A stretch of 52,036 nt of DNA from Oscillospiraceae bacterium. Lineage in GTDB: Bacteria > Bacillota > Clostridia > Oscillospirales > Ruminococcaceae. Of this stretch, positions 1 to 52,036 are shown piece by piece (within the stretch, counting starts at the first letter, position 1; every line of letters starts with the position of its first letter). The notes under the pieces are model-generated. The model searched no databases, had not been told where the DNA came from, and worked only from the letters and a program-made list of their open reading frames with translations. Location of the stretch: contig JAAVIC010000006.1 in NCBI GenBank assembly GCA_014799385.1, positions 1 to 52,036 of the forward strand. Reading direction: 5' to 3'. Position numbers and translations under genes: made by a program.

Positions 1-9
1 ATCAATTAT

Positions 10-37
10 AACACAGCAGTTTCCGCTGCTGTGTTTT
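10..37 (+). terminator. Hairpin terminator upstream of tRNA-Asn
   Basis: Arms AACACAGCAG (10-19) and CTGCTGTGTT (26-35) pair perfectly over 10 bp and run into a T tract. It probably ends a transcript that enters from left of the window. Confidence 0.6.
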
Positions 38-42
38 CATAT

Positions 43-119
43 TCCTCCGTAGCTCAGTCGGTAGTAGCACCTGACTGTTAATCAGGGTGTCGCTGGTTCA
101 AGTCCAGCCGGGGGAGCCA
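43..119 (+). tRNA. tRNA-Asn (anticodon GTT), integration target
   Basis: Cloverleaf read by eye: acceptor TCCTCCG (43-49) pairs with CGGGGGA (109-115), anticodon stem CCTGA/TCAGG with loop containing GTT, T-arm with GGTTCAAGTCC, and an encoded CCA at 117-119. Its 3' half (from position 89) is duplicated at 7899-7929, so this gene is the integration site of the 7.8 kb element to its right. The tRNA is whole at the left end, as expected when the incoming att site restores the 3' end. Confidence 0.95.
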
Positions 120-205
120 GATACTTGAAAGCGTATTGTAATGCGGTTTACCGTGTGCAATGCGCTTTCGGCGTATTTGGGAACTTTACAAAAAGGGGTC
201 TACAC
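89..205. repeat. attL: left direct repeat of the provirus
   Basis: 117 bp identical to 7899-8015 except at 197/8007 (G versus T). It contains the tRNA-Asn anticodon-arm end, T-arm and acceptor, plus about 85 bp beyond the tRNA. The stop codon of the integrase (200-202) lies inside it. The offset between copies gives an element unit of 7810 bp, a normal inovirus genome size. Confidence 0.92.
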
Positions 206-1099
206 CTCGAGGGAATCAAGATGTGAATGATAATGCGACCGCGACAGCTTAAGGTTAAACGCAAGATGTAAATACATCTGCGTGGTGTTAATACTGCTAT
301 GACCAAGGATAAGGCGAAGCGTTTCCAGGTCGCCGCCGTCCGCGAGGTAGTAAGTCGCGAAAGTGTGGCGAAGGAGATGTGGATGAAGACGCTCGATTCC
401 AGAACGTTCCTTCAGGTCTTGGAATACCTGTTTAATCAAATTATCGGTGCAGCGATTGCCGGAGCGGTCGCAAAAAAACGGCGAATCGGAATCATAAAGT
501 AACAGAGATTGAGGGGGAAAATATTCGGAAAGCAGCGAAGAGCAGCTATCGCCGATTGGTACAATCCGCTGCTTTGAGCCTTTTCCGCGAACAAGGAGAG
601 TATTGTTTTTGAGGTTTACATCACCGACATTAAGGCGCGGAATTTCGCCGCGGCGAAGTCCGCAATCCATCATCAGAACCACAAAGCATTTGTTCCGCAA
701 GTCAATGAGATTACCGGGATTAAAACAAGCAAGAAGCTCGCGTATCTCGTCATCGTCAAGTATGAGCTGCTCCTTTTTATGTACCCTCGGTAGCTTCAGT
801 TGACGGGAGAAATCCTCGAGAAATTCCGAATCGATTGCGAAATTGTAAAACGCTTTCACAGCGCGAAGCGCACCATTGACAGAACCCCCGGAGAGCTTAT
901 CCCCATCGCGCTTGGAAAGAGAACGCAAATAAACCCCGTATTCCTTGAAGTGTAACAATGATAAATCCGAGGGATTATCCGAGCCGAGCCAGCGGAAAAA
1001 ATCGCCCAGCTGCCACTTGTACCAATCGATTGTGACAACCGAATTATTGCGGTACTGCTGTTCCAGAAGAAATAAATCGTAAATTTCGGAGATTGTCAT
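200..1099 (-). CDS. int: Tyrosine recombinase (phage integrase)
   Basis: 299 residues, XerC/D-like. It has an N-terminal SAM-like core-binding domain (about 1-95) and a C-terminal catalytic domain. The catalytic set is visible: Arg in CGLRRGEI, Lys in the VRGKGSKQR hairpin, HLLRHTFA (HxxR), LILGHSSINTT and the nucleophile Tyr in QMYLH. The gene abuts the attL repeat, its last residues (LDSLEV) are coded in that repeat, and it points at the tRNA. It should catalyse integration into and excision from tRNA-Asn. It is the last gene of the minus-strand phage operon. Confidence 0.93.
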   Translation of the reverse strand: MTISEIYDLFLLEQQYRNNSVVTIDWYKWQLGDFFRWLGSDNPSDLSLLHFKEYGVYLRSLSKRDGDKLSGGSVNGALRAVKAFYNFAIDSEFLEDFSRQLKLPRVHKKEQLILDDDEIRELLACFNPGNLIDLRNKCFVVLMMDCGLRRGEIPRLNVGDVNLKNNTLLVRGKGSKQRIVPIGDSCSSLLSEYFPPQSLLLYDSDSPFFCDRSGNRCTDNLIKQVFQDLKERSGIERLHPHLLRHTFATYYLADGGDLETLRLILGHSSINTTQMYLHLAFNLKLSRSHYHSHLDSLEV

Positions 1100-1108
1100 A
1101 TTATCACC

Positions 1109-1357
1109 TCACTTGATAGCTTTAGCCCAACTGAGTATTGTCTGCCAGAGGTAGTAAGCTCCAACAGCGGTAAGCCAAGCCGCCGCAATGCCAAGCATTG
1201 CGCCAATAGGTACAAAATAATTAACGTAACCGAGGATTTTTTGAACCTCATCGGGAACAGTGAAATTAGCAAAAGGACTATCGGGAAGAACCAACATAAC
1301 AGAGGAAATAATGTTATTAACGATGTCAACGATCCAATTCCAGATTTTATTAAACAT
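1109..1357 (-). CDS. Small two-helix membrane protein, pVI-like minor coat candidate
   Basis: 82 residues with an amphipathic N-terminus (NKIWNWIVDIVNNII) and one or two hydrophobic segments (around VNYFVPIGAMLGIAAAWLTAVGAYYLW). A good SD (GGAGGTG) lies just upstream. It sits directly after the large adhesin-like gene, the place filled by gene VI/DUF2523-type minor coat proteins in filamentous phages. The virion cap role is inferred from position, size and topology; I see no diagnostic motif. Confidence 0.55.
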   Translation of the reverse strand: MFNKIWNWIVDIVNNIISSVMLVLPDSPFANFTVPDEVQKILGYVNYFVPIGAMLGIAAAWLTAVGAYYLWQTILSWAKAIK

Positions 1358-1371
1358 TTTTTACACCTCCA

Positions 1372-2862
1372 TCAATGCTGAATCATTTTCGGGGTGATAT
1401 GGAGAAGTAGAAATATAAATCCAACGATGAAGCAGGTGTAACAAATGGGCTGAACAAGCGGAATATGAGACAAGTCGATAACAATTTCCTCATCAATTTC
1501 AAATAGCGGCGGGGAATCGGGGTCTATATACTCGCCGATGGTCTCATTGCTTGCCCACTGCTCCAGATTGTCAGGGTGTGTGGAAATAGGAATGCGGAAA
1601 ACAGGAGCAACAGGATCAGCGCAAAGAATCCCGAGAAACCGGGCGAAATCGAACGGAATGCAAAAAGGAAATTTTGTGATGATAGTTGACGGAACACTAA
1701 TGTCAAGATTCAAATCGCCTTGAAGCTCGGCAAGCGTGAAATCTCCTACACCGGGAACGGACACGCCGACCTGTTCCGCAATGGGTTTATCTTTATCGGG
1801 GTTTACAGGAATAGAGAGAGTAGCATCATCGGGGACGACACCGGAAAGGTCATCAAGCTTGGGAACGTCCTCGGTGCTGATGGAGTAATCATCAATAGAT
1901 TGCAGAAAAGCACCATAGTCCCCGGTGGTAGTAACAAGCCCGGAATTCATTCCGCCGACATCAACATCGGAGATTGGAGTATATGTGACTGTTCCATTTT
2001 CATAAACAAAGCAGTAGTCAACAGAATTTTCATATACTTTTTGGCTACCCGCCGAATAATATGAAAAACCAAAATTACTCAATAAAGACATATTTAACGA
2101 AACCTTAAAATTATAGAAATCGTCAAGAGTGCCGGCGGAAGATAAAGTGCCGGGCGACAATGAATTCTGTTTGTATGAATCACTAAGGAAATAAGAGCCA
2201 ACCCTCCTAGATGCTCTTTCGTTTAAAACACTTGAGCCTTGCATATATAAAAAATACTGTGAGAAAACAATACGGGTTTCATTGAAATAAACAGCGGCAA
2301 AAGCTTGACCGGATGAGGTAAGAAAAAATTCAGAGATGAGGGGCAAATTCTTCATATCAAATGGCTTTGACAAATCCACATCAAGAAACATGCAGTTATA
2401 TCCGGAGGTGAAATCGACTTTTGGACGTGACATAACACTAATTGATTGGTTAACTTCTTTGATTAAAGAATGAAATTTGTCACCTTTAATAACGTAGTTA
2501 TTATCATCAACAACAAGGTCACCATTATCGAAAAGCTCCTGAACCTTTTTTGAGATTACACCAAATCCGGATTGAAAATAACTGGAATTGTGATATGTAT
2601 TTCCGTTTTCATCGGTGATGGTTTCGCCGTTAATAATAAAATTAGCCTCTTCGCCTGCAGAATTGATAAAATCAATCAACTTTTCAGCATCTTTTTCATA
2701 CTGTCCGGACGTAGCATACTGCATCATAGAAACTGCGGCAACACAGGCAGCGGCACAAACTAAAACACCGGCTACGGCAGCGTAAGAACGCTTAGGGTTA
2801 TGAGAAAAAGAAAAACAAAAAACACTTAACGCAAGGAGGATTGAAACAATGCGTTTTTTCAT
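1372..2862 (-). CDS. Secreted, membrane-anchored adhesin-like protein (pIII-like)
   Basis: 496 residues. It has an N-terminal signal sequence (KKRIVSILLALSVFCFSFS) with another hydrophobic stretch at about 30-50, a long polar extracellular region, and a C-terminal membrane segment (around ICYTCFIVGFIFLLLHI) with a short cytosolic tail. This is the plan of inovirus receptor-binding/termination protein pIII. Its start overlaps the stop of the Zot-like gene (ATGA, 2859-2862), so translation is coupled. The sequence itself is not recognised; the role rests on topology and gene order. Confidence 0.6.
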   Translation of the reverse strand: MKKRIVSILLALSVFCFSFSHNPKRSYAAVAGVLVCAAACVAAVSMMQYATSGQYEKDAEKLIDFINSAGEEANFIINGETITDENGNTYHNSSYFQSGFGVISKKVQELFDNGDLVVDDNNYVIKGDKFHSLIKEVNQSISVMSRPKVDFTSGYNCMFLDVDLSKPFDMKNLPLISEFFLTSSGQAFAAVYFNETRIVFSQYFLYMQGSSVLNERASRRVGSYFLSDSYKQNSLSPGTLSSAGTLDDFYNFKVSLNMSLLSNFGFSYYSAGSQKVYENSVDYCFVYENGTVTYTPISDVDVGGMNSGLVTTTGDYGAFLQSIDDYSISTEDVPKLDDLSGVVPDDATLSIPVNPDKDKPIAEQVGVSVPGVGDFTLAELQGDLNLDISVPSTIITKFPFCIPFDFARFLGILCADPVAPVFRIPISTHPDNLEQWASNETIGEYIDPDSPPLFEIDEEIVIDLSHIPLVQPICYTCFIVGFIFLLLHITPKMIQH

Positions 2863-3539
2863 ACGGATTCACCGTCCTTTTTATTGAATTGGCTGTTAAA
2901 AGCAGCTGCGCGAGCTTTGAAATCGTCAACGGGTGTTTCATCGGCGGGCTTCTCGAATCGTTTGAACGTATCGTAGAGCTTGCAGACGCTTTTCCGAAGA
3001 TTGAAAAACTCCGCGCTTACCTTTTCCTGGATTGGATACCAGTACTGAACCGCAACGAACATCTTATGGAAAATGACAATCATAAACCAACCCTTTAAGC
3101 CGAAGTTCGTCAGCTTACGGTGCTTGTACTCGGTTTCAACGAGGGAGCGAATTTGACGGTCTAACATTCGATCGTGCTGGGTGATTAGGATGATGTCATA
3201 GAAATAATGACGGTGTTTACTGAAAAAAGAAATCCATTTCATTCGGTTTCGGTTCAGACCCTCGCGGGAGTTGAACGGAATCTGAGCTTCGTCTATGATG
3301 ATAACTCCTTGATGTTCATTCCGTCCGGGCTTGAAATGCTCCTCGGCATAACGCATAAAAGTTTCGGGAGTCATATCCAGAGTATCTATCATAAGAAACT
3401 CGGCTTTATGCTTTTTGGGATTGAGGTTAACCTCAAAATTCGCGATAACGGGAATCCCTCGACGTAAGGCACGGTCGACTACTTCTGCAGCGTGATAACT
3501 CTTTCCGCTGCCGGGAGTTCCGGTGTATAGATAAATCAT
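2859..3539 (-). CDS. Zot-like filamentous phage assembly ATPase (pI-like)
   Basis: 226 residues. It opens MIYLYTGTPGSGKSYH, a Walker A loop (GTPGSGKS) at the extreme N-terminus, and has a Walker B-like GVIIIDEAQ near residue 80, as in the Zot/pI family. A hydrophobic stretch (GWFMIVIFHKMFVAVQYWY) near residue 150 can anchor it in the membrane, and a short C-terminal domain follows. In filamentous phages this motor extrudes ssDNA through the envelope while coat protein is added. It is the marker gene for calling the element an inovirus. 'Zot' is a family name; no toxin role is implied. Confidence 0.85.
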   Translation of the reverse strand: MIYLYTGTPGSGKSYHAAEVVDRALRRGIPVIANFEVNLNPKKHKAEFLMIDTLDMTPETFMRYAEEHFKPGRNEHQGVIIIDEAQIPFNSREGLNRNRMKWISFFSKHRHYFYDIILITQHDRMLDRQIRSLVETEYKHRKLTNFGLKGWFMIVIFHKMFVAVQYWYPIQEKVSAEFFNLRKSVCKLYDTFKRFEKPADETPVDDFKARAAAFNSQFNKKDGESV

Positions 3540-3748
3540 AAATCATCACCGCCTTCTGTGTGCGCGCAGGGCGCCCCGCCGCGCTCACGCGCGGCACCCC
3601 GCGCGCCCTCCTCATCGTGATGTTTGATGAAGTATGTTATACAACGGGAAATGAACTGGCTGCGGTTATAGTTCAGGTTGATGCATTGCACATCAACGGA
3701 GCTTAACAGTCAAGGGTCTATTGTTATGTTAATGCGTTCTTTAGTCAT
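3536..3748 (-). pseudogene. Ribbon-helix-helix (CopG-like) gene with in-frame TGA at codon 13
   Basis: Read through codon 13 this frame gives 70 codons starting MTKERINITIDP-TGA-LLSSVDVQ, then NRSQFISRCITYF, which is a typical RHH fold (beta strand, helix, NRSQFI second helix). Its stop overlaps the ATG of the Zot-like gene (TTATGA), so the frame is embedded as a coupled operon member. Codon 13 is TGA where a sense codon such as CGA or TGG would fit. Either it is a recent nonsense mutation or UGA is read through. The tail (codons 48-63) is very GC-rich and folds into hairpins. Confidence 0.55.
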
Positions 3749-3796
3749 TCAAATCAACTCCTTACACACTATTGAACACGATTTATATTTAGGGAA

Positions 3797-3824
3797 AAGC
3801 GGCTCATATTTCTATGAACCGCTT
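3797..3824 (-). terminator. Hairpin after the major coat gene
   Basis: Arms 3797-3808 and 3813-3824 (AAGCGGCTCATA / TATGAACCGCTT, one mismatch, loop TTTC) lie 12 nt downstream of the coat stop. There is no long T run, so partial termination or mRNA protection is likely. A terminator behind the most expressed gene is classical in filamentous phages. Confidence 0.5.
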
Positions 3825-3835
3825 GAAAGGGGGGA

Positions 3836-4171
3836 TTAGCCGGCAACACTACCGAGAATTTTTTTGGCGTACTTAATCAATGCAACAACAGCATAAATGC
3901 CGAGACCTGCCATCATGACAGTAACCAAAACGGGAATAAGCGAACTAACAAACGCCGTAAATTGTGCAGAAATAGTAGGACCAACAGTATCCATAGTTTC
4001 CTGCAAGAAATTTTCGGTATTAGAAGCTGCTGTATCAGCAAGAGGAGCGACTTCAGCGGCGGAAGCCGCAACTGTCATCGCGCAAGTGCTTACTGCCATA
4101 ATAGCAGTGAAAAGCATTGCCTTTCCCTTTTTACCGATTTTCCCGGTAAAAGCCATCAACTTTTTAAGCAT
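3836..4171 (-). CDS. Major coat protein precursor (pVIII-like)
   Basis: 111 residues from the ATG with a near-perfect SD (AAAGGAGGTGATTTT); a longer upstream reading adds unsupported sequence. It has a basic N-terminus, a hydrophobic signal core (MLFTAIMAVSTCAMTVAASA), a likely cleavage at ASA-A or ASAA-E, and a mature domain of about 72 residues. The mature part has an acidic amphipathic start, a transmembrane segment (LIPVLVTVMMAGLGIYAVVAL) and a Lys-rich end (IKYAKKI) that would contact DNA. That is the standard layout of an inovirus major capsid protein. The strong ribosome site and the hairpin behind it fit high expression. Confidence 0.85.
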   Translation of the reverse strand: MLKKLMAFTGKIGKKGKAMLFTAIMAVSTCAMTVAASAAEVAPLADTAASNTENFLQETMDTVGPTISAQFTAFVSSLIPVLVTVMMAGLGIYAVVALIKYAKKILGSVAG

Positions 4172-4187
4172 AAAATCACCTCCTTTA

Positions 4188-4310
4188 CTAGGTATTTTGC
4201 TTAAAAATGGCACTACAAGCAAAGGAAAAGAAAGCTCCCAAAATCCAAAATACTGAGGAGGCTATTACCCCGCAAAAAATGCCAAGAAAGCCGAATTGTA
4301 GAAGTATCAT
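4188..4310 (-). CDS. Tiny hydrophobic membrane protein (pVII/pIX-like candidate)
   Basis: 40 residues, MILLQFGFLGIFCGVIASSV..., almost wholly hydrophobic and ending KQNT. SD AGGTG lies 5 nt before the ATG. It lies between the next small membrane gene and the major coat gene, the place of genes VII and IX in classical filamentous phages. Confidence 0.6.
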   Translation of the reverse strand: MILLQFGFLGIFCGVIASSVFWILGAFFSFACSAIFKQNT

Positions 4311-4318
4311 TCCGCACC

Positions 4319-4462
4319 TCACTTTCGCAGATGTCGGAAGAAACTCGCGCCCGCGATTACTCCGAGCATTATAATGATGATTATAAGCGCAACGAAGATA
4401 TCATCAAGCGTTGTTCCGGCGACGATGAAGTCACCGTTTGAGAAATCAATTTGATTTGCCAA
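4319..4462 (-). CDS. Small single-pass membrane protein (pVII/pIX-like candidate)
   Basis: 47 residues starting at TTG (GGGGGTG 7 nt upstream), overlapping the end of the ssDNA-binding gene by 17 bp. It has a polar N-terminus (MANQIDFSNGDF), one transmembrane helix (DIFVALIIIIIMLGVIAGASFF) and a basic tail (RHLRK). Size, topology and position match minor coat proteins at the leading tip of filamentous virions. No sequence family is recognised. Confidence 0.6.
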   Translation of the reverse strand: MANQIDFSNGDFIVAGTTLDDIFVALIIIIIMLGVIAGASFFRHLRK

Positions 4463-4715
4463 CGGGTTTCACCCCCGTAACCTTGCCTTTGATGTTGGTT
4501 TCGATTTCAATTTCCTTGCCAATCATCGGTGAAAGCGAATCAACGGACAAGCCGAGGTTTTTACAAGCATCGCGGCTGATGAACTTAGAATCAGCCATAA
4601 GCCCCATAACGTTTTCATCCGGGAACGTGATGTGCAGCTTTAAGCCCTGTATCTGATTCCCGTCTCTGGTCTCAAAATCGAGATTCTGAAGACCGATAAA
4701 ATTTACCTTTGCCAT
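4446..4715 (-). CDS. ssDNA-binding protein candidate (pV-like)
   Basis: 89 residues from ATG 4715 (SD AGGTG): MAKVNFIGLQNLDFETRDG..., beta-rich, with KEIEIETNIKGKVTGVKPV at the end, suggestive of a small OB-fold. It is the first gene of the minus-strand phage operon, next to the promoter and hairpin region. Filamentous phages code a pV protein of this size that coats ssDNA and diverts it to assembly. The call is by size, fold-like pattern and place. Confidence 0.55.
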   Translation of the reverse strand: MAKVNFIGLQNLDFETRDGNQIQGLKLHITFPDENVMGLMADSKFISRDACKNLGLSVDSLSPMIGKEIEIETNIKGKVTGVKPVGKSN

Positions 4716-4727
4716 TTTAGCACCTAC

Positions 4728-4900
4728 TTTCTGCCCTGTTCTGGGCGATATATTTGTATAGCGCGGAATTGCGCTTGGCGTCCGGGGGCGGATTGGAACC
4801 GTCATCTTTCCGGGGCGATTGCCCCGAATCGTTTTACTTAATACTACCCGAACATTGAAAGGAGTGATGCATTTTTCAAATTGTTCCACGCGGAACACTA
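4728..4900. other. Hairpin-rich intergenic region, candidate phage origin/packaging signal
   Basis: Four short hairpins lie in 170 bp: GCCC-GGGC (4733-4746), GCGC-GCGC (4761-4774), CGGGGC-GATT-GCCCCG (4811-4826) and GTTCC-ACGC-GGAAC (4883-4896). The region lies between the operon promoter and the first phage gene. ssDNA phages carry their rolling-circle origin and packaging hairpin in such a spot. An open frame extends the ssDNA-binding gene upstream here, but it lacks an SD and looks non-coding. Confidence 0.4.
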
Positions 4901-4901
4901 A

Positions 4902-4967
4902 ATGGTGCGAACATTACGCACCATACGGTGCTATAATTATTATAGCACTATTTGGTGCGTTTGTCAA
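4902..4967 (-). promoter_or_regulatory. Phage operon promoter with repressor operators
   Basis: On the minus strand TTGACA (4967-4962), a 17-bp spacer and TATAAT (4944-4939) form a consensus promoter. GGTGC/GCACC repeats cover it: ATGGTGC (4902-4908) with GCACCAT (4918-4924), the palindrome GTGCTATAAT/TATTATAGCAC (4928-4948), and GGTGC at 4954. A repressor bound here would shut off the structural genes; the divergent XRE gene is the obvious candidate. Confidence 0.75.
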
Positions 4968-4997
4968 TACTTTTTTTACCAGAAAGGAAAATTTTTT

Positions 4998-5225
4998 ATG
5001 AAGTACGCAAAAATCAAGGAACTTAGAATACTAAACAGGTATTCGCAAAAGCAGATTGCGGAATTGCTGGAAATGCAAGTAACGCAATACAGACGTTACG
5101 AAAACGGCGAGAGAAGCATACCAATCGAGGTAATTATAAAGCTTGCGGACATTTATGACGTAAGCATAGATTACCTTGTAGGCAGAGAAGAACCGGAAGA
5201 GCAGAAATGCACGGACGTAGGATAA
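4998..5225 (+). CDS. XRE-family phage repressor
   Basis: 75 residues from ATG 4998 (SD AAAGGA); a longer reading from 4902 would run through the operators and is rejected. Helix-turn-helix core YSQKQIAELLEMQVTQYRRYENGERSIP, then IIKLADIYDVSIDYLVGRE, which is the classic HTH_3 (Cro/CI-like) layout. It is transcribed away from the phage operon and its own upstream DNA carries the operators, so it is the likely lysogeny repressor. Confidence 0.85.
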   Translation: MKYAKIKELRILNRYSQKQIAELLEMQVTQYRRYENGERSIPIEVIIKLADIYDVSIDYLVGREEPEEQKCTDVG

Positions 5226-5238
5226 GGAGGATTTTATA

Positions 5239-5367
5239 ATGAAAAGGTCTGAAAAAAATATTACATGGAATTTAACGGCAGTCATATTAATTTTTGCAAT
5301 TATAATTTTTCTGAAGTTTAATTCCGATGCTTTTGCAAATTACTTTATAAATGCATTAATGGGTTGA
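5239..5367 (+). CDS. Small membrane protein
   Basis: 42 residues (MKRSEKNITWNLTAVILIFAIIIF...) with one transmembrane helix and a strong SD (AAGGAGG) directly after the repressor stop. It forms a plus-strand operon with the repressor and the DUF2726 gene. Function is not recognised; superinfection exclusion would be a guess. Confidence 0.6.
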   Translation: MKRSEKNITWNLTAVILIFAIIIFLKFNSDAFANYFINALMG

Positions 5368-5386
5368 TTTGAAAGGGGTTTTAAAT

Positions 5387-5977
5387 ATGGAAAACTTTGT
5401 TTATATGGTAGGGTTAGCAGTGCTTGTTTTTGTAATATCGGCGATTTACTATATGAATAAGAAACCACAGGCAACAAAGAGCGAGGACACAAAGACCAGT
5501 GAGAAGGAGCAGATCCCGGAGGAAAAAGAAGAACCGCTACCGGCAGGGCAAGCATATCCGTACAAGCTCACACAGCGCATATTCTCTGACAAAGAGGGGT
5601 ATTTTTATCGTGACGTTCGCCCAATCGCGGACAAGCTCGGGTTAATTGTGTTCACGAAGGTGCGGCTTGCGGATTTGCTGTACATACCAAAGGGAACGGA
5701 TAAGGAAAGAGCTTGGTTCAACAAGATTAAGGCGAAACACATTGATTTTATCTTCGTAGACAGTAACTATAAAGTGCGTCTGTTAGTGGAGGTTGACGAC
5801 CCGAGCCATAACCGCCCCGACAGGCAAGCCCGCGATGAAGAGGTTGACGAAATTTTCAGACAACAGGGACTTGAGGTGCTGCACCTCAGAGCGTGGGGAA
5901 AGCAATATGGCGCAGAGGATTTGGAAACGATAATCACAAACGCGCTGAATGTTCAGAAAATAAGCTCCAGGAAGTGA
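5387..5977 (+). CDS. Membrane-anchored DUF2726 protein
   Basis: 196 residues from ATG 5387 (SD GAAAGGGG). It has an N-terminal transmembrane helix (VYMVGLAVLVFVISAIYYM), a charged linker, then a DUF2726-like domain with IDFIFVDSNYKVRLLVEVDDPSHNR and RDEEVDEIFRQQGLEVLHLRAW. The family resembles PD-(D/E)xK/Vsr-like nuclease folds: the D...E-V-D pattern is present, and catalysis is not shown. It is the last gene before a terminator. In this element, which has no recognisable Rep, a DNA-processing role is worth considering. Confidence 0.7.
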   Translation: MENFVYMVGLAVLVFVISAIYYMNKKPQATKSEDTKTSEKEQIPEEKEEPLPAGQAYPYKLTQRIFSDKEGYFYRDVRPIADKLGLIVFTKVRLADLLYIPKGTDKERAWFNKIKAKHIDFIFVDSNYKVRLLVEVDDPSHNRPDRQARDEEVDEIFRQQGLEVLHLRAWGKQYGAEDLETIITNALNVQKISSRK

Positions 5978-5999
5978 ACAGGATCACGGAAGGATAAAT

Positions 6000-6023
6000 A
6001 AAGCCGCTTTTGAAGCGGCTTTA
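6000..6023 (+). terminator. Terminator after the DUF2726 gene
   Basis: AAGCCGCTT (6001-6009), loop TTG, AAGCGGCTT (6013-6021), flanked by A and T. Confidence 0.65.
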
Positions 6024-6247
6024 AGAATATGAGTACGTGCGAACGACCTCTGAAAAAACAGAAATCAAAGTTGAGATGAATCCAGAGAAGATTCAGAGCG
6101 GCGGGGCTGGGGGCAGCTTCTGCCTCGGAACGTTTGAGGTTTTGACCAATCTGAGAGGGGAGCGTATCATTGCGTTCAATGCGAGCAAGGTCTTGAAGCA
6201 GACTATCAACCTTAACAGGGAATGATCGGAGGTATATTATAATAGGT
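6024..6247 (+). other. 224 bp with no confident gene
   Basis: A frame from GTG 6037 to 6225 (62 codons) is open but has no SD and no recognisable motif. The opposite strand is open too. It may be a decayed gene or the upstream region of the small gene that follows. Confidence 0.3.
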
Positions 6248-6409
6248 ATGGCTGAAAAGAAAAAAATTCCCGCCGCCGAGAAATCGGACAAGCGGGCAGA
6301 GATAATCATAGTTCGTCATTACGGTGATAAGGACTTCGTGCAGCTTTACGCGGAGTATGTAGCCGACAAAATTCTGGAGAGGTCAAAGGAAGAACAGCAG
6401 TCGGCGTAA
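6248..6409 (+). CDS. Small charged protein
   Basis: 53 residues: MAEKKKIPAAEKSDKRAEIIIVRHYG..., ending KILERSKEEQQSA; soluble and highly charged. GGAGG lies about 13 nt upstream, a little far. Short proteins of this type often precede large serine recombinase genes in Firmicutes elements, and a recombinase C-terminus lies downstream (7395-7870), so this may be a relic of that unit. Function unknown. Confidence 0.55.
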   Translation: MAEKKKIPAAEKSDKRAEIIIVRHYGDKDFVQLYAEYVADKILERSKEEQQSA

Positions 6410-6428
6410 AAAATTTTTGCAAGAGCAC

Positions 6429-6457
6429 TTGACTTGCTTATCATAATATGGTATAAT
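6429..6457 (+). promoter_or_regulatory. Promoter of the HNH gene
   Basis: TTGACT (6429-6434), 17-bp spacer, TATAAT (6452-6457), followed by an SD (GGGGGTG) and TTG start at 6485. Confidence 0.7.
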
Positions 6458-6484
6458 AATTGTAAAAGTGATGGGGGTGATTCT

Positions 6485-7376
6485 TTGGAGTTTAAGCTGA
6501 ATGAATATCATAGGGATTTGACCGAAAAAGAATTGATAAACGATTTGAAAAGTGTATCTGAAAAAAATTTGCAAGTCATATATTTCAAGAAAAGAATATG
6601 AATCAAATGGAAGATACTCTGCTTCACCTTATTTACGTTGCTTCGATTCTTGGATAAACGCGTTATCCGCTGCTGGTTTAGAAACACAACGTGTTAAAGA
6701 TGATTATATAAGAATATCAAATCAATCTCTTATAGAAGATATGAAGAATGTAGCAATAATGCTTGATAAGGAATCCATCTCCACAAAAGAATATTCTGAA
6801 AATGGAAGTTATAGAGTTCAAACTATACTTTCAAGATTTGGTTCATGGAGTCAGGCTTTAAATCTTGCGGAATTAAAACCAACAAACTATAAAGAAATAT
6901 CAGATATAGACCTTTTTGAGGAAATAGAGAAAATATGGGTTAATAAAGGTTCACAACCAACTACGACAGATTTTAAGAATGGTTTATCAAAATATAGCTT
7001 AAACACCTACTTGCGTAGGTTTGGAGGTTGGAGAAATGCACTTAAATCGTTTCTTGACTATATAGATGAACCATATGTATGTGTGGAAAAAAATAGCAAA
7101 CAAAATTATGATAATAATAACTCTACAAAATCAGATGAAAAATTGCCTAAATACAGAACCCCTCGTGATCCTAATTTAAAATTAAGATTTCAAGTTTTAA
7201 GAAGAGATAATTTCAGATGTAGTATGTGTGGTCGTTCTCCTGCCACAACTGTTGGATTGGAACTACATATTGATCATATTAATCCGTGGTCAAAAGGTGG
7301 AGAAACAACGATAGATAATCTACAAACACTATGTACTGATTGCAATTTAGGAAAAAGTGATTTGTCAGAAGATTAA
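6485..7376 (+). pseudogene. HNH endonuclease with homing-type repeats, frameshifted at an A7 run
   Basis: The best start is TTG 6485 with SD GGGGGTG, reading LEFKLNEYHRDLTEKELIND. At a run of seven A (6561-6567) the coding frame moves by +1 into the frame that holds the rest; GTG 6552 in that second frame has no SD. The joined product has three about 55-residue repeats of the type seen with HNH/homing enzymes (SxKEYxxNGxY...RFGSWxxALxxAxL) and an HNH domain near the end: CSMCG..., HIDHINPWSKGG..NLQTLC..CN. It could cut DNA in a homing or defence role. One A fewer would restore one frame of about 296 residues, so mutation or transcriptional slippage are both possible. AT-rich compared with the phage genes, suggesting separate acquisition. 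Confidence 0.7.
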
Positions 7377-7394
7377 TTGGTGAGTGACAGTCCG

Positions 7395-7870
7395 ACCTCA
7401 ATAAAATGCTTTGTATGGTACATAATAAAGAGGCATTTGTGGAAACGGTCAAAGCAAAGATCGGCGGAAGCAGCGACGAGGATCGGCAGAGAATGAATAA
7501 TGAAGTCGAAGATATTGAGAAACGCTTGGGTGAGCTTGACAAAAAGTTCGATATGCTTTACAACGACCGCCTTGACGGACTGATTTCCGACAAGAAATTC
7601 AAGGAGATGTCCGCGCGGTGCGAGAGTGAGCAGGAAGAATTGAGTGAACGGCTCGAAGAACTTTAAGCGAAGCTGGAATCAAGTGGCGAGAAGTCGCTCA
7701 ACTTGGAGAGGTTCGTTGATTTAATAAGTGAATATGATAAGATTGAGTCGCTTGACAAAGAACTTCTTAATCTCCTGATTGACAAGATCGTGGTGAGTGA
7801 TAGGGTCAAGGAGGGTAAGGCATTTACCCAGACTATCACTATCTATTATCGCTTTGTGGGTTGTATGTGA
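7395..7870 (+). pseudogene. C-terminal remnant of a large serine recombinase
   Basis: The frame reads MLCMVHNKEAFVETVKAK, a coiled coil (EDIEKRLGELDKKFDMLYNDRL), a TAA stop at 7664-7666, then continues in frame: AKLESSGEK, LDKELLNLLIDKIVV, ITIYYRFVG. These are the hallmark end regions of transposon-type serine recombinases (coiled coil, LIDKIVV, IEIYYRFVG). The N-terminal catalytic and DNA-binding parts are absent. It ends just before the attR repeat. Confidence 0.75.
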
Positions 7871-7898
7871 ACTTTAGTATCACTAACTCGCGCAGGCG

Positions 7899-8015
7899 GT
7901 CGCTGGTTCAAGTCCAGCCGGGGGAGCCAGATACTTGAAAGCGTATTGTAATGCGGTTTACCGTGTGCAATGCGCTTTCGGCGTATTTGGGAACTTTACA
8001 AAAAGGTGTCTACAC
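7899..8015. repeat. attR: right direct repeat with tRNA-Asn 3' fragment
   Basis: Matches 89-205 with a single difference at 8007. It starts in the tRNA T-arm region and so is not a functional tRNA. It marks the right end of the 7810-bp unit. Confidence 0.92.
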
Positions 8016-8027
8016 AATGTGAGAAAT

Positions 8028-8064
8028 ACAAACAGCTCGGTCTTCCGATGACCGAGCTGTTTGT
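8028..8064. terminator. Bidirectional terminator between the island and the cupin gene
   Basis: 15-bp perfect arms 8028-8042 and 8050-8064 (ACAAACAGCTCGGTC and its complement) with a 7-nt loop. It serves the cupin gene on the minus strand and probably the tRNA transcript on the plus strand in an uninfected genome. Confidence 0.7.
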
Positions 8065-8094
8065 TGATTAGCCGATATAGATGTTTTCCGATAA

Positions 8095-8451
8095 TTAATT
8101 TAAGACCACGCCGTCATTAGCAGTATATGCTTCAAGAGAATTTTCCTTCACTTGAATGCAGATATAACTAATTTCAGAATCTTTTCCGGCAAATATCTGC
8201 CTTTTGGCTTCCGGAGAAATTCTGAGCCAATCTCCTGCCTTAAACTCCACGGTTTCACCATCAATCTCAAATTTTCCATTGCCGGAAAGGATTGCATAGA
8301 TCTCCTCGTTCTGCTTATGGTAGTGTACGAAAGGAACACACGCACCTGCGGGCAGATTATTGACACTGATCTCCGCGCCTGTAAGAGAAAGCTCATCGTG
8401 AAGCTCTGTTCTTGCGTCCTGTGTAACGCTTACCTTGCTGAATTTACCCAT
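8095..8451 (-). CDS. Cupin-domain protein
   Basis: 118 residues from ATG 8451 (SD GGGGG, 7-nt spacing); the upstream ATG at 8466 overlaps that SD and is rejected. Single-domain cupin: motif 1 includes PFVHYHKQNEEIYAILSGNGKFEIDGE (His-His-Glu metal ligands) and motif 2 includes GDWLRISPEAKRQIFAG. Substrate not evident. It is divergent from an Rrf2 regulator with which it shares three palindromic operators, so it is probably the regulator's main target. Confidence 0.85.
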   Translation of the reverse strand: MGKFSKVSVTQDARTELHDELSLTGAEISVNNLPAGACVPFVHYHKQNEEIYAILSGNGKFEIDGETVEFKAGDWLRISPEAKRQIFAGKDSEISYICIQVKENSLEAYTANDGVVLN

Positions 8452-8480
8452 AATAGTTACCCCCATTAAATAATATATTG

Positions 8481-8603
8481 TTGTAACACGTTCGATTACA
8501 ACAATATAATAACATATTTACGTTGTAATGTCAATAGTTACACTTCAGTTTTGTATAATTGCACAAATTGAAGTGCATTTTATTGTAACTATTGACATTA
8601 CAA
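8481..8603. promoter_or_regulatory. Three TTGTAA-N9-TTACAA operators between cupin and Rrf2 genes
   Basis: Site 1 at 8481-8501 is perfect and extends to 12-bp arms (ATATTGTTGTAA). Site 2 at 8523-8543 has one mismatch (TTACAC). Site 3 at 8583-8603 is perfect. Sites 2 and 3 each contain TTGACA (site 3 on the plus strand, site 2 on the minus strand), so they cover the -35 boxes of the two divergent promoters. The Rrf2 protein encoded at 8650 is the likely ligand. Confidence 0.75.
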
Positions 8604-8649
8604 CAAAAATGTGATACAATATGATTATCACTACAAGGGAGGTTCTTAA

Positions 8650-9072
8650 ATGCAGTTTTCATCAAGATTGACCATTGCAACACACATTTTGCTGTGTATT
8701 GAAACTTTTAAGGACGACTTTAAGGTCACGTCAAAAATCCTCGCGGGAAGCATAAATACAAATCCTGTCATTGTCAGAAACATATTGGGGTTGTTGTCAT
8801 CAGCGGGAATTGTTGAAATAAAAGCCGGAGTAGGGGGTGCTTATTTAGCTAAATCACCGAATGAAATAACCTTATTGGATATTTTTAAGGCGGTTGAAAA
8901 AGAAGAGTCACTTTTTCATTTTCATGAACACCCTAATCCGCAGTGTCCTATTGGAAGAAGTATTCATAGCGTAATGGATAGAAAACTTGAAAATATACAA
9001 TTCGCAATGGAGAATGAAATGGCTAAAATCACTTTAGAACAGCTAGTTAAAGAGGCAAAAGAACAAATATAG
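8650..9072 (+). CDS. Rrf2-family transcriptional regulator
   Basis: 140 residues: N-terminal winged helix (MQFSSRLTIATHILLCIETF...TSKILAGSINTNPVIVRNILGLLSSAGIVEIKAGVGGAYLAK) with the family's wing, then a dimerisation helix region. The C-terminal part has one Cys (NPQCPIGRSI), the YwnA-like pattern, not the three-Cys cluster of Fe-S IscR/NsrR members. Preceded by AAGGGAGG. Likely autorepressor and repressor of the divergent cupin gene. Confidence 0.88.
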   Translation: MQFSSRLTIATHILLCIETFKDDFKVTSKILAGSINTNPVIVRNILGLLSSAGIVEIKAGVGGAYLAKSPNEITLLDIFKAVEKEESLFHFHEHPNPQCPIGRSIHSVMDRKLENIQFAMENEMAKITLEQLVKEAKEQI

Positions 9073-9366
9073 TATTGGATATCGGAATTGCACATAATCA
9101 CTCGTGGCAGGTAACGATAAAAGTGTCTGTGTATTGTTTATCAAAATATCGTTTTGGTACTTACCGTCAAATTTGCTTGTCCGTCATTGGATGCAATTGA
9201 TATTAATCGTCCGTAAACTCAATATCATTAAAGATACGGGTCTGAAGAATCTCTGTTTGATTTGCAAGACAATTTATTTTTCTGTTCAAGTGGCGGAACA
9301 TTCTGCATCGTAAGCTGCTACGAACGGCAAAGAGCTAAAATACTCCGTTTATGACCTGAAAAGCTA
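9073..9366. other. Intergenic region without a supported gene
   Basis: A short open frame at 9104-9313 has no SD, no motif and atypical composition. No repeat or strong hairpin is seen. Confidence 0.4.
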
Positions 9367-9395
9367 TTGAAAAAAGCGTCAAATTGTGATATAAT
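9367..9395 (+). promoter_or_regulatory. Promoter of the permease gene
   Basis: TTGAAA (9367-9372), 17-bp spacer, TATAAT (9390-9395), 38 nt before the TTG start at 9433. Confidence 0.7.
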
Positions 9396-9432
9396 GATGT
9401 TCGAGAATAACATCGTTGGGAGTTGAGCTGAA

Positions 9433-10551
9433 TTGAAAAATGTCGTGAATTTCTTCAAGAAAGAAATCGTGCTTTGCATTTCGGGAGTTTTAGCGGTGAT
9501 TTCCTGTTTTATCGTGACGCCGTCTGCGTCATACGCGGGATATGTAGATTTACGTGTGCTGATACTTCTGTTTTGCTTAATGCTGGTGGTGGCGGGAATA
9601 CGGCAGACGGGAGCATTTACAGTCATCTGCGAGGCTCTGCTAAAGAAATTCCACAACATAAAAACGGTCGGCTTGGTGTTGGTGCTTCTGAGCTTTTTTA
9701 TGAGTATGCTGCTGACCAATGACGTTACGCTTGTAACGATCGTGCCGTTTACGCTGCTGATGTTCGAGAAAATTTCGGGCGAGAAAAAGGCTCGCGCGGA
9801 GATTGTTCTGCTGGTTTTGGAAACCGCCGCAGCTAATCTCGGCAGTATGCTCACGCCTATGGGAAATCCGCAGAATTTATATCTGTACTCGAAATTCAAC
9901 CTCTCAATCGGAGAATTTTTCGGAATAATTTTTCCGTATTCCGCGCTATCGCTGATAATGCTGATATGCTCGGTCTTTCTGTTCTTGCCAAAGATGCAAA
10001 CCGAAAAGCCGAGTGCTACAACAAAAATGCAAGGTCGACTTAAACCAATCATATTTCTGATTCTTTTCGCCGTGAATATGCTGACGATACTTCGTGTATT
10101 GGACGATAAAATTTTGCTTTTGATCGTTGCGGCGGCAGTGCTTATCGTGGACAGAAAACTTTTTCTGCAAGCCGACTATTCGCTGCTGCTGACGTTTGTG
10201 TTTTTCTTTGTTTTTGTCGGAAATCTCGGCTCGATTCCCGCGCTTTCGGAGAGCTTACAGAGCATATTTCAAGGCAACGAAGTGGGGATTTCCGTTGCGT
10301 TATCACAGATAATCAGCAATGTTCCGGCGGCGATACTGCTTTCGGGAATTTCGGACAACGCGAGCGCGCTTATAATCGGCACAAACCTCGGCGGGCTAGG
10401 AACGCTGATAGCGTCAATGGCGAGCCTTATCACCTATAAATTTTATGCCGGAACAAAGGGCAGCTCTCCTAAAAAATATATCTTGGTATTTACGATATTT
10501 AATGTTTGCTATCTTGCGGCTTTGGGAGCGTTGTTCTTCTTGATTTCATAG
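9433..10551 (+). CDS. SLC13/ArsB-type (ion transporter superfamily) permease
   Basis: 372 residues with about 10 transmembrane helices. It starts at TTG 9433 (SD GGGAG). Features of the DASS/ArsB/NhaD superfamily: LLTNDVTLVTIVPFTLLM and MGNPQNLYLY in the first half (the TNDV and GNPQN motifs of the first helical hairpin), and QIISNVPAAILLSGIS with GTNLGGLGTLIASMASLI in the second half (SNVPA and GTNLGG). It exports or takes up anions or dicarboxylates; the substrate cannot be told. Single gene between its own promoter and a decayed gene. Confidence 0.82.
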   Translation: MKNVVNFFKKEIVLCISGVLAVISCFIVTPSASYAGYVDLRVLILLFCLMLVVAGIRQTGAFTVICEALLKKFHNIKTVGLVLVLLSFFMSMLLTNDVTLVTIVPFTLLMFEKISGEKKARAEIVLLVLETAAANLGSMLTPMGNPQNLYLYSKFNLSIGEFFGIIFPYSALSLIMLICSVFLFLPKMQTEKPSATTKMQGRLKPIIFLILFAVNMLTILRVLDDKILLLIVAAAVLIVDRKLFLQADYSLLLTFVFFFVFVGNLGSIPALSESLQSIFQGNEVGISVALSQIISNVPAAILLSGISDNASALIIGTNLGGLGTLIASMASLITYKFYAGTKGSSPKKYILVFTIFNVCYLAALGALFFLIS

Positions 10552-10589
10552 TGACAATAGCTCAAAACCATTGAATTGATTGACATTAG

Positions 10590-10974
10590 TATTACTTCAA
10601 TCCATCGACACCCTTGCAAATCAGCTTGACTGCAATCCCTATCATCTCATCAAGCTGTATTTTCCCCTAAGCTGATGCTTGAACGGTTAGATATGATTTC
10701 GGATTATAATTACTGCTTTCAATTTACACTTAATCCGTATGCCACAAATATTGAATCAGATGTTCGTGATGAGGAAGCCGAACTTAAAGTGTTGATATAG
10801 GATTTATATTCATGAGTGCAGCTACTGCTGCACCAAATATAATATGGATAATGTTCTGATTATAGTTTGTGTGCTGCAAATTCGCCCTTGCTTTGCAGTA
10901 CGCTTTCCTCGGACAATAAGGTTACCAAACGTGCTGTAAAATCCCTTATTGAGGATCATATGGGATTTTTATGA
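10590..10974 (+). pseudogene. Remnant of a DUF1848 (radical-SAM-like) gene
   Basis: Pieces in different frames match the C-terminal half of DUF1848 proteins: PMLDRLDMISDYNYCFQFTLNPY (about 10670-10745), a Cys-rich stretch around 10810-10850 and NSPLLC...DDKVTKRAVKSLIEDHMGFL up to the stop at 10972. Several stops and frame changes make it non-functional. Recognition is from memory of the family's DYxYYFQFTLxPY and SPLLCG motifs. Confidence 0.55.
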
Positions 10975-11013
10975 ATCGGATACGTTAATTTTGAAAAAAA
11001 ATTTAAAAAGTAC

Positions 11014-11042
11014 TTGACAAATAAAAAATAATGTGGTATAAT
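11014..11042 (+). promoter_or_regulatory. Promoter of tRNA-Leu
   Basis: TTGACA (11014-11019), 17-bp spacer, TATAAT (11037-11042), 36 nt before the tRNA. Confidence 0.8.
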
Positions 11043-11078
11043 ATTATATGTTCAGTAGAGATTACTGGATTTTAATAC

Positions 11079-11165
11079 GCAGATGTGGCGGAATTGGCAG
11101 ACGCGCTAGCTTCAGGTGCTAGTGGCAGCAATGCCGTGTGGGTTCAAGTCCCGTCATCTGCACCA
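11079..11165 (+). tRNA. tRNA-Leu (anticodon CAG)
   Basis: 87 nt including encoded CCA. Acceptor GCAGATG (11079-11085) pairs with CATCTGC (11155-11161). Anticodon arm GCTAGC-TTCAGGT-GCTAG gives CAG. It has a long class II variable arm and T-loop GGTTCAAGTCC. Confidence 0.95.
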
Positions 11166-11167
11166 AT

Positions 11168-11207
11168 AAAGAAAAGCGAGATTATTTTTATAATCTCGCT
11201 TTTCTTT
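11168..11207 (+). terminator. Terminator of tRNA-Leu
   Basis: 17-bp perfect arms (11168-11184 and 11191-11207; GAAAAGCGAGATTA) with a T-rich 3' side. Confidence 0.85.
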
Positions 11208-11262
11208 AAAAATACGGTAAGGAAAAACGCGAATCTCGAATTTGTTTTGAATGGTGATAATT

Positions 11263-13508
11263 ATGTCAAAAAAAGTAAGTGAGACAACAACTGAAAATAT
11301 TTTCCGTAATCATTATAATGAAGACGGATTTATAGAAAAGTCTGCTATTTCTGACGATTATGGTTTCAAATCCAAAAAAGGAACCGATTATAAGGGTTAC
11401 CCCGACTTTTTTCGGGATAAAACAAACGATGACTTTTGTATAGTAGTTGAGGCAAAAGCCGAAGATCATCCTACTGCGGAAGAAGAAGTCAAACACTATA
11501 TGCTGATTAACAAAATCATAAAGACATTATTGGGATTGCTATTTCCGGACAAAAAGAAGATGATATCAAAATTACATATTTCTTAAAACTGTCAGGGAAA
11601 AAAGAAATTGCCGATCTTGCGAAAAAAAATAAATTTTTCGAGATCTCAAACCTTGAAGAACTTTATAAAAAATATAAGTATGGCGAAAGCGTATCGGAAG
11701 CAGATCTTTCCAAAACTTTGAACGAATTAAACAAACAGTTTAATAATAAAAATAAAATTCGTGATACTGATCGCAGCTTATTTTTCTCAGGTTTGATGAT
11801 CGCTTTAAAAAATAAAAATTTTAGAAATACATATGAAAGTATTGAAGCTCCGTCCGATGAGGAAGCTGAAAATCAAACTATCCTTGAAGCGCATAATCTT
11901 AACGAAGCTATCCTTAAAGCTATCTCGACAGAACTCAAGGGCAAAGAAAACAATTTGTCAAAAAAGCTTAATTGGCGTGACAGATTTGCTTTCATTAATA
12001 ATGTAGATTATCCGCTTTCAGAATATAAAAAGATAATCAAAACGATTCAAGAAAAAATATATATTCCTTTTACCCGAAAAGAAGGACAAGATATTTTAGG
12101 TCGCGCATATAAAATTTTCCTTTCTCGGGCAGGCAAGGTTGACAATAAAAATATTATTTTGACACCGGATCATATAAAACGCCTTATGGTGCGTTTAGCG
12201 CGTCTTTCCGTTAATGATGTTGTATTAGACACCCGTATGGGCACCGGCGGTTTTCTAATGGAAGCAATGGAAACTATGATCAAACTCGCTAAAGGGCATG
12301 AAAAAACTATTGAAAATATTAAAGAAAAGCAGCTCATCGGATTTGAAATAGATTCCGTGTTATTTGCTCTTGCGTGTTCAAATATGTTCCTGCACGGAGA
12401 CGGCAGAACTAACCTTATTTACAGAAACAGCCTGCTCAGCGAGGAATGCGGTATTGTAAACAACAGCAACAGCGATAAAGATTTACTCGAATATATTAAA
12501 GGTCTGAAGCCGACCCGCGTTATAATAAATCCGCCGTATGAAAATAACAATCCTATCAATTTTACTATTCAATCGTTAAAATATCTTGAAAAAGACGGAA
12601 AGCTCATCATAATTATGCCAACTCCCACCTTGACGCATAATCAGCAAAAAGGCGGTTTGACCGAAAAGATCTTGGAAATGGCAAAACTTGATTTTGTAAT
12701 TAAGATGCCAAACAAGCTGTTTTCGGAGCAAAAGAGAACCGTAAATACCTCAATTTTCGGATTTACCAAGACTCCGCATAAGAAGTCAGATGACGTTCTT
12801 TTTTACGATCTTGAATATGACGGTTTCGTCAGCGTTCAGCATAAAGGACGCATTGATAAAAACGACGGTTGGTCAAAAATTGAAGATCAAGTTGTTGACA
12901 TAATAACAAATTCCAAAACTAAGAAAGGGGTATGTCAAAAGAAAAAAATTTATGACGGCGAATTATTGAATTGCGCCGGATTCCAAAAAATCAAAAAAGG
13001 CAAAAAGGTACAAATCGGCACGTTGTTTTTTATAGACAACGGCACATTGGCGAGTGAGAACAGCATTGACGGTTGCTATCCTTTTATTACCGCCGGAGAG
13101 GAGTGGAAAACTCATAACGAATATACACTTGATACCGAGGCTATTGTATATGCGGTCGGCGCCGCGGGGTCTTTAGGCAGAAGCCACTATATAAGCGGAA
13201 AATTTGTTGCAAGCAATTTGTGCCTTGTTCTGACATCGAAAAATGATCCCAAATACCCTTTGAACATGATGTTCTACAATTATTATTTTGCTTCGATCAG
13301 AAAGCAGATCGTTTCCGATCTTGCAGACGGAACATCTAAGCTGACCATCTCTCCTGCCGTTTTTGAAAAGTATTATATCGACTATATTCCTCTTGACGAT
13401 CAGATTAAATTTGTTGAAGAAAAAGTGAAACCATTTCTTGAACTTCAAAAGCAATACAAAAAAGCGCAGCAATTACTTACACAAGATGTGATCAACATAC
13501 TTAAATAA
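11263..13508 (+). pseudogene. Type IIG/I-like restriction-modification fusion, frameshifted
   Basis: It starts at ATG 11263 (MSKKVSETTTENIFRNHYNEDGF...). The N-terminal piece has a PD-(D/E)xK nuclease motif: GYPDFF, 13 residues, then VVEAK. At about 11515-11520 the frame is lost. One missing base (ATC-xAT-AAA-GAC) would join KHYMLINKI to DKDIIGIAISG, and the rest stays open to 13508. Next comes an N6-adenine methylase (motif I VLDTRMGTGGFL, motif IV INPPYEN), then a C-terminal HsdS-like target recognition domain with a coiled end (FVEEKVKPFLELQKQYKKAQQLL). The whole would be about 748 residues, nuclease-methylase-specificity in one chain as in type IIG enzymes. As written, the nuclease is split from the methylase; ATG 11718 gives a 596-residue methylase-specificity protein. 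Confidence 0.8.
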
Positions 13509-13523
13509 TTTTAATATAACCGT

Positions 13524-13556
13524 CATGGTCTGCTTTGATTTTAAAAGCTGACCATG
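13524..13556. terminator. Hairpin between the convergent RM gene and recombinase pseudogene
   Basis: CATGGTC (13524-13530) and GCTTT (13532-13536) pair with AAAGC (13544-13548) and GACCATG (13550-13556). It serves both converging units. Confidence 0.6.
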
Positions 13557-13558
13557 AT

Positions 13559-14849
13559 TTATTTCTCATCGTTTTCTCCGAATACCGGCTCAAGTATGAT
13601 CATCGTGCTATTTGTAAAATCCCCGTTCATTTCAAAGGTTACGTCCAGGGATTTGTCCTCGTTCTGGTGGATGGTCACTCCGTTTACCAGCATTCGGGGG
13701 TTAGCATCGGATATCCCGCCCTCGGAAAGTATGTCATCGAGCAGTATGGATGTGCTTGTAAGTATTTGTTTCCACTGTATGCACACCTTGTCATATTTTC
13801 GGCAGTCGAAGATTTTTCGGTGCAAATTCGTAATCTCGTTCTCGCGCTTTTCGATCATACTGTCGTAAAATTCGGTGTGGGATTTGTCTGTGACCTTGCC
13901 CGTAATCAAGTCCTAGATTTGCTGTTTCAGCGCTAGGATTTTAGATTCAAACTGTTGAATTTGCAAGTCGTAGGCGGGCTTTTGTTTTATCCATTGCTTT
14001 ACGATCTCATCGTATTTCTCGCTCTCGGCGACGATCTTTTCTTTGAGATTTTGGACTTCTCCGAACACTAACTCATCTAGCTGCAACTAGTGAATTCTGT
14101 GATGTGTGCAGTATCCTTTTCCATAGCGATGGTTGCTGTTGCAGGTGTGGCCGATAATATGCTGCAGAAATTCTCGTGTCGGTATTGTTCTTCGGGTGCG
14201 ATGACGGTTTTCGTTTTGTAGATTTTAGAAGTCACGGTCTTATGATTCACAAGTATGCCAATGTACATTTTATTGGTAAGTATACGATTAATTGATGTCT
14301 GAACCTATAGATATTTCTTTGAAATTTGGGGTTTCCAATTTGCAAGCTTAGGGTTTTGGTAGAACTCCGGAGAACGAATTCCGCGCTCGTTCAGCGTTTT
14401 TGCGATTGTTGTTAAGCCGTAGCCGTCAACGTACAGTTTGAAAATCTCGCGGACATATTCGGCAGTTTCGCTGTCGATCTCGACAGTTCTGGTATTTCTG
14501 TCGAGGTGATATCCGAACAGAAGCGAGGGAACTAAGCCGCCGTTTTTCTGCTTTTGTCGTATTCCAGATCGAACCTTCTTGCTTATGTCCTTAGCGTAAA
14601 AGTCATTGAAAATCTGCTTGAATCCTTTACCAGAACTACCTCAACCTTTCCCTCGTCAACGGCACTTTCAAGCTCTGCCAAGCCTTTTCGATTGAATGTC
14701 ATGCCCGAAACATTGTCGCCGAAACTTTCTCCCACAACTTCATAGCCGTTCTGATCTGCGTAGTCGATAAGTATCTGTCGCTGGTTTTGTAGGCTGTTCA
14801 TTACTTCATCCTCGTTGCGGGATAAGCGGTAATATAGCCATGCATTCAC
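13559..14849 (-). pseudogene. Degenerate serine recombinase
   Basis: It starts at GTG 14849 (SD AAGGAGG): VNAWLYYRLSRNEDEVMNSL, with catalytic Ser in YRLSR. After VEVVLVKD about 50 residues of the catalytic domain are missing. Coding then resumes in another frame: FNDFYAKDISKKVRSGIRQKQ, FGYHLD, YVREIFKLYVDGYGLTTIAKTLNERGI, and (new frame) MYIGILVNHKTVTSK. The C-terminal coiled-coil region is at 13559-13909. Catalytic, recombinase and coiled-coil domains are recognisable in the right order but broken by a deletion, frameshifts and stops. It is dead, probably a relic of an integrative element. Confidence 0.8.
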
Positions 14850-14867
14850 TGTAAAATTCCTCCTTTC

Positions 14868-14903
14868 GGTGTGTCGCAGCATCCTGTGGTGCTGCGACAC
14901 ACC
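14868..14903. repeat. 14-bp inverted repeat upstream of the recombinase relic
   Basis: GGTGTGTCGCAGCA (14868-14881) and its exact complement (14890-14903) with an 8-nt loop, 19 nt before the GTG start. It may be a terminator for the upstream side or a recombinase-associated site. Confidence 0.45.
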
Positions 14904-14909
14904 ATACCA

Positions 14910-15215
14910 CATCTTTTTTATTTATCCAGCGGAATCGTGGGTTGTTCGAAAAATCTCCATTATCAACAAAATGTATTGGTAGGTGTTCGTGCAATGTATC
15001 TTAATTTAGATATTCATTTGCCATATTTGAGAGGAACTTTTCGAACTTGCTTTGGTCACTATTATAATGGAATCCCAAAAAGGTAAGCGACGAGGTAATA
15101 AATCTCTCAAAAAATTAAATCCGAAGTGAAGCGCGTTTTTTATAATTTAGAGCGTCAAAAGAACAAGTGATGCGAAAATGTACGGCGTGTCCAACAAGAA
15201 AACATTCATCGAAAA
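14910..15215. other. Intergenic region without a supported gene
   Basis: About 300 bp of AT-rich DNA between the recombinase relic and the kinase gene. No SD-supported frame, tRNA or strong hairpin is seen; possibly element debris. Confidence 0.35.
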
Positions 15216-16532
15216 TTAGGAAGTAAATACGGGTTGATTAACTGTTAATGTCAAGCTTAATGTAAAAATTTCATCTTGCAGTTGAGTGTGCATCGCGCCA
15301 TTATATTTTTTTACTACGCGTTGTATGTTTGACAATCCGAATCCATGTGATTCCTTATCCGATTTTGAGGTGTTCGGCATAACATCAGTTAAATGCACTT
15401 TTTGGATTGTCGGATTTTTTACAATCAGCACGAAAATTCCTTGCTGATAATTCCCAAATACGGAAATTGTATTGTCTCCCGGCAGCTTGCAGCATGCCTC
15501 GGCAGCATTGTTCATTGCGTTTGAAAGAACGATACACAAATCGGAATTGTCTATATTTTCCGGAATGAATCCGTCAAATTTTACGTTTATATTCTCAAAA
15601 GATTCCTGTGTCTCGGTCAGAATAGCGTCCGCGATATAATTACCTGTTTGAAAAAGAAATTCCCCGGACGGCATCATATTAGAAATTCTTTGTAAGTATC
15701 TGTCTGCTTCGCTGTATTTTTCCATTGCTAACAGCGATTCAAGGCATTTTACGTGATTGTTGAAATCGTGTCGAAAGCCGCGTATCTCGGTGTTAAGTTT
15801 TTCTCTTTTTTCGTAATGACGCAGTTGCGAATCGACCTGTTGGCGAAGGATTTGATTAAGGTTATCGGAATATTTTTGATAAACAACGCTGATAAGCAAC
15901 GTAATTATTATAACTGTATTTATTACAGTCAATATAAACATCAATAACCTCACGAAATATATTCCGCCATCGGAATATGATGTGTCATACGACAGCATAG
16001 TTATTACGCCGGATTCTATAAACAGCGATAATAGCATAAAAATATAAACATGCTTTGGAATTATATTCAATATATTTTTCAACTTCTTATTTTGTGCTTT
16101 AACCTTACAATAAATAATTAAAGCAATTATCATTATTACAGAAACAACAATAAGCCGGCATGCCGCGCGAACACACATTGATTCAGTTATATGCATTGGT
16201 AAAGCAGCATATGTAACAGAGTATATTAAGGCGCAGAATTCCTGGACAATTAGTATTGCTAATGCGTCTGAAAATTTATAGTTCGTCCTTGAAAACCACA
16301 TAAGGAAGCATGATGAAAATCCACTTGTAAACGCGAAAAACAGTTTTATAGTTGTTGGAGATGTGTCATAGTAAAATTCAGAAGCAAACCCAAATACTGC
16401 AGTAATCAAAATTGCGATAATAAATTTTGATTTTATTGTTTTCTCTTCCGAAACGATATTCAATATAATTGCCTCAATGCATAATACCAAAGTAGCGGAA
16501 GCGGAATCCAACAGAGCAGATAAAACATTCAT
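15216..16532 (-). CDS. GHKL sensor histidine kinase (AgrC-like)
   Basis: 438 residues: six or seven N-terminal transmembrane helices (1-215), a coiled linker, then a GHKL kinase part. The H-box is EIRGFRHDFNNHVKCLESLL, the N-box VLSNAMNNAAEACCKL, and the G-box HGFGLSNIQRVVKKYNG. Polytopic sensors with RHDxxNH H-boxes are the peptide-pheromone receptor class (AgrC, BlpH, VirS-like). The gene starts one base after the stop of the LytTR regulator, so they form one operon. The input is presumably extracellular; the 14-residue peptide ORF divergent from this operon is a candidate ligand. Confidence 0.88.
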   Translation of the reverse strand: MNVLSALLDSASATLVLCIEAIILNIVSEEKTIKSKFIIAILITAVFGFASEFYYDTSPTTIKLFFAFTSGFSSCFLMWFSRTNYKFSDALAILIVQEFCALIYSVTYAALPMHITESMCVRAACRLIVVSVIMIIALIIYCKVKAQNKKLKNILNIIPKHVYIFMLLSLFIESGVITMLSYDTSYSDGGIYFVRLLMFILTVINTVIIITLLISVVYQKYSDNLNQILRQQVDSQLRHYEKREKLNTEIRGFRHDFNNHVKCLESLLAMEKYSEADRYLQRISNMMPSGEFLFQTGNYIADAILTETQESFENINVKFDGFIPENIDNSDLCIVLSNAMNNAAEACCKLPGDNTISVFGNYQQGIFVLIVKNPTIQKVHLTDVMPNTSKSDKESHGFGLSNIQRVVKKYNGAMHTQLQDEIFTLSLTLTVNQPVFTS

Positions 16533-17243
16533 TTATATTCTCTCCATATTATATTTCAAAACATATTCATTAAAAGCATTTCTGAATTTCGTAAGATAGT
16601 TTCGACTAATAAAAGCCGATTTTCCGTTGTCAAGCATGACTTCCGTGTTGCTGAAGGTTCTGATATGAGCAAAAGAAACAATATACGCTTTGTGGCATCT
16701 GAAAAAATTTTCGTTCGGTAACTGATGTTCAATTTCTTTTATATTCTTGGAAATATTTGTTATGCCGTGTGTTGTATATATCAGCGAATGCCTTCCATCG
16801 GATTCGCAAAGGATTATCTCCGACATCCTTATGCTTGTTGTTTCTGTGCGGGATTTAATAACCAGATAATCATCGCTTTCCATGCGTTTTCTTATCAAGT
16901 CCAACGTTTGAAACAGCTTTTCTTTATCAATGGGTTTAACAAGAAATCTGAATGCGTCAACTTCAAAAGCATCTATCGCGACGTTGGGAAACGAACTGAT
17001 AAAAACAATCGTGCTGTTATTATTCACTTTCCTTATTTGTCTGGATACTTCGATTCCATTAAGACCATCCATCTGATAATCCATAAAAATTATATCATAG
17101 CTCTTCGGATTTTCCATCAGTTCAGCACCGTTCGAAAATACGGATAAATAATAATCAATATGCCTTTGGTTAAAATACTCAAACAGAAGTTGTTTGAGCG
17201 AATCGATCCAGTTCTGCTCATCTTCGCATATGGCAATTTTCAC
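16533..17243 (-). CDS. LytTR-family response regulator (AgrA-like)
   Basis: 236 residues from GTG 17243 (SD AAAGGATG). Receiver domain 1-120: acidic pocket CEDE, phospho-acceptor Asp in IIFMDYQMDGLNGIEV, Lys in FRFLVKPI. LytTR DNA-binding domain about 130-230, with HKAYIVSFAHIRTF and FISRNYLTKFRNAF. LytTR proteins bind direct repeats spaced about two helical turns. Exactly such a repeat lies upstream (17325-17363) and again at 18058-18096. Partner of the adjacent kinase. Confidence 0.9.
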   Translation of the reverse strand: MKIAICEDEQNWIDSLKQLLFEYFNQRHIDYYLSVFSNGAELMENPKSYDIIFMDYQMDGLNGIEVSRQIRKVNNNSTIVFISSFPNVAIDAFEVDAFRFLVKPIDKEKLFQTLDLIRKRMESDDYLVIKSRTETTSIRMSEIILCESDGRHSLIYTTHGITNISKNIKEIEHQLPNENFFRCHKAYIVSFAHIRTFSNTEVMLDNGKSAFISRNYLTKFRNAFNEYVLKYNMERI

Positions 17244-17324
17244 AATTGGTCACATCCTTTGAATTATTCCCAAGTTTATACTATATTAATTATACATCAT
17301 TACACTCAAAAAATCAACCCTGTT

Positions 17325-17363
17325 TTACCTCTTTTCCGCTAAATGCTACACGTCTTCCGTTAT
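17325..17363 (+). promoter_or_regulatory. AgrA-like operator, copy 1, with peptide promoter
   Basis: 39 bp repeated at 18058-18096 with one mismatch. It contains a direct repeat TTTTCCGCTA (17332-17341) and TCTTCCGTTA (17353-17362) at a 21-bp period, the geometry used by AgrA-type LytTR dimers. A -10 (TATGAT, 17385-17390) lies 22 bp downstream and there is no -35 consensus, typical of an activated promoter. It drives the peptide ORF at 17430, and it also lies upstream of the divergent kinase/regulator operon. Confidence 0.75.
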
Positions 17364-17429
17364 CTATTGAGATGGTGCGGGTTATATGATAAGATCAAAG
17401 CATAAGATTCAGGAAGGAGTGTGGGAATA

Positions 17430-17474
17430 ATGAAGTTTTGGGATTTTATTGCTAGACTGTTTGGAGGGTTCTGA
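17430..17474 (+). CDS. 14-residue peptide ORF, candidate signal peptide
   Basis: ATG 17430 with a strong SD (GGAAGGAG): MKFWDFIARLFGGF then TGA. It is amphipathic and aromatic. It is the first gene after the AgrA-like operator. Its codons GGA-GGG form the SD of the next gene (ATG 17479), so translation is coupled. It has no double-glycine leader and no AgrD-like length. It could be a leaderless pheromone, a PSM-like peptide or a leader peptide for the downstream gene. Its coding status rests on SD, position and the matching ORF at the second operator. Confidence 0.55.
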   Translation: MKFWDFIARLFGGF

Positions 17475-17478
17475 TTAA

Positions 17479-17943
17479 ATGGCAATTCTGGAACACCAGC
17501 ATATCGAGTTTGAGAATGTTCTGTCCTACAAAACCAGGGTTGATGTAAATCGTCTTGAGAAACTTCTCGCCTACGTCAAACGTAATACAGACGCTCTTGG
17601 ATTAGAGGTCTGCGGAAGCATTATTTTTACGGTGAACGAGGTGGTACAGCTCCCCGACAGACAGATTTTGGGGATAGAGATACTCGTTCCCGTGAATAGG
17701 GCATTTGAAAGCTGCGAACAGTACGTTTACAAGCCTAAGTTTAGGCTTGTAAATGCTGTTTCGGTTCGTTTTGACAACATTTGTTCCTTTAGCGAAGCAA
17801 ACGATCAGCTCAACCGATATCTGAAACAAAACCACTTTAATGCTGCAAGCAAAATTTATTACATCATTGATTCCGGTTGTGAACAGCAACAAATCTCTTT
17901 ATCTAATAATGCGCTTGTAAGTGTTAACGATAACATAATTTAA
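17479..17943 (+). CDS. DUF5085-like protein
   Basis: 154 residues, MAILEHQHIEFENVLSYKTRVD..., soluble, alternating beta and helix with two halves, reminiscent of the GyrI/effector-binding fold. I recall DUF5085 for this type, at moderate confidence. It has one Cys in GLEVCGSIIFTVNEVVQL and others near ESCEQY. It is translationally coupled to the 14-residue peptide ORF and ends in a terminator, so the peptide and this protein are one LytTR-controlled transcript. Peptide processing, export or binding are possible, unproven roles. Confidence 0.7.
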   Translation: MAILEHQHIEFENVLSYKTRVDVNRLEKLLAYVKRNTDALGLEVCGSIIFTVNEVVQLPDRQILGIEILVPVNRAFESCEQYVYKPKFRLVNAVSVRFDNICSFSEANDQLNRYLKQNHFNAASKIYYIIDSGCEQQQISLSNNALVSVNDNII

Positions 17944-17948
17944 GTTTT

Positions 17949-17973
17949 GACCCGCTTGCGCGGGTCGATTTTT
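17949..17973 (+). terminator. Terminator after the DUF5085-like gene
   Basis: GACCCGC (17949-17955) / GCGGGTC (17960-17966), then GATTTTT. Confidence 0.75.
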
Positions 17974-18057
17974 CATATATTTCTATAAAGCAGGGCTACT
18001 TTAGTTGATTGTTTTCGGCGGAAGCATATTTCGCTCTTTGCCTCTTTTGTGAATAAA

Positions 18058-18096
18058 TTACCTGTTTTCCGCTAAATGCTACACGTCTTCCGTTAT
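18058..18096 (+). promoter_or_regulatory. AgrA-like operator, copy 2
   Basis: Same 39 bp as 17325-17363 (one mismatch), with the two TTCCG half-sites 21 bp apart. TATGTC/CATAAT at 18118-18128 is the -10 region, at the same distance as in copy 1. It controls the second peptide ORF and the second LytTR regulator. Confidence 0.75.
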
Positions 18097-18157
18097 GGGT
18101 TGAAATTTTCGGGAGAATATGTCATAATAATTGTGAAAATTTTTGGGGGTAGCATAT

Positions 18158-18202
18158 ATGCTTACATTTTTTACCAAAAACGTGAGAGAAGCAGCAATAT
18201 AA
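18158..18202 (+). CDS. Second 14-residue peptide ORF
   Basis: ATG 18158 with SD GGGGG 8 nt upstream: MLTFFTKNVREAAI then TAA. Same length and same place (first ORF after the operator) as the peptide at 17430, but unrelated in sequence. The second LytTR gene starts 48 bp later. It could be a pheromone, a leader peptide, or chance; the strong SD and parallel layout argue for translation. Confidence 0.4.
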   Translation: MLTFFTKNVREAAI

Positions 18203-18249
18203 ACGTTATAGTTGAGAGAATAAAAAACAAAAAGGGGCTGATATATTTG

Positions 18250-18975
18250 GTGAAGTTTGCAGTATGCGATGATGATTGGAATATGGTGGATTACATTTCA
18301 AACAAGCTGCGTGAGTATTATGCCGAGGAATGTGAAATAAAAAAGTATGAAGACGGAGAATGTTTACTTGCGGACAGTTGTCAAGAGCACTTTGATGCCC
18401 TCTTTTTGGATATAGGTATGTATGGACTGGATGGAATGGAGCTTGCCGGGAAAATACGAGAGAATAATCAATATGTGAAAATTGTATTTGTTACAAACAA
18501 AGAGGAGCTTGCGTATAAAGGATACATATATGGGGCATTCAGATATGTACGGAAAAGCAAATTGGATCAGGACCTGTGTGAAGCGGCAGAAAGCTTGAAG
18601 AAATATTTTGACTCGCTCAATAATTATCTGAATCTTAAAACTCCCACAGGAGAAATTACAAGGGACATACGAAGTATTAAATTTTTCGAGGTTTATGGGC
18701 ATATTGTAACCATAGTGTGTGAAGATGCCCAGATTCAGGTGTGCGGCACAATGAAAGAATTCGATGAGTATCTGAATAAAAAAGGTTTCATACGGATACA
18801 TAAAAGTTATCTTGTAAATTTCAGATATATTAATTCAGTTGAAAAGAATGATGTGACGCTGACATGCGGTAAAAAACTACCTTTAAGCCGCAATAGGGCT
18901 GACGAAGTCAGGAAAAGGCTGGGAGAGTTTTCAAGAGGCATACAAATTGATGATAAAATCAACACTTGCGTTTGA
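18250..18975 (+). CDS. Second LytTR-family response regulator (orphan)
   Basis: 241 residues from GTG 18250 (or TTG 18247, better spaced from AAGGGG). Receiver: CDDD pocket, Asp in ALFLDIGMYGLDGMEL, Lys in FRYVRKS. LytTR domain about 135-235 with HKSYLVNFRYINSVEKND and LPLSRNRADEVRKRL. No kinase gene follows. It lies behind AgrA-like operator copy 2, so it is probably switched on by the first regulator, as the second tier of a cascade. An upstream open extension to 18076 overlaps the operator and is rejected. Confidence 0.85.
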   Translation: MKFAVCDDDWNMVDYISNKLREYYAEECEIKKYEDGECLLADSCQEHFDALFLDIGMYGLDGMELAGKIRENNQYVKIVFVTNKEELAYKGYIYGAFRYVRKSKLDQDLCEAAESLKKYFDSLNNYLNLKTPTGEITRDIRSIKFFEVYGHIVTIVCEDAQIQVCGTMKEFDEYLNKKGFIRIHKSYLVNFRYINSVEKNDVTLTCGKKLPLSRNRADEVRKRLGEFSRGIQIDDKINTCV

Positions 18976-18986
18976 TGAGCAGATAA

Positions 18987-19202
18987 AAGAAAAGCCGCGT
19001 TGACTACATAAAAATCTCGGAAAACGCGTATGTGATATTTACGAAACTGCACGGCTGTTACTGCGGAACTATGTCCGGCAAGGACGGAGAATATGTTGTG
19101 ATGACCGCAAGCGTAGATGAGCCTTTGAGCGAATCCGAAGAGCAGATAATAAAGAATTGGCTTGTTACCGAGAGTGGGCTTGAACGGGGCGGAATTGATA
19201 AT
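18987..19202 (+). pseudogene. Unrecognised gene fragment
   Basis: Open frame without SD or good start: DYIKISENAYVIFTKLHGCYCGTMSG, DGEYVVMTASVDEPLSESEEQIIKNWLV. It reads like real protein with normal codon use but starts at a stop codon and is followed by a terminator, so it looks like the tail of a deleted gene. Confidence 0.4.
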
Positions 19203-19234
19203 CACCACCCCCCCAATAATTTTTTAATTGAAAA

Positions 19235-19271
19235 CTCCCGCGATTCCTTAAAAAGGTCGCGGGAGCTTTTT
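19235..19271 (+). terminator. Terminator
   Basis: CTCCCGCGA (19235-19243) / TCGCGGGAG (19257-19265), then CTTTTTATT. It ends the fragment or regulator transcript. Confidence 0.75.
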
Positions 19272-19534
19272 ATTCAAAACGCACAAATAATACTGTCGAA
19301 ATTTGGCTAACGCACAATCGGACTGTTCACATCAACGACCGCAAAGCAGCCGCCTACGATAAGAAGGGAGCAGACAAGGTATAATTTCAAAAAAACCGCC
19401 GATTATAATCACGGCGAATATTGTATCTATCGGGTGCATACTGTGCCCGATATTTTTCGCTTTTGTGAAAAGCTTTTGTGAAAAATGCACAAAACGCTTA
19501 ATTGCGAATTGTAAACACTTCCAAAAATACAGGA

Positions 19535-19629
19535 TTTTGAAAGATTTTGAAAGAAAATGGTTGACTTTTGGAACCTGATGTGATATTATATAGTTACAAC
19601 AAGTCAAAACCTTTCAAATTCTTTCAAAA
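19535..19629 (+). promoter_or_regulatory. fru promoter with flanking operator repeats
   Basis: Promoter TTGACT (19561-19566), 17-bp spacer, TATTAT (19584-19589). Upstream are two TTTTGAAAG repeats 10 bp apart (19535, 19545). Downstream are two in the opposite sense, CTTTCAAA (19611) and CTTTCAAAA (19621), also 10 bp apart. The symmetric pairs around the promoter suit a DeoR-type repressor (fruR product) bound on both sides, perhaps with a loop. Confidence 0.75.
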
Positions 19630-19636
19630 GGAAGTG

Positions 19637-20389
19637 ATGGCGTTGCTCACGGAAAAACGATACTCAATTATTCTCGACACGCTCGAACGGCAGCGCAGCG
19701 CAAATCTCGCGGAGCTTTGCGCACTGCTTGGCGCATCGGAGTCCACGGTTCGCAGAGATCTGGCGATACTCGCGGATAACGAAAAGCTGGTCAAAGTTCG
19801 CGGCGGAGCAATGGCGCTTGGAGAGAACTTCACCTCGTTTGAGCATAATGTCGAAGAAAAGTCGAATATGTTTGTAGAGGAGAAAACAGCGATAGCGAAA
19901 TATGCCGCATCGCTTATCGGTGACAGCGATTTCGTCTACATTGATGCCGGGACTACCACGGAAAAAATGATTGACTTCATTCAATCAAAAGCTGTCACGT
20001 TCGTGACAAATGCTTTCATAAATGCCAAACGGCTGGCGCAAAGGGGTTATAAGGTTCTTATCCTCCCTGGCGAGGTCAAGCCCTCTACCGAGGCTATTGT
20101 GGGCACGGAAGCGGTAATGGCACTGTTAAACTACAATTTCACGAAGTGCTTTATCGGAGTGAACGGTATCTCCGCGAAGGGCGGCTTTTCCACTCCCGAC
20201 AAAAACGAAGCAAATGTAAAATCCATGGCGATGAAACGGGGGCGAGAGGTCTTTATTCTCGGAGACCACTCAAAATTCGGCAAAATTTCCGCAATAAAGT
20301 TTGCGGAGCTGAAAACGGCTGAAATCATCACCGACAAAGCTCCCGACAAAAAGTACTTTGCGGAAACTACGGTAAAGGAGGTATTGTGA
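19637..20389 (+). CDS. fruR: DeoR-family repressor of the fructose operon
   Basis: 250 residues from ATG 19637 (SD AAAGGAAG). DeoR HTH at 1-57 (LTEKRYSIILDTLERQRSANLAELCALLGASESTVRRDLAIL), then a sugar-phosphate sensing domain with DSDFVYIDAGTTTEKM and VGTEAVMALLNYNFTKCFIGVNGIS, GDHSKFGK. In this family fructose 1-phosphate usually relieves repression. Its stop overlaps the fruK start (TGATG). Confidence 0.9.
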   Translation: MALLTEKRYSIILDTLERQRSANLAELCALLGASESTVRRDLAILADNEKLVKVRGGAMALGENFTSFEHNVEEKSNMFVEEKTAIAKYAASLIGDSDFVYIDAGTTTEKMIDFIQSKAVTFVTNAFINAKRLAQRGYKVLILPGEVKPSTEAIVGTEAVMALLNYNFTKCFIGVNGISAKGGFSTPDKNEANVKSMAMKRGREVFILGDHSKFGKISAIKFAELKTAEIITDKAPDKKYFAETTVKEVL

Positions 20390-21306
20390 TGGTTTATACG
20401 GTAACATTCAATCCCGCCATAGACTACATTGTCCGCACCGATGAGCTGATAGTCGGCAGAACGAACCGTTCAAGCTCTGAGCAGATGTTTGTCGGCGGCA
20501 AAGGAATAAATGTTTCGGCAGTGTTGGCGGAGCTTGGAATAAAGTCGAAGGCACTCGGTTTTGTGGCGGGCTTTACGGGCAGAGCCATAGAGGACGGCGT
20601 AACGGAAAAGGGCGTTGAAACGGATTTCGTACACCTTGAAAGCGGCTGCTCGCGTATCAACGTAAAAATCAAGTCGGGCGAGGAAACAGAGCTTAACGGG
20701 CAAGGACCTCAAATCCCGGAGGCGGCAATAGAACAGCTTTTCGTCAAGCTCGATGAATTACGGGACGGTGATGTCCTGGTGCTTGCCGGAAGTATCCCCA
20801 ATACGCTCCCGAGCGATATTTACGAAAAGATACTCGCGCGGCTGTCCGACAGGAAAATCAAGACGGTGGTCGACGCGACAAAGGACTTGCTCCTGAACGT
20901 TCTGAAATACAAACCGTTCTTGATAAAGCCAAACAATCACGAGCTTGGGGAGATGTTCGGCGTTGAACTGAAAACCGAAGAGGAAATAATCTTCTACGCG
21001 AAAAAACTCCGCGAAATGGGCGCAGTGAATGTGCTTATCTCTATGGCGGGCGATGGCGCGATACTTGTGGACGAACACGGAGAAATACACAAGTGCGGAG
21101 TGTGCAAGGGCACGGTGAAAAATTCCGTTGGCGCGGGAGATTCGATGGTGGCGGGATTTATCGCGGGTACCACCCGGGCTCCGGGTTTCGAGAACGGCGA
21201 CTATGAATACGCGTTAAAGTTGGGCACGGCAACAGGCGGCGCAACGGCATTCTCGGATGATCTGGCGAAGAAAGACGAAATTTTTGAGCTGTTGAAACAG
21301 CTTTAA
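20389..21306 (+). CDS. fruK: 1-phosphofructokinase
   Basis: 305 residues, PfkB family: N-terminal VTFNPAIDYIV and GGKGINVSAVLAELG (substrate motif), C-terminal NSVGAGDSMVAGFIAG with catalytic Asp. It phosphorylates fructose 1-phosphate to fructose 1,6-bisphosphate with ATP. Start ATG 20389 (GGAGG upstream) overlaps the fruR stop; fruA follows 18 bp later. It appears intact, although the transporter beside it is broken. Confidence 0.95.
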   Translation: MVYTVTFNPAIDYIVRTDELIVGRTNRSSSEQMFVGGKGINVSAVLAELGIKSKALGFVAGFTGRAIEDGVTEKGVETDFVHLESGCSRINVKIKSGEETELNGQGPQIPEAAIEQLFVKLDELRDGDVLVLAGSIPNTLPSDIYEKILARLSDRKIKTVVDATKDLLLNVLKYKPFLIKPNNHELGEMFGVELKTEEEIIFYAKKLREMGAVNVLISMAGDGAILVDEHGEIHKCGVCKGTVKNSVGAGDSMVAGFIAGTTRAPGFENGDYEYALKLGTATGGATAFSDDLAKKDEIFELLKQL

Positions 21307-21324
21307 TGAAACGGGGGTATATTT

Positions 21325-22726
21325 ATGAGAATCACGGATTTACTGAAAAGGGAAAGCATATCGCTGAACGCTTCTCCGAAAGATAAAGCGGAGGCTATTG
21401 ATATGCTGGTTGACTTGCAGGTAAACGGCGGCTGTATCTCCGACAAGGACGAGTACAAAAAGGGAATACTCGCTCGTGAAGAGCACGGTTCTACGGCTGT
21501 CGGCGAGGGTATCGCAATACCGCACGCGAAGAACAAGGGCGTAAAAGCACCGTCGCTTGCGGCAATGACTGTTCCAGCAGGTGTGGATTACGAGGCACTT
21601 GACGATGAGCCGTCAAATCTTCTGTTTATGATCGCGGCTCCCGAGGGCGGCGGAGACGTTCACCTTGACGTTCTCGCAAAGCTGATGACTATACTTATGG
21701 ACGAGGATTTCAGAGCCAAGCTGCTGGCGGCTGAGGATAAGGACGAGTTCTTGAAAATCATTGATGATATGGAAGCGGAGAAGTACCCCGAGGAAACCCC
21801 CCGATGCTCCGAAAACCGACCTTGCGAAACCTCAGGACGGAGCAATAAAAGTTCTGGCGGTTACCGCTTGTCCTACGGGAATAGCTCATACTTATATGGC
21901 TGCGGAGGCTCTCGAAAAAGCGGGCAAGAAACTGCGAACCGAAGCTCCCGTCCTGAGGCGCGCCCGCTATCGTGTCTATCAGAAACGCTATCGCGATAAA
22001 TATACCGCCCGCAACCGTGAACGGCAGCATATTGGAAACGCCGTTCATAAGGTGCTTGTAAATTTTGCGTCCAAAGCTCTCGTTGTCGCCCGAATCCGAT
22101 TCGTTCTTTGCGCCCGCGTGATGATAAACGGGAGCGTCGCCCGATTCGATTTTGTTGATAAGCTCCTCGGGAATCTTGATTCCGTCGGAAACCTTGGTCT
22201 TGATGACCTTTTTGCCGTCAAAACGCGCCATTTCCACGGTTTTGTCCGCCGCAACTATAATTCCGTCACACTCTTCAATTTCCTTTTTGGTAAGGACGTT
22301 CTTCGCGCCGCCCGAACCGTTTGTTTCAACCTTAATCGAAATGCGCATATCGCGGCGGCGGTAATGATAGGCGGTATGGTTCCTCCTATCGCGATAGCTC
22401 TCGCAACTACGTTCTTTAAGAATCGTTGGACAGAGGAAGAGCGCAGAAACGGTTTGGTAAACTATATAATGGGACTCAGCTTCATCACGGAGGGTGCGAT
22501 TCCCTACGCTGCCTCCGACCCTCTCAGAGTCATTCCAGCCTGCGCAATAGGCGCGGCGACTGCGGGCGGACTTTCAATGGCGTTCAACTGCACTCTTATG
22601 GCTCCTCACGGCGGTATCTTCGTAATTGCGGTAGTCGGCAACTGGGGATTTTATCTGCTGTCGCTGGCGATAGGGTCTGTTGTGGGTATGCTGATTCTTG
22701 CACTTCTGAAAAAGAAGAAGTCCTGA
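21325..22726 (+). pseudogene. fruA: Fructose PTS IIABC broken by a frameshift and an inversion-deletion
   Basis: IIA domain 21325-21780 is intact (HGSTAVGEGIAIPHAKNKG with active His). In the IIA-IIB linker a C6 run (21797-21802) shifts the frame. The IIB start then reads KVLAVTACPTGIAHTYMAAEALEKAGKKL with phospho-Cys in ACPTGIAHT. From about 21935 to 22348 the next piece of the same protein lies reversed, readable only on the minus strand (KVETNGSGGAKNVLTKKEIEECDGIIVAADKTVEM, then the first IIC helices up to GAPQDGSFGS). Forward coding resumes with the last part of IIC (AAAVMIGGMVPPIAIALATTFF ... LKKKKS). About 160-170 residues of central IIC are missing. As assembled it cannot make a working transporter. 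Confidence 0.85.
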
Positions 22727-22787
22727 TGAAAAACAATACCGCGCTTGCGGAAAAAATACAGTAATCATTATTTAGGAGGAAATTATT

Positions 22788-23054
22788 ATGGTATCGAAAA
22801 AGGTAACGGTAGTCAACGAGCAAGGTATGCATATGCGTCCGGCGGGTGAGCTTGCAAAGGCTGTCAAGGCGCATCCCGACTGCGAGGTAACTCTCAACGC
22901 AAACGGCAAGACGGTAAAAGCTAAGACTCCCATGCAGATTATGAGCGCTTGCATGAAGAAGGGCTGCGAAGTCGAAATCGTATGCAGCGGCGCAGATGAA
23001 CAGGCGGTTCTTGACGAAATCGCCGCAATGTTCGAGAGCGGATTTGGCGAATGA
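22788..23054 (+). CDS. ptsH: HPr-family phosphocarrier
   Basis: 88 residues, SD TTAGGAGG. Phospho-His in NEQGMHMRPAGELAKA (His15). The regulatory site aligned with Ser46 of Bacillus HPr is Thr-Pro (VKAKTPMQIMSA, Thr47). It carries phosphate from enzyme I to IIA. Located between fruA and ptsI, it may serve the fructose system or be the general HPr. Just upstream (22726-22764) is a 12-codon ORF (MKNNTALAEKIQ) that looks like a truncated gene start. Confidence 0.92.
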   Translation: MVSKKVTVVNEQGMHMRPAGELAKAVKAHPDCEVTLNANGKTVKAKTPMQIMSACMKKGCEVEIVCSGADEQAVLDEIAAMFESGFGE

Positions 23055-23074
23055 TTTTAGGAACGCGTTCTACG

Positions 23075-23103
23075 CAGTGCCGCCGACTTATGCGGCGGCA
23101 CTG
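23075..23103 (+). promoter_or_regulatory. Strong hairpin between ptsH and ptsI
   Basis: 11-bp perfect stem CAGTGCCGCCG (23075-23085) / CGGCGGCACTG (23093-23103), no T run. More likely an mRNA processing or stabilising hairpin, or an attenuator setting a higher HPr to enzyme I ratio, than a full terminator. Confidence 0.55.
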
Positions 23104-23129
23104 TGACTATTCCGATAAGTGGTGAGAGT

Positions 23130-24764
23130 ATGAAAAAGTATCAAGGCAAAGGAGTTTATGGGGCGGTCGCGACAGGAAAAATCTCGTTGTTTAAGAAACC
23201 CGACACAGAGGTAAAGCGTATTCGTATTGACGACACCGACAACGAAAAGACACGCTTTGAGCAAGCGAAAACCTTAGCGATACAGCAGCTTCGGGAAATA
23301 TACGACAAGGCATTGAAAGAAGTCGGCGAGGCTAACGCGGCGATTTTCGAGATACATCAGATGATGCTTGACGATGACGATTACAACGATTCTATCAACA
23401 ACATTATCGAAAGTCAGAGCGTCAACGCGGAATATGCCGTGGCAGTGACGGCGGACAATTTCGCGGAGATGTTCGCGGCAATGGACGATGCGTATATGAA
23501 AGCCCGCGCGGCGGACGTGCGCGATATTTCCAACCGCCTTATAAACAACCTTTCGGGAAATGTTTCGGTCGAAAACGATTCCGATGAAAAGGTCATCATC
23601 TGCGCGAACGATCTCGCACCGAGTGAAACCGTATCACTCGATAAGGAAAAGGTTCTTGCATTCGTAACGGCGCACGGCTCGTCCAATTCTCACACGGCGA
23701 TACTTGCGCGGAATATGAATATCCCGGCGATAATCGGCGCGGGCGATGAGTTTTTGAGTGAGATCAAGGACGGCGATGAGGCGATTGTTGACGGTTACAC
23801 CGGAGAAATTTTTGTAGATCCCGATGAGGAAACGCGGGCAAAGGCTCTTGAAAAGCAGCGCGCCGACGAGGAGAAAAAGCGTCTTTTACAGGAGCTTAAA
23901 GGCAAGGAGAACGTAACGCTCGATGGCAGAAAAATCAATGTCTACGCGAACATCGGCGGCGTTGAGAATATCGGCGCGGTTTTGTTGAACGACGCGGGCG
24001 GCATAGGGTTGTTCCGCAGCGAGTTCCTCTATCTTGAAAATTCCGATTACCCGACCGAGCAGCAGCAGTTCGCCGCTTACAAGAAGGTTCTTGAAAGTAT
24101 GGCGGGCAAGAAGGTCATTATTCGCACGCTCGACATTGGCGCAGACAAACAGGTTGACTATTTCAACCTCAAAAAAGAGGAAAATCCCGCGCTCGGTTAT
24201 CGTGCGATACGTATTTGTCTGACGCGCCCCGACATCTTCAAAACACAACTGAGAGCGCTTTACAGAGCCTCGGTTTTCGGAAATCTCGGAATAATGTTTC
24301 CGATGATAACAAGCGTTTCGGAGCTTGAAAAAATACTCGCGATATGTGATGAAGTCAAAGCGGAATTGAAAGAGCAGGGTGTTGAGTATTCCGAAAACGT
24401 TGAACTCGGAATTATGATTGAAACCCCCGCAGCGGCGATAATAAGCAATAAATTAGCGCCTATGGTGGACTTTTTCAGCGTGGGCACCAATGACCTTACA
24501 CAGTACACGCTTGCCTGCGACAGACAGAATCCCGATATTGAGCAGTTTGTCGATACGCACCATGAAGCTATTCTGCGTCTTATCGAGATGAGCGCCGAGA
24601 ACGCTCACAAGCACGGCGCATGGATAGGTATCTGCGGCGAGCTTGCTTCCGATACAACGCTCACCGAAACATTCCTCAGGATGGGAATTGACGAACTGTC
24701 GGTTTCGCCGACATTTGTGCTCAAGGTTCGCGGCGCAGTGAGAAGCATAGACCTGTCTAAATAA
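23130..24764 (+). CDS. ptsI: PTS enzyme I (phosphoenolpyruvate-protein phosphotransferase)
   Basis: 544 residues from ATG 23130 (SD GGTGAG); the frame upstream to 23103 overlaps the hairpin. N-terminal HPr-binding part, phospho-His in TAHGSSNSHTAILARNMNIPAIIG, PEP-binding barrel with GIGLFRSEFLYL, RTLDIGADKQVDYF, and catalytic Cys in SVGTNDLTQYTLACDRQNP. Slightly shorter than the usual 570. It transfers phosphate from PEP to HPr. Last gene of the operon. Confidence 0.95.
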   Translation: MKKYQGKGVYGAVATGKISLFKKPDTEVKRIRIDDTDNEKTRFEQAKTLAIQQLREIYDKALKEVGEANAAIFEIHQMMLDDDDYNDSINNIIESQSVNAEYAVAVTADNFAEMFAAMDDAYMKARAADVRDISNRLINNLSGNVSVENDSDEKVIICANDLAPSETVSLDKEKVLAFVTAHGSSNSHTAILARNMNIPAIIGAGDEFLSEIKDGDEAIVDGYTGEIFVDPDEETRAKALEKQRADEEKKRLLQELKGKENVTLDGRKINVYANIGGVENIGAVLLNDAGGIGLFRSEFLYLENSDYPTEQQQFAAYKKVLESMAGKKVIIRTLDIGADKQVDYFNLKKEENPALGYRAIRICLTRPDIFKTQLRALYRASVFGNLGIMFPMITSVSELEKILAICDEVKAELKEQGVEYSENVELGIMIETPAAAIISNKLAPMVDFFSVGTNDLTQYTLACDRQNPDIEQFVDTHHEAILRLIEMSAENAHKHGAWIGICGELASDTTLTETFLRMGIDELSVSPTFVLKVRGAVRSIDLSK

Positions 24765-24790
24765 ACGTTGAACAAAAGATACAGATAAAA

Positions 24791-24828
24791 GGGGCAAAGA
24801 GCCAATGGTTTTTTGCCCCGAATTTTTT
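24791..24828 (+). terminator. Terminator of the fru-pts operon
   Basis: GGGGCAAA (24791-24798) / TTTGCCCC (24812-24819) followed by AATTTTTT. Confidence 0.85.
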
Positions 24829-24953
24829 AGGGCGGTGATTTTATGAACGAAAAATATCTGAAATTACTTTAAGAGCGTTCCCGAAAAGCTGCGTGGGGTT
24901 GCTTATCACCAATAGATGACTTTGATTCAAATGTATATGTTCATTAGCTGAAG
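24829..24953 (+). pseudogene. Gene-start remnant
   Basis: SD-like GGGCGGTGA, then ATG 24843 with nine codons (MNEKYLKLL) and a stop. A shift of frame gives a few more protein-like residues (VPEKLRGVAYH). Too short to identify; probably what remains of a deleted gene. Confidence 0.3.
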
Positions 24954-24990
24954 TAATTCCCCGCTAAGCCGAGAGCTTAACGGGGAATTA
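24954..24990 (-). terminator. Terminator of the flavodoxin lipoprotein gene
   Basis: 16-bp arms 24954-24969 and 24975-24990 (TAATTCCCCGCTAAGC, one mismatch). Confidence 0.75.
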
Positions 24991-24995
24991 ATATG

Positions 24996-25763
24996 TCATC
25001 TGTCAAATATTCCAATTTCATTCAGCCACTTGTTTATCTCATCTTTTGAGGTGTTTCCGCCGAAGCGTTTGCCGCTCCTCCACTCAGCAGAGCAGAGCGA
25101 ATGAAGATTATCCGCGCTTGAACCTATACCGCTGCTGTGAGAAGTGCAGAACGGTGCTATCTTTTTTTCCGAAAAGTCATAGCTTTCAAGGAACGTGCTG
25201 ATAATTCGCGGGGCTTGCCCGTGCCAAATCGGATACCCGAGAATAATCGTGTCATAGTCGGACATATTGCTGATTCCTCCCGAAATCGCGGGGCGAACCG
25301 CAGGATCGCTTTGCTCTTGATCGGCACGCCCGTTGGTGTAATACGCGAGGTCGGCTTCGGTGTATGGCTCAGCGGGGACTATCTCATAAATATCCGCGTT
25401 GAGTATATCCGCCGCGTATTCGGCAAGCGTCCTGGTTGTGTTGGTGCACGAAAAATATACTACCAGTGTTTTCGTTTTGTTCTCCTCTGTTGGCTCGGGT
25501 TGAGAATCGGAAACGGGTAGTGTACTTTCCGGAACGCTTTCCGAAATATCACTGTCGGTATTTTCGCTTGATGTGGATTCTGCCGAACCGCTTGCTGAAC
25601 TTTGCCCCGACATTTGGCTCTCACTGCCCGAATTGCTTTGCGTTGAGGATATAAGCCCCTCCGACAATGATGGATTATCGGTGACCGTTTCCGAATCGTT
25701 TGCGGAACACCCCGCAACAAATACCGTTAGTGAGAGGAATAACGCTGCAAGAAATTTTTTCAT
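24996..25763 (-). CDS. Flavodoxin-domain lipoprotein
   Basis: 255 residues: signal peptide with lipobox (FVAGC, Cys19), a Ser/Glu-rich linker of about 75 residues, then a Flavodoxin_4-like domain from KTLVVYFSCTNTTRTLAEYAADIL (FMN phosphate loop SCTNTTRT) through DTIILGYPIWHGQAPRIISTFLESYDF to FCTSHSSGIGSS. A flavodoxin fold exported and lipid-anchored on the outer face of the membrane suggests extracytoplasmic flavin electron transfer. It neighbours an aldo/keto reductase lipoprotein, with which it may act. Confidence 0.85.
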   Translation of the reverse strand: MKKFLAALFLSLTVFVAGCSANDSETVTDNPSLSEGLISSTQSNSGSESQMSGQSSASGSAESTSSENTDSDISESVPESTLPVSDSQPEPTEENKTKTLVVYFSCTNTTRTLAEYAADILNADIYEIVPAEPYTEADLAYYTNGRADQEQSDPAVRPAISGGISNMSDYDTIILGYPIWHGQAPRIISTFLESYDFSEKKIAPFCTSHSSGIGSSADNLHSLCSAEWRSGKRFGGNTSKDEINKWLNEIGIFDR

Positions 25764-25782
25764 ATCAATTGCTCCTTTCGTT

Positions 25783-25946
25783 AGAGCGTGTTCACATTAA
25801 CCGAGATGCTCGGATTTCGAAGCGGATTTTTCGCAGAACGAGGCGAAAATTCGCAGACATACTTTATGTATTTCAAGAATTTTCAACGAAGTTATGCGGA
25901 AAATCAGCCGAAAGACGGGCGTTGAGCGTTAATGTGAACACGCTCT
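25783..25946. repeat. MITE-like intergenic repeat with 19-bp terminal inverted repeats
   Basis: AGAGCGTGTTCACATTAAC (25783-25801) and its perfect complement (25928-25946) flank about 125 bp with no gene and inner imperfect repeats (CGAAGCGGATTTTTCGC...). A short relative with the same end motif lies at 30031-30086. Confidence 0.7.
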
Positions 25947-25950
25947 AGAA

Positions 25951-27006
25951 TCAATACCAATCGTGCTTTTCGTTACGGTCGAGAGCGTTAATGCGCTCCA
26001 TTTCGTCCTCGGACAGCTCAAAGTCGTACAGCTCCGTGTTCTCTTTGATATGTTCGGGATTGCTCGAACCCGGAATCACCACAACACCTTTTTGCAGATT
26101 CCAACGGAGAATAACCTGCGCGGAGGATTTTCCGTGCGCGGCGGCGATTGACGAGATGGTTTCATCGCCGAGCAGCTCGGAAGTATGCCCTCTGCCGCCA
26201 AGAGGATACCAACCCTGAACGGTAATTCCCAGGCTCTGAATATACGGGATAACATCGTTTTCCTGATAATAAGGGTGAATCTCGTTCTGCACAAGAGCGG
26301 GTTTTATTGTTATCTGCGGAAGAAATTCGCCAAGCTCCTTGATGTACCAATTCGATAATCCGAGTGAACGTATCTTACCGCTTTCGACATATTTCTCCAT
26401 TGCTTTGTACGCTTTTACATCATTCGTTCCGGGGTGGTGAAGCAGCATCATATCAACGTAATCAATATTCAGCTTTTCAAGAGCCTGTTCGATAGCTGCC
26501 TCGGGGTCGGAGAACTGATTCGGATACAGCTTTGTTATAACGAATATCTCCTCGCGAGGGATACCCGATTCGCGTATTGCTCTGCCGATCTCCTCCTCGT
26601 TGTGGTACATATATGCCGTGTCAATAAGCCGCACTCCGCTTTGCAATGCCGCTGTTACCGATTCAAAACAAGTGCTGCCCGTAAGACTGTATGTTCCCAG
26701 TCCGTTTATCGGCATTATATATCCACTGTTGAGTGTTACGGTTTTAGTCGTGAAATCAAACATTCCGGGATTCTCCTTTGTTTCCTGATTGCCCTCCGAG
26801 TAATTATCCGTTGAATTTCCGTCGCCGTTCTCCGTTGAAACATATGAACTGTCACCCGAGCTGTTTGTTGGTGTTGTCGTATTTGCGGAAATATTGGTTG
26901 AACCGGATACAGTCGATGGATTTGAAACGCTTGAAGGCTCATTCGTGCAGGCGGAAAGCAAAAGCACAAGCGCAATAGCTAACGCGGTTTTATATAATTT
27001 CTTCAC
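25951..27006 (-). CDS. Aldo/keto reductase lipoprotein
   Basis: 351 residues from GTG 27006 (SD AAAGGAGG); a longer reading from 27027 is rejected because it has no SD. Signal peptide with lipobox (LLLSAC), a Ser/Thr/Asn-rich linker to about residue 70, then an AKR barrel: DTAYMYHNEEEIGRAI (Asp, Tyr), FVITKLYP (Lys), MMLLHHPGT (His), and the NADPH region VVIPGSSNPEHIKEN. An exported, lipid-anchored AKR is unusual because NADPH is cytosolic. It overlaps the acetyltransferase gene upstream by 17 bp. Confidence 0.87.
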   Translation of the reverse strand: MKKLYKTALAIALVLLLSACTNEPSSVSNPSTVSGSTNISANTTTPTNSSGDSSYVSTENGDGNSTDNYSEGNQETKENPGMFDFTTKTVTLNSGYIMPINGLGTYSLTGSTCFESVTAALQSGVRLIDTAYMYHNEEEIGRAIRESGIPREEIFVITKLYPNQFSDPEAAIEQALEKLNIDYVDMMLLHHPGTNDVKAYKAMEKYVESGKIRSLGLSNWYIKELGEFLPQITIKPALVQNEIHPYYQENDVIPYIQSLGITVQGWYPLGGRGHTSELLGDETISSIAAAHGKSSAQVILRWNLQKGVVVIPGSSNPEHIKENTELYDFELSEDEMERINALDRNEKHDWY

Positions 27007-27580
27007 GTCTTTCCTCCTTTGGGTCAATCGTTCTTATCACTCTTGCGGGAACGCCGCCCACTATCGTCAGCGGCGGAACATCGCGTGTTACCACTGCCCC
27101 CGCCGCAACGACTGCCCAGTCACCGATGGTAACTCCCCCGAGAATCGTTGAGTTAGATCCTACCCACACGCTTTTTCCGAGCTTTATCGGCGCGTAGTGA
27201 TTTATACGATTATTTTGCGGATACAAATCGTGATTGATCGTTGCAAGCACCACATTATGCCCGATAAGGCAGCCGTCGCCGATCTCTATTCCGCCCTGAT
27301 CCTGGAAGTGACAGCTTGAATTGATAAACACGTTCTTTCCGATTGTGATGTTCTTGCCGAAATCGGTGTAAAACGGCGGGAACATTCTGAATGTGTCATC
27401 GATCTTTTTGCCCGTCAGCTCCGTCATAATTTCCCGAATTTCTTCGGGGGTATGATATTTGTTATTCAGCTCCATAGTAACGCGTATAGCGTCCTGAAAA
27501 AGATTTTTGGTAAATTCCTCTTCATCGAGCCTTTCCTTTGCGTCCTCGCGGAAGCTGTCAATAACGTCTTGTACAGTCAT
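26990..27580 (-). CDS. Left-handed beta-helix O-acetyltransferase (maltose/galactoside acetyltransferase type)
   Basis: 196 residues: N-terminal helical Mac domain (1-55), then hexapeptide repeats (IGKNVFINSSCHFQDQGGIEIGDGCLIGHNVVLATINHDL) and IKLGKSVWVGSNSTILGGVTIGDWAVVAAGAVVTRDVP with catalytic His in ATINHDLYP. It uses acetyl-CoA on a sugar or related hydroxyl. First gene of a two-gene operon with the AKR lipoprotein. Confidence 0.9.
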   Translation of the reverse strand: MTVQDVIDSFREDAKERLDEEEFTKNLFQDAIRVTMELNNKYHTPEEIREIMTELTGKKIDDTFRMFPPFYTDFGKNITIGKNVFINSSCHFQDQGGIEIGDGCLIGHNVVLATINHDLYPQNNRINHYAPIKLGKSVWVGSNSTILGGVTIGDWAVVAAGAVVTRDVPPLTIVGGVPARVIRTIDPKEERREEII

Positions 27581-27717
27581 ACAAACATCTCCTTTTCTTC
27601 ATTATACTACAACTGTGTAAAAATATCAAATACGTATATTAAATGGGAATACATAACTAAAAGGTATGGGAAATATGACATATCGGTTTATGACGCTTAA
27701 AGGACTTCGGCAACAAT

Positions 27718-28593
27718 TCAGGAAAAGTAATTCTTCAGCTCTTTAACCAGCAGCTCCGCGATAGGCGAGAACATCTGATATTTTTTCCAGATAATGAACA
27801 TCTTGGTTTCAAGCCGCGGCTCAAGCGGACGAAAGCACAATCCGCTTGCCTCGCTTGTGTCAACAAGTCCGTCAAAGGTCAGCATATAACCTAATCCCTC
27901 GCGTACAAATACCGAGCCGTTAAAGCATAAGTTCACCGTTCCCGTAAAATTTAGCTCATCGGCTTTCTCGCCGCACCAACGGGGAATATCCGCTCTCATT
28001 GCCTGCCCCGAACAGATAAGCGGCAGTCCGTACAGATCGTTCGGACGAATCGACTTTTTACGAGCCAGAGGACTGTCATTCCGCATAACAACGCCCCATA
28101 CGTCCGCCCCCGGAATCTCGATGTAATTGTATTTGGACAGATCGGGCGGTTCAACAATAAATGCCAAATCAAGCAGTCCCTTATCCAGTTTTTCAGCGAC
28201 CTGCTCGGTGTTGCCGCTCGAAAGGTGATAGCGGAGCAATGGATATTTTTCCTTGAACAATCTTATTATTTGCGCGAGGTGACGGATCTGTTCCGATTCC
28301 GCGCAGCCTATATGTATATCTCCGCCGTTTATCTCGCTCAGAGAACTAAATTCGGCAGCGGTTTTGTCCACCATTTCGAGAATATCCTCAGTGCGCTGAC
28401 GCAGCAGCATTCCCGCGTCGGTGAGCTTCAATCCGCTTCGTGTTCGTGTAAACAGCTTTTTTCCAAGCTCGGTTTCAAGTGCCTTTATTTCTTTTGACAG
28501 CGATGGCTGAGATATATGCAGCGAATCGGCAGCCCTTGTCATATTTTCTTCGCGGGCTATCTCTAAAAAATAGCGCAATATTCGAATTTCCAT
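27718..28593 (-). CDS. LysR-family transcriptional regulator
   Basis: 291 residues: N-terminal winged HTH (MEIRILRYFLEIAREENMTRAADSLHISQPSLSKEIKALETELGKKLF) and a substrate-binding domain (GDIHIGCAESEQIRHLAQIIRLF). It starts at ATG 28593 behind GGGGTG. It probably controls the neighbouring acetyltransferase/AKR and flavodoxin genes or the plus-strand hydrolase unit. Confidence 0.9.
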   Translation of the reverse strand: MEIRILRYFLEIAREENMTRAADSLHISQPSLSKEIKALETELGKKLFTRTRSGLKLTDAGMLLRQRTEDILEMVDKTAAEFSSLSEINGGDIHIGCAESEQIRHLAQIIRLFKEKYPLLRYHLSSGNTEQVAEKLDKGLLDLAFIVEPPDLSKYNYIEIPGADVWGVVMRNDSPLARKKSIRPNDLYGLPLICSGQAMRADIPRWCGEKADELNFTGTVNLCFNGSVFVREGLGYMLTFDGLVDTSEASGLCFRPLEPRLETKMFIIWKKYQMFSPIAELLVKELKNYFS

Positions 28594-28666
28594 TTCAACA
28601 CCCCTATTATATTATAACGTGTTTAATTATTCCTGTCAAGAATAATTAATAATAAAAAACAGATAT

Positions 28667-28695
28667 TTGACATAATGCTCAAAATGGTTTATAAT
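28667..28695 (+). promoter_or_regulatory. Promoter of the 28721 gene
   Basis: TTGACA (28667-28672), 17-bp spacer, TATAAT (28690-28695). Confidence 0.8.
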
Positions 28696-28720
28696 AAATA
28701 CAGAAGTTGGGGGCGGTGAG

Positions 28721-28954
28721 ATGGCAAAATTTTCGGACATTCGCGGTATTGTAATGCAAAATCTGATCGATGCGGGCTGTGGTGACAGCTTTGCGGAAGA
28801 ATGCGCGCAACTGATACTCGATGGAAAAAATCAGTCCGCGCTCAATATTCTCGGAAAACACCGCAAGCATTTACTTGACGAGATTCACACCAACCAAAAA
28901 CGAATTGACTGTCTCGATCATCTGATATACAAAATCGAGAAGTCGGAGCTGTAA
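28721..28954 (+). CDS. Small conserved-looking helical protein
   Basis: 77 residues, SD GGCGGTGAG: MAKFSDIRGIVMQNLIDAGCGDSFAEECAQLILDGK, then LNILGKHRKHLLDEIHTNQKRIDCLDHLIYKIEK, all helix, three Cys. No family is recognised by name; its parts suggest a small partner or regulator. It precedes the hydrolase gene by 80 bp. Confidence 0.65.
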   Translation: MAKFSDIRGIVMQNLIDAGCGDSFAEECAQLILDGKNQSALNILGKHRKHLLDEIHTNQKRIDCLDHLIYKIEKSEL

Positions 28955-29034
28955 TAGATGCAATTCGCGAAAGCGAACGTACGAACGAAGTAAGACGGTT
29001 CGCGGATTGCTTGTAAATAAGGAGGTTTTTTATT

Positions 29035-30027
29035 ATGGAAAACGCAAAATTGAGTTTAACAAGCGAGTGGGACAAGACTTTCCCGAAAAGCAACAAAGTA
29101 AATCACAGCAAGGTAACGTTCCACAACCGCTACGGCATTACGCTGGCGGCGGATATGTACGTTCCGAAAAACGCAGAGGGCAAGCTGGCGGCTATCGCGG
29201 TGTGCGGACCGTTCGGCGCAGTCAAGGAACAGTCCTCGGGGTTGTACGCGCAGATAATGGCTGAGCGCGGATTTCTTACGATAGCGTTCGACCCATCGTA
29301 TACCGGGGAAAGCGGCGGTGAGCCTCGCTATATGGCTTCTCCCGACATCAACACGGAGGATTTTCAGGCGGCGGTGGATTTCCTTTCCGTCCAGGAAAAC
29401 GTTGACCCCGAGAAAATAGGCATTATCGGAATATGCGGCTGGGGCGGTCTGGCGCTTAATGCGGCGGCTATCGATACGCGTATCAAAGCCGCGGTCGCAT
29501 CGACCATGTACGATATGAGCCGCGTAAACGCAAACGGATACTTCGATTCGGAAAACACAGAGCAGGCGCGTTATGAAAAACGCAAAGCTCTCAACGCTCA
29601 GCGCACCGCCGAATACAAGAGCGGAGTTTACGAGCTTGGCGGCGGTGTGGTTGATCCGTTGCCCGATGACGCGCCGTTCTTTGTCAAGGATTATTACGAT
29701 TATTACAAGACCAAGCGCGGTTATCACGCTCGCTCCCTAAACTCAAACGGAGGTTGGAACAAAACGGGATGTATTTCGTTTATGAATATGCCGCTGCTGC
29801 GTTACACTAACGAAATCCGCAGTGCGGTGCTGATTATGCACGGCGAAAAGGCGCACTCATGCTATTTCAGCAAGGATGCGTTTGCTGCTATGATGAACGG
29901 AAATCCCGTTCCCGAAAATAAGGAGCTTCTCATAATTCCGAACGCCGTTCACACCGATCTTTATGACAGGACGAATATTATTCCGTTTGACAAACTCGAA
30001 AAATTCTTCGGTGAAAATCTGAAGTAA
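29035..30027 (+). CDS. Alpha/beta hydrolase (dienelactone hydrolase/YcjY-like)
   Basis: 330 residues, SD AAGGAGG. N-terminal beta sheet (VTFHNRYGITLAADMYVPKNA), oxyanion region AVCGPFGAVKEQSSGLYAQIMAERGFLTIAFDPSYTGESGG, nucleophile elbow IGICGWGGLAL in which Cys replaces Ser, and late acidic/His residues in LIMHGEKAHSCYF and NAVHTDLYD. The Cys elbow is familiar in dienelactone hydrolase-like enzymes. Substrate unknown. Confidence 0.88.
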   Translation: MENAKLSLTSEWDKTFPKSNKVNHSKVTFHNRYGITLAADMYVPKNAEGKLAAIAVCGPFGAVKEQSSGLYAQIMAERGFLTIAFDPSYTGESGGEPRYMASPDINTEDFQAAVDFLSVQENVDPEKIGIIGICGWGGLALNAAAIDTRIKAAVASTMYDMSRVNANGYFDSENTEQARYEKRKALNAQRTAEYKSGVYELGGGVVDPLPDDAPFFVKDYYDYYKTKRGYHARSLNSNGGWNKTGCISFMNMPLLRYTNEIRSAVLIMHGEKAHSCYFSKDAFAAMMNGNPVPENKELLIIPNAVHTDLYDRTNIIPFDKLEKFFGENLK

Positions 30028-30030
30028 TTC

Positions 30031-30086
30031 AGAGCCTGTTCACACTAACCGAAATCAGAGCATTTCGGCTAACGTGAACAGGCTCT
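30031..30086. repeat. Short palindromic repeat related to 25783-25946
   Basis: AGAGCCTGTTCAC...CCGAAAT (30031-30055) pairs with ATTTCGGCTAACGTGAACAGGCTCT region (30062-30086) apart from wobble positions. It shares the AGAGC-TGTTCAC ends with the 164-bp element. It may double as a terminator of the hydrolase gene. Confidence 0.6.
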
Positions 30087-30232
30087 AAACGTAAAATTGT
30101 GCATGAGTGTTTTTACAAACAACACACAATTATAAATCTTGAATGACGAAGAGAAATTTTATTGATTACAATTCCAAAAGCTCAGATCCAATTATTACTG
30201 CAATCTCGAACGAAAACGCTTAGGGCGAGTGA

Positions 30233-30559
30233 TCATGCTTTGTTTTTCTTATATTCCGTTCCCCAAGCCTCCATAGCGTCCATAATCGGGCGCATGGATT
30301 CCCCCAGCTCGGAAAGCGAATACTCCACGCGCGGCGGAACTTCGGGATAGACGGTTCGGATAATTATTCCGTCCTCCTCCATTGAGCGCAGACTGTCGGT
30401 AAGCACCTTTTGACTTACTCCACCCAAGTCCTTGCGCAGCTCGTTAAACCTCCAAGGGCGGGAAAGCAAATTTCTCATAATAAGTATTTTCCACTTGCTG
30501 CCGATCAGGGCAACGGTCGTTGCTACGGGGCAAGCGGGCATTTCTTCTTTTGTAAGCAT
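30233..30559 (-). CDS. HxlR-family transcriptional regulator
   Basis: 108 residues, SD TGGAGG: CPVATTVALIGSKWKILIMRNLLSRPWRFNELRKDLGGVSQKVLTDSLRSMEEDGIIIRTVYPEVPPRVEYSLSELG, the full HxlR winged helix with conserved N-terminal Cys. Such regulators respond to aldehydes or redox stress. Divergent from a truncated gene with an inverted-repeat operator at 30719-30758. Confidence 0.92.
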   Translation of the reverse strand: MLTKEEMPACPVATTVALIGSKWKILIMRNLLSRPWRFNELRKDLGGVSQKVLTDSLRSMEEDGIIIRTVYPEVPPRVEYSLSELGESMRPIMDAMEAWGTEYKKNKA

Positions 30560-30718
30560 AGTTTTTCCTCCAATAGTTCAAAATCGAATGTTATACTTTA
30601 ATTATAATATATACTCTAAAAAAAGTCAAGAAAATTTTTTCAAAGATAATCCTTGTCGCGGCGCAAAAGTAACAAAAAGGTAACTATGTAATAAAAAAGT
30701 GCGTACTTTACATTCGCC

Positions 30719-30758
30719 GGAAAATGTGTTATGATATTTTCAAGGAAAAACATTTTCC
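30719..30758 (+). promoter_or_regulatory. Inverted repeat over the -10 region before the truncated gene
   Basis: GGAAAATGT (30719-30727) and ACATTTTCC (30750-30758) flank ATGATA (-10-like, 30731). Candidate operator for the neighbouring HxlR protein. Confidence 0.45.
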
Positions 30759-30782
30759 AATATCTTTTAGGAGGACATTACT

Positions 30783-30878
30783 ATGAACAAGAACACATTC
30801 AAGACCGTAAAGCTCGCTAAGGGCGAGGTAAATGTTTACGACTTCGGCGGGATTTTTCTTCGATTGATAAAATGTTAA
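30783..30878 (+). pseudogene. Truncated gene start (31 codons)
   Basis: ATG 30783 behind TTAGGAGG: MNKNTFKTVKLAKGEVNVYDFGG, then IFLRLIKC and a stop. Promoter, operator and SD are intact, but the frame stops after 31 codons and the macrodomain gene follows at 30897. The N-terminus looks like the start of a longer enzyme of which the body has been lost. Confidence 0.5.
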
Positions 30879-30896
30879 ACGGCAAAGGAGCGCGTT

Positions 30897-31667
30897 ATGA
30901 ACACAACGGAAAAGTCGAATTACCTGATAAAATATCTTCTGTCCGAGGACACGGAATATAAAAATATCGCGATTCCCGACAGAACGGAGGAGCGTTTTCG
31001 GCTGTTTCGCGGTCTTGTGAATGTACGCGCTCCAAAGCCCGTTTCGGAGGATTTTCTTAAAATTCAGAACGATTTTTTAAGAGAGATGACCGCAGAAAAA
31101 GGCATTGTCGATTATAAGAACTTAACTCCCGTAAAGCCGCGAATTTATTTGTGGCAGGGCGATATTACCACGCTGAAATGCGGAGCGATAGTCAATGCCG
31201 CAAATTCGGGAATGCTGGGCTGTTTCTGCCAGTGTCACGGTTGTATCGACAACGCGATACACACGTTTTCGGGAGTGCAATTACGTCTGGAATGCGCAAA
31301 GATAATACAGAAACAGGGCTATGAAGAGCCGGTTGGTCGGGCGAAAATAACCTCTGCGTATAATCTTCCTTGCGATAAAATCATTCACACGGTCGGACCG
31401 TATGTCGGCGGAAAACTTACCAAAGAGCATTGCGAACAACTGGAATCCTGTTACAATGAGTGCCTGAAAACGGCGCATAAAAACAGAATTTCAAGCATTG
31501 CGTTCTGCTGTATCTCAACGGGAGAATTTCATTTTCCGAATGAAAAAGCCGCGGAGATCGCCGTTAAAACCGTAAGCGAATTTTTGAAAGATAATCAAAG
31601 TATTGAGGTGATATTCAATGTTTTCAAGGATGATGACTACACAATCTACAAAAGATTGCTTTGCTGA
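30897..31667 (+). CDS. Macrodomain protein, SirTM-linked Zn-type ADP-ribosyl hydrolase
   Basis: 256 residues, SD AAAGGAG. N-terminal helical region 1-80, then macrodomain: LWQGDITTLKCGAIVNAANSGMLGCFCQCHGCIDNAIHTFSGVQLRLEC, GRAKITSAYNLPCDKIIHTVGPYVG, and ISSIAFCCISTGEFHFPNEKAAEIAV. The CFCQCHGCID loop holds the Cys/His zinc ligands of the class fused or linked to SirTM sirtuins, which remove ADP-ribose from proteins. Its 3' end overlaps the next gene by 50 bp. Confidence 0.9.
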   Translation: MNTTEKSNYLIKYLLSEDTEYKNIAIPDRTEERFRLFRGLVNVRAPKPVSEDFLKIQNDFLREMTAEKGIVDYKNLTPVKPRIYLWQGDITTLKCGAIVNAANSGMLGCFCQCHGCIDNAIHTFSGVQLRLECAKIIQKQGYEEPVGRAKITSAYNLPCDKIIHTVGPYVGGKLTKEHCEQLESCYNECLKTAHKNRISSIAFCCISTGEFHFPNEKAAEIAVKTVSEFLKDNQSIEVIFNVFKDDDYTIYKRLLC

Positions 31668-32490
31668 AATCGAGCGGCTGAAATCGGCTCTGGACACTGC
31701 CGAAACTGTAATTATCGGCGCGGGCGCGGGACTTTCGACAGCGGCGGGGTTTACCTATTCGGGAGTGCGTTTTCACGAAAACTTCTCCGATTTTGAGGAG
31801 AAATACGGATTCCACGATATGTATTCGGGCGGTTTTTTCCCGTTTGAAACTCCCGAGGAAATGTGGGCGTTCTGGAGCCGAAACATAATGTTGAACCGTT
31901 ATACAGAGCCGCCCAAGCCCGTTTACGGAAATCTGCTTTCTCTTGTGGAAAATAAGGATTATTTTGTGATAACCACAAACGTAGACCACTGCTTTCAAAA
32001 AGCGGGATTCGATAAAAACAGACTGTTCTATACGCAGGGCGATTACGGGCTGTTTCAATGCTCAGAGCCTTGCTGCAATGAAACGTTCGACAATGAAGAT
32101 ACCGTAAAACAGATGTATGAACAACAGCGGGATATGAAAATTCCGTCCTCTCTTCTGCCGAAATGTCCTCACTGCGGAAAGCCGCTGACAATGAACCTCC
32201 GCGCGGACGATACGTTTGTCGAGGACGAGGGCTGGCACAAGGCGGCGGAGCGTTATTCTGATTTTATTCGTTCTCGGAAAAATTCGCCGGTACTATATCT
32301 TGAATTGGGTGTCGGCTACAACACTCCCGTTATTATAAAATATCCGTTTTGGCAGCTTACCGCCGAGAATCCCAATGCCGTTTACGCGTGCGTTAATTTC
32401 GGAGACGCCTCCGCTCCGTATGAGATAGCCGAGCGGTCGATTTTGATCAACAAAGATATTTCTATGGTATTAAATGAATTACAGCATTGA
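31618..32490 (+). CDS. Class M sirtuin (SirTM), protein ADP-ribosyltransferase type
   Basis: 290 residues from ATG 31618 (GAGGTG 7 nt upstream). NAD-binding Rossmann motif VIIGAGAGLSTAAGFTYSG, TTNVDHCFQKAGF, and QGDYGLFQCSEPCC, where Gln stands in place of the catalytic His of ordinary sirtuins, a mark of class M. The zinc site is made of CSEPCC and CPHCGKP. In Firmicutes, SirTM ADP-ribosylates a lipoylated GcvH-like protein and the linked macrodomain reverses it. No gcvH or lplA is present in this window. Confidence 0.9.
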   Translation: MFSRMMTTQSTKDCFAEIERLKSALDTAETVIIGAGAGLSTAAGFTYSGVRFHENFSDFEEKYGFHDMYSGGFFPFETPEEMWAFWSRNIMLNRYTEPPKPVYGNLLSLVENKDYFVITTNVDHCFQKAGFDKNRLFYTQGDYGLFQCSEPCCNETFDNEDTVKQMYEQQRDMKIPSSLLPKCPHCGKPLTMNLRADDTFVEDEGWHKAAERYSDFIRSRKNSPVLYLELGVGYNTPVIIKYPFWQLTAENPNAVYACVNFGDASAPYEIAERSILINKDISMVLNELQH

Positions 32491-32534
32491 CAAATACGAA
32501 AAATCGTGCTAAAATATTTACGAGGTGAACGGGA

Positions 32535-33419
32535 ATGCACGATATTTGGAATCCGTGGCACGGCTGCGTAAAATGTTCCGAGGGCTGCGAGCATTGTTAT
32601 ATGTATTTTCTCGACAAGCAGCGCGACAAAAACGGCGCGGAAATTTACCGTACCAAAACCGCGTTTGATTATCCGCTGCAAAAAAGCAGAAGCGGCGCGT
32701 TCAAAATCCAAAGCGGCGAGCTGATTCGAGTTTGTATGACTTCGGATTTCTTTCTGGAGGAAGCGGACGAATGGCGCGGCGAGGCATGGGAAATAATGCG
32801 CTGCCGCCCCGATGTGAAATTCTTTCTGCTTTCGAAACGACCTCAGCGCGTTCGGGAGTGTCTGCCCGAGGATTGGGGCGATGGCTGGGAAAACGTTATG
32901 TTTAATGTAACTTGCGAAAATCAGCGCCGCGCGGACGAGCGAATACCGATACTCCTTGATTTGCCGTTCAAGCACAAAGGGATAATGTGCGCTCCGTTTA
33001 TCGGTGCGGTGAGCGTTGGGAAGTATCTTGACAGCGGGCAAATAGAACAAGTGGTCTGCGGCGGCGAAAATTATGACGGCTCGCGACCGTGCGATTTCGA
33101 CTGGGTGAAAAGTCTGCGAAACGAGTGTGTAAGTCGAAATATCACATTTTGTTTTATAGAAACGGGAACGGTTTTTATCAAGGACGGCAAGCGTTATGTT
33201 CTGCCGAAAAAGCAGATACAAAGCGAAATGGCGTTCAAATCGGGAATGAACTTTTTCGGTAAACCGATAGAGTGGAAGCTCACCGACCGCTTTGGTAACA
33301 TAATCCCCAAAGGTGAATTGTACATTCCGCATTATGGGAGCAATTGCGGAAAATGCGGCAGCAGATTGATCTGTAACGGCTGCTCAAATTGCGGGAAGTG
33401 CGGAAACAGTTCCAATTAA
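32535..33419 (+). CDS. DUF5131 (phage Gp37/Gp68-like) radical-SAM-like protein
   Basis: 294 residues, SD GAGGTGA. MHDIWNPWHGCVKCSEGCEHCYMYFLDKQ holds closely spaced Cys residues as in radical SAM cluster loops. Further on: RVCMTSDFFLEEAD, MRCRPDVKFFLLSKRPQRV, and QVVCGGENYDGSRPCDFDWVKSLRNEC. The C-terminus is Cys-rich with four CGKCG-like turns (CGKCGSRLICNGCSNCGKCG), likely another metal site. It follows the sirtuin gene by 45 bp, so it is probably in the same operon. Substrate unknown. Confidence 0.82.
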   Translation: MHDIWNPWHGCVKCSEGCEHCYMYFLDKQRDKNGAEIYRTKTAFDYPLQKSRSGAFKIQSGELIRVCMTSDFFLEEADEWRGEAWEIMRCRPDVKFFLLSKRPQRVRECLPEDWGDGWENVMFNVTCENQRRADERIPILLDLPFKHKGIMCAPFIGAVSVGKYLDSGQIEQVVCGGENYDGSRPCDFDWVKSLRNECVSRNITFCFIETGTVFIKDGKRYVLPKKQIQSEMAFKSGMNFFGKPIEWKLTDRFGNIIPKGELYIPHYGSNCGKCGSRLICNGCSNCGKCGNSSN

Positions 33420-33442
33420 CAGAACCCGCCAAGAAAGGTAGT

Positions 33443-34339
33443 TCAATACTGATTTAATAAATGTATGGAGATTTTATCAATAACGTTTTGAATATCTTTT
33501 CCGCAATTTAACGGATAAAGTATCCCGTATGGGGTTGTATAATTCCATTTGACGGGAATCGTTACAAGAGACGGGTGTACGTCCGCCCAACAATCCAATG
33601 TAAGCAAGACCGCGCCGCTTTGCTCGCAGCGGTTGAATACCTCAATATCGTAAAAGTGCGGCACGTCCTCTATTGTAATTTTTTCATATTGTTCAAGCTC
33701 GGAGCGTATGCGGTCAACCGTACCCGAGTCTCCTTTTTTGCCAATCATTACGGTTTGTCCGAATAAGTCCTCGATTGAAACCGATTTTCTTTTTGCCAAA
33801 GGGTGAACACGCGAAACCGCCACACACTGCTTATATTCACCGAGCTTCAAGAAATTGCAGCGGCTGAGCCATTCCTTGGAATCGCACGCGGCAACAAGAA
33901 AATCAAATTTCCCGCCCAGGGATTCGATCTCAGTCAATATTCCGGTGTGATCGTCCTCAAACGGAACGATATGCAGTTTATATTCGGGGAATCGGTCGCT
34001 GATTCGATACCAGACGTCCATAAACGGCTTGCACAGATTCAGTATTGATGTTCCTACGCAGAATGTTGTGTTGGAAACGTTCATAGACTTCCTTGCCTCT
34101 GCGATGGCATTTGCGGAATATTCGATAATGTTTTTGGCGTGACGGTATAGAATAGAGCCTGCGGGAGTAAGTGTGATTCCGTGATTGGTTCGGTTCAGAA
34201 GTTTAATGTCGAGATGCGTCTCAAGAGCGTTGATCTGCTTTATTACGGCAGTCGAGGAAATAAACAGCTTTTCCGCAGCTTTGTTGAAGCTGCCGTTATC
34301 AGCTATGCAAATAAAAGTATCAAGCTGAGAATTGTACAC
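33443..34339 (-). CDS. LysR-family transcriptional regulator
   Basis: 298 residues from GTG 34339 (AGGAGG). HTH: LDTFICIADNGSFNKAAEKLFISSTAVIKQINALETHLDIKLLNRTNHGITLTPAG. The effector domain follows. Divergent from the flavodoxin/AKR pair, which it probably controls. Confidence 0.9.
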   Translation of the reverse strand: MYNSQLDTFICIADNGSFNKAAEKLFISSTAVIKQINALETHLDIKLLNRTNHGITLTPAGSILYRHAKNIIEYSANAIAEARKSMNVSNTTFCVGTSILNLCKPFMDVWYRISDRFPEYKLHIVPFEDDHTGILTEIESLGGKFDFLVAACDSKEWLSRCNFLKLGEYKQCVAVSRVHPLAKRKSVSIEDLFGQTVMIGKKGDSGTVDRIRSELEQYEKITIEDVPHFYDIEVFNRCEQSGAVLLTLDCWADVHPSLVTIPVKWNYTTPYGILYPLNCGKDIQNVIDKISIHLLNQY

Positions 34340-34453
34340 TTTTTAATCCTCCTGTTGCAACTTTTGGTTATAACCATTATATCATATTTATTCTTCCGTG
34401 TCAAGAGAATTTCGGTTATAATAAATACAAGATCAAATTACGGAGGTGTTCAT

Positions 34454-34957
34454 ATGTCACAGCTTATAGCATACTTTTCGAGAACGGGAGAAAATTATGT
34501 AAACGGCGCAATCAGGAAACTGTCGATAGGAAACACTGAGACCGCCGCGAAGCTCATTCAAAGCAAAACGGGAGCCGATATGTTCAAGCTCGTTCCGTTG
34601 GTGAGCTATTCCGATAACTATAACGAGTGTATCGAACAGGCTAAGGACGATCAGCGGCGCGGCGCAAGACCTGAACTTACGTCATACCCCGACAGCATAG
34701 AACAATACGATACCATCTATCTGGGTTACCCGAATTATTGGGGAACAATGCCGATGTGCGTGTTTACGTTTCTGGAGCATTTTGATTTCAGCGGAAAGAC
34801 GATTCGTCCGTTCTGCACGCATGAGGGCAGCGGAATGGGCAGCAGCGTCGGCGACATCAAAAAACTATGTCCCGATGCGAAGGTAGAACCGGGACTTGCC
34901 ATTCACGGAGCAAAGGCAGATAAGGCAGGATCGGATATCGACAAATGGCTTAAATGA
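34454..34957 (+). CDS. Flavodoxin
   Basis: 167 residues from ATG 34454 (SD GGAGGT); a longer upstream reading overlaps the divergent LysR gene and is rejected. Flavodoxin_4-like: MSQLIAYFSRTGENYVNGAIRKLSIGNTE, DTIYLGYPNYWGTMPMCVFTFLEHFDFSGKTIRPFCTHEGSGMGSS. It lacks the signal peptide of its relative at 24996-25763, so it is cytosolic. TATAAT at 34417-34422 lies upstream. Coupled to the AKR gene. Confidence 0.9.
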   Translation: MSQLIAYFSRTGENYVNGAIRKLSIGNTETAAKLIQSKTGADMFKLVPLVSYSDNYNECIEQAKDDQRRGARPELTSYPDSIEQYDTIYLGYPNYWGTMPMCVFTFLEHFDFSGKTIRPFCTHEGSGMGSSVGDIKKLCPDAKVEPGLAIHGAKADKAGSDIDKWLK

Positions 34958-34974
34958 GAACAGGAGGATTTTTT

Positions 34975-35817
34975 ATGGAGTTTGTAACATTAAACAACGG
35001 TGTAAAAATGCCCATGTTGGGCTATGGTGTTTATCAGGTAGACCCCGTAGAATGCGAGCGCTGCGTGCTTGACGCTATCGAAGTCGGGTACCGTTCCATC
35101 GATACTGCTCAGGCTTACAACAACGAGGAGGGCGTTGGAGAGGCAATCACAAAGTGCGGAGTAAAACGCGATGAGCTTTTCATCACTTCAAAGATATGGA
35201 TATCAAACGGCGGATACGAAAAGGCAAAGGCTTCCATTGACGAGTCACTGAAAAAGCTGAAAACCGATTATATCGATCTTATGCTTATCCACCAACCGTT
35301 CAATGACTACTACGGCTCCTACCGCGCAATGGAGGAGGCATACAAGGCGGGCAAGCTTCGCGCGATAGGTGTTTCCAACTTCTATCCCGACCGCCTTATA
35401 GACATCTGTCAATTTGTCGATGTTGTTCCCGCTGTCAACCAGGTGGAAACTCATGCGTTCCAGCAACAGCAAAAAGCGCACGAAATCATGGAGAAATACG
35501 GCGTAAAACACGAGTCATGGGAACCGTTTGCCGAGGGCAGAAAGGATTATTTTACCAATCCCGTTCTGACGGAGATCGGCAAAAAGTACGGCAAAAGCTC
35601 CGCGCAGACCGCCCTTCGTTTCCTGATTCAGAGTGATGTTATCGTTATACCGAAAACCACTCATAAGGAAAGAATGATTGGAAATTTGAATGTATTCGAT
35701 TTTATGCTTACAGATGACGATATGAAAGCAATACGCGCTCTTGACGAGGAATCCAGTGCGTTTTTCAGTCACTATGACCCGAGTACGGTAGAGTTTTTGA
35801 CAAGTCTTGGCAAGTAA
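34975..35817 (+). CDS. Aldo/keto reductase
   Basis: 280 residues from ATG 34975 (AGGAGG). AKR5-like barrel with DTAQAYNNEEGVGEAI (Asp, Tyr), FITSKIWIS (Lys), LMLIHQPFNDYYG (His) and VIVIPKTTHKERM (NADPH). It reduces aldehydes or ketones with NADPH. Cytosolic counterpart of the lipoprotein at 25951-27006. Operon with the flavodoxin. Confidence 0.92.
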   Translation: MEFVTLNNGVKMPMLGYGVYQVDPVECERCVLDAIEVGYRSIDTAQAYNNEEGVGEAITKCGVKRDELFITSKIWISNGGYEKAKASIDESLKKLKTDYIDLMLIHQPFNDYYGSYRAMEEAYKAGKLRAIGVSNFYPDRLIDICQFVDVVPAVNQVETHAFQQQQKAHEIMEKYGVKHESWEPFAEGRKDYFTNPVLTEIGKKYGKSSAQTALRFLIQSDVIVIPKTTHKERMIGNLNVFDFMLTDDDMKAIRALDEESSAFFSHYDPSTVEFLTSLGK

Positions 35818-36165
35818 GGGTTATCAAGAAGACTTGCGTTATTTCTTCCGATGATGTTTACGAATGACTTGACATTTCGGTTTTCGTGCCGCTTGTGTTC
35901 CATCATATTCTTAGTGTAAAACGGACATGGCTGCTTATAAACAAAATATTTTCACAGTTGCCCCAAAGGGCGGTATTATCGCCGCTTTTGGGGCAACTGT
36001 TGATATGAGGCACTGACAAAGCGAGACCCGCTGACAGAAGTCAATCCATAAAATGAAAAAAGGGTAGGGCAACGAAGGCATTATTAATCAGTTTGAAAAA
36101 TAACGGCTTATTCAAGTCTTTCATTGTCGAAAATGCCGAAATTTTGCAAAACTAACACAAAACTA
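35818..36165. other. Intergenic region before the rnf locus
   Basis: About 350 bp without a supported gene. It contains the hairpin at 35955-35999 and otherwise AT-rich DNA leading to the rnf promoter. Confidence 0.5.
35955..35999. terminator. Long hairpin after the AKR gene
   Basis: CAGTTGCCCCAAA (35955-35967) / TTTGGGGCAACTG (35987-35999), with an inner GGCG-CGCC stem. No T run. Confidence 0.55.
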
Positions 36166-36194
36166 TTGAAATTCGGCGTAATATGTGATATAAT
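36166..36194 (+). promoter_or_regulatory. Promoter of the apbE-rnf operon
   Basis: TTGAAA (36166-36171), 17-bp spacer, TATAAT (36189-36194). It gives a leader of about 225 nt before apbE. Confidence 0.7.
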
Positions 36195-36250
36195 TAAAAA
36201 TAGTGTAACGTTGGTATGGGGCATAGCCTCTTTGCAGTATAATATAAATA

Positions 36251-36396
36251 ACGTTATAACAGTACAGCTAAAACGGTCAACTTAGATAAACGTTTCATTG
36301 GGGACTGAAAATGTGCTATAATAATTATGTCACGTTATAACCGTACAGCTAAAACGGTTAATTTAGATAGATGGTTTCATTGGGAACTGAAAAGAT
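36251..36396 (+). repeat. Tandem leader repeat upstream of apbE/rnf (81-bp period)
   Basis: Copy 1 (36251-36313) and copy 2 (36332-36396) share ACGTTATAAC, GTACAGCTAAAACGGT, TTAGATA, TTTCATTGGG and ACTGAAAA, with scattered changes. Each copy is preceded by a TATAAT (36231-36244 region and 36318-36323). It is either a duplicated promoter/operator (GTTATAAC is itself palindromic) or a tandem RNA element. Confidence 0.65.
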
Positions 36397-36426
36397 GTCG
36401 CGTTTTTTGAGAGGAGCATTTTGGAT

Positions 36427-37443
36427 ATGAGGATCAAGCTTCTTGCTGTTGTGGCAATCTGCTGCATTGCTCTCACCGGATGCGGCTCGGACGCTCCGCA
36501 AACACAACGGACTGTTTTTGTCATGGATACCGCCGCTTCTGTCAAAGGAACGGCTTCGGACGTTGATCTTGCTGTTGATACGCTGACATATCTCGGCGGG
36601 CTTTTTGACCGCTACGACAAAAAAAGCGATATTTACTCCATAAACAATCGGCTTGACGCTGCCATTTCGGACTATACCGCAGAGCTTATTGAGCAGTCGG
36701 TTCAACTAAGCGAAATCTATGGCGGAAATGTCAGCATATTCGCGGGAGACATCACCGACGTATGGAATATAGGTTCCGATGAGCCGGCTGTTCCCTCGGA
36801 GGAGACGCTCTTAAATGTCCTGAAGAGCTTTCGTAATGCAGCGTTTTCGCTCGACACCATGAGCTTTGCCGATGAAAACGGCTCTATTGATGTCGGCAGC
36901 GTTGCAAAGGGCTATGCTCTGGACAAAATCGCGGAGCGGCTCGGCAACGAATGCTGTATCGTTTCCATGACGTCTTCGGTGCTTTTGCACGGAAAGAAAC
37001 CCAATGGCGGGAAATTCTCGGTTTCGATAAGAGACCCGTCAGACGGCGAAAAATCTCTCGGAACTCTTCATACGGAAGAATGCTTTCTTTCGACCTCGGG
37101 AGGCAGCGAACGCTTCTTTGAAGTCGGCGGCAAGCGGTATATCCACATTTTCGACCTCTCAAACGGAATGCCATGCGAGACCGATCTCACCTCGGTAACG
37201 GTCATATGCGACAGTGGAATCCTCTCGGATTTTCTTTCAACGCTTATCTTCATTGAAGGAACAGATTCGCTTGGAAAATATATGGAAGATCCGCAGCTTG
37301 GAATCATCGCAGTCACCGACCAAAACACGATTTATATAAGTGAAAACGTTGATTTTTCACTCGCCGAGGACTGCGACCCGAGCCGGGCTGGCGACCCGAG
37401 CCGGGCTGGCAGTTATAAACTCGAGGTGTGGAAAAATGAATAA
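36427..37443 (+). CDS. apbE: ApbE-like FAD:protein FMN transferase, lipoprotein
   Basis: 338 residues from ATG 36427 (TTG 36421 is also possible). Lipobox CIALTGC. ApbE pattern: VFVMDTAASVKG, LFDRYDKKSDIYSIN, GSIDVGSVAKGYALDKIAERL, HIFDLSNGMPCETDLTSVTVICDSGILSDFLSTLIFI. It attaches FMN by a phosphoester bond to Thr in proteins such as RnfG and RnfD, whose genes lie in the same operon. Near the C-terminus a 17-18 bp tandem duplication gives DPSRAGDPSRAG. Its stop overlaps the next gene. Confidence 0.93.
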   Translation: MRIKLLAVVAICCIALTGCGSDAPQTQRTVFVMDTAASVKGTASDVDLAVDTLTYLGGLFDRYDKKSDIYSINNRLDAAISDYTAELIEQSVQLSEIYGGNVSIFAGDITDVWNIGSDEPAVPSEETLLNVLKSFRNAAFSLDTMSFADENGSIDVGSVAKGYALDKIAERLGNECCIVSMTSSVLLHGKKPNGGKFSVSIRDPSDGEKSLGTLHTEECFLSTSGGSERFFEVGGKRYIHIFDLSNGMPCETDLTSVTVICDSGILSDFLSTLIFIEGTDSLGKYMEDPQLGIIAVTDQNTIYISENVDFSLAEDCDPSRAGDPSRAGSYKLEVWKNE

Positions 37444-37807
37444 AAAATTCCACATGATAAAGCCTTTTGAGGCTGTTATTATAGGGAGCGTTCTTTTCGG
37501 CAGCATTGCGGCGATATTTATAATGAACCGCGCAGACAGCAGCTCGCGGACGGCTGTAATACGCTGCGGAGACGTTCGGCATGAGCTTGCGCTCGATGAG
37601 GACGGCTTGTTCCGCTTTGACGGTATCGATGCGGAATTTGAAGTCAAAAACGGAAAGATCCGCCTGATCAAAGCCTCTTGTCCCGATAAAATCTGCGAAA
37701 AAACAGGGTATATCGGTTCATCAGGGCAGAGTATAGTTTGCATTCCCAACAAGATTACGGTTGCCGTTGCCGGCTCGGGTGAAAGCGTTGATGTTACGGT
37801 AGGTTAG
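37436..37807 (+). CDS. NusG domain II-containing membrane protein
   Basis: 123 residues from ATG 37436 (SD GAGGTG). One N-terminal transmembrane helix (FEAVIIGSVLFGSIAAIFIM), then a beta-rich NusG_II domain (FEVKNGKIRLIKASCPDKICEKTGYIGSSGQSIVCIPNKITVAV). The CPDKIC...IVCIPNK pattern is typical. Such genes habitually stand beside apbE and the Gx transporter in Firmicutes rnf loci; the function is unsettled. Confidence 0.88.
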   Translation: MNKKFHMIKPFEAVIIGSVLFGSIAAIFIMNRADSSSRTAVIRCGDVRHELALDEDGLFRFDGIDAEFEVKNGKIRLIKASCPDKICEKTGYIGSSGQSIVCIPNKITVAVAGSGESVDVTVG

Positions 37808-37818
37808 CGGGGGGACAT

Positions 37819-38325
37819 ATGAAAAAATCACGTTATATCGCCGTTATGGGGCTTATGCTCGCCCTTGCGTCGGCTTTACAGTTCCTCGAAAGCCTGATTC
37901 CCATACCGCTTCCGCTCGGAGTTAAGGCAGGTATATCGAGCATAGTCGTTATGGTCGTTCTTGTAAAATTCGGTTTTATTTCGGCAATGACGATCGCCGT
38001 GCTCAAAAGCTGCTTTGTCCTTATTACAAGAGGAATGTCGGCTTTTTGTATGTCGGTCAGCGGAGGCGTTCTTTCGGTCGCTGTCATGGGAGCCTTCCTT
38101 GCTGTTTCACGCAAATCGGAAAACGGAACGGGCATACTTCTGATGTCGGTGCTTGGAGGGATATTCCACAATATAGGTCAGCTTGCTGCGGCTTCGGTCT
38201 TTACAGGGAGCATTGTGACGTTTTCATATCTGCCCGTGCTTGTTATCGCGGGCGTTGTTTCGGGAATATTCACGGGAACTGTTTTTAGGCTTATTATGCT
38301 GTATTTATATAATGCCGATTCATAA
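37819..38325 (+). CDS. Gx transporter family protein (heptaprenyl diphosphate synthase component I-like)
   Basis: 168 residues, about five transmembrane helices, SD GGGGGG. Starts MKKSRYIAVMGLMLALASALQFLESLIPIPLPLGVKAGISSIVVMV, an ECF S-component-like fold. It may take up a flavin or quinone-type precursor needed for the redox complex; this is inferred from gene neighbourhood. Confidence 0.85.
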   Translation: MKKSRYIAVMGLMLALASALQFLESLIPIPLPLGVKAGISSIVVMVVLVKFGFISAMTIAVLKSCFVLITRGMSAFCMSVSGGVLSVAVMGAFLAVSRKSENGTGILLMSVLGGIFHNIGQLAAASVFTGSIVTFSYLPVLVIAGVVSGIFTGTVFRLIMLYLYNADS

Positions 38326-38470
38326 TCTGCGTGCCGCGCCTTCAGGCGCGGAGGTTCGGGGGCAACCCTCTTTCCCATCCCCCCCCTTTTTTCCTGTTTC
38401 GTCTTGGGGAAGTTGTACATATCGGCGGCTCGTGATTAGAGCGTTCAATCTAAAACCACGTTTTGGCGAC
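38326..38470 (+). other. Intergenic hairpin and C-rich tract before the rnfC leader
   Basis: GCGCC-TTCA-GGCGC hairpin at about 38337-38350 and a C8-T6 tract near 38380-38396, then AT-rich DNA. Some internal termination between the apbE unit and rnfC is possible. Confidence 0.4.
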
Positions 38471-38545
38471 TCGTGCAAATTGAGAAAGCGAGCGGTGTGC
38501 CGGGTCGCTCATCTGCATGGTTCGCAATTTGCTTTTAAGATAAGG
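38471..38545 (+). repeat. Covarying leader element 1, 5' UTR of rnfC
   Basis: Outer stem GCAAATTG (38475-38482) / CAATTTGC (38525-38532), inner GCGAGCGG / GGGTCGCTC stem, then TTTTAAGATAAGGAG, which is the rnfC ribosome site. Shortest member of the five-copy family (lacks the CAAAG-loop hairpin). Confidence 0.65.
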
Positions 38546-38552
38546 AGAAAAT

Positions 38553-39830
38553 ATGAAGAAACTTAACGGAATAAAGCTGAAACACCGTAAAAATACGGAA
38601 AACAGCGCAACAGTGGACTTTCCGCTGCCCTCAAGGGTGAAGATACCTATGTCGATGAACATGGGCGCGCCGTGTCAGCCGCTTGTAAAGGTCGGTGATG
38701 AGGTAAAGGTCGGTCAGAAAATAGGCGATACAGACGCTCCGTTCAGCGTTCCCGTACACTCGGGCGTTTCGGGCAAGGTAACGGCTGTAAGTGATTATCG
38801 TACCGTCGGCGGCGCGCTCTGCAAGGCTGTGGAGATAGAGACGGACGGTCTTCAGACGGTCTCGGATGACGTAAAACCGCCTGTCATTACGGATAAGGAC
38901 AGCTTTATCAAGGCTGTGCGTGAAAGCGGTTCGTGTGGACTCGGGGGCGCAGGATTCCCTACCCATATAAAACTCAACCCCAAAACTTCAATAGATACGC
39001 TCGTTATCAACGCTGCGGAATGCGAACCCTACATAACTGCCGATTACCGTGAAATGATAGAATGTCCCGATGATGTTATCGGCGGGATAAGGCTCGTCAA
39101 GGAACAGCTTGGTATCAAGAGGTGTAAGCTCGCTGTCGAGGCGAATAAACCCGAGGCTATAAAATGCTTTGAGAAAATGACCGAGGAGGACGATTCAATC
39201 GAGATCGTAACTCTGCCGTCCTCGTATCCTCAAGGTGCGGAAAAGGTGATAATCTACAATTCAACGGGAAGAGTTGTATCGGAGGGACAGCTGCCCGCCG
39301 ATACGGGAGTTATTGTGCTCAACGTCTCTACAGCTGCTTTTTTGTACAGATATGTTCAGACCGGTATGCCCCTCGTCACAAGACGGCTCACCGTTGACGG
39401 AAATGCGGTCGGCGAGCCTAAGAATGTCCGCGCTGTTATCGGTACGTCCTTCCGCGAAATTATGGAATTTTGCAAAACCGATATCGATTCGGTAATAAAG
39501 CTCATCGGCGGCGGTCCTATGATGGGAATGTCCATTCCCGATATGGATATGCCCGTTGTCAAAACATCAAACGCTCTACTTGCCATAAAGACTTATGACG
39601 ACAGAAAAACCTCCTCGTGCATACGCTGCGGGCGCTGCGTAAGAGTCTGTCCTATGGGACTAATGCCCGCGGATATTGACAGAGCTTATAAAATCGGAAA
39701 TATAGACGAGCTGAAGCAGCTTAAGGTAACGCTCTGCATGAACTGCGGAAGCTGCACATATGTTTGTCCGGCTAACAGAAAGCTCGCAGAGACAAATCAG
39801 CTTGCAAAATCTGTTATTCCGAGAAATTAA
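38553..39830 (+). CDS. rnfC: Rnf complex subunit C
   Basis: 425 residues, SD AAGGAG. N-terminal barrel-sandwich domain, NADH/FMN-binding core (GSCGLGGAGFPTHIKL, NAAECEPYITADYREM), and two [4Fe-4S] ferredoxin motifs (CIRCGRCVRVCPMGLMP and CMNCGSCTYVCPANR). RnfC is the NADH-reducing end of the membrane Rnf complex (ferredoxin:NAD+ oxidoreductase coupled to Na+ or H+ export). Confidence 0.97.
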   Translation: MKKLNGIKLKHRKNTENSATVDFPLPSRVKIPMSMNMGAPCQPLVKVGDEVKVGQKIGDTDAPFSVPVHSGVSGKVTAVSDYRTVGGALCKAVEIETDGLQTVSDDVKPPVITDKDSFIKAVRESGSCGLGGAGFPTHIKLNPKTSIDTLVINAAECEPYITADYREMIECPDDVIGGIRLVKEQLGIKRCKLAVEANKPEAIKCFEKMTEEDDSIEIVTLPSSYPQGAEKVIIYNSTGRVVSEGQLPADTGVIVLNVSTAAFLYRYVQTGMPLVTRRLTVDGNAVGEPKNVRAVIGTSFREIMEFCKTDIDSVIKLIGGGPMMGMSIPDMDMPVVKTSNALLAIKTYDDRKTSSCIRCGRCVRVCPMGLMPADIDRAYKIGNIDELKQLKVTLCMNCGSCTYVCPANRKLAETNQLAKSVIPRN

Positions 39831-39843
39831 GGAGGCTCAACAA

Positions 39844-40788
39844 ATGAAAAAACTTATCGTTTCACCGTCTCCGCACGATGAAAACTACATAAAAACATCT
39901 ACAATAATGCTTAATGTCATTATTGCGCTTCTGCCTGCTTTGGCGGCGGGCTGTTATATTTTCGGAATGCGCGCGCTTTTGCTTGCGGTCGTATGCGTCA
40001 CGAGCTGTGTGGTATTCGAGTTCTGCTGCCGAAAACTTATGAAGCGTGACAATACCATCGGCGACCTTTCCGCAGTGGTTACGGGCGTTATTCTCGCAAT
40101 GAACCTGCCTGTTACGCTTCCGCTCTGGATGGCTGTTGTCGGTTCGTTTGTGGCTATCGTCATTGTCAAGCAGCTTTTCGGCGGAATCGGTCAGAACTTC
40201 GCAAACCCCGCTATCACCGCAAGAATAGTCCTTATGCTGTCGTTCCCGACCGCTATGACCAATTGGGTGGTTCCGTTCTTTTATAAGGACGGTATCGATG
40301 TCGTTACGGGTCCTACTCCTCTTGTCAGCGGCAGCGCGTCATATATGGATCTCTTCCTCGGCAATGTCGGCGGATGTCTCGGCGAAACATGCGCTCTGGC
40401 GCTTCTCATCGGAGGTCTTTATCTTGCCGCAAGACGGATAATCTCGCTTGCTGCTCCCGTGGGCTTTATCGGTGCTCTTGCGCTTCTTTCGTTTATCGCC
40501 GGCGATGATCCTCTTTATGCTATTCTTTCGGGCGGAGTATTCCTCGGAGCATTCTTTATGGCTACCGATTATGCGACTACGCCTATCACGACTAAGGGAA
40601 AAATCATATTCGGACTCGGCTGCGGAATCATAACATTTATTATCAGACATTTCGGCTCATATCCCGAGGGAGTTTCGTTCTCGATACTTCTTATGAACGT
40701 GCTTACTCCATATATTGAACAGGTAACACGCACCAAGATATTCGGCGCAGTTACCCTAAAAGGGCGAAAGGAGGATAAGCAGAAATGA
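39844..40788 (+). CDS. rnfD: Rnf complex subunit D
   Basis: 314 residues from ATG 39844 (GGAGG), about ten transmembrane helices. VVTGPTPLVSG fits the region where FMN is bound covalently to Thr in RnfD. Its stop overlaps the rnfG start (ATGA). Confidence 0.95.
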   Translation: MKKLIVSPSPHDENYIKTSTIMLNVIIALLPALAAGCYIFGMRALLLAVVCVTSCVVFEFCCRKLMKRDNTIGDLSAVVTGVILAMNLPVTLPLWMAVVGSFVAIVIVKQLFGGIGQNFANPAITARIVLMLSFPTAMTNWVVPFFYKDGIDVVTGPTPLVSGSASYMDLFLGNVGGCLGETCALALLIGGLYLAARRIISLAAPVGFIGALALLSFIAGDDPLYAILSGGVFLGAFFMATDYATTPITTKGKIIFGLGCGIITFIIRHFGSYPEGVSFSILLMNVLTPYIEQVTRTKIFGAVTLKGRKEDKQK

Positions 40789-41312
40789 AAGATAAGATTC
40801 TTCCGACAATAGTTCTTACTATCATATGCACGGCTGCGGCTCTGCTGCTTGCCTTTGCCCACGAGGTTACAAAGGACAGTATCGCCAATCAAAAGGAGCT
40901 TAAATTCAGCAAAACAGTTGAACAGCTTTTCGGCGACTGCGAAATAAAAATGCTCGATACTAACTTCGGCTGCGATGAGATTAAGAATATCGCGGTGACA
41001 ACGGACGGCAGGACCGCTGTTGAGATAGTTGCCGATGGCTATTCCAAGGGCGGAATTGATGTTCTTATCGGATTCGATGAAAGCGGCGCGGTCTGCGGCA
41101 TAGAATTTGTCGCGCTTGGCGAAACTCCCGGTCTCGGCTCTAAGGTGCGCGACGAGGAATCGTTTCGCAAGCAGTTTATCGGCGCATCGGACGACAGCTA
41201 CAGCTTTGACGCAATCAGCGGAGCGACTTTTTCCTCAAAGGGTATGAAGCACGCGGCTGACACGGCTTTGAGGGTCTACAACGAAAATAAGGAGGCGATA
41301 TTAAATGGCTGA
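40785..41312 (+). CDS. rnfG: Rnf complex subunit G
   Basis: 175 residues: one N-terminal membrane helix (TIVLTIICTAAALLLAF) and an FMN-binding domain with DAISGATFSSKGM, the SGAT flavinylation site used by ApbE. Overlaps rnfE by 8 bp. Confidence 0.96.
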   Translation: MKDKILPTIVLTIICTAAALLLAFAHEVTKDSIANQKELKFSKTVEQLFGDCEIKMLDTNFGCDEIKNIAVTTDGRTAVEIVADGYSKGGIDVLIGFDESGAVCGIEFVALGETPGLGSKVRDEESFRKQFIGASDDSYSFDAISGATFSSKGMKHAADTALRVYNENKEAILNG

Positions 41313-41997
41313 TAAGAAAAGTTCGCTTGGGAAAGAACTTACAAAAGGCATCATAAAGGAAAATCCCACTCTTGTAATGCTCCTCGGAATGTGCCCGACG
41401 CTTGCCGTTACCACTCAGGCAATGAACGGCATAGGTATGGGGCTTGCGACTACATTTGTACTTCTCGGCTCGAATATCGTTATCTCACTTCTGAGAAATG
41501 TTATCCCCGATAAGGTTCGTATACCGTCATTTATCGTAATTATCGCGAGCTTTGTAACGCTTATAGGATTTCTCCTTGAGGGCTTTTTACCGTCACTTTA
41601 TGACAGCCTCGGTATATACCTCACCCTTATCACGGTAAACTGCATTATATTCGGACGCGCGGAGATGTTTGCAAGCAAAAACGGCGTTGCGGCGTCTATA
41701 TGCGATGCTTTGGGAATGGGTATCGGCTTTACTCTTGCGCTTTTCCTCATGGGCTCTGTACGTGAGATCATTGGCTCGGGAAAGTGGTTCGGCATGGATA
41801 TTCCCGTTCTCAGCTCTAATCCGATGTTGCTGTTCATAATGCCGGCGGGCGGATTCTTCACCCTTGGAATGATAATCGCCCTCGTAAATAAGCTCTCACA
41901 CAAGAAACCTCCGCAGGAGCTTGAATGCGGCGGAGGCTGCAAAGGCTGCCCGAATGCGGGAAGCTGTAATGGCGGAGAGGTCGGTGAAGACGAATGA
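41305..41997 (+). CDS. rnfE: Rnf complex subunit E
   Basis: 230 residues, six transmembrane helices. It shares the RnfA/E fold (LGMCPTLAVTTQAMNGIGMG, GIYLTLITVNCIIFGRAEMFA). The C-terminal tail carries a Cys cluster (CGGGCKGCPNAGSC) that is not part of the basic fold. Overlaps rnfA (ATGA). Confidence 0.95.
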   Translation: MADKKSSLGKELTKGIIKENPTLVMLLGMCPTLAVTTQAMNGIGMGLATTFVLLGSNIVISLLRNVIPDKVRIPSFIVIIASFVTLIGFLLEGFLPSLYDSLGIYLTLITVNCIIFGRAEMFASKNGVAASICDALGMGIGFTLALFLMGSVREIIGSGKWFGMDIPVLSSNPMLLFIMPAGGFFTLGMIIALVNKLSHKKPPQELECGGGCKGCPNAGSCNGGEVGEDE

Positions 41998-42572
41998 AAA
42001 GCTTAATGATAATATTACTTGCGGCTATGCTCACCGATAACTTCGTTCTCTCGAAGTTTATGGGTATATGTCCTTTCCTGGGAGTTTCAAAAAAGCTCAA
42101 TAGCGCAACGGGAATGGGTATTTCCGTAACGTTTGTAATGATATGCGCCACGCTCGTTACATACCCGATACATTATGGAATACTCGTCCCCAACGGACTT
42201 GAATACTTCGATACGGTTCTGTTCATTCTTGTTATCGCCTTGTTCGTTCAGCTTGTTGAAACGATGATAAAAAAATGCATTCCGTCACTTTATAAGTCTC
42301 TCGGCGTATATTTGCCGCTCATCACAACTAACTGCGCTGTGCTCGGAGTTACGGTGCTTAATATCGATAACGGATACAGCTTTGTTCAATCGATAGTAAA
42401 CGCTCTCGGCGCGGGTCTCGGATTTATGCTTTCACTTGTTATTTTCTCGGGTGTGCGCAAAAAGCTCGAATACGCGGATATTCCCGAGACATTCAAGGGA
42501 GTTCCCGCTACTCTCATTGCGGCTTCGATCGTTTCGATTAGCTTTATGGGCTTTTCGGGACTGTTTAGTTAA
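41994..42572 (+). CDS. rnfA: Rnf complex subunit A
   Basis: 192 residues, six transmembrane helices, homologous to RnfE in inverted topology: DNFVLSKFMGICPFLGVSKKLNSATGMG, GVYLPLITTNCAVLGV. The Cys residues in these two motifs hold the intramembrane [2Fe-2S] cluster together with RnfE. Confidence 0.96.
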   Translation: MKSLMIILLAAMLTDNFVLSKFMGICPFLGVSKKLNSATGMGISVTFVMICATLVTYPIHYGILVPNGLEYFDTVLFILVIALFVQLVETMIKKCIPSLYKSLGVYLPLITTNCAVLGVTVLNIDNGYSFVQSIVNALGAGLGFMLSLVIFSGVRKKLEYADIPETFKGVPATLIAASIVSISFMGFSGLFS

Positions 42573-42586
42573 GGGGGGAGGACGTT

Positions 42587-43378
42587 ATGACTTATATTAT
42601 CCCCGCGCTCGTTCTCGGAATATGCGGTATTCTTGCGGGCATTCTTCTGACTGTTGCCGCTAAGATTTTTCATGTTGAGGTCGATGAGCGCATCGAGAAA
42701 ATTGGAGCCGCGCTTCCTCAGGCTAACTGCGGTGCTTGCGGATATGCCGGCTGCGCGGACTACGCGTCTGCTATCGTGAACAGCGGCGCGGAAACCAATC
42801 TCTGCCGCCCCGGCGGAGCGGACGCTGCCGAAAAAATCGCCGAGATTTTAGGCGGAGAGGCTGCCGAGGTAATCCCCATGACTGCTGTCGTTCACTGTAA
42901 CGGCGACTGCAACGCCACGGGAACTGCTTTCGACTTTGACGGAGTTCAGTCTTGCAAGGCGGTCAAGCGTTTCTACGGCGGTACGGGACTTTGCAAGTAC
43001 GGCTGTATCGGTCTCGGAGACTGCGTTTCGGTCTGCGAGCATAACGCAATCAAGGTCGTGAACGGCGCAGCAAAGGTGATTCCATCGCTCTGTGCCGCTT
43101 GCGGAAAGTGCGCAAATGTCTGTCCTAATTCGCTCATCTCGATAAAGCCGCTGGCTTCGCATATCGACGTACTCTGTTCATCGGCGGATAACGGAAAAGC
43201 TACAAAGCTAAACTGCAAAAACGGCTGTATCGGCTGTAAGATATGCGAAAAGAGGTGTCCGAACGGCGCGATAAAGGTCGAAAACTTCCATGCCTCGATA
43301 AATTATGATCTCTGTACAAACTGCGGAGAGTGCATGGCTTCCTGTCCTGTTAAGGTTATTCATTCTTGTGAAAAATAA
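42587..43378 (+). CDS. rnfB: Rnf complex subunit B
   Basis: 263 residues: N-terminal anchor helix, a four-Cys Fe-S domain (ALPQANCGACGYAGCADYASAI...CRPGG), then ferredoxin-like clusters (CKYGCIGLGDCVSVC, CAACGKCANVCPN, CKNGCIGCKICEKRCPN, CTNCGECMASCPV). It takes electrons from reduced ferredoxin. Last gene of the operon, followed by a strong terminator. Confidence 0.96.
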   Translation: MTYIIPALVLGICGILAGILLTVAAKIFHVEVDERIEKIGAALPQANCGACGYAGCADYASAIVNSGAETNLCRPGGADAAEKIAEILGGEAAEVIPMTAVVHCNGDCNATGTAFDFDGVQSCKAVKRFYGGTGLCKYGCIGLGDCVSVCEHNAIKVVNGAAKVIPSLCAACGKCANVCPNSLISIKPLASHIDVLCSSADNGKATKLNCKNGCIGCKICEKRCPNGAIKVENFHASINYDLCTNCGECMASCPVKVIHSCEK

Positions 43379-43380
43379 TT

Positions 43381-43427
43381 AAGGCAACCCCGCGCAAAGA
43401 TCATACTTTACGCGGGGTTGCCTTTAC
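43381..43427 (+). terminator. Terminator of the rnf operon
   Basis: AAGGCAACCCCGCG (43381-43394) / CGCGGGGTTGCCTT (43411-43424), then T. Confidence 0.9.
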
Positions 43428-43503
43428 ATCTGCACGAAATCCACACATAGTTTTTAGTGATTTTCAACAAACGCAAAATCTGTTTATAATTATTTACAAT
43501 CTA

Positions 43504-43532
43504 TTGACAATCGCGGAAATTTGTGGTATAAT
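43504..43532 (+). promoter_or_regulatory. leuS: leuS promoter
   Basis: TTGACA (43504-43509), 17-bp spacer, TGTGG then TATAAT (43527-43532). The leader to the ATG is about 235 nt. Confidence 0.85.
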
Positions 43533-43561
43533 AAGCATAAACCTGTCGGAGCGAATCCGTT

Positions 43562-43605
43562 GCGCCGAAAAATCCAAAACCGCCTTTGGGTTGCGGTTTA
43601 GGCGC
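43562..43605 (+). other. Nested hairpin in the leuS leader
   Basis: GCGCC (43562-43566) / GGCGC (43601-43605) encloses AAACCGC (43577-43583) / GCGGTTT (43593-43599). It lies between the promoter and the covarying leader element. No T-box signature (AGGGTGG...) is present. Confidence 0.5.
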
Positions 43606-43630
43606 GTTATAACCTCAAGCAAACTTTTGG

Positions 43631-43764
43631 TGATTAGTGCAAATTCAAAACGCGAGCGGCGCGTAACACCACAAAGTGGTGTTACGGGTCGCTCGGCGAG
43701 TGCAAATGAAATCCGCAAAGCGGATTTCATTTGCACGATTTTGGATTTGCTTTTTAGAAAGGAA
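43631..43764 (+). repeat. Covarying leader element 2, 5' UTR of leuS
   Basis: Outer stem GCAAATTCAAAA (43639-43650) / TTTTGGATTTGC (43739-43750), one G-U pair. Inner GAGCGG...CGCTC arm with an extra GTAACACCAC-AAA hairpin (43662-43684), and a 16-bp hairpin GTGCAAATGAAATCCG with loop CAAAG (43700-43736). It leads into TTTTTAGAAAGGA, the ribosome site of leuS. Confidence 0.75.
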
Positions 43765-43773
43765 CAATGACAT

Positions 43774-46197
43774 ATGAAATACGATTTTGCCGCCATTGAA
43801 AGCAAATGGCAGACCTATTGGGACGAGCACCGCACATTCCATGTGGAGAATGACTTCACAAAGCCAAAGTACTACGCACTGGTGGAGTTTCCGTATCCGT
43901 CGGGCGACGGACTTCACGTCGGTCACCCGCGCCCGTATACCGCGATGGATATTGTCGCGAGAAAACGCCGTATGCAGGGCTATAACGTTCTTTTCCCGAT
44001 GGGCTGGGACGCGTTCGGTCTGCCCACCGAGAACTACGCGATAAAGAACAAAATCCACCCCGCAATCGTCACGGAGCGCAACGTCAACCGTTTCCGCAGC
44101 CAGCTCAAGATGTTGGGAATGTCGTTCGACTGGCAGCGCGAGGTAAACACCACCGACCCGAACTACTTCAAGTGGACACAGTGGATATTCCTCAAGCTGT
44201 TTAACGCGGGATTGGCTTACAAAAAGGAAATGAACGTAAACTGGTGTACGCAGTGCAAGGTCGTTCTCGCGAATGAAGAGGTCGTGAACGGAACTTGCGA
44301 ACGCTGTCACGGAGAGGTAATCCACAAGGTAAAGAATCAGTGGATGCTTAAAATCACCGACTACGCGCAAAAGCTCCTTGACGACTTGGATTCCGTGGAC
44401 TATTTCGAGAAGATAAAGACTGCTCAGGTAAACTGGATCGGACGCTCCACGGGCGCGGAGGTTACGTTCAAGACTACTCTCGGAGATGAACTGCTGATTT
44501 ACACCACTCGCCCCGACACGCTGTTCGGCGCGACTTATATGGTAATTTCCCCCGAGCACCCGCTTATCAACACTTGGGCGGACAAGCTGACGAATATGGA
44601 CGCTGTTCGTGAGTATCAAGCGGCGGCAGCGAAAAAATCCGACTTTGACCGCACCGAAATGAACAAGGACAAAACAGGCGTCAAGCTGGACGGCGTTATG
44701 GCAGTCAATCCCGTCAACGGTCGCGAGATTCCGATTTTCATCTCGGATTATGTGCTGATGGGCTACGGCACGGGCGCGATTATGGCTGTTCCCGCGCACG
44801 ATACCCGCGACTGGGAGTTCGCGAAAAAGTTCGATCTGCCGATTATAGAGGTTGTAAAGGGCGGGGAAGATGTTCAAAAGGAAGCGTTCACCGACTGCGC
44901 AACCGGAGTTCTCACCAACTCTGACTTCCTTGACGGTCTGTCCGTAGAGGACGCGAAAGTTAAAATCAAAGAATGGATCACCGAAAAGGGAATCGGTCGC
45001 GAAAAGGTCAACTTCAAGCTCCGCGATTGGGTGTTCAGCCGCCAGAGATACTGGGGCGAGCCGATCCCTGTGGTTTATTGTGAAAAGTGCGGTTGGGTCG
45101 GACTTCCTGAAAGCGAGCTGCCGCTGACTCTCCCTGATGTGGAGAGCTATATGCCCACCGACAACGGTGAAAGCCCGCTTTCCACGCTGGAGAGCTTTAT
45201 CAACACCACCTGCCCGAAGTGCGGCGGCGCGGCAAAGCGCGAAACCGACACAATGCCGCAGTGGGCGGGTTCGAGCTGGTATTTCCTGCGCTACACCGAC
45301 CCCACCAACGACAAGGAGCTTGCAAGCAAGGAGGCTCTGAAATACTGGCTGCCCGTGGATTGGTACAACGGCGGTATGGAGCATACCACGCTGCATTTGC
45401 TGTACAGCCGTTTCTGGCACAAGTTCCTGTACGATGAGGGCATTGTTTCCTGTAAAGAGCCGTATGCAAAGCGCACCTCCCACGGAATGATTCTCGGCAA
45501 AGACCCTCAAAACCCCGGAAAGTTCTGCAAGATGTCAAAGTCCTTACACAACGTTGTGAATCCCGATGAGGTGGTTCGCGATTTCGGCGCGGATACAATG
45601 CGCCTGTATGAGATGTTCGTGGGCGATTTCGAGAAAGCCGCGCCGTGGCAAGAAGAGGGAATCAAGGGAGTAAAGCGTTTCCTGGAGCGCGTCTGGGGAA
45701 TGTCCGAGAATCTTAAGGACGGCGAGGAGTATTCGGACGCTCTGCGTTCGGCAATGCACAAGACCATCAAAAAGGTTTCGGAGAACATCGAGAGCCTGAA
45801 GTTCAACACCGCCATCGCTGCGATGATGGCTCTGCTGAATGACGCGGACAACGCGGGCGGATTCAACCGCGCGGAGTTCCGCACGCTGCTGATCCTGCTT
45901 GATCCGTTCGCGCCGCATATCGCGTCCGAGCTGTTTGAAAGGCTGTACGGAGAGATGGTTCACGAGCAGAAGTGGGCTGAATATGACGAGGCACTCTGCG
46001 CGGATTCCACCGTGGAGCTTGCGGTTCAGGTAAACGGAAAGGTGAAGGCGCGCTTCAACGCTCCCGTTGATTCCGATTCCGAAACGCTTATCTCGATGGC
46101 TCTGGAGCTGCCCGAAGTCCAAAAAGCAATTGACGGAAAGACGATAATCAAGAAAATCGCAGTTCCCAATAAACTGGTGAACATTGTTGTGAAATAA
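43774..46197 (+). CDS. leuS: Leucyl-tRNA synthetase
   Basis: 807 residues, normal bacterial length. HIGH-type motif in [25 protein letters not shown] motif in [18 protein letters not shown]1 editing domain with [21 protein letters not shown], Cys-X2-Cys pairs in the zinc module ([17 protein letters not shown]), and a C-terminal anticodon domain. It charges tRNA-Leu, one copy of which (CAG) lies at 11079. Confidence 0.98.
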
Positions 46198-46209
46198 CAA
46201 AAAGCTGTT

Positions 46210-46239
46210 AGCCCCCTCAGTTTGGAGGGGGCTTTATTT
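46210..46239 (+). terminator. leuS terminator
   Basis: AGCCCCCTC (46210-46218) / GAGGGGGCT (46225-46233), then TTATTT. Confidence 0.85.
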
Positions 46240-46309
46240 GTATTTAACATTATGGCACGCATCACTTTATCCAACAGTGAAAACGCGTAATCAAAAATCA
46301 CACAATATT

Positions 46310-46377
46310 GGAATCGGGATTCCAAAGGGGCATTGCCCCTTTGGCAGGGTGTGTGGGGGGACGGAGTCCCCCACACC
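46310..46377. repeat. Array of three adjoining hairpins (REP-like)
   Basis: GGAATC-GGATTCC (46310-46323), CCAAAGGGGC/GCCCCTTTGG (46322-46344), and a GGTGTG-TGGGGGGAC / GTCCCCCA-CACC stem (46348-46377). It ends 3 nt before the spoIIP stop and may also stop transcription from both sides. Confidence 0.65.
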
Positions 46378-46380
46378 AAA

Positions 46381-47532
46381 TTACTGCAATTCTAAAATCG
46401 AATCCGCGAGAATGTTTCCGATAAGCTCTCCGGTGTAGACCGCCTCATCAAGCGTATTCGCCTGACTTCCGACCTCTATCAGCAGCGAACCGGGGGAGAT
46501 GTGCTGGTTGTAGTTGCGGTAGTCAAACAGCACCGCCCGTGCAAGTCCCGGATACGCGGCTTCGGCGGCGCGCTGAACCAGACACGCGGTCTTGAAGTTC
46601 TCCATATAATTCGGAAGGTCAAGCTCGTTTTTGTCATCACAACCCGAGATTATCATAAACTGCGCCGCGCTTTTTCCGTTCACGGTGACTGCGGGGGCAA
46701 TCGGTGTGCCGTCCGAGGCGGCGATTCCGTCACGGTGAATGTCCAATACCAGCTTTATGCTCGGATATTTCGCGAGAACGGCTTCCACCGTGTCGGCGGA
46801 GCGGTAATAAGCGCCTGTGTACATCGGATAATCGTGAACCGTACAATCGTGAACCGAGGCGATTCCGCGCTCGGAAAGCGCATTGCATATCGCGTCACCG
46901 ACCGCCGTCATATTTCGCGAGCAATCGCGCGAACGGTCGGGGCAGTCCTCATCGTACCAATCGACGTGAGGAAAATAGCTCTCGGTTGTGTGGGTATGGT
47001 AAATCAGCACCTGGGGCAGCTCTGCGGGATTTTCGACCTTTCCGAGCGGCGGCAGGGATTTCGCGGCTTCGGCAAGCGTTTCGCACGTTACATCGGTGAG
47101 ATTCTGGACTTGCGCTCCGCCGTCCAGAGTTACATAATTTGTCGCAGTGGACTTCCCGAACGCATACCGCGAGATTTCCCCGGTGTGGGTGGTAAATTCT
47201 GAGTAATCGGTGTCGTCCGTGTCCGTACTCCGATTCAGGGTGATTATCTTTCCGACAGCTTTCGGCGGCTCTTCGGGTTGTGAAGCGGTCGAAACATCGG
47301 ATCGTGTCGTTTCCACTGACGATGTGGATGTTGTGGAACTTGTTGATTCGGCGGACGATGCGGTGCTTGATGAATCAACTGATTCGGTTGATTCGGACGG
47401 TTCTTCGTATGTAACCCCCGCCGCCAGGTATGCCGTGCCGCGAACGGCTTGTCCGGCAATCGTGTCGGAACAGCTCAAAATCGCGGTGAAAATTGCCGCC
47501 GCTCCGATAGTAACAGATTTTAATTTTCCCAT
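46381..47532 (-). CDS. spoIIP: Stage II sporulation protein P
   Basis: 383 residues: N-terminal signal anchor, a Ser/Thr/Glu-rich linker (about 45-95), then the SpoIIP amidase/endopeptidase domain with LIYHTHTTESYFP (His), KLVLDIHRDGI and SLLIEVGSQANTLDEA (Glu), the zinc-amidase pattern. It degrades septal peptidoglycan with SpoIID during engulfment. The gene implies a spore-former. Preceded by GGAGAG. Confidence 0.93.
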   Translation of the reverse strand: MGKLKSVTIGAAAIFTAILSCSDTIAGQAVRGTAYLAAGVTYEEPSESTESVDSSSTASSAESTSSTTSTSSVETTRSDVSTASQPEEPPKAVGKIITLNRSTDTDDTDYSEFTTHTGEISRYAFGKSTATNYVTLDGGAQVQNLTDVTCETLAEAAKSLPPLGKVENPAELPQVLIYHTHTTESYFPHVDWYDEDCPDRSRDCSRNMTAVGDAICNALSERGIASVHDCTVHDYPMYTGAYYRSADTVEAVLAKYPSIKLVLDIHRDGIAASDGTPIAPAVTVNGKSAAQFMIISGCDDKNELDLPNYMENFKTACLVQRAAEAAYPGLARAVLFDYRNYNQHISPGSLLIEVGSQANTLDEAVYTGELIGNILADSILELQ

Positions 47533-47587
47533 ATTTTCACTCTCCTTTGTTGAATTATATTCACGCGAAAGTAAAAATATTCCAAAA

Positions 47588-47623
47588 CATTAATGCCCCT
47601 CGGTTTCCCAAGGGGCATTAATG
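47588..47623. terminator. Hairpin upstream of spoIIP
   Basis: CATTAATGCCCCT (47588-47600) / AGGGGCATTAATG (47611-47623). It probably ends the upstream minus-strand cluster. Confidence 0.65.
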
Positions 47624-47680
47624 TGGTTTGGTTGGTAATTATATGAAAAGAATGGTTGACTAATTAATACGTGATTCTTT

Positions 47681-47717
47681 GATTACATAACCGATTTTAA
47701 CAAATCGCTATGTAATC
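47681..47717 (-). terminator. Hairpin after the DUF6882-like gene
   Basis: GATTACATAACCGATTT / AAATCGCTATGTAATC (47681-47697, 47702-47717), one mismatch. Confidence 0.55.
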
Positions 47718-47748
47718 CGTATGTTTTTCACGTGAAATCTTCGTGAAA

Positions 47749-48453
47749 TCAACTGATCTCCACGCCGGTCGCTCTGTGCATACCGTCATCAACAAGCTCC
47801 AGATCCACATGGATCTTGCCCTCGCCGAAGTCGCAGTCCAACGCAGTATCGGTCGCGGTGAACTCATAGCCGTTCTGATACAGCATTCCCGCGAAAATCA
47901 ACAAATGGTCGCATTCCATACCCTGAATCATCTGCATAGCGTCACTTGCAATATCGGGAACGCTTGTCGGCGCGAACGCCTCATCGGGTATGTCCTTCAC
48001 TTGGAGAAAAATCGCGCCTTTGCCAGTCGGGCAGCGGTAGTATGCCACGTTCTCCTCTGAAAGCGCGGTAATGATCATCGAGAGGTTGTGACCGTTGCGT
48101 GTTTCGTCCAATTCGTAGCTTGGTACGGTGAACTCGTCACACTCGGAGAGAGCCTCGCGCGCTTGGATTCCCGCGGCGGTCTGTTCCTCGGTCCAGCCGT
48201 TATGCGGATTCGCCCAGCCCCAAAGCCAGGTGTCCGAAACATCGCTCTCCGAGCCGATAATCGAACACCCGAACGTCTTGTCGCCGAATGTAATCGTCAT
48301 CTCGTCGAGGTCGACGCTCCAGTCACTGTCGCCGATAACCTGACCGAACGCGCGCTGACGCGCAACTCCTGTTCCGATTGTCAAGTCAGCAAGACTGTAA
48401 ATGTCGCTGAAATCCACCTTAATCGGAATGTTTAAAATTGATTTCTTACTCAT
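47749..48453 (-). CDS. DUF6882-like protein
   Basis: 234 residues from ATG 48453 (AAGGAGG). Soluble and acidic. SESDVSDTWLWGWANPHNGWTEE is the recognisable motif, which I recall from DUF6882 proteins found among immunity and toxin-system neighbours. Biochemical role unknown. It lies behind covarying leader element 3. The reading upstream to 48570 runs through that leader and is rejected. Confidence 0.65.
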   Translation of the reverse strand: MSKKSILNIPIKVDFSDIYSLADLTIGTGVARQRAFGQVIGDSDWSVDLDEMTITFGDKTFGCSIIGSESDVSDTWLWGWANPHNGWTEEQTAAGIQAREALSECDEFTVPSYELDETRNGHNLSMIITALSEENVAYYRCPTGKGAIFLQVKDIPDEAFAPTSVPDIASDAMQMIQGMECDHLLIFAGMLYQNGYEFTATDTALDCDFGEGKIHVDLELVDDGMHRATGVEIS

Positions 48454-48463
48454 AAATATCCTC

Positions 48464-48580
48464 CTTATTTTAAATAGCAAATCCGAAACCGCACAGATGA
48501 AATCCGCTTTGCGGATTTCGTCTGTGCTTGCTGAGCGGGGCACATCACCGCTCGCATTTCGGATTTGCACGAGTAACCAG
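48464..48580 (-). repeat. Covarying leader element 3
   Basis: In gene orientation: outer stem GCAAATCCGAAA (48568-48557) / TTTCGGATTTGC (48488-48477), perfect 12 bp. Inner GAGCGG / CCGCTC arm. Hairpin 48491-48527, 16 bp with one G-U pair, whose GAAATCCG-CAAAG-CGGATTTC core is shared with leuS. It ends in TATTTAAAATAAGGAGG, the SD of the DUF6882-like gene. Confidence 0.75.
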
Positions 48581-48621
48581 TAACTTACCGTGAGTTATAA
48601 TGTGTTAAACCCTCAGCGTTT

Positions 48622-49122
48622 TCACTTAATCGAGCAAATGTGCCACTTATCGGGTTCGTCCTCATAGCCACTGTAAACCGCGTCTACGAGCCATTTACCC
48701 TCCACATTCTTGATAACGAATTTGTCCATCATATCCAGACCCTCGTGGTAATGCGTTATCACAACGGCTCTTGCGGCGGTCTTCATAATAAAATTCGCCG
48801 TACATTCCCCGTCAATATAAGCATACCTTGCGGGGTTGCCGAATGAACCGCCGCCGAGTCCCCTTTGACGGAACTTATCGGTAATATGCGGCGGTATAAG
48901 CTCGCGAAGCTGCTGCTTGTACTCTGCCCACAGCTCGTTTTCGCCCGGACCTACAATATGATCGGGAATACCGAGCTTCTTCTTGTTTTTTCGAAGCTCT
49001 TCACTGCGCTTATAAGTGGTCGTTTCAACCTCATTGATTTTCAGCAGAAAATCAAACAGAAATCCGCAGATTTCGTCCTGCATACCCTTGAACTTATCGT
49101 TCGCTTCGTTAATGATCTCCAT
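48622..49122 (-). CDS. NTF2-like immunity-type protein, paralogue A
   Basis: 166 residues from ATG 49122 (AAAAGGAG): MEIINEANDKFKGMQDEICGFLFDFLLKINEVE, GGGSFGNPARYAYIDGECTANFIMKTAARAVVITHY, KFVIKNVEGKWLVDAVYSGYED. Helical start, beta sheet and 'KWLVD' end resemble NTF2-fold immunity proteins. It shares start, middle (YGYIDEECEATF) and end (DKWLLDEVYYR) with the protein at 51416-51913, so the two are paralogues. Confidence 0.65.
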   Translation of the reverse strand: MEIINEANDKFKGMQDEICGFLFDFLLKINEVETTTYKRSEELRKNKKKLGIPDHIVGPGENELWAEYKQQLRELIPPHITDKFRQRGLGGGSFGNPARYAYIDGECTANFIMKTAARAVVITHYHEGLDMMDKFVIKNVEGKWLVDAVYSGYEDEPDKWHICSIK

Positions 49123-49136
49123 AATAATTCTCCTTT

Positions 49137-50504
49137 TCAATTCAGATAGTTTTCCAGTGCTTCCATAGCACTCTCGCCAAGTTTTTCCGAAACAAATTCG
49201 CTGCCGCAGAGAATATAACTGCGGAACACATAAACAGTCGCCTCTTTGCTTCTTCCCATTCTGCCGAGAATGATCGCCGTGCCGAGAAGAACCATACCGT
49301 TTTTGCTTCCGTTCTTGCAGCCGTATGCTTTCTTTATGCAGTCATACGCGTTTTCAAGCTCGTCCTTGTCGAGATAAATATTTGCTTTGAGGAAATAAAG
49401 ATATGCCGCTTCCTCATAAACCTCCGGTTCTTCCGTGAACACCTTAAAAGCTGCGTCAATTCCTTTCAGTCTTTCCTCGGCGTCGCCGTCTGCGTGTTTT
49501 CCGTAGGCATTCAGTGCCTTCTCGCCGAGTTTTTTGCGCTCCTTGTCCTTCTTCTCGGATTCAAGGAACTCGATTTCCGACTTGCCATGACGACTTTCCC
49601 GGATTTCCTCTAAGGTATAAGCTTTGAATTTTCCGCTTGCAATACAATCATCAATGAATTTCTGTTTTTCCAGAACCTCATCGGTTATTTCGAGATTTGT
49701 TTCCTGCTCCAGAAATGCGCGGTATTCCTCCGGAAAAGGCTCCTTGCGCTTTCTTGAGGTATCCCTGTCGGCAAACAGGAAGCATCTTCTCGCCGCTTCC
49801 ATATACCCTAACTCATACAATATCTTTCCCGCAAGTATATTTGTTTTTACAAGGTTAGGCATCTTTTTGCGCTCATCGACAACATACAGCAACCCCGACA
49901 ATCTCAGCGCGGTGCGGTATGCCTTGTGCTCATAACAGAGCCGAAGTATTTCATACACGATATTATAAGCTGCTTTGTCCTGCCATTTCGGGACTTCCAG
50001 GTTTCTCCATTGATCCAACGGCGCGGCGAAATCCTTCAGCAGTTCTTCATAATCGTCCTCCGTCAATTCGCCAAGCTCGTCCGTTATCATTCCCATAATG
50101 TCCGCCACATTTTCATTGGCACTCTCTTTGCTGAGCGGAATAAAGGCTTTGTTGCTGTTCGCTACATCGCCCTTGCTGGACTCCTTGATTTCACGTGTCA
50201 CAAACTCTCTGCAAATTTCCAAATCGCCGTTGTCAAAAGCAATTTCCGCGCTTAAACCCCATACTCGGTAAGCCGGTCTTCCCTCTCTTGCGAGCTGCAA
50301 AACGGCTATTGCACGCGCAAAATCATATATCCGATACTTGTTGCTGTACCGTCCGAGGGTCTCCGCTTCAACATTCACTATGTCATATGACTTTGTGCTT
50401 CTATTGGAATTGTAGTTGTTAATATGCGCTTCTATTTCTTCTTGAACATTCGTTGGTATAAAATCGTCCTCCGTAAACGGTATATACATATTCGCTTTTT
50501 CCAT
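49137..50504 (-). CDS. Helical-repeat (TPR-like) protein
   Basis: 455 residues, all helical, no signal peptide. TPR-like pairs are visible (AIAVLQLAREGRPAYRVWGLSAEIAFDNGDLEICREFV; AYLYFLKANIYLDKDELENAYDCIKKAYG). The middle is strongly charged (SEKKDKERKKLGEKAL). Probably a protein-binding scaffold. It lies in a minus-strand run with the two NTF2-like genes; 14 bp separate it from paralogue A. Confidence 0.65.
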   Translation of the reverse strand: MEKANMYIPFTEDDFIPTNVQEEIEAHINNYNSNRSTKSYDIVNVEAETLGRYSNKYRIYDFARAIAVLQLAREGRPAYRVWGLSAEIAFDNGDLEICREFVTREIKESSKGDVANSNKAFIPLSKESANENVADIMGMITDELGELTEDDYEELLKDFAAPLDQWRNLEVPKWQDKAAYNIVYEILRLCYEHKAYRTALRLSGLLYVVDERKKMPNLVKTNILAGKILYELGYMEAARRCFLFADRDTSRKRKEPFPEEYRAFLEQETNLEITDEVLEKQKFIDDCIASGKFKAYTLEEIRESRHGKSEIEFLESEKKDKERKKLGEKALNAYGKHADGDAEERLKGIDAAFKVFTEEPEVYEEAAYLYFLKANIYLDKDELENAYDCIKKAYGCKNGSKNGMVLLGTAIILGRMGRSKEATVYVFRSYILCGSEFVSEKLGESAMEALENYLN

Positions 50505-50536
50505 TTACAACACCCTGCCTTTCTTAATGCTCCAAC

Positions 50537-51160
50537 TTATATATTTGCGATTCTGTGCTTCAGCATCTCCGCCTTAAAGTCCTCCGGGTTCATAGTCACC
50601 TCTACGACCCTTTCATCATACGGAACATCTTTTCCGTTACGAACCCGATAGGTATACCTTACAAACAGCCTATCGCAGTCGTGAATATCCACTATTTTAC
50701 TGCACCAGCCTCTCATGGAAAAACCGCCCGGTTGGGATTTAAGCTCAACCCAATCCTCGGAACAACTTTCACAATTGAACGCTATCGCGACCTCGTTATT
50801 TTCTATTTCGGCGGGCAGACGATACGCTATTTCTTCATTTACTCCCCACATATGATTGAGTATACAATCACGGGCAAATTGACCGATAGAACGTCCTTCC
50901 TCCTCTTTGGCTTTTAACTCCTTGGCAACCGCCTCCGTGGTCTTGCTTGTATCGTTATACACAACATAGAAATCGACCTCATACAAATCATATATGTCGC
51001 CGGATCCAATATCTCTTGCGTAACTGTCCAGATAATCCAGATAGTCATAAAAAGAATCGTCTGTTTTCTCCTTAAATTGAGTGACGAAACATTGTTTTTT
51101 CGTAAAAATATTAAGTGCGTCCCTGTATACGCTGCCGTTATACATTACAAATCTATACAT
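50537..51160 (-). CDS. Uncharacterised protein of the immunity-like cluster
   Basis: 207 residues from ATG 51160 (AAGGGG). Starts MYRFVMYNGSVYRDALNIFTKKQCFV; ends MNPEDFKAEMLKHRIANI; five Cys residues, including FNCESCSEDW. No family recognised. Preceded by covarying leader element 4. Confidence 0.6.
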   Translation of the reverse strand: MYRFVMYNGSVYRDALNIFTKKQCFVTQFKEKTDDSFYDYLDYLDSYARDIGSGDIYDLYEVDFYVVYNDTSKTTEAVAKELKAKEEEGRSIGQFARDCILNHMWGVNEEIAYRLPAEIENNEVAIAFNCESCSEDWVELKSQPGGFSMRGWCSKIVDIHDCDRLFVRYTYRVRNGKDVPYDERVVEVTMNPEDFKAEMLKHRIANI

Positions 51161-51169
51161 AAATTACCC

Positions 51170-51300
51170 CTTATTTTAATAGCAAATTTGGCACCGCTGC
51201 AAACGAAAATTGCTTTGCAATTTTCGTTTGCGCTAGCTCGCCGCGAAAGCTCCGCTGCGCTGCGCCTCCGCGGCGGCTTGCCAAATTTGCACGAATCACC
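51170..51300 (-). repeat. Covarying leader element 4
   Basis: Outer stem GCAAATTTGGCA (51290-51279) / TGCCAAATTTGC (51193-51182), perfect 12 bp. Inner GCCGCCGCG / CGCGGCG arm. 14-bp hairpin GCAAACGAAAATTG (51199-51231) with the same CAAAG loop (minus strand). It ends in TATTAAAATAAGGGG, the SD region of the 51160 gene. Confidence 0.75.
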
Positions 51301-51415
51301 GATAGCTTGTCCCAAATCAGACGCGCTATGATTGCAACCCGATAAGTTGCCTGAGTTTACAACACGCTAAAACCTCGCTCTAAACAGTGGATTATGGTTA
51401 TAATCCGAATAGCTG

Positions 51416-51913
51416 TCACTTGATTCCCGTCACCGACCAGCTGCTGCTAGACCCCATACGATAGTAAACCTCGTCCAAAAGCCATTTATCGTCAATCAGA
51501 CGATAAACGAACTTATACTGATTCGAGATTTTTGCCGTATCGCGTATTTCAACCGCCGCGCGTTCGGCGTTCCGCATAGAGAACGTAGCCTCGCACTCTT
51601 CGTCAATATATCCGTAGGTCTGCGGCTCCCTCCATGAGAGACCGTAGCCTCGTTTGAGCAGCTTTTCGGAGAACCGCGCGGGAGTTACGATCTTGCGCAT
51701 TTCGTCCCGTACATAATCCGACAACGCTTCGTCCTCATCGGTATACACCGACTGTGAAATACCTTTCTTTTCTTTATCAGCCTCAATCTCATCTTCGCGT
51801 TTTACCGCTTCCTTTTCCAGAGCGTTTATTTCGCGCAGCAACTCAAACAGCGGCATGCAAATCTCGTCCTGAAAATCCTTATACTTTTCGCTTGCTTTAT
51901 TAATAATCTCCAT
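51416..51913 (-). CDS. NTF2-like immunity-type protein, paralogue B
   Basis: 165 residues from ATG 51913 (AAGGAG): MEIINKASEKYKDFQDEICMPLFELLREINALE, WREPQTYGYIDEECEATFSMRNAERAAVEIRD, YRLIDDKWLLDEVYYRM. Clearly homologous to 48622-49122. A small soluble protein with NTF2-like pattern. No toxin gene lies next to it inside the window. Confidence 0.65.
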   Translation of the reverse strand: MEIINKASEKYKDFQDEICMPLFELLREINALEKEAVKREDEIEADKEKKGISQSVYTDEDEALSDYVRDEMRKIVTPARFSEKLLKRGYGLSWREPQTYGYIDEECEATFSMRNAERAAVEIRDTAKISNQYKFVYRLIDDKWLLDEVYYRMGSSSSWSVTGIK

Positions 51914-51920
51914 AAATAAC

Positions 51921-52036
51921 TCCTTATTTTAATAAAAATCCAAAATTTCCGAACGCCTGGGCTCCGCTTCGCTTCGCCAGCGTTCGGAAACCGGTTAAAA
52001 TTTGCGAAGCAAATTTTGACTCTTTTTGGATTTTGT
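51921..52036 (-). repeat. Covarying leader element 5 (cut by window end)
   Basis: Outer stem AAAATCCAAAA (52034-52024) / TTTTGGATTTT (51945-51935), perfect. Hairpin AAAATTTGC-TTC-GCAAATTTT (51997-52017). Arm TTTCCGAACGC...GCGTTCGGAAA (51946-51990). Then TTATTAAAATAAGGAG before the ATG at 51913. Confidence 0.7.

Follow-up and report, generated by a model that had tools for sequence, protein, structure and literature searches.

Junction-forming leader repeats at the translation-initiation sites of unrelated genes in a Ruminococcaceae genome

REP/RAYT systems are defined by a Y1 transposase (TnpA-REP), and their palindromic repeats, scattered over the genome, may function in folded single-stranded form. 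The repeat described here is likewise dispersed and palindromic, but this transposase is absent from its genome (PF01797, no matches in the 99.9%-complete own genome, G000). BOX elements of Streptococcus pneumoniae are, as characterized in excerpts of PMC3049150, modular small interspersed repeats (boxA-boxBn-boxC) of variable repeat number that are strongly folded and often co-transcribed, extend the 5′ or 3′ regions of operons, in some cases code for short ORFs and have been proposed to be mobilized in trans. Compared by description only, the present repeat has modularity, variable repeat number and a strong fold in common with BOX, and is unlike it in that its right end abuts the initiation site in the sense orientation and its hairpins seem to be swapped whole. 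Among the dispersed Firmicute repeats bcr1–bcr18 of the Bacillus cereus group, bcr10 and bcr18 have conserved secondary structure and are transcribed in 5′ UTRs, bcr3 is associated with a longer mRNA half-life, and about 40–51% of bcr copies lie within an mRNA at various positions; the available excerpts of PMC3446304 report no restriction to start sites such as we describe here, again compared by description only. Prokaryotic miniature inverted-repeat elements (MITEs) are similarly short, folded, multi-copy and patchy in distribution, yet for the present repeat no whole-element terminal inverted repeats and no parental insertion sequence were found, and no target-site duplication was established; a review of MITEs (PMC10969869) mentions neither ribosome, Shine-Dalgarno and start codon nor orientation. 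A report of this repeat family was not found in the openly licensed literature, which does not establish its absence from print.

Copies in the window and anatomy of the family

An earlier note on the window (that is, the whole analysed stretch of 52,036 nucleotides) had placed five leader elements, each in the sense of its gene, upstream of rnfC (assigned by Pfam RnfC_N), leuS, a gene for a DUF6882 protein (Pfam; start at 48453) and two further genes (starts at 51160 and 51913). All five were found (Table 1), and the family proved far larger, with at least 150 copies in the 2.69-Mb genome according to a covariance model built from 62 copies. Run on the whole window at a threshold of E ≤ 0.001, model R1 recovers four of the five (all except the copy at 51913) and has no match in the first 38 kb.

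Table 1 Features of the repeat copies in the window
Feature	Position	Strand	Basis or remark
Upstream ~41-bp unit of rnfC copy (GCGTTCAATCTAAAACCACG-TTTTGGCGACTCGTG)	38426..38471	+	Read from sequence; unit family
Copy 1, junction element with tail GATAAGGAG, shortened	38472..38547	+	R1 45.4 bits
leuS sigma-70-type promoter TTGACA-17-TATAAT, 5′ of insert	43504..43532	+	12/12 matches
Two ~41-bp units and partial unit of leuS copy (GTTATAACC...CTTTTGGTGATTAG)	43546..43635	+	Unit family
Copy 2, complete three-way junction between leuS promoter and SD	43636..43756	+	R1 139.4 bits (match 43636-43765)
leuS SD GAAAGGA	43757..43763	+	Resembles SD of relatives without element; leuS ATG at 43774
Copy 3, shortened P2, tail AAATAAGGAG	48461..48571	-	R1 103.8 bits; ATG at 48453
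Copy 4, P1 class GCAAATTTGGCA, tail AAATAAGGGG	51167..51293	-	R1 108.1 bits; ATG at 51160
Upstream units and left-end module of copy 4	51294..51419	-	Left-end module match E 3.1e-12
Copy 5, type II: P1 AAAATCCAAAA, AGAGTC hairpin, CCGGTT hairpin, tail AAATAAGGAG	51920..52034	-	ATG at 51913

In its main type the repeat forms a three-way junction, made of an outer stem (P1) and two arms (P2 and P3), that is preceded by imperfect ~41-bp units. A full element comprises one to a few of these units, sometimes a left-end module, and then the junction cassette, reaching at most about 350 bp, and the cassette itself measures 76 to about 220 bp among the copies seen. Its ends are inverted and conserved (GCAAAT/ATTTGC), as is the tail, and an adenosine between P2 and P3 is nearly invariant; tandem copies, shortened remnants and repeats nested inside P2 all occur. 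In the model alignment, from which three copies longer than 150 nt, partial copies and copies below 40 bits were left out, 96.4% of the cells at paired positions are paired, 37 of 49 pairs carry double-sided changes and none of 500 shuffles reaches the observed covariation; a nine-genome alignment, itself fitted to the model, has double changes in 46 of 49 pairs. G-U pairs are rare in P1 (6/744 cells) and P3 (11/809) and less rare in P2 (60/1215).

The window copies vary around this plan. Full complementarity of the outer stem, previously claimed for all five copies, does not hold for that of rnfC, in which a left strand of the TTGAGAA class faces a right strand of the TTGCGAA class with one mismatch; the CAAAG loop ascribed to four copies occurs in three (leuS, 48453 and 51160). 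The rnfC copy is truncated and ends 5 nt before the ATG (38553). Against 200 shuffles, its RNA folding z-score is -1.1 (-4.3 as DNA), and those of copies 2 to 5 are -12.8, -8.5, -7.3 and -4.2 (the last for 51922-52034); the P1 strands of copy 2 span 43639-43650 and 43739-43750. Copy 5 differs from the main type in its inner layout (type II), and the motif AAAGAGTC...CCGGTT recurs in two further places, one in the own genome (L031) and one in a relative (L226 in G032). A sister-species locus (L081) resembles type II on reading and lacks the exact motif.

No Rfam family was found to cover the repeat, in agreement with the earlier note, which did not recognize a known riboswitch in it. When the window and eight further loci were scanned with 4,227 Rfam families, the gathering cut-off was reached by tRNA and small SRP RNA alone (in the window only by tRNA). 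At E ≤ 1 the region 38401-52036 gives two matches, which score 30.8 and 28.5 bits where 60 and 50 are required and which lie opposite copies 3 and 4, on the other strand. A promoter in the upstream unit was considered and rejected on reading, given a -10-like GTTATAAY and a poor -35 match. Promoter-like pairs are present in only 12 of 39 left-end modules. That of copy 4 bears GTGACA-17-CATAAT (51419-51391, 10/12 matches), listed in a scan of 38000-52036 that yields no excess over shuffles (18 promoter-like sites versus 15.6; 19 terminator-like sites versus 16.8). Canonical promoters lie within 450 nt upstream in 20 of 144 cases by regular expression.

Placement at translation-initiation sites

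Positions were counted for 149 copies, one duplicate locus copy having been removed from the 150 and opposite-strand shadow matches excluded. The copy end lies 2–14 nt 5′ of an ATG-started ORF in 120 of the 149 (in two cases, L023:2993 and L163:8606, the ORF is spurious and lies within the next copy), as against 171 of 3,000 random positions and 2 of 149 copies taken in antisense. Automatic classification of the 3′ neighbour gave a Shine-Dalgarno sequence (SD) and ATG for 116 copies, a start codon within 14 nt that is non-ATG or without a clear SD for 14, another copy or tail for 14, and other contexts for five, which were resolved by reading. Each copy outside the 120, when read, continues into a start codon or into another copy, or is cut off where the fetched stretch ends; on reading, none of the 149 own-genome copies is located elsewhere. 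Random position and orientation, named beforehand as the outcome that would speak against a dispersed leader module, clearly do not describe this family. Placement is looser in other species of the genus, in which an ORF starts 4–10 nt past the end in 24 of 46 fetched copies and no start is in range for 15, many of which have another unit or copy next to them on the 3′ side, and in which tandem arrays also occur away from gene starts.

The genes served are functionally unrelated: 30 drawn at random from 128 include those for dihydrofolate reductase, phosphofructokinase, LeuRS, a MetRS-type synthetase, glycan phosphorylases, OMP decarboxylase and a response regulator. Together with the placement, this sample bears out the description of a sense-oriented leader module at the ribosome site of unrelated genes. 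The further statement that the SD is contained in the element holds in part, as leuS keeps the GAAAGGA that its element-free relatives have, and several copies pass directly into the ATG. The SD region stays unpaired when each of the five window copies, whose ends coincide with the SD or fall shortly 5′ of it, is folded to minimum energy. The median probability of the SD being unpaired is 0.64 for 116 element genes and 0.52 for 109 control genes, an excess so modest that it argues only weakly for an effect on translation.

Control of a large regulon by a regulatory RNA (that is, a riboswitch or protein-binding leader through which more than 100 genes are controlled together) would account for the conserved architecture and tail, the nearly invariant adenosine, the sense orientation beside the SD and the positional conservation, and the P3 arm of the leuS copy scored as terminator-like, although such sites are about as frequent as expected in the scan given above. 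Against this, the target genes in the sample of 30 are unrelated, the arms are variable, unlike those of an aptamer, orthologous loci swap the whole junction, the SD is left free in the window folds and Rfam gives nothing; variable arms and whole-cassette replacement likewise set the repeat apart from riboswitches, and we regard such a regulon as improbable.

Exchange of hairpins and turnover between species

Covariation had been taken in itself as the mark of selection on structure, a view that two observations do not support in that form. Double Watson–Crick changes make up 62–68% of changed pairs at every level of divergence, and a given P2 or P3 core turns up with P1 stems of different classes; given this constant share and these shared cores, whole hairpins seem to be swapped in one step rather than compensated stepwise. 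The sister species provides a direct comparison. At 50 orthologous sites (some pairs including copies cut by the locus end, L119 and L106:14), median junction identity is 0.63, similar to the 0.62 of random own–sister pairs and far from the 0.92 of coding sequence, with seven sites at 0.84 or above; at four sites the flanks are conserved (0.75–0.87) and the junction is swapped.

Presence itself also varies. For five own element genes (L093, L098, L100, L091 and L123), the start in the sister species shows no trace of the element, the own copy holding upstream units besides the junction, a difference that is not polarized as gain or loss. Among 25 relatives read, 17 have a leuS with an SD and an upstream promoter of the same sigma-70 kind and no element, and a junction-less scar, GGTGATTTGCYATT, occurs in four places. 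Retention at orthologous sites was 48 of 57 at first count, a value that is biased upward because sister loci were fetched by the right-end pattern of the element and that includes one misassigned site (a spurious ORF in a tandem copy); after removal of pattern-carrying genes it is 14 of 20 at about 8% coding divergence, which errs toward too low. Matches were found in 12 of 37 genomes of the genus and, under the stricter filters used for searches spanning more than 40 genomes, in none of 146 other genomes of the order; on a LeuS tree without carriers G023 and G025, the seven positive rows require five changes. Viral contigs contain no stretch with the exact right-end pattern.

This patchiness, the differences between sister species, the tandem copies, truncated remnants and repeats nested in P2, and the arrays off gene starts in relatives are what would be expected of a selfish, MITE-like repeat without host function that lands at random and is spared by purifying selection solely where it lies in sense at an initiation site. 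Such insertion should, however, also have left copies at other places in 5′ UTRs or between genes, where none of the 149 is found, and it fits poorly with a structure that is retained while its sequence is replaced and with the retention at 14 of 20 sites; we therefore consider this explanation unlikely.

The loops bear on how exchange may proceed. Tri-loops close 241 of 282 element hairpins, with C-G as the closing pair in 205 of 227 perfect cases, and are scarcer outside elements (10/53 terminator-like hairpins and 148/448 other perfect hairpins); GNA tri-loops number 106 on the coding strand and 11 on the other, and AAA/TTT flips on one stem are seen in six stems. As d(GNA) mini-hairpins are exceptionally stable according to an excerpt of PMC4686876, the DNA form of these loops could matter more than the RNA form. 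A single-stranded DNA hairpin element, in which the coding strand with its purine tri-loops (GNA/AAA) is the folded substrate of a recombinase that works close to gene starts, where R-loops or replication forks expose it, would fit these biases, but the same loops would serve RNA and the Y1 transposase is absent from the own genome. We know of no enzyme for such an element and view it as a possibility of rather low probability, which overlaps with that of the explanation favoured below, since the hairpin route could be the exchange mechanism within it.

Mobilization and a proposed explanation

The term 'mobile', used in the earlier note, is thus apt as regards presence and absence between sister species, patchy occurrence in the genus and cassette replacement, but no mobilizing enzyme was identified. 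No transposase could be tied to the element in searches for PF01797, PF00665 and PF00078: the first is present in 8 of 37 genus genomes and, among nine multi-copy carriers, only in G006 and G030; the rve integrase (PF00665) has two matches in the own genome. Insertion mediated by a reverse transcriptase was rejected as a candidate, as PF00078 does not track the element: it matches three stretches of the own genome and occurs in 13 of 37 genomes, but the carriers G006, G022, G023, G030 and G032 lack it. No terminal inverted repeats spanning the whole element were found, and the five trace-free sister sites are too diverged to fix a target-site duplication.

On balance, we favour, with somewhat more belief than doubt, a genus-restricted, non-autonomous and hairpin-exchanging repeat of translation-initiation sites that acts as an mRNA leader. 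Copies would enter, or be retained, in sense only and directly at the initiation sites of unrelated genes, and insertion is presumably targeted rather than only selected. Other copies would then repeatedly overwrite the resident cassette, one entire hairpin or the entire junction at a time, in an exchange bounded by the conserved GCAAAT/ATTTGC ends that we infer to be gene conversion or hairpin recombination, and would occasionally be lost by near-exact deletion across the hairpin base, leaving the scar described above. In the mRNA, the junction may form a rigid 5′-leader domain whose closing stem ends some 10–25 nt before the start codon, shielding the 5′ terminus of the transcript and holding the SD beside a fixed stem, such that mRNA stability and translation would be set without ligand sensing; these effects on expression are predicted from the fold and its position. 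A bolder version, which we put forward tentatively and hold to be doubtful, is a mobile element that targets translation-initiation sites, perhaps by way of the mRNA, of an R-loop or of a coding strand in folded form, and diversifies by hairpin swaps, thus giving more than 100 genes an exchangeable 5′ leader in which the fold is kept and the sequence is free (that is, a new selfish or domesticated leader cassette).

For structured repeats, very strong covariation can come from whole-hairpin swaps between copies, without stepwise compensatory selection. If the favoured explanation is right, a repeat family has settled in sense where more than 100 genes of this bacterium begin, its end abutting the ribosome site, which would open the questions of how structured inserts at start sites are tolerated or used genome-wide and what process places them there.

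A dispersed repeat with a three-way-junction core

Whereas five copies had first been noticed and taken for a dispersed family, the family proved far larger in the genome to which the window belongs (the own genome; 2.69 Mb in 33 contigs). BLAST with the leuS element gave 59 matches, part of them reverse-strand shadows, and a covariance model (R1) of 62 aligned full-length copies, taken from the surroundings of these matches, returned at least 150 matches (that is, about one element per 18 kb).

The core of the element is a three-way junction. In the 62-copy alignment, the outer stem P1 is formed by GCAAAT and a six-base class sequence (TCAAAA in 26 copies, CCGAAA in 13, TGAGAA and TGCGAA in 6 each, CCAAAA in 5, TCGAAA in 3 and singletons in 3), which pairs with its complement before ATTTGC. 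Arm P2 starts with XGC, in which X pairs with X' of GCX' (columns 16-69; C-G 27, T-A 20, A-T 12 and T-G 1), proceeds through GAGCG/CGCTC to a variable terminal arm; a nearly invariant A stands between it and P3, a near-perfect palindrome, and the tail, YATYWARATAA, is mostly followed by GGAG. Changes on both sides occur in 37 of 49 pairs, and 96.4% of paired cells are complementary, the figure being 81.5% for shuffles and no more than 46% for slid controls. Upstream of the junction lie imperfect units of about 41 bp with GTTATAAY: of 153 unit matches (E<=0.1, fetched own DNA), 135 have a listed junction downstream on their own strand, and among the other 18 many are followed by partial or unlisted copies. 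For a left-end module there are 39 matches, of which 34 are upstream of a junction, mostly about 27 or 68 nt away (25 of 34).

The last copy in the window has a second inner layout within a like outer stem (type II), a second cassette type that its motif places in two genomes and perhaps in a third. Another palindromic repeat is nested within P2 of several elements, so that the junction itself is an insertion target. Separately, a GC-rich dispersed repeat that immediately precedes several leader elements appears to be a further family, and the type of palindrome found downstream of leuS seems to be repeated in the own genome.

Coordinates of type II cassettes and neighbouring repeats (L, fetched loci; G, genus genomes)
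Feature	Window	Other loci
Type II, AAAGAGTC...CCGGTT	51920-52034	L031:2494-2619; L226:1702-1835 (relative G032)
Similar in look to type II		L081:6014-6144 (sister species)
Palindromic repeat nested in P2, GCGACCGCC...GGCGGTCGC and variants		L019:4193-4392; L022:1151-1338; L017:5752-5950; L145:1710-1894; L151:12929
GC-rich dispersed repeat, GCGCCTTCAGGCGCGGAGG ... CCCATCCCCCCC...TTTTTTCCTGT...GGGGAAGTTG	38330-38415	Upstream of elements in L013, L015, L009
Adjacent palindromes CCAAAGGGGCATTGCCCCTTTGG and GGGGGACGGAGTCCCCC, downstream of leuS	46310-46380	Similar sequence 5' of the element in L141

Placement at gene starts

An ATG open reading frame begins 2-14 nt 3' of the element in 120 of 149 own copies (two being spurious frames in a following copy), whereas random positions give 171 of 3000 and the antisense side 2 of 149. 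When the 3' neighbours were sorted automatically, they were SD and ATG (116 copies), a further copy or tail (14), a start codon within 14 nt that was non-ATG or had no clear SD (14) and others (5). On reading, two of these five have a doubled tail and then SD and ATG, two abut ATG directly, and the fifth is cut at the end of the fetched stretch, yet shows GGAG and ATG; by sorting and reading together, none of the 149 stands away from a gene start, further copy or tail. The genes served are functionally unrelated, as the earlier note had it, in a random sample of 30 from 128 downstream genes (27 with a Pfam match at E<=1e-5).

The start of leuS was readable in 25 genus relatives. Seventeen have an element-free leader with a TTGAC..TATAAT-type promoter and SD, one has no promoter in the stretch examined, two carry diverged versions of the element (G020 and G030), and three have a longer leader that resembles a T-box (L175 in G019, L179 in G014 and L180 in G029); the window has the repeat element where these three have that leader. 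In the window, promoter (12 of 12 matches) and GAAAGGA are present, with about 215 bp between them. Two further relatives have unrelated folded inserts between promoter and SD (L169 in G007 and L191 in G017), which may make the 5' leader a hot spot shared by several element families.

Turnover, hairpin exchange and tri-loops

The sister species (CAMWMN01, an uncultured Clostridia MAG) shares about 92% coding identity with the own genome. At 50 orthologous sites with the element in both, the median junction identity is 0.63, compared with 0.62 for random own-sister pairs, 0.64 for own-own pairs and 0.92 for the first 300 coding bases; only seven sites reach 0.84, and P1 class differs at 34. Four sites have a swapped junction within flanks 0.75-0.87 identical, and the best paralogue of a junction inside the own genome has a median identity of 0.85 (maximum 0.99). 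Among changed pairs between copies, double Watson-Crick changes make up 62-68% at every distance, single G-U steps 9-12% and broken pairs 18-27%. Given this constant share, and the combination of identical P2 or P3 cores with different P1 classes, it seems that stems change when entire hairpins are swapped.

Retention at orthologous sites is 48 of 57 for loci biased towards the element, and 14 of 20, with error in the opposite direction, once genes with the search pattern are left out. Nine own element genes had no R1 match in the sister species (five with a plain start, three with unit or tail minus the junction, one misassigned); the element-free sites may reflect either acquisition by one species or a clean loss from its sister. 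Four sites have the form without a junction: in three, GGTGA is joined to TTTGCYATT (own L138 and L034, sister L104), and in one GACGA is joined to TTTGCCATT (sister L100). This form could have arisen by slippage across the hairpin base at a 3-4 bp repeat.

Tri-loops predominate in the RNA folds. They make up 241 of the 282 hairpin loops of the own genome, 117 of 142 from the sister and neighbouring loci, and 49 of 60 from elsewhere in the genus; for GNRA tetraloops the respective counts are 8, 2 and 0, and TTCG loops are absent from the element folds. Outside elements, the tri-loop share is 10 of 53 for terminator-like hairpins and 148 of 448 for the other perfect ones. Of perfect tri-loops, 205 of 227 are closed by C-G, and GNA loops number 106 on the coding strand versus 11 on the other. 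DNA hairpins with GNA loops are described as exceptionally stable in the source cited (PMC4686876). This pattern hints at a folded DNA coding strand, although an RNA form is compatible too; SD accessibility at element genes is only somewhat above that at control genes. In the 149 own copies (alignment A2, P2/P3 apices), some stems carry a tri-loop in either orientation (AAA/TTT on 6 stems, GAA/TTC on 3 and GCA/TGC on 2), as if hairpin tips had been inverted.

Distribution and nature of the element

An exact right-end pattern retrieved 52 stretches from the species collection (records near the own genome possibly excluded). CAMWMN01 accounts for 48 of them, two other uncultured Clostridia/Clostridiales MAGs for one each, and unrelated taxa for two, about the estimated chance number. 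R1 matched 11 of 61 genomes (the own genome among them), and every genome with a match belongs to the same genus. A second model (R2; 58 copies from nine genomes) matched 12 of 37 genus genomes, nine with at least ten matches; 146 genomes from elsewhere in the order gave no match. Relatives keep the architecture with different P1 sequences (for example, GAAATTTCAAAAA and AAAATTTGCGAA); an open reading frame starts 4-10 nt past the end in 24 of 46 fetched copies and many others lead into a further unit or copy, so placement there is looser than the strict placement in the own genome. A LeuS tree of 30 rows includes seven carriers, for which five changes are required (bootstrap 4-6; shuffles, mean 6.5, with 44 of 500 as low as five), and presence is thus patchy.

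The data establish the anatomy, number, placement and turnover of the element. By description, it comes closest to the known class of small interspersed repeats that includes BOX and bcr, and differs from them in abutting initiation sites and in exchanging helices. We lean slightly towards a non-autonomous, hairpin-exchanging repeat of translation-initiation sites, a leaning held in check by the looser placement in relatives and the unpolarised sister-species differences. Such a repeat would depend on other machinery for its spread and, acting as an mRNA leader, would stabilise the message or insulate the SD.
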